NCBI RefSeq assembly: GCF_020520425.1
Contig: NC_079491.1
Span: 1,860,001-1,924,000 of the forward strand
Source of the DNA: Spinacia oleracea
Lineage: Eukaryota > Streptophyta > Magnoliopsida > Caryophyllales > Amaranthaceae
Length of the DNA stretch: 64,000 bases
Direction of reading: 5' to 3'
A program made the translations under genes and the position numbers. Under the pieces are notes generated by a model. That model worked only from the letters and a program-made list of their open reading frames with translations, ran no database searches and had not been told where the DNA came from. Shown in pieces: positions 1 through 64,000 of the stretch. Position 1 is the stretch's first letter. Each line of letters opens with the position of its first letter.

Positions 1-40
1 AGGTGTACTCGTAAATGGTACAACCAAATCTATTTCTTTA

Positions 41-281
41 AAGTCTTTGTTTTATTCGACTTATTTTGCCTTATTTCAGTTAAAATAAGTTTAGATAAGA
101 TCAGATAAATTCAGATAATATAAGTTTGATTATCAATTTTTTTCGGATATTTTCACCCACAAATAAATTTTATCGGACAAAATAAATCATTTTCATATAA
201 AATTAGTTTAGAAAAGTTAAGTTAAATTCAGTTAATTTCAGATAATATAAGTTCAGTCAAAATTAGTCCAATAGAACCGAG
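41..281. mobile_element. Degenerate Harbinger-type MITE copy
   Basis: AT-rich block made of variants of 'ataagttcagataa', bounded by imperfect inverted ends: the left end carries TTGTTTTATTCGACTTA and the right end reads as its diverged complement (TTCTATTGGACTAATTT on the other strand). The same body and ends recur at 46370-46585, 48738-48916, 50495-50676 and perhaps 5338-5556. The best copy, at 46370, has a TTA duplication, which suggests PIF/Harbinger (Tourist-like). No coding capacity. The boundaries of this copy are approximate. Confidence 0.5.
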
Positions 282-542
282 CGTAAGTGGGGGGTTGACT
301 CAGTACAAACTACCCCAGTCAACCCGCTCTAACCATAACCCGGCCTAATACATTATGGAGTATTCAGATAGACAAGTGACTAAAACAAAAGCAAAAGCAC
401 GTTTTTTTTTTGACTCAGAGGCATAACTAAAAGTAATGGGAGACTTGATTTTGAAAGAACAATGAACTCGGGCGATTCAAACCGGTATCAACAAATTTGA
501 AATGCAAAGAGAGGGAAGGAGGGAGAGAGAGAGAAGACGTAC

Positions 543-676
543 TGGGGAGTGCATCGTCCTCTGTGTACAGGGAAGAGGAAGCCAGGCCTAGCAGCAGATG
601 TTGAAGAAGATGCGAAGTAGCAGCAAAGAATCAAGAACAGAGCGAGTTGACTCAGTGAATGAGGAGAGTTCACCAT
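543..676 (-). CDS. Possible first exon of a small secreted protein gene (partial)
   Basis: An open frame begins at an ATG at 676 (MVNSPHSLSQLALFLILCCY...) and runs through a hydrophobic, signal-peptide-like stretch, then an ARPGFLFP..RGRCTPQ segment, and reaches a good splice donor (CCCCA/GTACGT) at 543/542. The same frame also has an upstream ATG at 733, but an AT-rich TATA-like stretch lies near 740, so the inner start is favoured. Later exons would lie left of the window, since 41-281 is a repeat. I do not recognise a characterised family with certainty; the signal peptide followed by an RGRCTPQ motif is reminiscent of uncharacterised plant secreted proteins. Coding status is inference. 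Confidence 0.4.
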
Positions 677-799
677 TTCTAAAGGAAGAGAATATGAAAA
701 GGAGGTTTGACTGTTTTGTCTGATTGTCTCCACCTTATTTTAAACTCAACGTTCTTTTGCTTTTTGTATTTTGATTTAACCGTTCTCTTTTCTATGTTA

Positions 800-1376
800 G
801 AGCGATTTCTTTCAATATTGTTTAAAGAACGTCAAATTCTCAAAATGCGTCACTTTCTAACTTAATTTCCACCATACCGTCCACGTCAGTATTAAAATCG
901 GTCTATTTTTTTTAACAACGCGGCACTAAACCGCTATCTCAGGTAACGGTTGACATAAGTAAACTGCTATCTGAGATAGCGGTTTACATAAACCGATGTC
1001 TCAAATAGCGGTTTATAACTTTATATATTCTCTAAATCAAAACTTACAATTAGCTTCCAAAACAAAAACTTACCGTACCCCGTTATGTTTTAAAGCAAGC
1101 CGCCATCTGAGATAGCGGTTTTGTTTTAAAGCAAACCGCTATCTCAGATAGCGGTTTAAAACATTGAACCGTCACCTGAGATGGCGGTTTACCTGAGATG
1201 GCGGTTTGCTTTAAAACGAAACCGCTATCTCAGATGGCGGTTCATTGTTGAACCGAAAAAAAAATTACTTCTCTTTCTCCCTTTTGCTGACGTGGACGGT
1301 ATGGTAGAAATTATCTTAGAAACTAACGTATTTTCGGAATTATTAGATCTTTACGCAATATTGAAGGAAATCGCTC
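800..1376. mobile_element. Mutator-type MITE (copy A) with palindrome array
   Basis: 577-bp non-autonomous element. The ends are inverted: GAGCGATTTCTTTCAATATTG on the left against CAATATTGAAGGAAATCGCTC on the right, followed inward by more loosely matching sequence including the CCACCATACCGTCCACGT block. It is flanked by 9-bp duplications TCTATGTTA (791-799) and TCTATTTTA (1377-1385), 8 of 9 matching. Long inverted ends plus a 9-bp duplication are the hallmark of Mutator-like elements. The interior is an array of a palindromic unit (see 928-1245) and has no coding capacity. A second copy with a perfect 9-bp duplication is at 56132-56906. Confidence 0.85.
928..1245. repeat. Array of alternating AACCGCTATCTCAG half-palindromes
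   Basis: About a dozen copies of the half-unit AACCGCTATCTCAG or its complement, in alternating orientation and partly fused into a 25-nt palindrome centred on a single C (inner part GCTATCTCAGATAGC). Variants with GCCATCT and spacers such as GTTTTAAAGCAAACC recur. A transcript in either direction would fold into several short hairpins and one long one. The same unit array makes up most of 56250-56395 and 56715-56785. Confidence 0.85.
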
Positions 1377-1410
1377 TCTATTTTAAAATGAGTTAAATGA
1401 AAATATAATT

Positions 1411-1580
1411 TATTTTGTTGTACCACCAGGTTCACCCTTATGGATAATTCGAATTTGGGGCAAGTTCTGAGTAGATAGGTTTCAGTCCCCTTCCAATTGT
1501 TGTTGCGAGGGATCGAACATGGGTGCTCCCTATCAAGTTCAGCCTCAATCACCACTAAACGAACAAGCAATTGGTGTGAC
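1411..1580 (-). mobile_element. tRNA-derived SINE
   Basis: Read on the minus strand, the block starts GTCACACCAATTGC, has an A-box-like TTTAGTGGTGATTGAGG and a B-box-like ATGTTCGATCCC about 35 nt apart, then a plant SINE-like body (CAACAACAATTGGAAGGGG, CCTATCTACTCAGAACTTG, GGTTCACC in complement) and ends in a short A-rich tail. Near-matching flanks AATATAATTTAT (1402-1413) and AATATAAATTAT (1581-1592) look like the target duplication. Pol III promoter spacing plus A-tail indicate a SINE. The exact family was not determined. Confidence 0.7.
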
Positions 1581-1592
1581 AATATAAATTAT

Positions 1593-1866
1593 AAATGAGG
1601 TAAGATAATCGGATTTGAGATATATCGTGCATAGACCATCAGTTTTAACCACTATGTTAATACATCATTAGTTCTCTTGCCAATCTATGATTCAATTTAC
1701 TACAAGATACTTTTAAAAGTTTTAGTTCAAGTTAATTCGTTGTATTGTGCACAAGTTACAATTGATTATATATATAAAAAATTGCCGTGTTTTATTAAGT
1801 TGATATTCAAAAAGAAGGAAAAGAAAAACTTCAAAATTGTGTGATTGAAACTAGCACATATAGACA
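1593..1866. other. AT-rich intergenic, nothing recognised
   Basis: No open frame of note, no splice-linked coding segments and no inverted ends were found between the SINE and the next MITE. The same holds for 2131-2400 and 4397-4688. Confidence 0.5.
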
Positions 1867-1868
1867 TA

Positions 1869-2128
1869 CTCCCTCTGTTCTCGAATATTATTTTCATTTG
1901 ATATCTTGACACTATTCACAATTGAAGAGAACCTTCTAATTTTTTTCCAATACGTACTTCAAACTATATTCATGTGAGATCTTATTTTGTTCGTATCAAT
2001 TTGTAGTTTAACAATATCAATTTTTTAATATTTTTTTAACCTACATATTTGGAGAAATTTACGTTTAGATATTGAGTTGACACGAGTTGAAAAGTCAAAA
2101 TGGGACTAATATTAAAGAACGGATAGAG
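1869..2128. mobile_element. Stowaway MITE
   Basis: 260-bp element bounded by TA dinucleotides (1867-1868 and 2129-2130). Left end CTCCCTCTGTTCTCGAATATTA, right end TAATATTAAAGAACGGATAGAG in the inverted sense. This is the typical plant Stowaway terminus (CTCCCTCCGT...) of the Tc1/mariner superfamily. No coding capacity. Confidence 0.8.
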
Positions 2129-2655
2129 TATAATAATACTCTGTATTTGTTAAGAACAATTCAGATTGGCTCTAGTTTGTCTAAAAAATGTAATTCAAGG
2201 TACTATAAATGGAGAAATTTGAGTTAGATCAATCTATATGCTTTAGAGAATTAAGAATGAGCCAAATGGGAGGCATGACAAAATAAGTAGAAAAACTATT
2301 GGTTGGAATTTGGAAATCTAATAATTGGTGAAAACACGACAACTTAGATAAATCAATTATCCTTACAATAATAAATGGATAAATGGTTGGACAATATATA
2401 CTCAACACTAGGGGTGTGCAAAAATTGGTCCGGACCGAAAAAGTGGACCGGACCGGACCGACCCAGACCGGACCAGACCGGACCGAAGACAATCGGTCCG
2501 GTCATCGGGTCGAGAAATATCAATTTCCGGTCTTCGGTCCGGTCTGGTCCGGTCCAAAACCCGATTTTGGACCGGACTGAATTTTTCTTAATAAAATATA
2601 ATATAAACTACTTAAAAAGTTAATTATCTCCTTTAATATGTTGTAAATATTATTA

Positions 2656-4090
2656 GGAAAATTTCGTATTTACTACCTTTTAAATACCCGACTTTTGTAA
2701 TTACTACCTTATGAAATTTTTATTTTATTTTACTACCTTAAAGTTTCAATATTTTTTTGTTTACTACCACTTAACGGTTTCCATCCACAAGTTCCGTTAA
2801 ATGGGCCCACTAACAGCTTTAATTCTTATTTCCCTCATTTCTTTCCATTTCTTTCCCGATTTCACTCTTCTCTTTAATGTTCACCTATTATAATTTGTCC
2901 CTCTTCTTCAACCTCTGTAATTTTCTCTCTCTTCTTCACCTTCCTCCTTTGGAGAACATGAAAACTTTTTCAAACAACCTTGAATTCACCTGATTCAATT
3001 CCTCTAGTTTTCACCTCAAATCTGAAACCTCATCATCCTTAACATCGATTTCACATTGCAATCGGTTAAATACAAACTTCAGAGCCCTAAGCTTATGCTG
3101 ATTTTCATTAACTTGGAGTTCTAAATTAGGGTTTTGGTAGTAATTCTTATACAACTGTTTAAATTCATAAAGGGTCTGAAGATAAGAAGCCTCAAACAAC
3201 AAAATTGAAGCAAATAATGAAGTAATTAGGGTTTGGTTAAACTGTGGAACTTTACCTTTCTCAGGAATTAGAGAAGGTTCTTGAGGTGGGCCAGGCTTCA
3301 TTACCATAACTTTCTAATTGGAGATGAATTTATCGGGATTACTGACATCATCACCACCAAGGAGATAGAATTTTTCAGAATCATCAGCGAAGAATTCGAG
3401 AGCTTTGGATTTGAAAGAGAAAGCGAATTTCATGAACATTTCGGAAATTTGAGGGGTTTTGATTCGTTAGTTTAATCGAAATGCTGGATTGGGAATTACG
3501 ATTCTTTTGAATTTGTTTGTGCAACTATGCTTAGTTATAATTGGTTAATAGTTGCTTTTGATGGTTTAGTTTTTGTTGGAAATGCTGGTTTTTTATGAAT
3601 CAATGTTGGTTATGAATTGATTTGTTGATTGAAAGAATTATCAGGATTGTATATGTTAAATGGTTTTAATCATGTGATAAAGATACATGCTTTTACATGT
3701 TAACTGGTTAAGACTTAAGAGTATAACAAAACACAGAAATTAAGAAGAGGGACTCTATGATTTCTCCACTCTAATCGGCTGGATTCGAGGTTGTCGAAAG
3801 AGTTGTGTTGTTCTATATATATGTTCTCCAAAGGAGGAAGGTGAAGAAGAGGGAGAAAATTACAGAGGTTGAAGAAGAGGGACCAATCGTGAAAGAAATG
3901 GAAAGAAATGAGGGAAATAAGAATTAAAGCTGTTAGTGGGCCCTTTTAACGGAACTTGTGGATGGAAACCGTTAAGTGGTAGTAAACAAAAAAATATTGA
4001 AACTTTAAGGTAGTAAAATAAAATAAAAATTTCATAAGGTAGTAATTACAAAAGTTGGGTATTTAAAAGGTAGTAAATACGAATTAATCC
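2656..4090. mobile_element. Pack-MULE: Mutator-like element with ~260-305 bp inverted ends
   Basis: 1435-bp element inside the hAT-like element. The left inverted end spans about 2656-2960 and the right about 3830-4090; both contain TTCGTATTTACTACC-type termini, repeated TACTACCTT motifs and a TCCTTTGGAGAACAT inner edge. Flanks are a perfect 9-bp duplication ATATTATTA (2647-2655 and 4091-4099). The right arm is about 45 bp shorter through an internal deletion. Between the arms lies a host-gene-like segment (3011-3439, minus strand) rather than a transposase, which is the definition of a Pack-MULE. Confidence 0.8.
3011..3439 (-). pseudogene. Captured fragment of a DUF641 (GIL1/IRKI-like) gene
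   Basis: The minus-strand translation from an ATG at 3439 reads MFMKFAFSFKSKALEFFADD... to a TAG codon, then continues in the same frame as MVMKPGPPQ...GKVPQFNQTLITSLFASILL and ends ...KLRALKFVFNRLQCEIDVKD. The latter part resembles the conserved N-terminal region of plant DUF641 proteins (GRAVITROPIC IN THE LIGHT 1 family: 'SLFA..SSFEASYLQLQ', 'NQ.KLR.LE.VSNRLQSEIDAKD'). Compared with that pattern, about 40 residues between EASYLQ and the L.EFKQLYK motif are missing, and an in-frame stop separates the two parts, so it is a broken copy. Family assignment is from memory of the motif pattern. Confidence 0.55.
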
Positions 4091-4696
4091 ATATTATTAT
4101 ATTGTGATATATTTTATTTTAGCTTCCCAAAAAGGCCTTAAACAATTGGTTTTTATATATATATTTTTTCTTTTTTACCATAATTTTTAGAAAAATAAAA
4201 AATATATAGAAATAGGTCTACAACCGGTCCAAATCGGTCCGGTCTGGGTTTTGGACCGATTTTATCGGTCCGGTCCGGATTCGGTCCAAGCATAATCGGT
4301 CCGGTCTTTGGGTCTCAAATTATCAAATTTCGGTCTTCGGTCCGGTCCGAATCGGTCCGGTCCGGGTTTGGACCGATGAACACCCCTACTCAACACTACT
4401 ACCACAAAATACTTCATATGTTGATGAAAAGTCGAAAACTAAATGATGTTTGCTTTGCAAAATCTTGAGAGTTTTAAATAAAGTTATATGTGAAAAGATA
4501 ACATTCTTGCTAGGAAGTAGTATATCTCTTTGCTTTTTATGTTAACCAGCTGACAGTATCGAGGCTATAATGACGGCATGGCTACCGGTTCCTGTGCATG
4601 TTTTCTAAACGAGACTCTCATTTAATTAAAAACAAAAGGTAAGAGAATAAAAAAATGAACTTGTTAGGAGTTGAAACCTAAGACCTTAAGTATTAT

Positions 4697-5245
4697 TAGG
4701 GTTGGACACGAGCCGAACCGAGCCGAACTCTAATAGGCTCGGTTTGGTTTTTTTTTTCTTTTTTCCTCGAGTTCGAACTCGAGCTCGAACTTACTCGAGC
4801 TTTAAAATCCTTATCGAGCCAGGCTTGATAAGAATTCTTCGAGTCCGAGCCGAGTTTCGAGCTTGTTCGAGCCTTGATTCGATAAACTGATAAACCATAT
4901 TCTACCAACAAGTGCTATAATATTACTGATAATTTTCTTTATCTAACATTATATTAGTATTTTACTTGGACAAGTTATGTAAAATGTTATCCCTTATTTG
5001 TCATTTAATTGATAGTTTGGATAATGGTATTAAACAATATATAAAAATTTCATAAATATGCATTATTATTCTTAAATTAACGAGCTTGCGAGCTTTCGAA
5101 CCGAACACCATTTAGTTTGAGTTTGGTTCGTTTAGTTATCGAACCATAAATTAAAGCTCAAGCTTGGTTCATTTACAAACTAATCGAGCTCGAGCCGAAC
5201 TGATTCCGAACTATTCACGAACAATTCTGTTCGTGTACACCCCTA
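4697..5245. mobile_element. hAT-like MITE
   Basis: 549 bp. Left end TAGGGTTGGACACGAGCCGAA and right end GTTCGTGTACACCCCTA are inverted with a few mismatches. Flanks AGTATTAT (4689-4696) and GGTATTAT (5246-5253) match at 7 of 8 positions, fitting an 8-bp hAT duplication. Subterminal GAGCTCGAGC / CGAGCCGAAC repeats occur at both ends. The termini are related to those of 2409-4388, but the subterminal repeats differ. Confidence 0.75.
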
Positions 5246-5337
5246 GGTATTATATTATATAATAAGGCATTAACTACTATTCGGACTTTGTTTTTGTTTA
5301 CAATAAGGAATTAATTATATTATATTCTGAACATTTG

Positions 5338-5556
5338 GGGCCCTGTTCCGTCGCTCACCTCGCACACCCTCAAAACCGCCCCTGCCAATTGAAAGAGTTC
5401 CTAAGTTCAACTTAATTATTTCTCCTTATTTAAGAGAAAAGTTAGATACATTCATATGAGATGATTAAGAAGTTTAGATAGATTCAATTAGAGTCAGATA
5501 AGTTTAGTTGAATTCAAGCTAAGTAAGTAAAAGTGAGGTGAATATAACGCATTATA
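5338..5556. mobile_element. Degenerate Harbinger-type MITE copy
   Basis: Left edge GGGCCCTGTTCCG..GCTCACC and right edge GTGAGGTGAATATAACGC form a poor inverted pair, with repeated 'agtttagatagattca' type sequence inside. It resembles the better copy at 46370-46585. Duplication not identifiable. Confidence 0.35.
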
Positions 5557-6031
5557 AAGTACTTTGTATTACCGTATTGAAAAAACTATGAATATGTTAC
5601 CATCTTAGGGTAATTTTTTTTTTTTTTTTTCCAGATAATCTGCTGTTAAATTTATTCTTACTAAACAGTAAACACTACTAAGCCATATAGAAGTCACGAA
5701 CTTTGAACTGTTAACTGCTAGATATCAATATAATTAATGTGCGCAATTGCATGATAGAGTAAATGAGGCAACGCATTGAACATGTGATAGGTTTAAATTC
5801 ATCAATTGATTTTTAGAAGTAAATAAATAAACTTTGATAACCAAATGAATACTTACATACTACTCCACAATACATATATATTTAACATTAATAATGTGAT
5901 GAAACTAATAAAATATATTATGAGGATAATATAATGTTGTGTTGCGTTATTCGTGGACATACGCCTCTATTCATAATACAAGCTAGATCTCCTACTCTTT
6001 ATAGGTTTCCTAATTCATATAAACTTCTATA
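5557..6031. other. AT-rich intergenic, nothing recognised
   Basis: Contains a T homopolymer near 5616 and no coding or repeat structure I can name. Confidence 0.5.
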
Positions 6032-6408
6032 TAAAGATGGCCGTGGGTCGGGCCAGGCTTCGGGCCGAGCCCATGGGCCTAGGCCTAACCGGACCGGGTC
6101 CACGCCAGGCCCACAATGTTTCGTGCCGAGCCGGGTCGAAAAGTTAAAAACAGGGCACATGCCCGGCCCAAGCTCACGGGCTTTCTTGCCGGGCCGGCCC
6201 AGCTCGTCGTGCCTAAGGCCAATTTTACTAAATTTAGTGTGCTTTGTCGTGCCGTGCCTTGTCGTGCTTTTTCCAAAAAAAAAAAGGCCCAATCCCGGCC
6301 CACGGCCCACAATTTCGTGTCCGTACCGGACTGTGCTTTTTTCGTGCTCTTGCCGGACTGGGCTTTTTTCATGCCGGGTCGGGCCGGACCGATCCACAAC
6401 CATTTTTA
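6032..6408. mobile_element. GC-rich inverted-end element (hAT-like, unconfirmed)
   Basis: GC-rich island dominated by GGGCCGG / CCGGCCC motifs. The ends TAAAGATGGCCGTGGGTCGG and (complement of the right end) TAAAAATGGTTGTGGATCGG match at most positions, so the block is an inverted-end element of about 377 bp. No 8-bp duplication was found. The long open frames on both strands here are by-products of GC-rich repeats and not genes. Confidence 0.5.
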
Positions 6409-6690
6409 CGAAGGACGTAGTTTTAAATGAATTGTCATAGTGAGAAGTAATACATAGTATCTGAGAAGCCCATTGCCCATTACATCCCTAATTAAGTCGG
6501 GTCCATCTTATTGCTTAAGCTAACAAGAAACTATAATATGTACGTACTAGATAACCAACTATAATATGTACGTACTAAATTATTACTAATGAGAATTTCC
6601 CAATGAAGTATTTTATGCAAGCTACAAACTATTGTAGTAGCAAAACATTTCAGTAGTTTGTGGCTTGAAAGGTATCACAAATTCTTATTT

Positions 6691-6983
6691 ACAAGTGGTG
6701 TACAATATATTTATTGTACACTGGAGTAAAAGTTAACTCTAAATAATTAAAAGTTATATTTATATATGCAAAAGTTATGTATTTTTTAGTGATAATATTT
6801 TTTATTTTAATAAACATCATTTCTTCAAAATCACTAAGAATGTATAAAATTAATCATTTAAATATTTAAAATATTTATCTATCAACTTTTTTTTATAAGA
6901 TAAAAGTTATAAAAAGCTAGGTTAATGTTAAAATAATCTGCATAAAAATTATCTTAGTGTACAATAAATTTATTGTGTATCTT
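6691..6983. mobile_element. Inverted-end MITE-like element
   Basis: Left arm carries ACAATATATTTATTGTACAC and the right arm the inverted equivalent GTGTACAATAAATTTATTGT, so each arm is itself nearly palindromic. The arms are about 290 bp apart around an AT-rich core. Target duplication not resolved; superfamily unknown. Confidence 0.4.
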
Positions 6984-7139
6984 GTGCGCGCAAGACCTTT
7001 TGGAAAAATATTATAGCTTGAAAAGCCTATTGGGGTTGTATCGGGATTTGGGTCGATAATGCACAATGCAAGTTCACTATGCCATAACGATGTTTTAGTT
7101 CATGGTTGTAGGTTTTATTTGTAATCACACTCTTTCGTT

Positions 7140-7344
7140 TATAGGATATATGATATTTATATTTATCTTTTTCATTTTTACAAAAGTTTGTTAGTGACTT
7201 TGTTGCAAGTTAGTTAGGGTTAGTTGCTTGCTTGTATATAAAGCAATGTTGGCTTCTCTTCCAAGCCAAGAAACTTAATCAGTAAATTCAAGTTTTCTTC
7301 AACTATTTTCTCTCTAGCATTCTGAAACTCTCTTAGATTCTTCA
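7140..7344 (+). repeat. Left LTR of Copia 1
   Basis: 205 bp, begins TATAGGATATATG and ends CTTAGATTCTTCA. A TATA-type promoter (TGTATATAAAGC) lies near 7233. The start is TA rather than the usual TG; the placement rests on the 5-bp duplication and the right junction. Confidence 0.9.
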
Positions 7345-7514
7345 TGGTATCAGAGCTGAATCTCATTTTCGAGATTTAGGTTTTCGATTTAGTGAATCAA
7401 TACTGCACGAATTGCTTGGATTGCTGCGAAACTTCTTGCAATTGCGAAGTTTCTTGCACAATTTTGCGATTTCAAATCTACGATTGTGATTGTATTTGAT
7501 TGATTGTTGATATA

Positions 7515-10500
7515 ATGGCGACTGATAGCTTTGAAACTCATCAAGATTCTTACCAAAACAATGGTGAAAATGGAGGTAATCTTGATCCTTATTTCATAGC
7601 TAATTCAGACAGTCCAACTTCTTCTTTAGTTTCTGCTGTTTTCAATGGTTCGAATTTCTTGCGATGGAAAAGGAATGTTATGAGAGCATTGATAGCTAAA
7701 AACAAAGAAGGTTTTGTGAATGGAGGAATTATCAAACCTGCTGTGAATCACAAAGATTATTGTAAGTGGAAACGTGCTGATTTCATGGTAGTGAGTTGGA
7801 TTTTAAGCTCTATGAACAATGAGTTAGCAGATGATTTTGGATACATTGATAATGCTGGAGAATTATGGAAGGAATTAAATGAGAGGTTTGGACAGTCCAA
7901 TGGACCTTTGATCTATCAACTGAAGAAGGAAATTGATAGTTTAAAACAAGATAATATGACTATTGTTACCTATTATGGTAAGTTGAAGAAGCTGTGGGAA
8001 GAAATGCAGAGTTTGAGGGCATTTCCTACTTGTATTTGTGGTGCTTTGAACGGCTGTAGTTGCCAAATCTTGAAGAAAATAGCTGAGTTTGAAGAAGAAG
8101 ATAGAATGATGAAGTTTTTGTTAGGGTTAAATGGAGGATTTGAAGGAACTGTGACAAATGTGCTATCCATGGATCCTTTACCAAGTATAAACAGAGTTTT
8201 TGCTATCACTCAACAAATAGAGAAGCAGAAAGAAGTCAGTGGTGCAGCTGTTGAGGCTAGTGCTATGAGTAGCAGTGCTATGGCTGCTCAATCATACAAA
8301 GGTGATCAATCTCAGAGGTTTGCTGGTGTAAAGAAAGACTGGAAAGAGATAAAGAAAGAAAAAATGCACAAGATATGCACACATTGCAAAGGTAAGGGGC
8401 ATACTGTGGATCAATGTTTCAAGCTCATAGGCTATCCTGATTGGTACAACACAATTAAGGCCTCAAAAGGGTCACAGTATCAAGCAAATGGAAGCAGACT
8501 TGTTGCTAATGTAAACTCAGCTGCTGATGTTGGAGATAATCCTCTTGATGATCAGTTGAATGGTTCTGTTGGTTCTGTGAACAATGAAATGATCAATACA
8601 ATTTGCCAAGAGGTTTTGAAAGCAATGAAAGGCAAGCAAGTTCAGTATGGTGATACTTCTGGAGTTTCTGGTTCTTATGCAAACTATGCAGGTATCATTT
8701 CTCACTCTTTTAACTGCACTGTGAATAAAATGCTTATTTGTGGATTATGGATTGTGGACTCTGGAGCTTGTGATCATATGACATATGATGAGAGTATTTT
8801 GATAAACAAGAGACCACTTCAAAAGACAATTAAAGTTGGCTTGCCTGATGGAACACAATTGAATGTTGACACAGTTGGTGATGTTGTTCTTAGTGATAAA
8901 CTGGTTTTGTCAAATGTGTTATTGGTCAAAGGTTTCAAACACAATCTGATGTCTGTTGGTAGGTTGATTGAACAAACTGGCATTCATGTTATATTTACTG
9001 GTGATGGGTATTCTTTCCAGGACCCTTCTAGTTCAGCTATGCTTGGTGCTGGAAACAAGACTCAAGGTCTTTACTACTTTGCTAAACACACAGATCTTCA
9101 AGATCTTAAGTGTAGTGGAAACACAGCTGCTACTGTAGTACAGGATGGTAATACTCATGTAAATACTGGTGTTTTGCCAAATAAGACTGCTACTAGTATG
9201 TTTCAGTCTAAAATGGATAACAGGAATAAATTAGATCTTTTACATGCCAGATTAGGACATCCTTCTCTGTCAAAAATGAAGTATGTTGATGAAACATATT
9301 GTAAAGGATTTACTGAATATAATTGTGATGTTTGTTTTCATTCAAAGCATCATAGATTTCCATTCAAAAAGAGTGACAGTAGAGCATCTGAATGTTTTGA
9401 ACTGATTCATCTGGATTTATGGGGGTCATATAGGGTCAGAAATTTAGATGGTTCAGCTTATTTCTTGACTGTGTTGGATGATCATAGTAGAGTTACATGG
9501 ACCTTTTTGCTTCACAACAAGATGCAAGTAGAAAAGGTGGTGGCAGATTTTATCTCTATGGTTGACACTCAATATCACAAAATAATAAAAAGAATAAGGC
9601 CTGACAATGGAACTGAAGTAGTGAAAGATTCTTGCAGAGTTTTGTTTGCTAGTAAAGGTATCATACATGAAAAAAGTGTTCCTTATGTTCCTCAACAAAA
9701 TGGTAGGGTTGAGAGGAAACACAGAAGTCTTCTTGAAATAGCTAGAGCCTTAAGATTTCATGCTGGATTGCCTAAGAAGTTTTGGGGAGAATGTGTACTT
9801 ACAGCCACACATTTGATAAACAAAATTCCAGTTAAGGTGTTGAATTGGAAAACTCCATTTGAGGTTTTGTTTCAGAGTGTTCCTGTATATGACACACTAA
9901 GGGTCTTTGGCTGTTTATATTTTGCTCACAACACTCAAGTCAAAAAAGATAAGTTTGATTCTAGAACTAGGAAGTGTATTTTCCTAGGCTATCCTGCTGG
10001 TTATAGGGCTTTCAAGCTTTATGATATGGATACGCACACTGTCTTTGTTTCTAGAGATGTCATCTTCTTTGAGGATGTATTTCCATACAAATCTCAACCT
10101 ACACATAATCCTGATATTTTGAAACCTGTTCAAACAGTTCATTTTGGTTCTGAAGCCAATTCTCATTCTGTTGATCTTTCTTCTGATATACAGAATCATA
10201 CTCCCACCGAATCTCCACTTTTATCCTTAAACACTTCTCCACCACATTCATCTCAAAATTCTTTACATTTTGCTCCCAATTCTTCTTCTTCTTCTCATAG
10301 TTCTGGTTCAACACACAATACTGAACCTGAAATTCACATTACTTCTCCTAATACTCAACTTAATCAGTCTCCTAATATCATACAACCTATTGTTCCAACT
10401 CTTGTTACCAGACAAAGTTCCAGAACAATTAAACCTTCAACTGCTCTCAAAGACTTTGTTGGAGCATATATTCCACACAGACATGACACTTCTTCTTCTG

Positions 10501-12176
10501 AATCTGTTTCTTTTGCTGTAAAAGACTGCTCTCTTGACAATGATTGTGATGATCTTTGGTTAACTGATTTGGCACTCAATAGCTTTGACACTTGGGAATC
10601 ATTAGCTTTTACTGTGTTTCAGTCTCCCAATGATCCCAAGCATTACAATCAAGCTAAACATGATGCTAACTGGTTAACTGCTATGGATAAAGAAATCCAA
10701 GCCTTGGAGAGTAATGATACTTGGGAACTTACTCAGTTACCCAAAGATAAGAAAGCAATTGGCTCTAAGTGGGTTTACAGAACCAAACTCAATCCTGATT
10801 ACACTATAGATAGGCATAAAGCTAGATTAGTGGCAATTGGTTATCAACAAGTGGAAGGAAAGGATTTTACTCAGAGTTTTTCCCCTGTTGCTAAATTAGC
10901 TACTGTGAGAATTGTCATTGCACTTGCTGCTGTAAGAGGTTGGCCACTATATCAGCTGGATGTCAATAATGCCTTTTTACATGGCTATATTGATGAGGAG
11001 GTTTACATGAAGCCACCTCCTGGTTATCTTAAAGCTCAGCCTGGACAAGTTTGTAAACTCAAGAGATCCTTATATGGTTTGAGACAAGCATCTAGGCAAT
11101 GGAACAAGGAATTGAACAAATTTCTGATTTCTCTCAACTTTCAGCAATCTAAGCAGGATTATTCTCTGTTTACAAGGACTTATGATGCAGAATTTCTTGT
11201 GATTTTGGTTTATGTGGATGATATATTGATTACTGGTACTTCAAAGGCTCAAATTGAAGAAGTGAAAGTTGCTTTAGACACTGCTTTTACAATCAAGGAT
11301 CTTGGTCTGCTTGCTTATTTCCTTGGTATTGAAATCCACAGAACTGATAATGGTATTTTTCTTTCTCAAAGAAAATACATTCAGGACATTCTAATTGATG
11401 CTGGTATGGAAGAATGTACTCCTGCACCAGCTCCTCTTTCATGTGGTCTAAAATTGTCCATTGCTGATGGGGTTTTGCTTGATGATCCTGATGTATATAG
11501 AAGGCTTGTTGGTAGATTGCTTTACCTAGGCATCACAAGACCTGATTTGTCCTACTGTGTGCAGCATCTCAGTCAATTTGTTCATTCTCCAAGAGTTCCT
11601 CATCTCAAGGCTGCTCTTCATGTCTTAAAGTACTTAAAGGGTACAATAGATAATGGTTTATGGTATACAGCTGATTCTAATACAGAGTTAAGTGCATATA
11701 GTGATGCTGACCGGAGTGCCTGTCAATACAGCAGCAGATCTTTAAGTGCATATGCTGTCTTCCTTGGCAACAATTTGGTTTCTTGGAAGACTAAAAAGCA
11801 GCGTAGTGTGAGTAAATCTTCAGCTGAGGCAGAGTACAGAAGCATGTCTGCAACTGCCAGTGAGCTTGTTTGGATTCAGGGTTTACTTGAAGACCTCCAA
11901 GTTCACATTTCATTGCCTGTTAAGTTATTGTGTGATAATACTTCTGCTGAACATCTTGCCAAGAATCCCATGTTTCATGACAAGACCAAACACTTGAAAA
12001 GGGATATGCATTATGTTCGTGAGCAAGTAGATGATGGTTTCATTGAAACTGCTCATGTTTCTGGTGCCCTACAACTTGCAGATTTGTTAACTAAACCACT
12101 TGCTTCTTCTCGACATCAGTTTCTATCTGCCAAGCTTGGACTTGTGTCTAAAGTCCAGCTTGAAGGGGGAGTATAG
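7515..12176 (+). CDS. Copia 1 gag-pol polyprotein
   Basis: One frame of about 1550 codons from the ATG at 7515 (MATDSF...). In order: a Copia-type gag domain (about 7600-8350), a CCHC zinc knuckle (near 8373), aspartic protease with DSGA (near 8758), the GAG-pre-integrase HARLGHPS segment (near 9245), integrase core (about 9400-9800), reverse transcriptase with the YVDD box (near 11213) and RNase H to the end. The protease-integrase-RT-RNase H order defines Copia rather than Gypsy. The stop codon lies within the first bases of the right LTR. It looks whole. Cytoplasmic particle formation and nuclear integration are family knowledge. Confidence 0.95.
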   Translation: MATDSFETHQDSYQNNGENGGNLDPYFIANSDSPTSSLVSAVFNGSNFLRWKRNVMRALIAKNKEGFVNGGIIKPAVNHKDYCKWKRADFMVVSWILSSMNNELADDFGYIDNAGELWKELNERFGQSNGPLIYQLKKEIDSLKQDNMTIVTYYGKLKKLWEEMQSLRAFPTCICGALNGCSCQILKKIAEFEEEDRMMKFLLGLNGGFEGTVTNVLSMDPLPSINRVFAITQQIEKQKEVSGAAVEASAMSSSAMAAQSYKGDQSQRFAGVKKDWKEIKKEKMHKICTHCKGKGHTVDQCFKLIGYPDWYNTIKASKGSQYQANGSRLVANVNSAADVGDNPLDDQLNGSVGSVNNEMINTICQEVLKAMKGKQVQYGDTSGVSGSYANYAGIISHSFNCTVNKMLICGLWIVDSGACDHMTYDESILINKRPLQKTIKVGLPDGTQLNVDTVGDVVLSDKLVLSNVLLVKGFKHNLMSVGRLIEQTGIHVIFTGDGYSFQDPSSSAMLGAGNKTQGLYYFAKHTDLQDLKCSGNTAATVVQDGNTHVNTGVLPNKTATSMFQSKMDNRNKLDLLHARLGHPSLSKMKYVDETYCKGFTEYNCDVCFHSKHHRFPFKKSDSRASECFELIHLDLWGSYRVRNLDGSAYFLTVLDDHSRVTWTFLLHNKMQVEKVVADFISMVDTQYHKIIKRIRPDNGTEVVKDSCRVLFASKGIIHEKSVPYVPQQNGRVERKHRSLLEIARALRFHAGLPKKFWGECVLTATHLINKIPVKVLNWKTPFEVLFQSVPVYDTLRVFGCLYFAHNTQVKKDKFDSRTRKCIFLGYPAGYRAFKLYDMDTHTVFVSRDVIFFEDVFPYKSQPTHNPDILKPVQTVHFGSEANSHSVDLSSDIQNHTPTESPLLSLNTSPPHSSQNSLHFAPNSSSSSHSSGSTHNTEPEIHITSPNTQLNQSPNIIQPIVPTLVTRQSSRTIKPSTALKDFVGAYIPHRHDTSSSESVSFAVKDCSLDNDCDDLWLTDLALNSFDTWESLAFTVFQSPNDPKHYNQAKHDANWLTAMDKEIQALESNDTWELTQLPKDKKAIGSKWVYRTKLNPDYTIDRHKARLVAIGYQQVEGKDFTQSFSPVAKLATVRIVIALAAVRGWPLYQLDVNNAFLHGYIDEEVYMKPPPGYLKAQPGQVCKLKRSLYGLRQASRQWNKELNKFLISLNFQQSKQDYSLFTRTYDAEFLVILVYVDDILITGTSKAQIEEVKVALDTAFTIKDLGLLAYFLGIEIHRTDNGIFLSQRKYIQDILIDAGMEECTPAPAPLSCGLKLSIADGVLLDDPDVYRRLVGRLLYLGITRPDLSYCVQHLSQFVHSPRVPHLKAALHVLKYLKGTIDNGLWYTADSNTELSAYSDADRSACQYSSRSLSAYAVFLGNNLVSWKTKKQRSVSKSSAEAEYRSMSATASELVWIQGLLEDLQVHISLPVKLLCDNTSAEHLAKNPMFHDKTKHLKRDMHYVREQVDDGFIETAHVSGALQLADLLTKPLASSRHQFLSAKLGLVSKVQLEGGV

Positions 12177-12376
12177 GATATATGATATTTATATTTATCT
12201 TTTTCATTTTTACAAAAGTTTGTTAGTGAGTTTGTTGCAAGTTAGTTAGGGTTAGCTGCTTGCTTGTATATAAAGCAATGTTGGCTTCTCTTCCAAGCCA
12301 AGAAACTTAATCAGTAAATTCAAGTTTTCTTCAACTATTTTCTCTCTAGCATTCTGAAACTCTCTTAGATTCTTCA
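12172..12376 (+). repeat. Right LTR of Copia 1
   Basis: 205 bp, nearly identical to 7140-7344 and directly preceded by the purine tract. The polyprotein stop codon overlaps its first bases. Confidence 0.9.
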
Positions 12377-12410
12377 TCGTTCAACCTTCTGCATGCTTTA
12401 CAAATCAAAT

Positions 12411-12478
12411 AGTTCATGGTTGTGGTTTTTAATTGTAATCACACTCCTTCGTTCAACTTTCTGCTTTAGAAATCAAAT
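12411..12478. repeat. Second copy of a ~70-bp tandem repeat whose first copy was split by Copia 1
   Basis: The unit 'agttcatggttgt...aatcacactc' to '...ttcaac...aatcaaat' occurs here intact. Its other copy is split into 7097-7139 and 12382-12410 by Copia 1. The intact copy reads through ...TTCGTTCAAC... with TCGTT present once, an internal picture of the empty site. Confidence 0.8.
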
Positions 12479-12885
12479 TAGGTTGTTGCTACTCTTAGCC
12501 AAGTAGCCACTAAGTAGGCAAGTAGCCACGCCATCGTTAATGGTCGTATTCAGTGCAGAAGGCTCCAACAAATTAGGTTGTTACTTATCCGATTAACACA
12601 GGCTTAAGTTTAATCTGTTAATCAAAACATTATTTATAAGCACGAATTACCCATATTAGATTGAGAATTGCAAAATTTTATTAGATGGAGGAACTCAACA
12701 TTGATTCATTGAAAAGTTTTATACAAGTAGAAACCTCAACAAAACAAGGGGCCCTTCTAGCTAGAGAGGACTGCCTTTTATTTTACCCATCCTAAAAAAA
12801 CCCAAACCTAAAAACCTTCACATTACTTAACAATGTGAATGACTAGACCATCTCATCTCATAACTAGCAGCTTGTGCATTGTTTC
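12479..12885 (-). other. 3' flank / 3' UTR region of the 11S globulin gene
   Basis: AT-rich sequence downstream of the globulin stop codon on the minus strand, presumably containing its 3' UTR and polyadenylation site. No other gene or element ends are visible. Confidence 0.5.
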
Positions 12886-15800
12886 TTATGCAGCGATCTC
12901 CCTCCTTTGGTACCCTTGGTTCTCAGGGCGGAACAAAGTGGTCTCAGACCGGCTAAACTTGAGGCGGTGAGCCTGCTCGCGAGATATCTGGTATATGTTC
13001 GAGATGACTTCAACGGGCATGGCACGGATGGCGGATGTTCTTCCTGCAAGAGTCTGGAACAAAGCGTTCTCACAAGTCTTGAACGAGACCCACTCGAACC
13101 CTTCCTCGGTGGCTTGCTTGATGACTGCGAAGTTTTGTGGGACTACTACTATTTGGCCTTGTCGTAGCTCATCGTCGAAGACCGAGTTTCCTTGTGCGTT
13201 CACGATTTGGATGCGTGCTCGTCCTCGGACACCGTAGATTATGCTGTGTGCGTTTAGGTTGTAGTGTGGTGCCATGATTGCATTCTGCATCACATAGTCA
13301 TATATATGCAATTATAAGTTAGTTAACTTAGTTTTCTGGTGTGAATGATTTGAACATGAGAAATATTTTACCCACTAGGCTAAGGTGTTATTGGTGCAAT
13401 TATAGCTAAATGATATTGAAAAATACTAGTTGATAAAAAGTATACCCGGTTGCAGATAGAGGGACTCGTTTTTTTACTTTTAATACTTAAAAAAAACATA
13501 TTTTATTGTTTAAAAGCACGTATTTATTTATCTATTTAAAGCGCATTTATACAGACAAAAAAACACATTCGTTAGAAAAGAACATATTGTTGAATATAAT
13601 ACAATCGCAAAAATAAAAATATTTTTTTTTCTGAAAAAGTATTGTGCTTTTAGACTGTAAAAATGTGATTTTAAACTGAAAAAGATGTATTTTTTAATAG
13701 TCAAAAATATCTTTAATCCGATTGCATGTACAACTACATACAACCGGATATACCTTCTAATTTGGATCAAACAAAGCAATTAAAATGAGACGAAGGGAGT
13801 ATCAGGTACACATAGTCCTTAAGTGTAGTACCATGTTAATTAAAAACGTGTGTTGAACCCTTATATATAACCCTTAGAACTGCATATAGAAAAACACGAA
13901 ATAATAAGCGAAGGAAATGACGAAATTACCCTGTAGAGGACACCCTTCTCAGCACTCAAACGAAGGAAGCTAAGAATAGGCAAGTTAAAGCTGTTAAGAG
14001 TAGTAAGCCTTCCAGCCTCAGGAGAGTAAACATCAGCCTCAGATGGTCTATCAATGTTCTCACTTAACCGAGCCGAGCAAATAGTCTCTTCCAACCCGTT
14101 CATCGAACCGTACCTCGAGCGCGAGCCACGGCTACGTTCTTCTCTCTCTTCATATGACCTGCTTGGTGGCTTGACCACATGTAGACCTTCCTGAACCAAC
14201 ACAATGTTGCCTCTTTCGTCTTGCTCGGCTTGGAGTCTTTGAGCAATTTCTTCGCTGACGCCGAATGATTGAGCTAGGGTCCTTGTGTCGAAGCCGCTGA
14301 ATACGTTGCCGGAGTCGGATTGGCGGCCGCCTCTTCGGGATTCTCCGCCGCGGCGTTGGTGGTGTTGTTGTTGTTGTCCTTGCTCTTGGAATTCGCGACG
14401 TTGGTGGTGGCGTCCTTGCTGTTGTTCATGCTCTTGTTCGGGGTTACCCGCCAAGTAGAATCTCTGTTTTCAATTCATGATCACAAAATTCACAATGTTA
14501 TGAACAAGATGTTACGTGAGGTTAAAGTGGTATGTTTATATATCCTTAGAAAAAGGTTTCATTTTTAGATAATATCGAATACGTACTTACTCCGTCCGTT
14601 TCTTAATACTTTTTCTGTCCTATATTTAGGGTCTCGTTTGAATAAAAACACCGATTTTAAGAAAATTGAAATATAACAAATGGAAAAGTGAAAAGTAATA
14701 TATTGATAATTGGTCTTCATGAAAATGTGAAATAAGTACATGGGAAAATATAATACTCCCTCCGTCCCGATATACTCGACCCGGTTTGATCGGCACAGAG
14801 TTTAAGGCACTTGAATTGACTTATTTAATTTAATAGGTAGTAGTTAATAGTGGTGTATTATTTTAATGTAGTTAGTGGGAAATGTGTAAAGTGGTGGGGT
14901 TGGGGGAGAGTAGGGGTTGAATTTTTAATTATTTTTTGTATGGAGTAGGGGGTAGGTGGGTTAATAGGGGTGGAGTGAGAAATAATATAATATTGTTAGA
15001 ATATTTCCATTTTTAGAAACAGGTCAAGTATTAAGGGACGGCCCGATAAGGAAAACAGGTCAAGTATTCCGGGACGGAGGGAGTAGTATATTGATAATTG
15101 ATCGTCATGAAAAGGTGAAATAAAGTACATAGGGAAATGTAATATAATACATGAGGAAGTGGAATATAGTACATATTTTATTTTGTTGTATTTTTAATTA
15201 ATATAGTATGAAAGTGGAAAATTTTAAGGCCAGAAATAAAAACATGATTATAATTTTGAAACACCCGACGTGACTAATAAAATAAGACTATAATTATGGG
15301 ACGGAGGGAGTAGATAGAATCATGTTGACTTTTCATGTTATTTATTTAGTAAGTCTAACCAAATTTATTACTAATATAAAAAGATAAATTTTGTATTTAT
15401 AATTATTATTGGGTTAATCTAGATCTTAATGTATATTTTAAAAATATCTATTTTTTTTATAATTTTTATTACTATTAATGTAATTAAATATATCGATTAA
15501 AGTTAATGTATAAATTGTATAAAAGGTCAATATAATTAATTTATCTATCGTGAAACGGAGGAAATAACATTAGAATTGAAGATTATTTTACATACCCTGG
15601 GGACATCCTTATCAAGTTGGTTAGCATGGTTAGAGGTGTCAATAAGGATAACAGCAACAAGAGGTTCATCCCCATTGTTGTAGGCCCAATGAGCAACTCC
15701 GGCTGGCATCGCGAAGATGTCGCCTTGTCGGAGGTGTCGGATCTTCTGGTGTTGGTCTTGGAAGCGGCCCTGGCGGCCTTGGCCTTGGCCTTGGCCTTGG

Positions 15801-16994
15801 CCTTGGAAGCGGCCGCCTCTCATACCTCGTTCCATGCCTTCTCTCCATGCCTCTTGTGTTGAGAGCGATTCGAAGGTCTCGGGGCAACCCGGGATCATCA
15901 ACCCGCTTATTCCATTCCCTACAAAATATTATATGTTCCCAACATAATCAAATTAAATCATGAAACACATGCATTATGTAATTAAATCATGAACACATGC
16001 ATTATGTATGGAGTTCTTTATGCTTTGAAAGGTGTGTCCAAAGTTTAAAAACGGTATACTTACTCCGTATATTAAAATATTATCTTGTGAGACACTGTTG
16101 GATTGATCTCGTTATGTATTTATAAAATATCAATTTTTTTTTTCTCATGTAAATTGGATATATTTACCAGCTAAATATTGCATTAGAAACCGTACAAATA
16201 ATAAGAACTATAGATGGTAGTAAATATGTTTGAAATTTCAAACCTTAACGTACCCCTCTTTACTTTTTAGCCAAGATCCACCACTAAAATGATGTCATAA
16301 AGTACAACATCCGTTTTATTAAGTTCTTTCAGCTTTGAAAGATGTGTGTAAAGTTAAAATTCTTTTACCATAAATTCCCATTAATAAAAACTATACACTT
16401 CCTTCGTTTCAAAATAATTATAACAGTTTGTTTTTTGCACTATTTAAAAAATCTATTTTGTTTATTTTCGATGATCTATACTTTAGGCAAAATATATCCA
16501 TGTGAGATCTTAGTAGATTTGGTAGATTCATTTTAGTGTATATTTTGTGAATATACAATTTTTTTATAATATTTACTTATTGATAATTAAATATAGTAAT
16601 TGTTCAAATTATGAATTGACAAGCGTGAAAAACAACTTAAAAAAACAAAGAAAGTATATAATAATACTTGGTACAAGAATTAAGAAGGGTAGTACATACC
16701 TTGCTCAATGTAAATGAGCTCAGGGCCACTAGTAAAAGAAGGCAAAAGTAGACCATTACGCTCAATGGTACGCCTAATAACAGTAACACCAGAACACCTA
16801 AACTGCTGGTCCTGACAATCCCAAACCTCAGTTAAACCACCTTCAGCCTGAATCCGATTACTCGGTTCGAGGGCGGTTAACCGGTCGATTTGGCACTCAT
16901 TCTCACGCGCCCGACCCTGACCCATGCACCCATTCAACAACACCATTGCAATGGTGAAACTTAGAAGAAACACTCTTGTTGTACACTTAGCCAT
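12886..16994 (-). CDS. 11S globulin seed storage protein precursor
   Basis: Four exons (16994-16700, 15918-15596, 14463-13930, 13284-12886) encode 516 residues; all junctions are GT-AG and in phase. A signal peptide ([20 protein letters not shown]..., cleavage probably after Gly25) leads to the ER. It is followed by the acidic chain with the first cupin barrel, a Gln/Arg/His-rich variable region (about 215-255), the conserved Asn-Gly processing site in GSMNGLEET (Asn near 328, cut by vacuolar processing enzyme), then the basic chain with the second cupin barrel. The four-exon structure and length are typical for legumin-type globulins, which form hexamers in protein storage vacuoles. The protein closely resembles quinoa-type 11S globulin. 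It is flanked by two young Copia elements; three introns carry MITE-like repeats. Confidence 0.95.
13440..13753. mobile_element. Inverted-end MITE in globulin intron 3
   Basis: The ends GTATACCCGGTTG (13440-13452) and CAACCGGATATAC (13741-13753) are inverted with one mismatch and enclose an AT-rich 314-bp core. Target duplication not resolved. Lies wholly within intron 3 (13285-13929). Confidence 0.5.
14590..15310. mobile_element. Outer Stowaway MITE in globulin intron 2
   Basis: Starts after TA with CTCCGTCCGTTTCTTAAT and ends GGGACGGAGGGAG before TA at 15311-15312. It encloses a second Stowaway (14756-15083). Around that insertion the outer element carries two diverged copies of a ~60-bp block ('tattgataattg.tc.tcatgaaaa.gtgaaata'), so it had an internal duplication. 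Confidence 0.65.
14756..15083. mobile_element. Inner Stowaway MITE in globulin intron 2
   Basis: 328 bp between TA dinucleotides (14754-14755, 15084-15085), with ends CTCCCTCCGTCCC and GGGACGGAGGGAG. Near-identical in length and layout to 57258-57582, so both belong to one subfamily. Confidence 0.85.
15775..15804 (-). repeat. Hexanucleotide repeat coding for Gly-Gln in globulin exon 2
   Basis: Five tandem GGCCTT units on the plus strand read as alternating Gln-Gly on the coding strand ([17 protein letters not shown]). It sits in a surface loop region of the acidic chain where 11S globulins vary in length, and is a slippage-prone tract within an exon. Confidence 0.8.
16396..16654. mobile_element. 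Degenerate Stowaway-like MITE in globulin intron 1
   Basis: Ends CACTTCCTTCGTTTCAAAAT and (inverted) TACTTTCTTTGTTTTTTTAA match partly and are bordered by TA. The core shares 'atatatccatgtgagatctta' type sequence with common plant Stowaways. Lies in intron 1 (15919-16699). Confidence 0.5.
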
Positions 16995-17107
16995 TTTCTG
17001 AAGCTTTTTTTTTTGTGTTGAAAAGAAGGGAAATTAAGTGTGTTTTTTTGTGAGTAGATTGAGTTGAAGATGTGGAGAATGGAGAATGTGTGTGGTAGAA
17101 AAGTGGG

Positions 17108-17114
17108 ATTTATA
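17108..17114 (-). promoter_or_regulatory. TATA box of the 11S globulin gene
   Basis: TATAAAT on the minus strand, about 115 bp upstream of the start codon at 16994, a normal distance for a short 5' UTR in a storage-protein gene. Preceded by the CACTCTTTCTCTCTTT-type pyrimidine tract on the transcript side. Confidence 0.65.
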
Positions 17115-17185
17115 GGAATGAGAGAAAGAGAGAAAGAGTGACACATATATGATTATGTTATGGAATTTTATGCCATTCTTCAATT

Positions 17186-17191
17186 TGCATG
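17186..17191 (-). promoter_or_regulatory. RY element (CATGCA) upstream of 11S globulin
   Basis: CATGCA on the minus strand about 75 bp upstream of the TATA box. RY motifs bind B3 factors (ABI3/FUS3) and drive seed-specific expression in storage-protein promoters; position and gene type agree. A CACGTG G-box is also present at 17487-17492, about 490 bp upstream of the ATG. Function is inference. Confidence 0.55.
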
Positions 17192-17429
17192 GTATTGAGG
17201 TGTTGCATTTGTTACACCTATTTTCTGAGTGTTTTAGCAAGTGTCTGGTTTTTAATCTCATGTCACTACAAAAGTTACAATATTGTATATATATGGACAT
17301 AATATAATGGTAAGATTGAGACACTTTTCTTTTGTTGCCTTTTTGTTGTTTTTCTGATTGTTTGCTAGTAGTAGCTATAGTTCCATTTAATTTCAAATTC
17401 ATTAATTGTTCTTGAATCTTGATCCGCAA

Positions 17430-17785
17430 ATGTTTTTTTTAGGATGTACGTGTATGGTCCAACCAGTTGTATACTAGTCTTATATGCACGTGATGCGTGC
17501 GAATATAAGAAATCGATTTATGTTATTACCTTTAAACCTGAAATAACATATAAAAAATATAATATAAATGCGATGCGTGAGAATATTAAAAACATATAAG
17601 TTATATAGAGTCGAACGCATATAAACATATTGATTAAAATGATAAGAATTGATTTAAGAGGCTAGATTGATTCAAATGTTTCTTTAGGCTTTTCCAATTA
17701 AGTAGGTTGTCATTATATTATCTATTCTATAAGTGTGGAGGGTATTTAGTAATCTAAAGGGGATACCAAAAGTGGATTTACCAAA
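17430..17785. other. AT-rich upstream region, possibly Helitron-derived
   Basis: Contains ATGCACGTGATGCGTGCG and a related ATGCGATGCGTGAG repeat, a pattern often seen near plant Helitron ends. On the other side of Copia 2, 'cacatctttacttatataa' may be the continuation. No certain ends; low confidence. Confidence 0.25.
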
Positions 17786-17790
17786 ATAAC

Positions 17791-19176
17791 TGAAGGAAAT
17801 AATGCCCTTGGTCCAAGTATGCATTCTATGTTAAGTCTAATAAATGCGGTTCAGTATTAATTAACAAGTTAATAATTCAGTGAGATCAAGTGAGCTGAAT
17901 GCCTAGCTAGAGGCCGCTTCAGTTCAAGTGGAATTAATGATATTAATCCACAGCTTACTCTTGACTGAACCCGTAGGGTCACACAAATAGTACGTAAACG
18001 GATCAAGTATTTAATGGCATTAAATACTCCATCTATGAATATTTGGAACCGACGGATCTTGGTTTCAGTGGGAGCTAAGATCGTCACAGGCAAGAAATGA
18101 ATACTCCGGAAACGATGATATTGCCGGAAACGGAAATATGGATCGTATCGGAAATATGAATATTATCCAAGTCGTAGATGTTGCCGGAAACGGAAACATG
18201 GTACGTATCGGAAAATATTATTGGAAATGGAAATATTACCAGAATCGGAAATATTGCCGGAAACGGAAATATTGTCAGAATCGGAAATATTACCGGAATC
18301 GGAAAATAATTCCGGAAACGGAAATATTAAATATTTGTTCGAAACGGAAATTAATTCCGGAATCGGAAATATTAAATATTGTTCGTAATCGGAAATAGAT
18401 TCCGGAAATGGAAATTTAATCGGAAGCGTATCGTACGAATTAGCATCGGACGAGGCTTGCCGGACGAAGGCCCAGCACGAAGCCGGGGCCATCGCCCAGC
18501 AAGCATGCGCGCCACAAGCCCAGCCAAGGCAGCGCCCAGGCCTACCGCAAGGCAGGCCCAGCGCGCGCCAAGGGCCACGGATGCGTGGGCCGTGCTGCGT
18601 GGGCTGCTGCTCGCACGCGCATGGGCAGCCCTTGTGGCTGCCGTGTGTGTGTGAGTTTGTGCACATGCGTTATTCCTGAATCTGCAAGAGTCAGTGTATG
18701 ATTAAATTTCTATTCCTAATTGGATAAATTAATTAAATAGAATTCATGTAGGATTCTAATTTCAATTAATTCGTATCCTACTAGGATTACGATTCCTTTT
18801 CCATAACTCTATAAATAAAGGCCAAGGGGTCATAATTTATATACAAGTTTCAAAGTATTCAAAAGTGAGTTTTTTTGAGAGAAAATTAAAACACATCTTG
18901 CTCATAAAGTGCCGAAATTTTCTAGTACCTTAAGGGCGATTCTAGTTGGTCAATCTTAAGGCGGATCCGGACGTGCTGTGGACTATCTACGGAGGGACGA
19001 CACTTGGAGTCCTAAAAGACTTGTTCTTGTTCGGTTCGGGCGCAGCTAGGGAGGGCACGCAACAAAGAGTATGCATCTAAATTATGCTATATGATTATGT
19101 GTAAATAATATGTTGTCCTGGGTTAATGGTTGTTTCCGCATGATCTATGTAATGTCATATGTATCATAACCTAACA
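17791..19176 (+). repeat. Left LTR of Copia 2
   Basis: 1386 bp, TG...CA ends. Contains a CGGAAATATT-type minisatellite (about 18095-18425), a GC-rich patch (18450-18660) and a TATA box CTATAAATA near 18810 that would start the genomic RNA. Confidence 0.95.
18095..18425 (+). repeat. CGGAAATATT minisatellite within the Copia 2 LTR
   Basis: About 18 imperfect copies of a 10-14 bp unit (CGGAAATATTRCCGGAA variants). The same block is in the right LTR at about 27138-27468. The long open frames over it are periodic by-products. Confidence 0.85.
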
Positions 19177-19919
19177 GTGGTATCACGAGCCCCTTATTAT
19201 TTTCATAATCTAAATTGCATGAACATGGTTAAATATTACAAATTTGCAAGAATTAAAAGGGGTGATTAATTTTCGTAATTGTTAATTAATTGCAAATTGC
19301 GTTTATTTAATTATACGTACGCAGTTTTTCGGCAGTTTCTTCGTTACTCATCCGAATTGAGTGATTTTTGTGTCAATTCCGCATGTAAAAGGCATTCTAA
19401 AATTTTGACAAAAATAATTTTTTTCTGCCGAACCCAGAATTCTCAAATTCGAAGCCTAACTATGACTTTTCGAAGGTTTTAGTTTTTCGAATGCAAAATT
19501 TCGTAAATTTAAGATGTTAAATTAAATATTTGCGATTCTTGTTGATAAATCTTGAATTTTTGATTGACCTACTGCATATGTTTAACAAGTTTGAATGCCT
19601 AGTCTTGTTAATTATGCAATCTAATTTGTAATTATGATTAATTTGTTGAAAATTAGAATAATTTAGAATTAATTTGATTTTCATAATTAATTGTAATTTA
19701 ATTAGAAACCTATGATTAAAAACCACCATAAAAATTATAAATTTACGATAAATTTTAAATTTTTATGACCTAGACTTGAATCCATATCAATCGGAAATCA
19801 ATTGGATAATAAATTTTCGATTTTTTTCGCCCTAAAATTATGAAATTAATATTATTTATTAATTTGTCATTAATTTCAAATATAAATTTTAAATTTTTAT
19901 GCGATTCGTTCAAATAACT

Positions 19920-20570
19920 TGCACGCACGAAGCAATGGACGCTTCGTGTTACCCTTAAGGGGTGTTGTATAATGCGGGCATGCGACGACGAGCAAGGGAG
20001 CTCGTCGCCCGTGCGGCACGAATGCAATGAGCAAGGGCGTAGTGCACGAGCACAAGGCAGCAGCCCTGCCTTGTGTCGTGTGCCACGAGCAATGAACGAA
20101 TGGGCATGGGCGAGGGGCGAGCCAAGGCAGTCGCGTGTGGGCAGCAAGCGAGCTGCGCCACAACGCGCGCTGCCTCGCACAAGTGCGCGCAGCCTCGCGC
20201 GCAGCGAGCGCAAGCTCGCGTGCCACGAGCGCTGCGCCCAGCACTACTCGCGCGCACAGCGCGTGATGTCGCTCGCCCAGCGAGCGATGTCGCGCCCCAG
20301 CGAGCGATGGCTCGCGCGCACAGCGAGCGATGTCGCGCCCCAGCGAGCGATGGCTCGCGCGCACAGCGAGCGAGCCAGCGCGCCCAGCGAGCGATCTCGC
20401 GCGCGCGCACTGCGAGCGATAGCTCGCGTGCGATGGGGCGCTGTGCGGAGGCTTGCGATAGGACAGCAGCAGCTATGCGACGAGCGCATGGGCTGCGCGC
20501 ACATGGCCAGCAATGGCTGTGTGCGTACGGCCCATGGGCGTGCAACGCGTAGGGTGCTTGCGTTACGATT
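19920..20570 (+). repeat. GC-rich minisatellite in the Copia 2 leader
   Basis: A sharply bounded GC-rich island in an otherwise AT-rich leader. The core (about 20170-20430) repeats units such as GCGAGCGATGTCGCGCCCCA and GCGAGCGATGGCTCGCGCGC. Open frames of 150-207 codons occur in several frames on both strands with Ala/Arg/Ser-rich low-complexity products, a sign of repeat structure rather than coding. Confidence 0.8.
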
Positions 20571-22002
20571 AGATCGTTTTGAATGTTTAATTTGAAAATT
20601 TCAGTTCACGTAATTTTAATTAATTTTAAAATTAATAATTTGAATTAATTTCTTGGATTTTAATTTTGAATATTATAATTATAATAAATGGAATTTATTC
20701 TAATTATTTTACTAAAATTAAAATCATGAATTAATTTAAATGCGGCTGAAATTAAATTAAATTTTTGGATTCAATTATAAATTGATATGAGCTTTAAATT
20801 TTAATTAAATTTGTATGTTTCCGGTTGGACTAGAAATACATTTTTATGTTTAAAATTGGTAAAGCATATGAATTTATTGGTTTAAGTGGGAGCGCTTTTT
20901 AGTCATAAACTCTTGATTAGGTCTACAAATCCTTAAGGTTAAAACAACTCGATTAGAATTAATAAGGACTGAATAATTGGTAGATTATTGGTGCCCTTGA
21001 TTAATTGCTGCAAATGTTTACGTGATGCATAATGTGTTTTACTAACCAGCTATGTGGGCCATTCATGATAATGAATGGGTGAATGGTATATATTGTATAT
21101 GTACTGTTTTGCAGGTTATGAAGTGACTAGTATGGCCCAAATAGGATAGAAAATATGGTCTGCGTACCATTAATTTGAATGTAATTGGTCTAAAGCACCA
21201 AAGTTATTTTTCAATCAAATATGGTCTGCGTACCATCAAATAGTTGTAATTAGTTATAGCTTATCCTATTTGAAGAAAATGGTGCCTCCCACGGAGATTT
21301 TCAAGACGGACTTTGAAGTCAAAGCTTCAAGATGAAGTCGGGCCATACTAGATCACAAATATCTTATGCATGTTTTAAGTTATTTATTGTTTTAAATATG
21401 TCTTAAAAATGCATGAGATCAAAAGCTTGATTATGTTGCATGATTAAGGATTTTAGTTCACTTAAAATCTAACCAACATAGTAAGAGCCTTAAGTTCCAA
21501 ACTTAAAAATTGAGTTAAAAGGTGCCATGCCAAAATATACACTTGCTTGGATATCCTTTACATCAATCTAGTAATAGTTTTCGCTCAGCGAGGTGTTACT
21601 TATTGGTCCTAAAGGGGCAAGGTACACAAATAATTGTGAGTACATGTTAGTTTTGGTGAAACTCAACGATATAAGTAAGGAGTCCTTTTATGTCGTGGCA
21701 AATTCGATAGGTTTACCTAATAAGTTCTTAGACGTACCTATCAACCAAGAATAGTTTCTAGACTATTAGCAAAAGGCTTTTGCTTACCTAAGATGTTCTA
21801 GGATTAAGTCGACAAACTGTGCTTAGTTCTTCAATGATTTTAGGATCTTGGAATCATTTTATTCACACCTGCCGGAACACATAACTTGAATAAAATGCTT
21901 AATAAACATTGAATTATGCATGTATGCTAGAATTTAAGTTTATTAAGAGAAACTGTGAATGGTTATTTATTTGTTTATTCTTTTCAATTGTAGTTTTTAA
22001 AT

Positions 22003-25000
22003 ATGGCAAACAACAATTCATTCAACATTCGATCAATTCTCGAAAAGGAGAAGTTGAACGGGAAAAACTTCCTTGACTGGCAAAGGAACTTGCAAATAGT
22101 TCTTATGCAGGAAGAAAAGGAGTATGTCCTAGATGAGGCGATGCCCGAAGCTCCTGGCGACGGGGTCACTCAGGCTGCCCTCAATCGTTGGATTGATGCC
22201 AACAAGGATGTGAAATGTCTAATGCTCGCCACCATGAGTGCGGATCTGCAGAAAACGTTCATCAACTCAGATGCTTTCACAATCATCAGTGAGTTGAAGA
22301 ACATGTTCCAAGATCTGGCTCGAGTCGAAAGATTCGAGACTCATAGGCAAATTCTTGAGACCAAGCTTAAGAAAGGCGAGCCCGTAAGTCCACATGTTCT
22401 CAAAATGATTGGACTCATTGAGAATATGAGTCGGCTGGATCAGCAATTTTCTCAGGAAATGGCTATAGACACCATCCTCCATTCTCTTCATAGCGGGTAT
22501 GATCAGTTCAAACTGAACTACAGTATGAATAGTCTGGACAAAACGCTCACTGAGCTTCACGGTATGCTGAAGACCGCTGAGAAGACGCTCAAAAGTGATA
22601 AGCAGGATGTGCTTATGGTGCGTGGGGGCAAGTTCAAGAAATCTGGAAAGAAGAGGAATGCTAAGAAAGGTGGCAACAAGGCCAGCCCAACTAAGCAAAC
22701 TGGCGCCAAATCTGCAAAGAGGAAGGTCAGTCAACCCACTTCTGAATCCGAATGCTTCTACTGCAAGAAGAAGGGGCATTGGAAGAGAGATTGCTTGAAG
22801 CTAAAGGAAGATCAGAAGAACGGAACAGTCGTTCCATCTTCAGGTATTTTCGTTATAGACTGTATACTTGCTAATTCAACTTCTTGGGTATTAGATACAG
22901 GTTGTGGCTCACACTTATGTTCCAATCCACAGGGACTAAGAAGAAGTAGAAAGTTAAGCAAGGGTGAAGTCGACCTACGAGTGGGAAATGGAGCACGGAT
23001 TGCTGCATTAGCCGTAGGAACTTACTATTTGTCGTTGCCCTCCGGGCTAGTTTTGGAACTGGAAGAATGTTTCCATGTTCCAAGTCTTACTAAAAACATC
23101 ATTTCAGTTTCTTGCTTAGATGCTAAGGGATTTTCCTTTATAATAAAAGACAATAGTTGTTCGTTTTATTTTAAAGAGATGTTTTATGGATCTGCTAGAT
23201 TAGTCAATGGACTTTATTTATTAGATCACGACAAACAAGTATATAACATAAATACCAAAAAGGCCAAAAAGGATGATTCAGATCTCACCTATCTGTGGCA
23301 TTGTCGATTAGGCCATATAAACTTGAAACGCTTAGAAAGACTTCAAAGGGAAGGAATTCTAGAACCATTTGACTTAGAGGATTATGGTAAATGCGAATCA
23401 TGTTTACTTGGCAAAATGACAAAGCAACCTTTCTCTAAAGTTGGAGAAAGAGCAAATGAACTATTGGGTTTAATCCATACAGATGTATGTGGACCAATGA
23501 GTACAAATGCTAGAGGTGGTTTCAGCTACTTTATCACTTTCACTGATGACTTCAGTAGGTATGGTTATGTCTACCTAATGAAGCATAAGTCTGAATCCTT
23601 TGACAAATTCAAGGAATTTCAGAGTGAAGTAGAGAATCAATTAGGCAAGAAGATTAAAGCACTGCGGTCTGACAGAGGCGGTGAATATCTGAGCTATGAA
23701 TTTGATGACCATCTGAAAGAATGTGGAATTCTATCAGAATTGACTCCTCCTGGAACACCACAATGGAACGGTGTGTCAGAACGGAGGAACAGAACCTTGC
23801 TAGACATGGTCAGGTCAATGATGGGTCAGGCCGAACTTCCATTAGAATTTTGGGGACATGCACTAAATACAGCTGCACTCACTATAAATAGAGCTCCGTC
23901 TAAAGTTGTCGAAAAGACTCCATACGAATTATGGTTTGGAAAGCCTCCAAATGTGTCTTTTCTTAAGATTTGGGGATGTGAAGTTTACGTCAAACGATTA
24001 ATTTCAGACAAACTTCATCCAAAATCTGACAAATGTATCCTTGTGGGCTATCCAAAGGAAACAAAGGGGTATTACTTCTACAATACATCTGAGAACAAAG
24101 TGTTTGTTGCTCGAGATGGTGTCTTTTTGGAGAAGGATCACATTTCCAAAATGACAAGTGGGAGAAAAGTAGACCTCGAAGAAATTCGAGTCGAACAACA
24201 AACTCTAGAGAATGCTCAAAATGACATTCAGGATGAAACTCAGAGATCTTTAGAAGAATCTGGTGAGAATCATGGTCAATCTAGAAATGTTACCCCGCGT
24301 AGATCGCAAAGATATAGATCTCAACCGGAAAGGTACTTAGGTATTTTGACGAACGAGAGCTATGACGTTCTATTACTTGAAAGTGATGAACCTGCGACTT
24401 ACAAGCAAGCTATGACGAGCCCTAGCTCCAAGCAGTGGCAAGAAGCCATGCAATCTGAATTAGACTCCATGTCTGAAAACCAAGTATGGGATTTGGTCGA
24501 TTTGCCAGATGGCTACCAAGCCATTGGAAGCAAATGGGTTTTCAAACTGAAAAAGGACAAGGATGGGAAACTTGAAGTTTTCAAAGCTAGATTGGTTGCA
24601 AAAGGTTACAGGCAAGTCCACGGTGTGGATTACGATGAAACCTTTTCACCAGTTGCAATGCTAAAGTCTATTCGAATAATGTTAGCAATCGCTGCATATT
24701 ACGATTACGAAATATGGCAGATGGATGTCAAAACTGCTTTCTTAAACGGCGTTTTAACAGAAACTGTGTTTATGACACAGCCTGAAGGTTTTGAGGATCC
24801 AAAGAATGCTAAAAAGGTATGCAAGCTAAAGAAGTCAATCTACGGATTGAAGCAGGCATCCAGGAGCTGGAATATACGTTTTGATGAAGCAGTCAGTGAC
24901 TTTGGTTTCATCAAAAACGCGGACGAATCTTGTGTATACAAGAAGGTCAGTGGGAGCAAAATTGCTTTCCTAGTATTATATGTCGACGACATATTGCTTA

Positions 25001-25968
25001 TCGGAAATGACATTCCTATGTTGAACTCTGTCAAGATTTGGCTTGGGAAATGTTTTTCGATGAAGGATCTAGGAGAAGCACAGTACATATTGGGCATCAA
25101 GATTTACAGAGATAGATCTAAAAAGATGATTGGACTTAGTCAAAGCACTTATATCAATAAGGTACTTGATAGGTTCAAGATGGCGGACTCCAAGCGAGGC
25201 TACCTACCCATGTCTCATGGAATGACTCTAAGCAAGACTCAGTGCCCAAAAACACTTGATGAGCGTAGACGAATGAATGGGATTCCATATGCATCATTGA
25301 TTGGTTCAATAATGTATGCTATGATATGTACACGCCCGGATGTTGCGTACGCACTCAGTGCTACGAGCAGATACCAGTCAGACCCAGGAGAGGCGCATTG
25401 GACTGCTGCCAAGAACATTCTGAAGTACCTGAAAAGGCACAAAGATGACTTCCTGGTCTATGGTGGAGATGATGAATTAATTGTTAAAGGCTATACGGAC
25501 GCAAGTTTCCAAACCGACAAAGATGATTTCAGATCACAGTCTGGGTTTGTCTTCTGCCTCAACGGAGGAGCAGTAAGCTGGAAAAGTGCTAAGCAAAGCA
25601 CCATTGCGGATTCTACAACTGAAGCGGAGTACATTGCTGCACATGAAGCAGCAAAGGAAGCTATATGGCTAAGGAAGTTCATAGGAGAACTTGGTGTAGT
25701 CCCCTCCATTAAAGGACCAATAGCCCTGTATTGTGATAATAACGGAGCTATTGCACAGGCAAAAGAGCCTAGACACCACCAGAGAGTCAAGCATGTACTT
25801 CGTAGATTTCACCTTCTACGAGAGTTCGTTGAAAGAAAAGAAGTCGAGATAAGCAAAATTGGAACTGATGACAACATATCAGATCCATTAACTAAACCTC
25901 TGCCGCAAGCGAAGCACAACTCGCACACTGCAGCTATGGGAATCAAGCATATTGGAGAATGGCTTTGA
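22003..25968 (+). CDS. Copia 2 gag-pol polyprotein
   Basis: A single frame of 1321 codons from ATG 22003. Order: gag (about 22020-22700), CCHC zinc knuckle (CFYCKKKGHWKRDC, near 22753), protease with DTGC (near 22896), GAG-pre-integrase CRLGH segment (near 23300), integrase core (about 23470-23900), reverse transcriptase with YVDD (near 24979), RNase H (about 25480-25900). The gag start (NNNSFNIRSILEKEKLNG...) differs from Copia 1, so the two are from different Copia lineages. Looks whole. Confidence 0.95.
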   Translation: MANNNSFNIRSILEKEKLNGKNFLDWQRNLQIVLMQEEKEYVLDEAMPEAPGDGVTQAALNRWIDANKDVKCLMLATMSADLQKTFINSDAFTIISELKNMFQDLARVERFETHRQILETKLKKGEPVSPHVLKMIGLIENMSRLDQQFSQEMAIDTILHSLHSGYDQFKLNYSMNSLDKTLTELHGMLKTAEKTLKSDKQDVLMVRGGKFKKSGKKRNAKKGGNKASPTKQTGAKSAKRKVSQPTSESECFYCKKKGHWKRDCLKLKEDQKNGTVVPSSGIFVIDCILANSTSWVLDTGCGSHLCSNPQGLRRSRKLSKGEVDLRVGNGARIAALAVGTYYLSLPSGLVLELEECFHVPSLTKNIISVSCLDAKGFSFIIKDNSCSFYFKEMFYGSARLVNGLYLLDHDKQVYNINTKKAKKDDSDLTYLWHCRLGHINLKRLERLQREGILEPFDLEDYGKCESCLLGKMTKQPFSKVGERANELLGLIHTDVCGPMSTNARGGFSYFITFTDDFSRYGYVYLMKHKSESFDKFKEFQSEVENQLGKKIKALRSDRGGEYLSYEFDDHLKECGILSELTPPGTPQWNGVSERRNRTLLDMVRSMMGQAELPLEFWGHALNTAALTINRAPSKVVEKTPYELWFGKPPNVSFLKIWGCEVYVKRLISDKLHPKSDKCILVGYPKETKGYYFYNTSENKVFVARDGVFLEKDHISKMTSGRKVDLEEIRVEQQTLENAQNDIQDETQRSLEESGENHGQSRNVTPRRSQRYRSQPERYLGILTNESYDVLLLESDEPATYKQAMTSPSSKQWQEAMQSELDSMSENQVWDLVDLPDGYQAIGSKWVFKLKKDKDGKLEVFKARLVAKGYRQVHGVDYDETFSPVAMLKSIRIMLAIAAYYDYEIWQMDVKTAFLNGVLTETVFMTQPEGFEDPKNAKKVCKLKKSIYGLKQASRSWNIRFDEAVSDFGFIKNADESCVYKKVSGSKIAFLVLYVDDILLIGNDIPMLNSVKIWLGKCFSMKDLGEAQYILGIKIYRDRSKKMIGLSQSTYINKVLDRFKMADSKRGYLPMSHGMTLSKTQCPKTLDERRRMNGIPYASLIGSIMYAMICTRPDVAYALSATSRYQSDPGEAHWTAAKNILKYLKRHKDDFLVYGGDDELIVKGYTDASFQTDKDDFRSQSGFVFCLNGGAVSWKSAKQSTIADSTTEAEYIAAHEAAKEAIWLRKFIGELGVVPSIKGPIALYCDNNGAIAQAKEPRHHQRVKHVLRRFHLLREFVERKEVEISKIGTDDNISDPLTKPLPQAKHNSHTAAMGIKHIGEWL

Positions 25969-26833
25969 TGTCTCTGTTTAATGTTTTAAAGTTTTAGAGT
26001 TTAAATCTTTGTAAAACATTATTGGTTAATCATTCACAATAAATGAAAGAAATTCATTTTTCCATTTAATTTGTGGTTTATTAAATGATGAGTCCCTTCA
26101 ACTTGACGATATATTCAAGATAGACTGTCAGGACCAGTCCTGTGACTAAGAAATGTCTATCAAGTGAACTTGAATGTCAAAGGTTGAAAATGGTCCCTAA
26201 TCGGAGTTTTCTATAAAATTGGACGCATAGAAAACGTTAGACGATTAGAATGCAAGATGACTAGTAGTTCTGTTTCTTGAACTATGTGGACATGGCAATG
26301 TCATAATCATTTGCATAGATACTTACTTTGGGAAGACTAGTATCGGACAAGACCTATGAAACTTTACTGTAAGAGATGAAAGTCTGTCATAAGTAAATTT
26401 CATTAAATTATTAGACACTTAATCCTCAATACCTGAGTGATTTGAGATTACTTGTTTGAGAACTGGTTGCTTTGACGTTGACCAACCGTCGCACCGTAAA
26501 AGGAGGCTATAAAGGCAACGCTCAGGTAATCACCTATCAAACGAAGTCTAATCTCAAGATCGCAAGATTGGGATTGTCCTCCCATAAATCGGGAAGAGAT
26601 GCTTAAAAGTTGTACAAGGCCACTCGGAGAGCTAGAAACTGTGAAATGCATGGCCGTGCTCGGATGAATCATAGGCTATGATTATCTGTTTATTTGATCA
26701 GTTGAACTCTGAAACCGAGGAACACCTCTGGACATAATAAGGATGACAACTCTTACCTTATGTTCAAGAGCAAGCATCGAGCGACAAAGGAATTAGGAAA
26801 ATGCACACTTGTCCCTAAGGACAAGTGGGAGAC

Positions 26834-28219
26834 TGAAGGAAATAATGCCCTTGGTCCAAGTATGCATTCTATGTTAAGTCTAATAAATGCGGTTCAGTAT
26901 TAATTAACAAGTTAATAATTCAGTGAGATCAAGTGAGCTGAATGCCTAGCTAGAGGCCGCTTCAGTTCAAGTGGAATTAATGATATTAATCCACAGCTTA
27001 CTCTTGACTGAACCCGTAGGGTCACACAAATAGTACGTAAACGGATCAAGTATTTAATGGCATTAAATACTCCATCTATGAATATTCGGAACCGACGGAT
27101 CTTGGTTTCAGTGGGAGCTAAGATCGTCACAGGCAAGAAATGAATACTCCGGAAACGATGATATTGCCGGAAACGGAAATATGGATCGTATCGGAAATAT
27201 GAATATTATCCAAGTCGTAGATGTTGCCGGAAACGGAAACATGGTACGTATCGGAAAATATTATTGGAAATGGAAATATTACCAGAATCGGAAATATTGC
27301 CGGAAACGGAAATATTGTCAGAATCGGAAATATTACCGGAATCGGAAAATAATTCCGGAAACGGAAATATTAAATATTTGTTCGAAACGGAAATTAATTC
27401 CGGAATCGGAAATATTAAATATTGTTCGTAATCGGAAATAGATTCCGGAAATGGAAATTTAATCGGAAGCGTATCGTACGAATTAGCATCGGACGAGGCT
27501 TGCCGGACGAAGGCCCAGCACGAAGCCGGGGCCATCGCCCAGCAAGCATGCGCGCCACAAGCCCAGCCAAGGCAGCGCCCAGGCCTACCGCAAGGCAGGC
27601 CCAGCGCGCGCCAAGGGCCACGGATGCGTGGGCCGTGCTGCGTGGGCTGCTGCTCGCACGCGCATGGGCAGCCCTTGTGGCTGCCGTGTGTGTGTGAGTT
27701 TGTGCACATGCGTGATTCCTGAATCTGCAAGAGTCAGTGTATGATTAAATTTCTATTCCTAATTGGATAAATTAATTAAATAGAATTCATGTAGGATTCT
27801 AATTTCAATTAATTCGTATCCTACTAGGATTACGATTCCTTTTCCATAACTCTATAAATAAAGGCCAAGGGGTCATAATTTATATACAAGTTTCAAAGTA
27901 TTCAAAAGTGAGTTTTTTTGAGAGAAAATTAAAACACATCTTGCTCATAAAGTGCCGAAATTTTCTAGTACCTTAAGGGCGATTCTAGTTGGTCAATCTT
28001 AAGGCGGATCCGGACGTGCTGTGGACTATCTACGGAGGGACGACACTTGGAGTCCTAAAAGACTTGTTCTTGTTCGGTTCGGGCGCAGCTAGGGAGGGCA
28101 CGCAACAAAGAGTATGCATCTAAATTATGCTATATGATTATGTGTAAATAATATGTTGTCCTGGGTTAATGGTTGTTTCCGCATGATCTATGTAATGTCA
28201 TATGTATCATAACCTAACA
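26834..28219 (+). repeat. Right LTR of Copia 2
   Basis: 1386 bp, about two differences from the left LTR by eye; followed directly by the ATAAC duplication. Confidence 0.95.
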
Positions 28220-28286
28220 ATAACCTCACATCTTTACTTATATAATAGAGATTGTAAGATACTATGTACAATATTAATCGATGCAC

Positions 28287-28413
28287 GACTATTTTGTTCT
28301 CGGTTTGCTCATAGCTAGAACACAAGCACACGAACAAAGAAATAATGCTAGTAGTATGCATGGTATAACCGGTTGTACACAAAAAATTATGCCATTTTTT
28401 AAGGTGATTTTGT
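28287..28413. repeat. First copy of a ~130-bp repeat flanking the solo LTR
   Basis: GACTATTTTGTTCTCGG...ACCGGTTGTACA...TTTTTTAAGGTGATTTTGT. A diverged second copy starts at 30324, exactly at the right target duplication of the solo LTR, and its upstream continuation ('aatattaatt...') lies left of the solo LTR at about 28486-28504. This is an old tandem duplication into whose second copy the LTR element inserted. Confidence 0.6.
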
Positions 28414-28504
28414 TTATAATCTTGATATGCCTTGTGTTTTAGGAGGATTACCGATCGACCAACCGGTTGTACATTGCAAGGTTTAATATTAATTAATATA
28501 AGAC

Positions 28505-30321
28505 TGTAATACCAATATTTTATGATTAATTAAAATATATTTTATAGCTAAAATAAAGTTATAATTTATTTTTAAGTGAGCTTTCTTAAATTATAAAGCC
28601 TCTTTTCATATTTGAAAAGTCCAAAACCCTATTTTATTAATTGTAGGATTGTTGTTTAATGATCTTATATAAATACTCTTTTAAACCCTAAAACTAAACT
28701 ATTCTTTTCATAAGTACGAGCGCAGCCGTTCAATATTTTCTCAGGTGAGACGACATCAAATTAGAAGCAATTAAGGATGCATATCAATTAGTGTTTTGTA
28801 ATCATTGAACCACTATGATTGAAATTCGTTGACCAAGATTAAGCAGGCACACCCTTTCGGTTTTGTGCGGATAACATATCCAATAATCGCTCAATTGTTT
28901 TTGTACTTCGCTATTTTGGCCCGAAAGGTAATCACGCTTAGTCCCTTCTAATTGTTTGTGTATATTATTAGTTGTAATCACACTTAGTCCCCTCTAATTG
29001 TTCGTGTATATTATTAGTTGTAATCAAGATGTTTGTGTTATATTCAATATTAAGTGTTATTGGACGCACTGGTTGGAATTGATAATGTTGTATATTGTCC
29101 TGCTTTCGTTTTGACATTTATAAATTTTGGTTCTTTTGTGTTATTTTGCGTAATGAGATGCACATATATTTGTATTAGCTAATAGGTGGTTATGGTTGGT
29201 GAAGTTTCTTATATATGAGAGTTGTCACCATTGTGGTTGGAGTTAGTTATTACTCTAGTCAAACTATGCGCATTCAGATTGGTATTGCTGTAGGGAGATT
29301 ATATGAAGTATGTAGTTTCATTACTTTGAGGTCGAGAATATTGTTTTGAGAAAAAAAAATTGGATTCGAGCAACATTATTTGGGAATTTTTGCCGTTATT
29401 GAGAAGTAGAGATTCTTAACTCTAAATGGGTGTTGATCAGATTATGAGAAAATGTTTGAGAATAATTATTACATTTTTGGTTTGAGGCTCAGCGTTATAG
29501 ACCTTAGTCCTTGGCATGTTGGTAAAGAGATGATAACCATTAGTAGAGGAGCAAGATACAATCTTTATTATTTTATTTATATCTCCAAAGTGGGATTTGG
29601 CTCAAAAGTGGCCTTGACTCAGAGAGTCTTTCTAGTAGCTATTGAGAGTTTCAAGTTTTTATACTTGTTGGTTTATTATTCAAATTACCCATGTCCAAGG
29701 CTAGGTATAGAACAAAGATCAAATATAGCACCTATTGGTTTGAGTATGTTTAGTAGAGGAAAAGATCATATCATTATATTTGAGGTTCAAATGAAGAGGA
29801 GATTTATAGTTTCCATAGAGTATGAAGTTAGTTTTATCTTTGGGATCATACTTGAAATGTAGTTTCATACTACATTGTTTACATGAGCATTTATTATTCT
29901 ATATTAGTATGTTTCTGTTTGTCACAGGCGATTACTCAGCTTTTTGCTGACGTGTGTGTTTATTTGCTATGTGTGTTTGCGGCCATGTCTTTTTCTTATG
30001 GTGGCCCTGCGACGATCCTTTTGGAATTTGTCCTCTATGGTGAGCAGTCAAGATGACTGGAGCAGATTGATCGTGAAGGATTGCAGTTAGAAGTTAAAGG
30101 AGCTCAAAGTGTTACCGTTAGTCTTTTATAACAGTTACGTAGTTGTAAATAGATCACCTAGTAATTGAGTTGTAATAGTTTGAGTTTGTAAGCCTTAGCA
30201 CTTGACAATGTGGTCAAGTGTGGCGGTGATACCTCCGATTTAGTTATAAGCTTCCGCAATATTTTTATAAAGTCTTTTATATTTCTTATTTATTTAAAGT
30301 TAGTAAATCGGGGGTGTTACA
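28505..30321 (+). repeat. Solo LTR, chromovirus-like (Gypsy)
   Basis: 1817-bp block that begins TGTAATACC and ends GGGGTGTTACA, the TGTAACACC/GGTGTTACA type of ends seen in plant Gypsy chromoviruses. Flanks are a perfect 5-bp duplication AAGAC (28500-28504 and 30322-30326). A TATATAAATA promoter-like box lies near 28665, as expected inside an LTR. No internal coding region remains, so it is a fossil formed by LTR-LTR recombination. Family assignment rests on end sequences and the duplication, not on coding sequence. Confidence 0.7.
28928..29026 (+). repeat. 46-bp tandem duplication within the solo LTR
   Basis: Two copies of 'gtaatcac.cttagtccc' to 'gtatattattagtt' at 28928-28973 and 28974-29019, then the start of a third (gtaatca). 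Confidence 0.85.
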
Positions 30322-30323
30322 AA

Positions 30324-30441
30324 GACTATTTTGTGCTCGGCTTGGTCCTAGGACACAAATATATGAGTAAAGAAATAATCTTAGCAGTATGGTACAACCG
30401 GTTGTACATAGAAAATTACGCAGTTTTTAAGATGATTTTGT
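30324..30441. repeat. Second copy of the ~130-bp repeat flanking the solo LTR
   Basis: About three quarters identical to 28287-28413, with ACCGGTTGTACA and TTTTTAAGATGATTTTGTCC in the same order. The sequence from 30442 to 31013 shows nothing further: no coding segments, AT-rich, probably containing the 3' UTR of the patellin gene at its right end. Confidence 0.6.
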
Positions 30442-31013
30442 CCTCTTAGGAAATGCAGTTAATGATAAATATATTGTTACTTTCAAAATTAAAATTTTGC
30501 CAATTTCTTAGTGTTTGGTTTAAAGAAATTAAATGATTTTCAATAGTTAAAATCGATCAAAATTGATGCTACATTTAATAAATTTATTTTTATAAGTTAA
30601 AAAGAGCATGCCTTCATATAGCTTAATGCATGTATTATAGGCAATGCTACAACAAATAAATTATTTTTTCTAACTAATCATCCTTTCATTTGTCTCGATA
30701 TTTGTCCAAATGGTAATCGTTGAAACATTATAAAATGAAGGTAATAATACAATAGCAGATATTCTACAAATAAATACAAGTATGTATATACAACTATACA
30801 AGTATATCAAAACTCTGTATTGTACAAAAATTCATGCTAACTTGTTAATGTCCCCATCCTATTTTAACTAATTACAAACATTATGATCGTTAATTACATG
30901 TATTAACAAAATTATAAAAAGTTAATATTCTATAATAAAATTATAAAAAAATTGATATTCTAAATACAGGACGTACTAACTCAGCTTACGTGGATTTATA
31001 TTACAAAATAGTT

Positions 31014-34000
31014 TCATTTGCACAAGTAGACAGGCAAAGTGGCTTTGCTTTTAACCCGGATGAAAACCTTTCTCTTGACATAAGTTGCATTTTTAATAGA
31101 AATCATAATCTTTCCTGGTTCATTCACATAGAATGAATTTCTCACACAATTTCCAATTTTCTCCTCAGAATGTATCAAGATCCTGTATGAGCCTTCATCG
31201 TCAGGGATAAATTCGTCTTTGTAACTCACATCCCATCCTACAACTATTACTTCCCATACTAACGTCACGTTAACCTAAATTGACCAAAAGACATAGAATA
31301 TGATTAATTGATTTAATTAATAATTAAGAAAAACGTATATTATACTAGTAGTGTAACACAATTTTTGTCCTATATATAATGAGAGATCAAAATATTATTG
31401 GTCTGGTCTGAATTTTCTATGGTTTGGTTTGGTCTGATCTGATTTGGTTTAATGTGGTCTGATTATTTTCTGTGAGTATTTTTTGTTTTTTTGTCTGTTC
31501 TAGTCTGATTTTTTCTTATCGAAGTATTATACTAGTACTCCGTAGTATATATAACACAATTTTAGTCCAATATATAATGAAAGATCACACATATTGTTAG
31601 GCTATGTTCTCTTCACCTGGTATAGTCTGAATTTTCTAGTTGATGGTCTGGTTTGATCGATCTGATTTGGTTATAGCGTGGTCTGATTGTTTCTGTGAGT
31701 GTTTTTAGTTTTTTTTGGGGTCGTTTTTTGTCTGAATTTTTTCTTATCTGATCTGATTTTAAGAAAAAATTAAGTAATAAGCAATAACAATAACTTCAAG
31801 AGAATAAAGTCAAAACAGATCAATCCAAAAAATAGAAAAATCAAGCCAGACGAGATGAAGAGAACAAAGCCTCGGATATTGGAAGTAAGTACTTCCTCCG
31901 CTCCGTAAATATTGCACCATTTTTTTTACACTATTCACATTACGAATTTGACCATTTTTTGTGATTCATACGTAAGAAAATTGTAGTTATATGGGGTCAT
32001 GTCAGATTCATATCGATATATAGTTTCTAAATATCATTTTTTTAATATTTTTTACTTACACACGATTTGAGATATTAACAGTCAAAGTAACGTGTTAGAG
32101 GAGTAAAAGTCAACTATTGTGCGATATTTATGGATCGAAAGAAGTATAAAAATCTGATAGAGTATTCTACTCGTAATTCATTAATTTGTACCTCTGAGAT
32201 AGGAAGTCTAAAGATTGATACTGCACCACCTCGAATACTAAACTCTCGAACAATGTCCTCGGATGTGAATTCATCATCATTATCTCGTCTAAGACCACCA
32301 TATTGCAGAGGAATATTTTGAGGAGGTATATACCTGTCCATATTATTAAATACATGAACTTGTATTACATAGAAAATATGAAATGACATTTGAAGATGTT
32401 TTCAATTTTTTCTCAAGACATTAATCATACATTTTAATTAAATTTGGTTACAATGTACACCATTTGAATGACATTTAAGTGATAGATGTAGATGAATGTT
32501 ATCAATGAGGTATTGACCTGTTAATTAAGACTGTATAATAGTCTCAATTTTAAATCCCCCACCCCCATTTTACTTTATATTGCAAATGTGGCTCATTCAC
32601 ACACAAAAAATCTAGATGGACGTTACCCCCTTAAAGGAGAGGAAAGGAATCCCGCTTTCAAACACTACAAAAACAATTTCATTAACGACGGGCTATTTAT
32701 GACGGGCTCAAATCCTATCTTTGTTGTGAAAAATTCTACGACAGGATATTTAGACTCGTCATAACTAGCTCAAAAAATATAATAAAATCAAATGACTGAC
32801 ATGATATTTGCGACAGGATAGTCAATTATGAGGCCCCTTTCACGACAGGCTTGCCACATGTAAAATTACGACGGTAACTCCCATCGTTAATAATACATTT
32901 TCTTGTAGTGAAATGACCCATCATGAGACTAAATTTTACCACTAGACCAAGAGTTGAGTGGTACTATGGAGTAATCTTTATACAATCACTAATTAACGAG
33001 TGATATACTATAAGTCTATAACCTTACTTCAACAATGTTTCAGTGACTTTGTGAGGCCTTGCAAATACAAAATTTTCTTTGGTTCCAGGAGAACAGTATT
33101 GTGTAACTACACCATGGTACAAATAATACCAAAAGGGAGCATTTAGTATAATCTGCAAGGCCAAACAAAACCAATAAGTAGAAAAACAACTCTAAAATCG
33201 AAATATGAATTCATATAGAAAAAAGTAACAAATTGAAACTCACAAACAACTCTTTATTCATAGTAAACTAAAGTAGGTAGTTCATTTATCAACGTTTCAA
33301 ATTTATCAGGATAATATACCATTATACACGGAATACATAATAAAAATCGACTTACGTGCTTATAAATGAGCTCAGGATAATAACGTTGAAAAAGAGAGAC
33401 AACATCTTTGCTAACAGGGCCAAGTTCCTTAATACGATTTCCAGGACCCGGAGCATTTCTCATATCACTAATAAAAAGAAAAGAGTCGACCCCACCAGGC
33501 TTAAAACTCAAATATTTTATACTTTTCTCCATAAATTGAACTCTCCATCTAAGAAATTCCCTCCTACTTTGTTCCGTTCCAAATGTTTTAGCATACAACT
33601 CCTTATCCCTGAAAGCCTCGTACGTATTAAAACACAAAGGGTGTCCTTCATTATCGACGCTATCCAAAAACACCATTTTGTTAAGTTCCTTTGCATCTCC
33701 AAAATTTTCATTTATAATATCATCAATTCCTTGTTCTACCCTCCAAATTAAGGTTTGTTTAAGGTTCTCTAATGCCTCATTAACCCTATAATTTTGGGCT
33801 CTAAGGAATTTTAACAAGACTATTTCTGTTCCTTCATGGCCTTTGCTTGGCAATAAGGGCACCCCCCAAAGGGTAATGTCCCTAAAATTTTGTGCCACCC
33901 CATTTCTTTCTTCATTAAGGAGGAAATTCCCATTTAGGGCATCCTCTAATCTTGATTTAAATTCAATTAATGATTTCTTGGCTTTCACTCTTCTCCACCT

Positions 34001-34303
34001 CCTTTTGAATAGTTTCTTTCTTCTACTTGGTGATCTTTCCTTTGTATGATTAGCATTATTGTAATCATAATTAGTACTCCGGCTTCCTTCGTTTCCTTCT
34101 GAATTAATATCAGCAAAATCGGATTCTTGTTCACTAAGGCATGACCCTTCGTTGTCACTCGCCTCTGCAATCGATTCATCGTCGCAAAACCATCCTCCTA
34201 CCTTGGACGGTTGTGTAGTTTCTCCGGCGACAATTCCGGTGACCGGAGATTTTTCTGACCGGAATTCCGAGTCTCGGAGGTCATGAGATGATATGGTGAA
34301 CAT
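31014..34303 (-). CDS. Patellin-type SEC14-GOLD protein
   Basis: Four exons (34303-33356, 33152-33028, 32333-32192, 31274-31014) give 491 residues, in phase with GT-AG introns. Order: an acidic, Ser/Glu-rich N-terminus; a strongly basic patch (RRKKLFKRRWRRVKAKK, about 95-112); CRAL-TRIO N-terminal helix bundle (about 145-205); SEC14 lipid-binding domain (about 215-375, with NAPFWYYLYHG and PPQ..PLQYGGL); C-terminal GOLD domain (WEVIVVGWDVSYKDEF, about 405-485). Patellins bind phosphoinositides and act in membrane trafficking and cell-plate formation. Length is like the shorter members (Arabidopsis PATL4-6 class); the N-terminal repeats of PATL1/2 are absent. Introns 2 and 3 carry MITEs. The ATG at 34303 is the first in frame and starts the acidic region. 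Confidence 0.9.
31330..31740. repeat. Diverged tandem duplication (~190 bp) in patellin intron 3
   Basis: Two copies starting near 31338 and 31525 share 'tattatactagta', 'aacacaattttgtcc.atatataatga.agatca', a TGGTCTG-rich tract and 'ttctgtgagt.tttt'. The TCTGATCTGATTT / GGTCTG repeats may derive from an older MITE. Located in intron 3 (31275-32191). Confidence 0.6.
31892..32144. mobile_element. Stowaway MITE in patellin intron 3
   Basis: 253 bp between TA dinucleotides. Left end CTTCCTCCGCTCCGTAAATA, right end (inverted) CTTCTTTCGATCCATAAATA. The right end lies about 50 bp from exon 3. Confidence 0.75.
32663..32910. mobile_element. CACTA-type MITE in patellin intron 2
   Basis: 248 bp, starts CACTACAAAAACAATTTCAT and ends with the inverted TTTCTTGTAGTG, flanked by a 3-bp duplication AAA. 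The subterminal ACGACGGG / GACAGG repeats are typical of plant CACTA (CMC) elements. No transposase. Confidence 0.85.
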
Positions 34304-34683
34304 TGAGATAGTAATGCTAGGGTTACACCATGAGTCGAACCTATAATCAATTCTATTTTTTTTACTTTGAAATTTAAGGTTTTTCGGTTTGATGTTGGGG
34401 GAGGTTGTAGGAAGAAATTACAGGAAACAAAAATGACAACAAATTAAAAGAAAGAGAGGTTGTTATTTTTCCAAAGGTGAAAAATATGGAGGATCATAAA
34501 ACTTATATTTTAACCAAGACAACTATACTTAAAACATGCTTGTTATTTGCCAAGTTTTACTCCCAACTTATCGGGATAGAAGAAAGATTGTGATAATGGA
34601 TAAGATAATGCTATTTTTAGACAATCCATTTTAAAAATTTAGTCCTTTTGCTCTTATTATGGAACAGATTTAAGCCCGGTAAA

Positions 34684-35058
34684 TAGACCTGGTTATCAGG
34701 GAGGTCAAGTCTGGATCGGTGCGGGTCAAATAATGAAATGGTCAATAATGGAAGGGTCAAATCAGGTCGCAAGTCAATAGCAGGCCAATAGTTGGCAGGT
34801 CAATAAACGAACAAGGAAAAATGAAAAAAAATGTCATATTCGAATACAAGTGAATACAAAGCTATCTATATAAGTTTTTATATCATGACTATTTTAATTT
34901 TCAAAATTATTGTATTATGGAGTATAAGTTTAGCCCTATATTGACCTATATAATAAATGCCATGTCCAATAAGACCGCCTTCAATAAGATCCTTATTAAC
35001 ATGACCCAAACCATATACCCATTGGGCTACCTTGTCTAATAACCAAGCTACTGGACTA
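34684..35058. mobile_element. hAT-like MITE between patellin and SMC1
   Basis: 375 bp. Left end TAGACCTGGTTATCAGGGAGG; the inner right part TTGTCTAATAACCA is its inverted partner. Flanks CCGGTAAA and CCGGTAAT match at 7 of 8. Clearly homologous throughout to 58874-59229 (shared 'cattgggctacc', 'aacatgacccaaacc'). Confidence 0.75.
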
Positions 35059-35360
35059 CCGGTAATCAAAACGACTAATTTATTATATTCTTTAACATTG
35101 AAACTTAACTAAAGTGTTCCTTGGAAAGAATAGAATCCAAGACTTCACAATCTAATGACACGGGCAGCAATGTTGGTATATGCACTACATAACATACAAG
35201 ACATTTCTGGGTGGTTAGCAAAAACCAGCCATTTACAAGACCTAAAACGAAGATGGACAACAAGAGGGTGAAATGTACTAACATTCTGTACACCAACCTT
35301 TGGCAGAGATAAAGAGTGAGCATAAAATGTGAAAGGTATGTACAAGGGCTTCTTGTATTC

Positions 35361-38300
35361 TCAAGATTCTCGGTATTTTGTCAGGTCAAACGTCAGCGTG
35401 CTGGAACAACTGCAGACAACGGAGAAATTAGCAAATATTGAAAATATCCTGACTCAAACGGCCCGTTGAGTAGCCGGTAATAAATGGTGGGAATGGGGAT
35501 AAATATAAGTGTTATTTGACAAGAAAAATAACATCATAATGTTCATGATAATGAAACTTATATCGAACCTGGTGTTTTTCTCCATAAATTTGAATTCTCA
35601 TCCAATACCACTCCCCAAAATGGTAATGGATGTCAATGTAAAATTATGAAGAAAAAGAGATCATTTTGAGTGAACCATCGTTACCATGGAAATGAATGTT
35701 GATTTTCCTTACAAATTTACCTACAAATTCATTTCCCATTGTCACCATGGCCAGCTACCAAACGAGCCGTAAATACCAAGATGTATTGTAACCGCTTATT
35801 TGGGAGTTTAGTTTAGTTTAGTTTAGCTCAGCTCAGAAGAACAGGGCCTAAACCTATTAAAGCACAAGAAAATAAGTGAGATAGAGAAGGAACTGACCTT
35901 CGCTCAGAATCCCTGTAAACCCCAACTAAAGCTTCAGCCTTGTCATAAAAGCTGTCCTTTAGCGATATCACAATACTTTGGAAACCACAGCCTCCATCAG
36001 CATCCTGGTCAAGTCGGGCTCCTCCACAGGATTTTGACCGGATGAATCCAGCTACCTTGGCAACGTTTAGATTATCTAAAGCCGCATCAACCTCATCCAA
36101 AATGAAGAATGGTGATGGCTTAAAACTGCACATATAGATGGAATAGGTCAGTAAACAGCAGAATGCATACAAAAGTTAACTTTCCCTAAGGTTACAGTAA
36201 AAGAAAAGAATCAGGGAAGACATTTAAAAGAATTTTGGGTAATATGTAAAGTTCACTCCTATTTCGCCAACCCTCAGAAATCAAACTCCTTTATTAACTT
36301 ATGTCAATGGTTCTATTTGGTACAACTCGGAAGCTTATAAAGCAATATCTCGAAAACAAACCCAATTATCCAAAACATAAACAACTAAGAAATCAAATAG
36401 ATAAATGGTAGAATTAAATAATCCAATGACGCAATGCACCACACCTGTGTATAGAGAAGAGCAATGCCAGAGCAGCAACAGTCTTTTCACCACCAGAGAG
36501 CTGTTCCATATCACGAAACCGTTTTGTTGGAGGCATAGCAGTGTACTTGATACCATATAAAAACGGGTCATCCTCGTTTTCCAGATTCAGATATGCTGTC
36601 CCCCCAAGTGGATGTGTCTGGCTTCTGGTCAATTGTTTGTATATCTTGTCAATGTTATTTGAAATATGGTTAAAAGCATCCATAAACTTCTTGTATCTGC
36701 ACAAGAAAATTAATGGAAATCTCGTCATATTCTTCTGAAGCAAAAACAAAGCAATGGTCAGGCCGCCAGATATACAAATTTGCAAAAGTTAACACAGGGA
36801 GAGAGGTGCAAATAAATGAAGACCCCAAAATAGAATGGAGAGATGACATGCTCAATTACCTTACAGAGCTGAACTCATATCACAATCTTTCTAAATTCAA
36901 ATGAAAAAAGAATAGGTACCTTTGATCTCTGACTGCATTGAATTTGTCAGCTATTTCTTTCTCTTCTTTTCGAGCAGCATCAAATTCCTTACTTACAAGA
37001 TCCTCCTTTTGTTTTAGAGCCTCATACTGGTCAAGAGCCTTCAGATTAGGGGCTGATCTTTCAATATCTGATACGAGCGCATCAATCTTGTGTTTAAAAT
37101 CAGCTTCCTGCTTTTCCCGTTCAGATGGCCTCATATCCTTCTGCAGGGATCTATCCAGCTCACCAAATTCATAAACTGGACCTTGGCTGGAATCAGTTTC
37201 CATTGGGTCCGAGACTGTGGGCAGACTTATTTGCTCTAAATCACACTTCTCAATTATCTCCTGTTTCCTTGATGAGAGAGTATCAATTTGCGTTTTCTGG
37301 TAAAGATTCAAGGCATTTTCAGAGTTGTCAAGAATCTCGTCAAGAAATCCTATTATCATCAAGAATAGAAGAAAGGAGCTTAGAAATAGTCATAACTAAC
37401 CTTAACATTAATTTGACGGTTCAGTTTATCTAAATTTGTCATGCCACGGGAGATCTTTTTCTGTATTTCATGCTTGCCACGTTCACATTCTTCAAGCTTG
37501 GACTTCCACTCTAGAAGCAGAGAAGGATTTTTAGGAGAGCTTAGATTCAAAAAAATAGGAAACAAATAAATTCGAACAGTCACAAAGAGAAAACATTATA
37601 AATTTTCAAATGGAGAGGGAAGACTCAAGGTATCTATAACCATAAAAAATTTCCCTTTGTATGGAGCGAAAGAAGGGACTTGAAGCCTCAACCTAGAAAA
37701 TTTATGCAGTCTCTGAAGACTGGACCTCTAATTTCATTTTATTTATTGGGTTGGGAACAAGGGAGGAAGGCAAAGAATACCTTGTAACTCATCCTTTATT
37801 TGATTGATCTCGGTGGTAATACTCTCCATTTCTAACTTAGCTTCAACTTCTTTGTTCTGAAGGTTATTGAGTTCATCTTTCAAAGCATCAAGTGATGACT
37901 GAATCTGCGTAATTTGTGATTCCAAATCCTGGTTCTGCTCATACTCCATCCTGAAAATTTCAAGGAAATTAAAACACTCGCAAAAATACGTAATCAAATG
38001 TTCTAAAAATTACATTAAATTAAAAGATAAGTCCACACTCCAGCCAGGCTGACTCCAAAAACTACACTAGTGGTTAGTCTGGTTACAAGTCATGGCAGAA
38101 AAAGAAACATCACATGGAAAGCAATGTATTACTTCCTACGTTCCCCTAAAATTGCAACAAGGGGGTTTGGCTAAAAAATTAAGGAAGTGGGTAAGTGGTG
38201 AAAGGGGACCACAAAATCATGGGATACACCCCAAAAACCAAGTGAAAAAGAAGCTTACGAATGTCAACAAGGGAAATTTGGGTATTTGTAGAGTGAAAGG

Positions 38301-41300
38301 AGATATCGGATTTCATTAAATAGAAATGTTGCAACATTTGTGAAACTTCCTTAAATGATAATTGTTGCTAATATTAGCGAACGGAGGAAATAATAAACAA
38401 AATAGTGAAGTTATTCACTTTCAGGGAAGGTCATTCATACAGTAAAAATGGTTGAGTTCAAATTCCATTGTTCAGTACTTCAGTGCTTTGTAAAAATTAA
38501 AAAGGAACGTCAAAATACACCATATAGTACTTCTCTAAATGAAGCAGCAAATTTCACATTCGTGTTATCGCATATGTAGGTGGCATGGGCCTTAACTGTA
38601 CATATATTTCACTATTTCAGTCTACTCTTGTAGTAGAACACCATATTCTCAAGCAGATTTTGAGTAGCCTAGTGAACTTGAATATAACAAACTTTTATGT
38701 TGTCAGCCTTCTGCAATAAAACACAAAGAGGGACTAGAACCAATGTATATCTGACTTGGTTTTCGTCTTCGTATCAACTTTCCTAAACTCAAATATATCT
38801 CAACAATGTATCTGTATAGGAATCACTCTTGAAAACACTAAATGTAAAATTCTAGTTCCAGGAGATTAGTGCCTCTACGTCAGAAAAGCATTTACTCAAG
38901 ATAAGAAGCACATAGGATTTTGTAATCAAAAGGACAAGGACTAACCATTACCAAGAACATTAGACAAGGCAACCGGGACTAGCACACATGGAATCTCAAA
39001 AGTGGAGTATTATTGGAAAAATTGAAACACCTTTGCCTAAAGGTTTTTATCATCACCATCACGGAAATGCAAATTATCTTCTGCCATTTTTATTTCTAAA
39101 GCGAGAATTCCTTTCTTTGACGCTTATTTATCAATTAAACAATAAAGTAACTTAATCTAAATAAACATTGGTAGTGCGACACATGAAGTATAAAACAAAC
39201 AGTTATGAAAATGACAAAATGAAAGTAGAAACTTACTGATACTTAAGCTTTGATATTTGGTTACGCAATGAGGCCTTTTCCTCAAAGGTCTCTGCATCAG
39301 CTGTGAGTTGTGTCTCCTCATATGCCCGGATATCAACACCAACAGCTTCCCTAAAATCTTTGTAGATATGATCAACAATATCATTTATCCTTGTCTCCAA
39401 CTTCTTTATTTCTCCATTCCTCTTCTTGATAGCAGCAGCTAACTGCAATAGACCACTACATAAAATCCAGCATGGGCACAGTTTATGCAAAATCTAAACA
39501 ATATAAAGAAATTTGCATACATTTGCATGATCAGGCTCAATCCTGCGGATTTCTTCTTCGATGTTCCTCTTTTCATTTGCCAATTTCTTTAGTTTGTCCC
39601 GAATACTTTTCTGCAAGGGGGGGGATGGAGAAAAAGTACTCAGTGATGACTGTTAAATGAAATCTAATACTCAAAAAGAGTTAAAAGAAGACATTGACCT
39701 TCAAGACACAGCAACATCAACTACAGATAATGACGATGTCGTAGCATAACACACTAAATAGCCACACAAGGGTTCAATTATCTTTTATTAATGTAAATTT
39801 CACTATGCCCTGAGCCCTCTAGGCCCTAGTACAACCTACCCAAAACTGGTATACAATGGGTATCCTACATAACATAACCCCTGATGGTATACAATGGGTA
39901 TCCTTACCATATAGAGTTCTAGACTACAACAGAATTGATATACAATGGGTTAAATAGAAACTTACCTCTTCTATTTCTGCATACTTCATCTTCTTTTCCA
40001 AGCCACTAATCTTTACAGAGACCTCTGTCTCTCTCAGATGCATTTCCCTGGGCGACTCCGTAGACTCCAGCTCAGATTCATATTGTTCTTTCTTTTTCTT
40101 AAGCCCTAAAAAACAGCAGTAAAAGTTAAAGCTAGTAGAGGAAAACTGACATTAAAATGACGCATAGAACACCAACCTTCAATTTTCTTGTCATCCCATT
40201 TGTTTGACCTTGCCTCCATTCCACCAGTAGTGCCACCAGTCATAGTACCAGCTTTGGTGAGGAGAATGCCATCGGTAGTTACAACTGACAAAATTTTGTA
40301 TTATTAGACCCAAACAACAAAATACTGCATATAGAATTGCAAGAATTGATGGCAAACCAAAGAAAGTACACCTTTATGTCTTTCCCCTGTCCAGCTTAGA
40401 CGCTTGGCTTCATCAAGATTGTCACAAACTAAAGTATTCCCGACAGCAAACAAAACTGCTTTCTCCAAAGCTGGATCAAACTTGCCATAGTTAAGGAAAT
40501 AAATTCATTCATTGAAGATACCGAGAATAAGAATAAATCATGTTCAGGTCATTTAACGTCACTCTAAAGATCTGGCATGCCAGCCAAGGGCAAAGACCAC
40601 AAAAGGGCAACCTTTCAATTGATAATGTTTATGTTTAGCAGAAACCAAAAGGTAAAGAGAAATAATGCAAAACCAGCGCTCAAACACAAGGTCTGTACAT
40701 ACTGTTTGTGTTTAACAGAAACCAAAAAATATACTTCGTAAAACGATTTGAGAGCCTACCGACCTACCAGCGCGTTCTGCAATTGACACACACCTCATCT
40801 TACAAAGAAAACACTAGTTCAAATTTCAAGGAGAAATAAGCTAACAGCTAGCAAATGCGCGCAAGATAAGCTGTGGTTTGACACCCAATAAAGTTGAAAA
40901 TACCCTGCATCTACAGATAAAAAGCTGAAAAAACATCTTTTGCTCTTCTCCTGGACAACGAATCCTAATTTCTCCGGAGCTCTATGCAATCACTGGAAAC
41001 AGCAAAGTAACATGTATAGTGAAGAAAACAAATGCTAGTAAACATAAAGACATTTTCATGAAGGATATTGTATCACATCATAGACCAACTTTGCCGTACC
41101 ACCTAATGTCCGCAACCTCTCAATGACTGGCTTCACCCGGACCGATTGAAGAGGGATGAAAGTCTGGGGGGGAAGCCTCTGCTCTTTCAAGTACTGCAAC
41201 GATCAAACAGAAAGTGTCATTGACATCAAAAAAATTTCCATACCCTCCACCAAAATAAATAAAAAACATTTGACGAAAAAAAGAAAAAATGAAGCATAAC

Positions 41301-44300
41301 AAAAGAAGGGTTGGAAAAGGCCAAAATTCAACCAGACACACCAGCAAATCAATTACAGGACGACTCTCTTACAGTATATGTATCACACGGTTTATTTGAA
41401 TCTACATACTCAAAAAAATCTCTTATATGTCAGGTTGACTACTGCAATGAGGATTAATGTAGTAGAATCGGTGCATAAAGACTAACAAAAAAATATATTA
41501 GCAGTTAAAAGAAAGTAAGTATTAGTCAATAGCGCTGCCATAAAGGAGAGATAAATGTGTCTTAAACTACTACTTGGACAATAGCCAAAAGTGTAAAGCA
41601 GTGTGATAAATGAAGCAAAATATAGAGGGGTTTGTGGTCTAAACTACCACTACTCACGTTTCTGACTGACCAAAGATAGCCTCATCGATGCCACAGATAA
41701 ATGGAATAGCTTATGTTTGAAAATGACCTCCATTCAACACATCTTACACCCAGTTGATGTTGGTTTATGTCACTTTAGCTCTACATTTAATTTCAAGTTA
41801 CCTATGTGGTATTAAATCCAAACCCGACATTTTGATTTTCACCTGGAGATCTCAGTTTCCGTAAACCACTTGATACAGTGGACTGAGATCCTCTCTTTAG
41901 CCAAACAAGCAGACTAAATGAAGACTGGAATTCCAACTAAAAACATACTTCATCAAGATTCGAGGGCAAGCAATTACATGAAGATGAAGAAGTGACAAAG
42001 GCCCAAGAGCCTCAAAACAGCATTTGAGATCCGTAAAATGACGCATTTTATTTGAAAAAGGCCTCAGTAAACCTATACCTTTATGCACTCCTTTCCAGTA
42101 TGCTCATCCTGAACTACCACAGCATCCATGAACTTCCCCATAGCAACAGTTACAGCCAAGTTATATTTCTTTTGTGTAGGACGACAAAGCTCCGTCATTC
42201 GACCATGGACACCAGAAAAAAGGCGCTTAAGAGTATCAACAGTTTGAGACAGTCTTACATCCCTCTCATTTTCATGTCTGTCAGCCTTCAATTCACGCAA
42301 CTGATTTTCTACTTCACCTAATAGTAATTTCAGTCTATCATACTGAGTCCTGCATCAAAGAAAGATAAACATGAAACGTAATCACCTCGGCAACATAATG
42401 TAGACAAATCAAAAAGGGAATTGCAACAGCTGAGAGCACAAATAGTCAAGAGGATCGAATTTGAAAGACACAACAGAAAAATATGTCACTAAAAATTATG
42501 GTCACCAAAAGCATTAAGAAAAGGTACCTTGATTTTTGACTTTTGTTCCGCATCTCCTCGCGTTCCTTTTTCAAGCGTTTCATCTCTTTCTCATGATCCT
42601 TTGACGCCAGTTGATCTCTATTTAGTCTTGCATTCATTTCCTCCTCTTGTGAATTCAGTTCCTCAAATCGGCTTTTCAACTGCTGAAGATTCTCATCCAA
42701 GTTTTTTTGAGCCTCGATATCTGTCCTGTGTTGCCTATCCAGAACCTCTTTTTCATCTCTCAACTTCACAGTTTTATTCATTGCTTCCTCCTTACTGCAA
42801 CATCATCAGATCATTACACATGTAACACATCGGACCCAAAATAGGTGCAGTTCTAGTGGTCTCTAAAAATAATTGCTGATCTTTTGCAACAATGATACTA
42901 CTGAGTCCTGACTGCATACTTTATTTAGAGAACACTCACCTGTGCTGGACATTTAGGGAATCAAAGTAATTAAAATTATATGGTGCCACTTCAAAGGTTG
43001 ACATTCAAATTAACCCAGAATAATTAAGAAAGTAAACATCCCGGTTTTCCACATTGTACCAGTGAACAGAGAGGACTGCTAAATCCTCCCACCCTCTTTT
43101 ACTGCTATTAGATTAACAAAACCTATTCACGGTTAATGCTTTGGGTATGAAAACATTACGAAGACGTGACTACTTCTTCATCGTCGCAGATAACTGATAT
43201 TCTTGGCTGTTGTCAGTAAAAATGGTGGGAAATAAAGAAATGTATGTCCCAAGCTAGCAACATTCTTTAATATCTCATACAACAACTATCCCCTGGCCTC
43301 GTTAACATAACAAACAACATAGAGGCAGTAACTGCATAGCCAACTAAAAGTTAATGGCTGCCAGGGAAATAACAGGAGGAACAGCTAATTCAACAGAAAA
43401 ACTACAGAAACCAAACACCTCAGACAAAGGATCCATTACAAAGGTACGCAGACAAAGAACAGCTCCGGTAATGTGAGATGCAGATAGCAGATAATTCATT
43501 ATGTCCTTTTCTATCTTATGGTTGCAAGCCTCCATCATCACACACCACAGCACCCAATCACACACAAAGGTAGGAGAAAAGGGAGCTCAACAAAACCAAG
43601 ATGAGTGGAAAGAGAACGCACTGGAAATTCTCTCATTTATTTCACCAAAACATTTGTAATTTCTAATTATACCTTAGCAACTCCTACACTGTCTCCTGAC
43701 TCCAGAGTGTAGCCCCATTCCCTGATATCAGACATCAATTTTGTTGCTATCGAATGCAGTAATCTAAAGTTGTTGAATTATTAGTTTAAATAATAAATAT
43801 AAAAAAACCACTGAGATAATCATTCAATAATTAGTAGGCTATCAGTAACCAAGACACAAGATAACCACAGTGTTTACTTAGTTTCTCTGACCAGGACCAA
43901 TCCTTGAATATTTCATAATCTCATTAAATAAATAAAAATTATCAACCTTTTGCATATTTTATTATTTACCATGCACTGGTAAATGTCCCAGAAGCTAAAA
44001 ACTGAACAAACATATCTTACGTCAAGAGACCAGCTTAGTAATACATATACATGGAAATATATCCACAATGCTTAATGAAGTAACGGAAAAAATATATAAA
44101 TGCAATGATAAACACCGTAAGAAGCTTACATCCGGTAGTATTCTTGCAATTCAGTTTCTGTCAATTGGACTTTCCCCCCAACATCAGGTCCACTTTCCTC
44201 CATGTCTTTTAATCGTTGAGTTAAAACCAACAAGTCTGCCTTAAGCTTCTCTACTTTTCCAGCATGTTTTTTCTTTTCTTCTCTCTTTTTGTCAAGCTCC

Positions 44301-47300
44301 TTTTGAGTACTCTTCATTTTTGATTTTATGCGTTTCATTTCCTGCTCCAACTTCAAGAGTTCATGCTGCCAGATACACAAATAAAAGTTAGCCTCTGTAA
44401 TCAAAAGTGTAAGTCGGTGAATGGAAGAGTTTAATGACCTATAAAACTAACATTCTTGTCAAGTTTATTATTCTTCTCTACAATTTTTCTTTCAAGTTTA
44501 TTTATCTCTTTCTGGTATTTAGCCAGCTCTTTCTCTTTTTCACGCTTTTCCTGTTCGTAAGTGTTTTGTTCTTCAACAAGCTGTTGCTGGCTTTCTTTCT
44601 CAGCTTCAATTTCCTCATTAATCTTGTTTATATCTCTTTCTATGTTATAAATCTGCCAGAGGAAATGTTCCTTCTTCAAGCTTTTCTGCAAAAGAGACGA
44701 AAGAATCAGCATGAGCAATTTTCATGAGCTTTATTGAAAAAGAAATATCTCCATGAAGCCAACAGGAAAATGGCCCCACAATCTTTCAGTTAATGTTTTC
44801 TAGGAATCAATGAATTCAAAATTGTCAAAATTTCATTTACAAAAGGTTGGAGGAAACAGACTTTACATTCTCCCTTTGGCATAGGGGGCAAGGAATGAAG
44901 GATTTGAACTTAGGGCCAGTAACAGCGGAGAAACAGAAAAGTGCTCCAAGTCCCCAAACATCAGAATAGAATTATTTAGAATCAAAGACAAAAAAGACAC
45001 AAAGAGAGATCCAAAACTTTCTAGTTCTTACGGATCCAAAACTATCTATAGCCCATAAAAGACAAAAAGAGAATTAGAATCATGAAATCAGGTATAAATC
45101 CAAAAGAAGCACCAAATAATCCACAAAACCTATTACATATTACTCACGTCACATGAATATTACCCTCTTCAATAAATACAACATGATTCAAAATATTGTC
45201 CTTTATAAAAGTTAGTGTCATCCCCATTCCTCTGATCTTTATAACTCAAAGAAATTAAGTTGTGGAATCTCGAAAATTCTGATCGCATTTACTACTCCCA
45301 CCATCCCCAATTATTGAACCCCTTTTATTAGAGTTCATTTTAAGAAGTTGAGCAAAAATGCCATAAAGAAAATTCCCGCTCCCCACTATGGCATAAGTCC
45401 CATAACGACTCATAAGGTAATCTAACCTTTAATATTTAGTTAAATGATATCATGCAATATGGTGAATGTTCAAAGTTAAACTTACAAAACATAGTAAATG
45501 GTCAATTAATTTCAGACAGCTACACAACCATGAATAGAAATATGGTCTAATATCTAGGAAAAGAGAGAGTACTTTTTTAGGAAAATTACTACTTCATATC
45601 CCAACTAAATTAAAATGATTATCATTTCCAGAGAGAGGAGGCACCAATTTTTCTTGCAAGCGAAGATGTCTTTCTGCTTCTTCCTTTTGCTCCTTTTTCT
45701 GTTTCCTCTCCCCAACTATTGTTTTCTTACGTTGATAAACAAGAGCTGACGTTTCTTCTGCCCTGGCTTTCTGTTCTTCCAACTCCTCATAGTCCTTCTT
45801 TTGCTCCTCAGAACCAGAAATCTGCTCAAGTAGTCCTGTCAGTTCTTTGGGATTCTTGGACGCAATCGACTCCACATCTCCCTGCATTGCCAAAATTTCA
45901 GCAGCTAAACTTGTATGTAACAAAAATTCAGAACATATACAATCTATAATTTTTCCCTTCAATCAGTTGAAAGGAAACCTAAGGATTTTCCTCAATTGGC
46001 CAAAAAACAAAAATGAAATTGTTAAAAAGAATTTTCCTTTCTGGTTTTGTTACCAAAAAAGGGAAACCGATAAACAATCAACATAAAACAATGGGGTTCT
46101 CTGTTGATGAGAAAGAGTGAAAACTTCATCCAATCAATTTAAAACAAACCCAAAAGAAAATCAAGTAAATAAAAGTATGTTAAAGGACAATAAATTTCGG
46201 AGAAAAGTTGATTTTAACAATTAAAAGGCTTTAAATGCAATATGGAGATACTGAGATCTCTTGCATATATTTTCCATATTCACTTTTATGTCCTAATACC
46301 AGCACAACAGAATTATAAGTTTCCATGACCATTTGATCTAGAATCCAATTTCTTACTTCAGTTACCTTAGGCCCTGTTCTGCTCACCTTATTTTCACTTA
46401 TTTCGGGAAAAATAAGTTCAGTTAAGTTCAGATAAGATAAGTTCAGGAAAATAAGGGTTGGCCAAGTACAATTTATAACTAAAATAAGTTTTGATAAGTT
46501 CAGATAAGTTCAGATAAGTTCAGTTAAGTTCAGATAAGATAAGTTCAAGAAAATTAAGTGAAAATCGGGTGAATAGAACGCAGCCTTACGCATTCTAATA
46601 TTCCAAGTACAGAGATTAGTGATCAATTTGCTCACTAATATATACTCCCTCCGTCCCACAAAAAACATCTCATTTCTCCCTAAATGCTTGTTCCAAAAAG
46701 ATACTCTCATTTCTCTTTCGGATTTGGTCCACTGAATATAATAATGTTTTCTTACTCCTCTTTATTCTTTTTTATTCTCTTCCTCTCTACTCCCTTAAAG
46801 CATTATGGTCCCCACTTTTTCTCATTACAGTTGAAATTGAAAAACAATAAATAATACCTAGTTTTTCTATATTCACTTATATTCAACAAAAACCCACCCC
46901 CAATACTTTCCTAACACTTTGTGCCCAAGGGAGATGGGAAGCTTCTTTTGTTCAAAGGAGGAGTAGTATATAAAAGTTAAATCAAATGCAACAGATTTAC
47001 CATCTTTGCATATGTGTATTATTTTCTTTAGATGCTGAAAGAGTAATGTGATATTGTCAAAAACTCAATGTATGCAAAAAGAGTGTGAAGGGGACATATT
47101 TCCATATTGGTCCCTTTCTCTAAACAAGTTGCCACATGACTATTGGTCTTGTCCAAATGACAACGAACATCGACAAAATAGGAAATTTCCCGTGACATAA
47201 TTTCCCCCAACAAAATCATTAGACACACGGTCTTGTATTCGGTATGCAATGATGAAAATTTAACTTCCAATCTTCAAGTTTTCTTCCTTCCACAAGGCCC

Positions 47301-48425
47301 CAAACCGTAGGATGCAATTCACTCCTTTGCAAGAAGTATCGCTCAATGAAAAGCCTATCAAATTCAAGCGCCCAATTCATGTAAATTTGTGAATTGCAAC
47401 ACGAGCTTCTACAAACTAGACGAGCCTTAATCTATTACTTTAGTTGCACCTATAGATAAACCAAAGCCATTTTTAAGAAGAACTATGTCACCCTTAAAAA
47501 AAACTTCACAATGACTACCTAGTAAAATTCAACAACGGAACAACCCATTTCAAGTGAATTCTCTTACATAACAAGCAATGCATAGTTAAGTTCTTTTGTT
47601 TACCCAAACAATAGTTTAAAACTCCTATTCAAGAGATATTCAATCTCTCACATGAGTCTCTACCAACAAACAGCCGTTATCTAATCTCCGAGTTGTGAAG
47701 GACACAAATCACTCAACATAAGGCCCGAACACAAGGGGAGAGGAGAGCAACCAAATAAAACAAAGCCTGATTTCACCCCAATACAAAATCATAACAGTAG
47801 CACCGAAAATAAAACACTTCCTCCAATCCAAAACATATGCAGCTTTAGCCAATTTCTCTCAATCACTCTAAATCATAGGTCATTTTTATACTGCAAATAC
47901 AATAATTCATTCCTAACAGTCCTAAAAACACCTTAAAAGTGACCTCGTAAAACAAAAAACAAAAAGATCAAGAAATTAGAAAACTACCTGGAAAACAAGG
48001 AAATTCCGAGCTTTGACAAGAATTCCAAGTTCCCTCAACTTCTCATTATACTGATCCCAAGTAACCACCCTACCATCAATCCGATACTCACTACCACCTG
48101 AACTCGTAATAGTACGAGTGAAGTGAATCTCAGCACCAGAAGAAAGCGCATACACCAGCATAACATAAGCACGGCGACCGCGCTGCTCTCGCTCGCGGTC
48201 GTCGTAAGCGTAAATGAGGTCCTTGAGCTGAGCGCCACGAAGTTGGCCAGAGCGAACTCCGAGAACGAAGCTAATGGCATCCATGAGATTGGATTTTCCG
48301 GCGCCATTAGGGCCAATTATGGCGGTGAAATCGTAGAAAGGTCCAATTACTTGGTGACCTTTGTAGGATTTGAAGTTTTCTAGCTCTAATCGGAGGATTT
48401 TCCCCGGCGATGTTAACGCCGGCAT
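35361..48425 (-). CDS. SMC1: Cohesin subunit SMC1
   Basis: Eighteen exons: 48425-47988, 45881-45645, 44685-44452, 44365-44130, 42794-42528, 42349-42079, 41193-41069, 40481-40372, 40284-40177, 40105-39966, 39610-39521, 39442-39237, 37950-37781, 37510-37401, 37335-36920, 36696-36445, 36125-35898, 35409-35361. Phase closes at every junction, giving 1228 residues, the usual plant SMC1 length. Walker A GPNGAGKS at 38-45; first coiled coil to about 500; hinge (about 505-670); second coiled coil; ABC signature LSGGEKT near 1119; Walker [13 protein letters not shown] near 1142; C-terminus [14 protein letters not shown]1 pairs with SMC3 and an SCC1/REC8 kleisin to hold sister chromatids and shape chromatin in the nucleus. 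Most introns are GT-AG; intron 7 appears to be U12-type AT-AA. Several introns contain MITEs. Confidence 0.95.
38132..38390. mobile_element. Stowaway-like MITE in SMC1 intron 12
   Basis: 259 bp between TA dinucleotides. Left end CTTCCTACGTTCCCCTAAAA, right end (inverted) TTTCCTCCGTTCGCTAATAT. A 75-codon plus-strand open frame here is a chance frame in the MITE. Confidence 0.7.
40482..41068 (-). other. U12-type AT-AA intron (SMC1 intron 7)
   Basis: On the minus strand, exon 7 ends ...GATGTGATACA and the intron begins ATATCCTTCATG, a perfect match to the U12 5' splice site (RTATCCTTT class). Near the 3' end is TTCCTTAAC (40490-40498), a perfect U12 branch-point motif, followed 9 nt after the branch A by the junction ...GGCAA/GTTTGATCC. 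Removing 40482-41068 restores GTG ATA CAG TTT GAT CCA (VIQFDP), the sequence conserved in SMC1 hinges. No GT-AG alternative near these points keeps that frame. The terminal dinucleotides would be AT-AA, a rare class. Confidence 0.75.
45295..45569. mobile_element. Stowaway MITE in SMC1 intron 2
   Basis: 275 bp between TA dinucleotides. Left end CTCCCACCATCCCCAATTAT, right end (inverted) CTCTCTCTTTTCCTAGATAT. Ends are diverged, so it is older than 46645-46963. Confidence 0.6.
46370..46585. mobile_element. Harbinger-type (Tourist-like) MITE in SMC1 intron 1, best copy
   Basis: 216 bp, left end GGCCCTGTTCTGCTCACC, right end (inverted) GGCTGCGTTCTATTCACC, flanked by TTA on both sides (46367-46369, 46586-46588). 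The core repeats AAGTTCAGATAAG. A 3-bp TTA duplication with GGCC-type termini fits PIF/Harbinger. Confidence 0.75.
46645..46963. mobile_element. Stowaway MITE in SMC1 intron 1
   Basis: 319 bp between TA dinucleotides. Left end CTCCCTCCGTCCCACAAAAA, right end (inverted) CTCCTCCTTTGAACAAAAGA. Intron 1 (45882-47987) thus holds two MITEs of different superfamilies. Confidence 0.75.
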
Positions 48426-48431
48426 GATTTC

Positions 48432-48439
48432 TAGGGTTT
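48432..48439 (-). promoter_or_regulatory. Telo-box (AAACCCTA) upstream of SMC1
   Basis: AAACCCTA on the minus strand ends 7 bp before the SMC1 ATG. Telo-boxes (also called site II partners) are common near the start of plant genes active in dividing cells. The role here is inference. Confidence 0.4.
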
Positions 48440-48534
48440 CGGAATCGCAGAGAGTTTGGAGAGGAGAGAGAGAGGAAGTGAGATTTGGGGGAAATGGCGG
48501 TTTGATTTTGAAATTAGGGGTTTTTTGGGGGAAA

Positions 48535-48542
48535 TTGGCGGG
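48535..48542 (+). promoter_or_regulatory. Putative E2F site upstream of SMC1
   Basis: TTGGCGGG fits the plant E2F consensus TTSSCGSS and lies about 110 bp upstream of the start codon. E2F control at G1/S fits a cohesin gene. Single-motif evidence only. Confidence 0.4.
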
Positions 48543-48737
48543 CGATGAGAGAGAGAGGAAATTGGGGTTAGTGTTGAGTGGTGACGTTTTACTTCTCGTC
48601 TTTCTTTGTGCAGTTATGATTTATGAATGGTGGCATAGTTCGTCACTTCGTCATAGGGCGCCATTTTTATTTTTACTTTCATCAAAAATAGAAATTTTTG
48701 GTTTTCAAATTATATTAAGAAAATGTTATGATAAATT

Positions 48738-48916
48738 GATCTGTTCTATTGGACCTATTTATCTGGAGTATATCTGTATTTCATTTATCTAGAAAAAAAA
48801 ATCTGAGTTAAACTTATTCATGTGCGAAAATGACTGAAAAAATCTTATTTTTTCTAAACTTAACTGAACTTAACTTATTTTTTTTTTGTCTAAAATAAGT
48901 CGAACAGAACAAAACC
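48738..48916. mobile_element. Degenerate Harbinger-type MITE upstream of SMC1
   Basis: Contains CTGTTCTATTGGACCTATTT on the left and AAATAAGTCGAACAGAAC on the right as an inverted pair, ending next to TTA. Same family as 46370-46585. Confidence 0.55.
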
Positions 48917-49114
48917 TTACATCCTCCGCCCCTTTATTATTGCACCGTGTCCTTTCGAAAATAAATCATCGTATTTAGTGAATAAATATAAATATAGGCA
49001 AGAATTAAAAACATTCTACTGTTCTAAATTAACTTAATACTTAGGAAGTTGGGACATGTACGCTTTTTGTTAACTGGTTGATTTTTTTTCTTAGTTACCT
49101 TGGAATCATGAGAT

Positions 49115-49502
49115 TAGGGATGACAATTCAGTCAGAATCCGATCCAAATAACTTGATCTGAATCCGACTTAATCCAACGAAAAAAATCCGATCTGGAACC
49201 TAAAAAATGAAAATCCGATTCGAACCCTGTAGGAGGTGAAGTTTGTGTATAATCCAACAAATCCAACCCCAATCAGATTACTAATGCCACCTAATCAAAA
49301 ATATATTAAAATTACATTACGAAAAGAAAAAAAATCTTAACTTTTTTATTTTAATAGCTAAAATAATCCACACCACCCTATCCGAGGCAAATTAACCCGA
49401 TAAATATAACGAGTCTAAGTCCTACGAAAAATAATCCTAATAGTGGTGGGTCGTATATGAAGTTCGGATAATCCAACCCGATCCGACCCATTGTCATCCC
49501 TA
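49115..49502. mobile_element. hAT-like MITE between SMC1 and seryl-tRNA synthetase
   Basis: 388 bp with inverted ends TAGGGATGACAAT and ATTGTCATCCCTA (perfect over 13 bp) and subterminal AATCCGATCC / GGATCGGATT repeats. An 8-bp duplication is not clear (CATGAGAT against CTTGATAG). From here to 49843 no further feature is visible apart from the 3' end of the synthetase gene. Confidence 0.65.
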
Positions 49503-49843
49503 CTTGATAGAGATATAGAAGAGTAAAATGAGACCGGAAAATGTGATGGAATAAATGGCAACCTTGCTTATGATAATCATTCAACAACCTGTAATAGCAA
49601 TCATCTTTGTCATGAACTTATCATAAGCTTAACATGGATACACATGCAGATATTGCCTTATCCCAGTAAATTTTTCATATCAATTTACCACTATTTCAAA
49701 TGTCAAAACTCCAAAATCCAAGTCCATCCAAATAAAATATAAAAAGGTATGAACCATAAATATTTGTATATCCTGCTAACAATTTCTTAGTTAAGAGCAA
49801 ATTAAAATAGAGATATCCAGCAACAGTTGTTGTACATTAAGGC

Positions 49844-53886
<4,043 letters not shown>

Positions 53887-53978
53887 TTTTGAGTTGTTTT
53901 CTCAGATTACACTCAAGGAAAGCGATAATGGAGGCGGCACAGAAGGTTGGCAATGGAGTGTGAGTAACTGGGTAAAAC

Positions 53979-53986
53979 AAACCCTA
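53979..53986 (+). promoter_or_regulatory. Telo-box (AAACCCTA) upstream of seryl-tRNA synthetase
   Basis: AAACCCTA about 93 bp upstream of the ATG. Telo-boxes are enriched in promoters or leaders of translation-apparatus genes, which suits this gene. It lies in the ~180 bp of original upstream sequence left between the ATG and the LINE. Confidence 0.45.
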
Positions 53987-54075
53987 TCGTTTTGTTATCG
54001 TAGGAGGAAAAAATGCAGGGTTTTGACTTTGAGGAATGGTTTTAGAAAAAGAAAAAAAAAAAATCGAAAATGACT

Positions 54076-56112
54076 CTTTTTTTTTTTTTTTGGCAAATAA
54101 AATTTTATAAACCAAAAGGAAAGAGCAACAGCTCAAAGATTACAAGCACCAGAACAACTGGAGCACTAGTTCCCCAACAGGAACAAAACAAAACCACCTA
54201 AACTAGAACCTGACAGCAACCGGCCTAATACAGCAACAAAGCAATGTCTGAATCTCTACATCTGCAAGCAACCTTAAACACAATTTCTTTAACAATTTGC
54301 TCAGCTGATTGAACATGACCAGCAAAGACTCTTTGATTCCTTTGAATCCACAGGCAATAAACTGCTTCAGCAAAACCAGCAAGGAGAAGTTTGCTCACAG
54401 CAGTACATTTTTTACTCATTCTCATAGCAAATTGAAGCTCCTGATCAAAAGCTTGGCTGCTCCTATTGATATTCAGAATCTGTAGGAATTTCTGCCAGAC
54501 TTGTCTAGCATAAGAACACTGAAAGAACAAGTGCTGCACTGATTCTGGATCAACACCACATAAACTACAAACACCATCAGTAGCTATGCCCCACTGCATG
54601 AGTCTGTCTTTGGTAGAAAGCCTCCCATGAACAGCAAGCCACAAAATGAAAAGACTTTTAGGGCTAGCAAAGTTATTACAAACCACTCTCCTCCACTGAA
54701 CTTTAGGAAACTGACCCAACAAACATAGGTACATCTTATTGATAGAGTAACCACCAGTAGCAAAAAACAGTTGCTTGCACATAGGATCCCTATCCAGCAA
54801 ATCTCTACACCCCCAAATCTTCTTAAGAACCCAAGAAGCAGAACCTGGCAGAGCCATGGTGAACAAATCCTTGCCCTTGATATAGTATGCATTGACCCAT
54901 TTAACCCATAGAGCATCAGGTTTGAAAGCCAAAGCCCACAAAAGCTTCAGAATAGCAGCTTTGTTCCAAAGATAGAAGTTTTTCACATTTTGCCCACCAG
55001 CAACTCTAGGTTTACACACTGAATCCCAAGCAATGGGAGCTTTCCTAGAGGTTTTGGTGTCACCAGTCCACAGATAGGTCCTACAAATTCTTTCTATCTC
55101 TCTGAGAACCTTTTTTGGGAGCATAAATATTTGGCTCCAGTAGGTTTGAAGGCTAAACAAGATCACCTTCACCAACTGTAACCTTCCAGCATAGGACAAT
55201 TTCTTAGCAACCCAAGAAGAAACTCTAGAGTAGAATTTATCAACGAGAGGTTTACACTGGTTAATGGTAAGTTTGGCACTAGAAAGTGGAACTCCTAAGT
55301 ATTTAAAAGGAAGACTGCCTTTAGAAATACCAAGAGAAACCATAATTGCATCTTGTTCCCACTGAGGTACACCAGAAAAATAGATCTCAGTTTTCTCCAT
55401 ATTAGCTTCCAACCCAGAAGCTTGAGAAAAACAGGAAAAAGCTTTAAACATAAGCTGCAGGGAGATAATGTCACCTCTAGCAAAAAGCAACAAATCATCT
55501 GCAAACATGAGATGAGTGAGCTTGATCTTCTCACATTTAGGATGATAATTGAAATCAGGATTGATAGCCAAGTTCTTCATACATCTACTCAGATACTCCA
55601 TGCAAATGGCAAACAAGAAAGGAGAGAGAGGGTCCCCTTGTCTAAGGCCTTTCTTTGCAGGAAAAGGCAGCATAGGTTTGCCATTAACAAGAATTGAATA
55701 GCTCACAGAAGTAACACAGGAGTGCACCCACTGAATGAACTGCCCAGGGAAGCCAAGCTCCTGTAACACCATGAAGAGAAAAGGCCATTCAACAGAATCA
55801 TATGCTTTTCTCAAATCTACCTTAACCATACACCTAGGGGACATATGAGCCCTATTATATCCCCTAATCAGCTCAGTTGCAACAATAATGTTATCAGATA
55901 TGTTCCTACCTGGCACAAAACCAGCTTGATATTCAGAAACCACTTCAGACACCACCCTTTGAAGCCTAGCAGTCAAGATTTTAGAAATAATCTTGTACAT
56001 GGTAGAACAACAAGCAATGGGCCTAAACTGAGTAACAGAAGTAGGACATGGGACTTTAGGGACCAAAGTCACTGCAGTACAGTTAAACTTGCCATACAGA
56101 AAACCAGAATTA
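54076..56112 (-). mobile_element. 5'-truncated L1-type LINE
   Basis: About 2.04 kb in minus orientation, with the poly(A) tail seen as a T-run at 54077-54092 and 9-bp duplications AAAATGACT at 54067-54075 and 56113-56121. A single open frame (about 56110 down to the stop at 54225) encodes the C-terminal part of ORF2: reverse transcriptase (FRPIACCSTMYKIISKIL, YQAGFVPGR, KKGLRQGDPLSPFLF, FADDLLLFARG) and a C-terminal zf-RVT domain (CSLCGVDPESVQHLFFQC). The endonuclease and ORF1 are absent through 5' truncation. The formal frame extends to 56237, but its first ~45 codons come from the neighbouring MITE and are not LINE. Intact duplications and frame suggest a fairly recent insertion. Confidence 0.9.
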
Positions 56113-56474
56113 AAAATGACTAATTTTAATTGAGCGATTTCCTTCAATATTGCATAAAGATCCAATAATTCCTTAAATACGTTACTTTTTAAGTTATTTT
56201 CCACCATACCGTCCACGTAAGCAAGGGAGAAAGACAAGTAATTTTTTTTTCCGGTTCAGCATTGAACCGCCATATGAGATAGCGGTTTCGTTTTAAAGCA
56301 AACCGCCATCTTAGATGGCGGTTCAATGTTATAAACCTCTATCCCAGTTAGCGGTTTGCATTAAAACAACACCGCTATCTCAGATGGCGGTTTACTTAAT
56401 TGTAAATTATTTTTAATATGAATTACAGTTTAAATAGAAATATAATTTAGAAGTAACCTCTTGTGACATCAATT

Positions 56475-56536
56475 GTGTCTGATTGAGTGGGTTGTTTCTA
56501 CGTAGGAGGTCATGGGTACGAATCCTACCTGATGTG
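56475..56536 (+). pseudogene. Degenerate tRNA-like unit 1
   Basis: GTGTCTGATTGAGTGG..., then an anticodon-arm-like TTGTTTCTACGTAGGAGG and a T-arm-like ATGGGTACGAATCCTACC, then CTGATGTG. Shorter than a tRNA (62 nt) with a damaged D arm. It is followed by the same 'TTTAACCATTTAT' tail as unit 2, so the two are diverged tandem duplicates. Confidence 0.5.
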
Positions 56537-56603
56537 TTTATTTCTTTTTAACCATTTATTAATATTAATTATGAACATTTCCAAATTTAACTTATCAACA
56601 TTA

Positions 56604-56676
56604 GTGTTTGTAGCTCAGTGGATAGAGCGTTTGTTTCCTAAACAGAAGGTCGTGGGTTCGACCCCTAGCTGATGCG
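56604..56676 (+). pseudogene. tRNA-Arg(CCT)-like sequence, probably a pseudogene
   Basis: 73 nt, the standard tRNA length. A box TAGCTCAGTGGATAGAGC, anticodon arm TTTGTTTCCTAAACAGA (CCT anticodon), variable region AGGTC, B box GGTTCGACCCC. The acceptor pairing (GTGTTTG with CTGATGC) has three wobbles and one mismatch, and the T stem has one mismatch, so it is likely decayed. A T-run (pol III terminator) follows within 10 nt. It lies inside a Mutator-type MITE, which explains its odd location. Confidence 0.6.
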
Positions 56677-56915
56677 GTTATTTTTTTTTTTTACCATTTA
56701 TAAATAGTACGTGATTATAAACCGCTATCTCAGATAGCGGTTTACTTAAGTCAACCGCTACCTGAGATAGCGGTTTAGTGTCGCTTGGTTGAAAAAAAAA
56801 AAGACCGGTTTTAATGCTGACGTGGACGGTATGATGGGAATTAAGTTAAAAAGTGGCGCATTTTGGGAATTTGACGTTCTTTACACAATATTGAAGGAAA
56901 TCGCTCATTTTAATT

Positions 56916-57257
56916 GAACATTATTGCAACTTATTTGAGTAAATTGAATCTGAAACTTATTTTTTTTAAGATGAAGAGAACAAATTATAAGGTCGTGTTT
57001 GGCAAACTAGCAATAGCGAGTACTCTTATATTTTAGTGATTGGATAGCCAATAACGGCGAACTAGTTGCGACTTGTGAGTAATGGTTCATAGTATGAATA
57101 GTAGGCAAAAGTAATGGATGAGATTGTAAATATATTAAAAGTTATACACCTTGTTAAAAAATTTATCATAATTTGATCAAACGCTGCATGCTACCTCTAA
57201 ACGTTAACATACTTAACGTTTGGTAACGTTTGATAAAAGCTACGGAGTATATAACTA
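56916..57257. other. Intergenic, nothing recognised
   Basis: AT-rich sequence left of the Stowaway at 57258; presumably the displaced upstream region of the seryl-tRNA synthetase gene. No motif stands out. Confidence 0.4.
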
Positions 57258-57582
57258 CTCCCTCCGTCCCTTAATACTCGCACCGGTTTGACCGGTGCGG
57301 AGTTTAAGACATTTGAATTTACTTATTAATTTAATGGGTGTTAGTTGATAGTAGGGTATTTTTTAATATAGTTAGTGGAAAATGTATAAGAGGTGGAGAG
57401 TGGTGAGTGGAGGTGTGAAATTTTAAATGATTTTTTGTATAGAATATGGGTGTAGGTGGGGTTAGTAAGTAAGTGTGAGAAATAATATAATATTGGTATA
57501 AATTTCCATTTATAGAAGCGATCCAAGTATTAAGGGACGACCCGAAAAGTAAACTGATGCAAGTATTAAGGGACGGAGGGAG
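57258..57582. mobile_element. Stowaway MITE
   Basis: 325 bp between TA dinucleotides. Ends CTCCCTCCGTCCCTTAATAC and (inverted) CTCCCTCCGTCCCTTAATAC, perfectly inverted over 20 bp. Same subfamily as 14756-15083 (shared 'gagtttaag.ca.ttgaatt.actta'). Confidence 0.9.
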
Positions 57583-58865
57583 TACTACATAGACCATACC
57601 TTACCAAATACTGGCAAATTCTACAAGTATCAAATATTACTCGCTACCTTAAGCGCTACTGCAAAACATCCCCTAACTTGTGGACTCATGCGTTGGATCT
57701 TTGTGCTTCTTACTTAGGGCTTTGCAACGAGTATCAATTGTATTTAGGTTGTTTGTCACTAGAAGTCATCTAAAAAAATCAAGTGATTCCATACATGAAA
57801 GAAATTATGTTGGATTAATATCTCCCAATTAAAAAAAGTATCAAGAGGTGTTGAGACATTAAAATGCGATAAAATAAGTTTTTAGGAGTATATGAATTGT
57901 ATTCCAAAATATGTAGTATTATTTATTACGGAGTACTTTTTAATGTCAGGGTATATTCGAATACCTTTTTCTAAAATGTAAAATCTAAAAGGGATGTATC
58001 TTGCTCGAGTTAATCAAATCTAGATCTAGGTTTGCATGTTAGACACTTTGGGGAGAAGGGTAAAGGATAAGAGATCTCTTCCATAAAAGTGCCTTTAGCG
58101 GGTATTAGCACTTTTGAGTGTATAGGTTCTCTTACTCTTTTCAAAGAGGTCTTGTCAGCTAACTCAGGTCAGGTTGACTAGGTAAAAAGGTCCTGGCCTC
58201 TTAAAAACATGTATTTTAAGAGTCACTTCCACATTCCAACCACAATTGAATAGTGCTATATGACTATCAGAAAGCATAACTTTCAATTACAAAGTGCCCT
58301 AATGCATTAATACACCTATCATAAAAAGTACTCTATATAATTTATCACACATACAAGATAAAAGAAACAGGTAGATAAAGAATAGAGTTCAATATACACA
58401 AGGAAAAAATCAATACACAGTTAACAAATTGTCTATTGAGTAATATATGCACAAATCTTTTGCCTCAATACACATTTAACATTTCCTAAAAATTACAACA
58501 ACAAAAAGTACTTGTATAATGAATACAAAAAATACAGACATTGCAAGGGATTGTACTATTGACTACAATAACCCAATGAAATGCCTACTATGGAACAACT
58601 AAACAATCTAGCCCCTTTATATATTCTTGTATGATTATTGGTGATTTTGAAGGATGTTAAATGGTAGCCACATTCCAAACAATTTTGGTTCGATTACACT
58701 TCCTTTTGCATCAAGTTCGTTCCTTCAAATGGCTTCCATTCAGGTCAATTTTGAGTGAGCATCGACCCTTTGATAGCCTCATCGGTTAAGTGAATATCCA
58801 CTCAATAGAACACATTGTTTACCTGGACGTACATCACTAGACATGTTAGAGCTGAGCATGTGTAG
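57583..58865. other. Intergenic, nothing recognised
   Basis: 1.3 kb with no supported coding exon, no paired ends and no clear repeat. The right part may contain unassigned old repeat sequence. Confidence 0.45.
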
Positions 58866-58873
58866 CATGAGAC

Positions 58874-59229
58874 TAGACCTGGTTATTGGGTGGGTCGGGT
58901 CAGGGTTGGTGCGGTTTAAAAGCAGGTCGGGTAATGAAAGGGTCAATTTTAGCGGGACAAAGCAGGTATTGACAAGTGTCAATACCGGGCCTATAGGGGG
59001 TGGTGAATAAATGAATAAGAAAAAATGAAAAAAAAGGAGTCATGCGAATAAAAAGCTAACCATATAGTTTCTTATATCGTAACTACTTTAGTTTTCAAAA
59101 TTGTTGTGTTATAATTTTGGCCCTATAGAATAAAGGCCATGCACAATAAGAGCCCTACCCAATACGAACGCTAATAACATGACCCAAACCCTATATCCAT
59201 TGGGCTACCCTGTCCAATAACCAGGTTTA
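58874..59229. mobile_element. hAT-like MITE downstream of the processing peptidase gene
   Basis: 356 bp, ends TAGACCTGGTTATTGG and (inverted) TAAACCTGGTTATTGG, flanked by a perfect 8-bp duplication CATGAGAC (58866-58873, 59230-59237). Homologous to 34684-35058. Confidence 0.9.
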
Positions 59230-59416
59230 CATGAGACCATTCTCAAATGTTTAGTTTCACAGGGTTAAACATGAAAAGCCAGTTCTTAACACACACACAC
59301 AAGGCCTGTTAATTAACCAGTTGCATATCATAGAAAAGAACATCAGAAAAGTAGCTATACCTATGTAAGGCCAGGAGACCTTTTTTTTACTCGAATCAAC
59401 TACTTATCGACTGACT

Positions 59417-62400
59417 TCATGTAGTTGGTCGTGTCATCGTTGATAGCCCACGCCCCGCAGGTAAACCTCCTTGATGCCCTTCAAACGAGTCTTCATCATA
59501 CAAAGTAGCAGCATCTATATATCCAAATAAAACATCATACAGTTACCATAACAGCTACACAAAACCAAACAATGCGGAAACAAAATTTTGTATTAAAGAA
59601 TAGAACAATGACATACTACCTCCGATTTTGCACAAATATTAAGATAAAATAGGAAAAGTGTGTAAAAGGTGGGTGGATATAATAAAATATGGATAAAGTA
59701 AGTTAGATGTGTAAAAAGTTGGGTGGTTATCAGAAAAAAAAAATGAATAAAGTGATATAAAGTGAGTGGAAAGTTGTAAATGTTGTGGGGGGTAAGAGGA
59801 GTAAGATTACAGTAAATTTTCATGTCCAAAAATAAAATAAAGCACAGTGTAAAGAGCATTATGAAACGAACTAAGACGGAAAGTGGAAAGATCATTTTGA
59901 AATGGAGGTAGTAGATAAATATTCTAACTACGGGATCACCTGAAATTTCTTCTCCAGCCTGTGCTCCAGCAACACCAATACATGAATACAAAGAATTCTC
60001 ATCCACCTTCAATTGCTCATAGGCGAGATATACGTCCTCTATCGTGGAAGCTTCATAGAGGAAGGTCAGGTCTTTTATGCATGATAGGTCCTGATAGTAT
60101 ATCGCATGAGAAAAAAGAGCAGAAGAGATCAAGTTATATCATATCTTTAAGAGACCATTTGGTATGAAGAACCCAATAAAAATGTATGACTGAAGAAGTA
60201 GAAGGATGCAAGAACAGTAGATATAGGCAATTTTACCTTCCTTGGAACAGAGGCTGCTTGCAAATGAGCCAACAATCCAAGCCAGTATGCATTCGATTTG
60301 ATCTCAGCTTCATGTTTCATCAACAAGGTCCTCTTTGCCTGTAAATTAAGTTCATTATACAGGTTTAAGAAGACATATATAACAAGATCAATAACAACAG
60401 TCCAGAAATACCAACAAAAGCCAAACAAAAGACACATCAGCGCAATGGATACCACTCAGGGAGAGCAGAAATGACACCCCACAGGCCCGTATGAGAATAT
60501 AGAAGAGGACAGTGGGACAAAATAGACATTCTTCTCAAACACTTACTATTCTGAAAGAGAAGAGAGTTAACCACCTATGCCTCATATTTCATGTATTTCA
60601 TTATTGATCAGCCATTTTACGTATGCTTTTCATCTTTTTGATACATAAATTACGTAGTTATTGATGGCAGTTGTAGCGATGGCGGAAACAACAGACAGGA
60701 GTGTTTTCATGGAAATAATGATATGACTAAAGGGTATTATGGGTAGCAACTCTAGCAACAACGATTAAAGTGACACCAATTTTATAAATGATGATGTAAT
60801 AGCATAAACTAGAGTCTCCTAGCCATATGATCTAAAATTAGAGACAACAGCACTACATCTGACCAAAAAATGAATATGCTTAAATTATTTCCCAACTATT
60901 CTTCCACTAGGCGTTCCCACCTGTTTTCCTTTGTACAACTCTCCACCAATAGAAAAAATAAGATTCAAACTTCAAACCATAAATACAGAATATAAGCATA
61001 AAGATCACTTCAAACTTATAAAAAACTTACCCTTTCCAGCTCCCTTGGAGTAATTGGATTGCTATGCAACCCCCTGATCACATTCTTGCAAGCATCAACA
61101 GCCCTGTGTACCTGAAAATATACTCTGTTATACAGGAGTGCAAAAGAAATCCTCGGTGACATAAAGGAATGCATTTTCTTGAACTAAGACCACACCTTTT
61201 CTGGAGTTGATGTGACAGAGATCACATACCACCCAAAATTCAGCCTATCAAATAAGTTCAATTCGAAAGACACATCGTATGTCAAACCCAGAGAATCCCT
61301 GACTGACGTGAAAAGCCTGTAAAAGGTAACCAAACACTCAAAATGTTGATGATGCAAATCAAAGACGGGCACTTAGAACTACAGAAAAGACACCCCCCCC
61401 CCACCACCACACACACACATCGTTGTGTGCACCCAGTTCAAGGTACGGAGCATATGAAGAACACCATAGCCATACCACATCAACTAAAACCCACAGAATC
61501 CCAGCCCAGCCCCTGTTTCTGAAGCATGAAAGACTGGGGTCAGATCGACTGTTGGACATACATGAAAGCATCTAGCTCTCACTAGGTTTTACAATATACA
61601 TCTTTCTACTTATGACCTTAGTGACAGGCCTGACAGCGAATAAGTGCTTTTCATCCAGAGGCTGAGACACATCATCGTCATAAATAAGCCCACTTTCAGC
61701 ATCGATTTATTCAGGAAAGTATATGAGACAAGGTGGTGAACAATGATACCGACCACCAGAGCATGTGGAGGTAGCCCGCAAATCCGCAAAAGCTAAATTC
61801 ACGTGTATAGCCAGAAAGCCAAGAATGCAATCTTCTCAACAAAGATTGAAGAACTAATCCAGAAAGTTACCTGGAATTTATGATCTCTGCTAACAGCCCC
61901 ATCGTGATCCCAAAGAACAGTGGATGGTCCCGAATTTTGCTCTGCAGCTTCTTTCCATTGGAGTTCTCAGATGACAATGTCTCAGATTTTGATAGCCCAT
62001 CTGCATGCAAGTTACAAGGATAATAAGATAAACTTTTTCCGGATCAGTAGTAAAGATAAAACAAAAAAAATAAATGGTGTACATAATAGGAAAACATTTT
62101 TCAACAAAGCATGTACACAAATCATCAAACTAAGATTCACTGGCAAGTTAACTTAAATCATCTATATTACCAACATAAAAGTTAACACCAACAACTTCCA
62201 TCTATATTATTCCAGTGGAGTCAAACATACACACGCCGTTATTTGACTCCTGGATTTTAATGGATTAAACTAAAACGGATCATCAATCTATTAATTTCTA
62301 CTACACTGTAACTGAAAGCAACCTATCAGTTAAGTGTTAAAGCAGGGGTAGGCTGCTTAAAATGGCAGGCAACAAAGCAAGCAGATAAAAAAGGGCCTTA

Positions 62401-63934
62401 CCCAGGGATTCAAAAAGATCAACACCGTCAACTGTGATGCCCCATCTGTTTGGTGCAGGACCAGCAATATAGGCACAAGCTCTTTCATCCGTGTCTTTTA
62501 GGAAAACCTGCAAATATGAAAGAAATCTAATTCAGTGTGTAATCCAATCTATTGTCAAGGACAAGTGCAAGTTGCCGTACGACTGTGTCAAACTTTGTAA
62601 CTAACGAGAGAACTTGAAAGAATCACTATTGACTTAACCTTTAACATAAGTTTATCAAAACTGACAGATTCTTATCTAACCTGCTGATTTTGCATATTGG
62701 ACGGTGGACGAAAAATAATGCTGTCACAAATCTTCTTCTCATAATCACGAGTAGCTCTAACCGTACCAAGGTAATCAAGAATACAAGATTCAATCTCTTC
62801 TTCTGAGAAGTCTCCAACAATACTGACCTGATTATTTGAGATAAAAGGGGAACATGTTAAAGGTGTTTCAGGCACTGTATTCAAATTTGATGCCAAACGA
62901 GCAAATACCTCCATATTATCACCCACAAACTGATTCATCACAGCCTCTTTCACTGACTGTAATGATAAATTCTGCAGCGATTCTGGTGTAGGCTCTACAA
63001 AACGTTCATCACCATTCAACATTGCTAACATAAGCTTATGTGCTGTTGAACGCTCTAAGCTTTTAGGAATTGACCGATAATAAGACAAGTATAACTGTCT
63101 TGCTCTATCAAACGCATCATCCATCCAGACGCTATGCTGCATGTCCCATCAAGAATATTTAAATCATGAAAGAAAAATCCAAGGCATCAAGAAATACATA
63201 AGCCTAATGACCTGTTATTTCTGGTGTTAAAAACTTAAATGCTAACAACTGAACCTTATAGACTACAGATTGAATTCAGCACTGTATGATTCCAAGCCAT
63301 ATTTCTTCTTAGTAAGGAAACCTAGTTAAATAGTGTGAGTTTACTGAGGCAGCCAGGCAGGTTACATAGAAGAATGATCATGACACAGGCCTCAGTGGCT
63401 TCACACTTTTGTTAAGAATCTCAGAGAGAGCTATTTTCTTGATTATATGAAATGCTACAATCTCCAATAGAACTAGTTGTGTCCTATTTTTCATCCTACG
63501 CTTTTAACAACCAAACGGCTTAAAGATAGCTAGTCATAAACGTAAGACTGGAAGAGTGACCTCTAGTGACACTCTTCGAAACAACCCAACCACCACAACA
63601 GTGTGGATTCAGCCCACAGAAAGGGGTCACAGATAGGTCTGGATGAACACGGCATTGCCCTAACCAATTTAAACTAGATGAACTAGATCATATAAATTCG
63701 AAGCAAGAAAGTTAAAATCTTCAACAAAAGCAAGCTTAAAGCCAGTCTGTAAACTACATCGAACAAGGGAATCAACTGGCAGAACATGAACTATACCTCA
63801 AGAACCATGTGTAGTAATTGGAAGGCAGCACGCATTCCATTGTCTCTCAATGTAAAACGAAATTCCATGCATATAAACTCCTCAGTAGATTCCAGGGAGC
63901 AATTTATCAGATGATTCACACAGAAAAGCTCTAC
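59417..63934 (-). CDS. SPP: Stromal processing peptidase, chloroplastic (C-terminal part)
   Basis: Ten exons visible (63934-63797, 63136-62909, 62827-62681, 62507-62402, 62000-61871, 61316-61196, 61111-61031, 60338-60237, 60090-59940, 59514-59417), 433 residues plus stop, in phase and GT-AG; the gene continues to the right. This M16 metallopeptidase removes transit peptides from imported precursors in the chloroplast stroma. The visible part is the C-terminal half: VSIVGDFSEEEIESCILDYL, VFLKDTDERACAYIAGPAPN, the 'LFTSVRDSLGLTYDVSFEL' M16 C-domain segment, and the characteristic end GRGLSTMTRPTT. The inverted zinc motif HxxEH and transit peptide lie outside the window. Intron 2 (62828-62908) is 81 nt, in frame and stop-free. 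A Stowaway lies in the last intron. Confidence 0.92.
59616..59911. mobile_element. Stowaway MITE in the last SPP intron
   Basis: 296 bp between TA dinucleotides. Left end CTACCTCCGATTTTGCACAA, right end (inverted) CTACCTCCATTTCAAAATGA. Core has 'gtgtgtaaaaggtgggtgg' type sequence as in other Stowaways here. Right end lies 29 bp from the penultimate exon's donor. Confidence 0.75.
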
Positions 63935-64000
63935 CTGACAGAAGAATCATTGACATTAGAGTAACGTTTAATAATTATAAACAGAGAATCATTGATAAAA

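Follow-up and report, generated by a model that had tools for sequence, protein, structure and literature searches.

The window analysed here, a stretch of 64,000 nucleotides of spinach DNA, carries an SMC1 gene with one intron that does not fit the GT-AG pattern of its neighbors, and it raises the question of where that intron begins and ends and which spliceosome would remove it. We modeled the gene by chaining open reading frames through GT-AG junctions, set the last intron by eye, and translated the result; the junctions of this model are predictions from the sequence.

35361 to 48425, minus strand: SMC1 coding span including the TGA stop codon, with 18 exons, 17 introns, and a product of 1215 amino acids without an internal stop.

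The best match of the product among solved structures is SMC1A (E 1.2e-216, 725 bits, residues 11-1214) in entry 7w1m, which we take to be human SMC1A. Compared with these 725 bits, the best scores against other SMC proteins are 256 bits for SMC4 and 101 bits for SMC3. Full-length similarity, above that to other SMC proteins, thus identifies the gene by homology as SMC1 of cohesin. Sixteen of the 17 introns in the model have GT-AG borders, the single exception being intron 7, which is modeled as AT-AA and separates the following exons.

41069 to 41193, minus strand: exon 7, an open frame that aligns to the SMC1A hinge and ends with KLVYDVI plus the CA of a Q codon.
40372 to 40481, minus strand: exon 8, which begins with the G of that Q codon and continues for 36 further residues.

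The exon frame is unbroken on either side of the intron. SMC1A chains read VIRYEP where the joined exons give VIQFDP, so that V and I are conserved across the junction. The intron itself contains the following elements (a slash marks a splice border here and below).

40482 to 41068, minus strand: intron 7, 587 nt, phase 2 within the Q codon (CA/G), borders AT-AA, putatively U12-type.
41061 to 41068, minus strand: U12-type 5′ splice site ATATCCTT, an exact match directly at the exon border.
40490 to 40498, minus strand: U12-type branch motif TTCCTTAAC, an exact match with the branch adenosine at 40492 or 40491.
40482 to 40483, minus strand: 3′ terminal dinucleotide AA, the sole end giving VIQFDP among 35 tried.

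U12-type 5′ splice sites follow the consensus RTATCCTT, and the U12-type branch consensus, TTCCTTRAY, lies near the 3′ end of the intron. Read on the minus strand from 41300 to 40300, the sequence across intron 7 runs ...GTCTATGATGTGATACA/ATATCCTTCATG ... ATTTCCTTAACTATGGCAA/GTTTGATCCAGC.... The first-pass annotation of this DNA had proposed an exact donor together with an exact branch motif at short spacing from the exon, and both are present, ATATCCTT at 41068 and TTCCTTAAC at 40498-40490, with 9-10 nt between the branch adenosine and the last intron base.

With the donor held fixed, we scanned 35 possible ends from 40490 to 40456, and VIQFDP arises from the AA at 40482 only. Nine of the 35 ends received the frame flag, which records the peptide KAVLFAVG and leaves unflagged those in-frame ends that cut into it. 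The earlier claim that only AT-AA borders restore VIQFDP stands for this donor and is somewhat overstated where the protein is concerned, as TA-AG borders give the same protein. It had also been claimed that shifting the borders by one base leaves the mRNA unchanged. This is correct for the upstream shift (AA-CA); the downstream shift (TA-AG) preserves the protein but reads CAA, not CAG. The U12 register favors AT-AA among these one-base shifts on sequence grounds. Taken together, the gene model, the acceptor scan, and the motif pairing support the proposal of an SMC1 intron 7 with U12-type signals and AT-AA placement. We consider it very probable that intron 7 is a genuine A-type minor (U12-type) intron, bordered by AT-AA, in the hinge-coding part of SMC1, and we infer that the transcript is spliced at these borders by the minor spliceosome.

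The strength of this assignment depends on how the motifs are placed. Taken singly, each motif is about as frequent in the window as expected by chance, with four copies of ATATCCTT against 3.98 expected and one copy of TTCCTTAAC against 0.96 expected. One exact donor in the window has an exact branch motif 40-1500 nt beyond it; since 15 of 300 dinucleotide shuffles also contain such a pair, the pairing by itself is only mildly unusual. The case for intron 7 comes from where the two exact motifs lie, correctly spaced at the border of a coding exon; the chance of finding them so placed at one such border, calculated as a product of shuffle rates, is ~4e-8 to 1.2e-7 over 16 introns. Looser motifs yield three donor-branch pairs in the window, two of them outside intron 7. 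The pair at 21551/22069 on the plus strand was rejected as an apparent coincidence, with its branch-like motif inside a stretch resembling a Copia-type gag, and the pair at 37133/37265, also on the plus strand, runs antisense within SMC1 and looks like a coincidence as well. The open reading at 22041-22400 on the plus strand, presumably that of a Copia-type retrotransposon gag (NGKNFLDWQRNLQIVLMQEEKEYVL-like), holds a chance TTCCTTGAC motif.

Other placements of the junction must be weighed against AT-AA. Overlapping the U12 pair of intron 7 is a GT-AG pair that keeps the frame; splicing at it would take out exactly three codons (V, I, and Q) along with the intron.

41075 to 41076, minus strand: GT of a U2-type donor, GAT/GTGATACA, which is weak, in frame, and located 8 nt upstream of the AT donor.
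40481 to 40482, minus strand: AG of the partner acceptor, GGCAAG/TTT, whose last base lies 1 nt beyond the AA end.

Both sites exist and keep the frame, so the major spliceosome could in principle excise this GT-AG intron and produce an SMC1 with a hinge shortened by V, I, and Q. We found no strong U2-type sites that would explain the junction, however, and the best GT-AG pair, at 5.57, ranks last among the 16 introns scored; the top junctions of the remaining 15 reach 7.32-12.51 (intron 17 was unscored). These scores use generic plant consensus weights and count the polypyrimidine tract within the score. Excision of the GT-AG intron would also delete the residues aligned to V-I-R of SMC1A and would leave the U12 motifs unaccounted for, and we regard it as very unlikely. 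The overlapping pair is probably an unused, twintron-like arrangement. A more elaborate version would make it a switch, in which a shortage of A-type minor splicing leads the major spliceosome to produce SMC1 with V, I, and Q missing from its hinge. Such a switch would tie the supply of cohesin to minor spliceosome activity. The signs that this fallback is used are its presence and its frame, nothing further, and we judge the switch distinctly improbable.

Displacement of the borders by a single base, to AA-CA with the same mRNA or to TA-AG with the same protein and a CAA codon, would equally yield VIQFDP. The first intron base of U12 donors is A or G, immediately before TATCCTT, and both shifts leave this register; we give them almost no credence. 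In cDNA, a junction reading ...GTGATACAGTTTGATCC... would correspond to AT-AA (or AA-CA, which cDNA cannot separate from it, the mRNA being identical) and one reading ...GTGATACAATTTGATCC... to TA-AG, while the GT-AG intron would join ...TATGAT to TTTGATCC and read ...TATGATTTTGATCC.... A further reading holds that the true border is AT-AC and that the assembly carries an error at the last intron base. A single base change would suffice to restore this standard border, but the exon frame is unbroken on both sides and AT-AA is itself an already described, conserved plant border (PMC10639083), which makes an assembly error highly improbable.

We also searched the genome for other copies of the locus. 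At E values up to 10, the genome gives the 215-nt joined exons no match besides their own two exons, and the same holds for the joined-exon protein; there is no sign of an intron-less retrocopy among the best candidates that these DNA and protein searches score. The 3′ end of intron 7, allowing up to two mismatches, occurs at one genomic place, the window itself. Nine loci comprising other SMC-like and CCDC84 matches were scanned for U12 motifs, and none has a donor together with a branch motif; the scan gave a single ATATCCTT, in L007, and branch-like motifs in three rows (L018, L019, and L020).

Removal of an A-type intron would call on the components of the minor spliceosome. Rfam models place one U11 gene, three U12 genes, and two U6atac genes over the curated cut-off in the genome. 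The Rfam model for U4atac finds no match in the genome, in a search where no control gave a signal either, and a 19-base stem II pattern for U4atac with at most one mismatch finds two genomic matches, both antisense within U6atac genes. The missing U4atac is more likely explained by the limits of the search than by true absence of the gene. In Arabidopsis, a BLAST search with human U11 and U4atac is described as finding nothing, with genes proposed later (PMC545797). The CCDC84 (CENATAC) family is represented in the spinach genome by three matches within ~10 kb on one strand.

The sequence AGTAAGGAAA, present in two of the U12 genes (L009 and L010), can form 10 bp with TTTCCTTA-ACT of the branch region with one A bulged. 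In the third (L011), one base of the branch-pairing stretch is changed (AGCAAGGAAA), so that this copy may be weaker or in decay. A CCCATATC element lies upstream of all three genes, which also have a TATA-like box. Pairing energy with U12 does not single out intron 7 among the 17 SMC1 introns: when the last 45 nt of each are paired with the U12 stretch, the duplex energies are -9.4 for intron 9, -9.2 for intron 13, and -9.1 for intron 7. Pairing at the donor is not discriminating either, with a longest run of 6 in U11, 5 in U6atac, and 8 in an unrelated part of U12.

The order of steps in the minor spliceosome is established knowledge, and a splicing route for intron 7 can be proposed along these lines. 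U11, and then U6atac, would read ATATCCTT at the donor. U12 would pair with TTTCCTTAACT, leaving the branch adenosine bulged, and the AA end 9-10 nt past the branch would serve as the 3′ splice site. The product would carry the junction ...GATACA-GTTTGATCC... and encode VIQFDP.

On this reading, a chromosome cohesion gene would contain, as its intron 7, a clean A-type minor intron whose end is non-canonical. Automatic annotation geared to GT-AG or AT-AC borders may misplace its junction. In human cells, A-type introns (AT-AC, AT-AA, AT-AG, and AT-AT) are described as dependent on CENATAC, the loss of which leads to chromosome segregation errors (PMC8280824). A dependence of plant SMC1 on CENATAC is a modest idea, and one that can be tested because a CCDC84/CENATAC-family sequence is present in the genome.

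SMC1 intron 7 is unnamed in the titles and text passages covered by our search of open-licence literature, and it may well be listed in some supplementary table. One paper classes atSmc1 (At3g54670, the Arabidopsis SMC1) as a splicing-related protein, and its passages on atSmc1 contain nothing on SMC1 introns. A paper on minor introns that also came up for cohesin mentions SMC1A solely among its references. SMC is likewise absent from the passages of PMC2426677 and PMC2831892 that were covered, and the term AT-AA is absent from the main text of PMC7072748.

How unusual is such an intron among those already described? The first-pass annotation had called AT-AA one of the rarest minor border classes, a description that does not hold for plants, where AT-AA is reported as the commonest non-canonical border of minor introns (PMC10639083). 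In that survey of more than 3000 eukaryotic genomes, ~4% of orthologous minor introns in plants have non-canonical borders, with AT-AA accounting for almost 75% of this fraction (PMC10639083). The product of these two figures puts AT-AA at ~3% of plant minor introns. In a separate comparison, the share of other borders among U12-type introns is 1.1% for Arabidopsis, 1.2% for maize, 3.8% for rice, and 0% for soybean (PMC7367187). AT-AA is uncommon yet well described.

Intron 7 shares the donor ATATCCTT, the branch motif TTCCTTAAC, the short distance from branch to acceptor, and the predicted AA end with the plant U12-type AT-AA (non-canonical A-type) introns, as these are characterized in the text of PMC10639083, and we found no difference from them in a comparison that covered passages of that text. 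U12-type AT-AC introns resemble it in donor, branch motif, and spacing; intron 7 differs from them in its last base, which is A, not C. The U12/U2 twintrons of the fly, described for prospero and the U2AF-related dURP in passages of PMC2831892, likewise combine a U12 pair with an overlapping GT-AG pair. In contrast to those twintrons, the GT-AG sites at SMC1 intron 7 are weak, 8 and 1 nt away from their U12 counterparts, and probably unused. Judged by its motifs and borders, intron 7 is most likely one more example of the described plant AT-AA class, here in SMC1.
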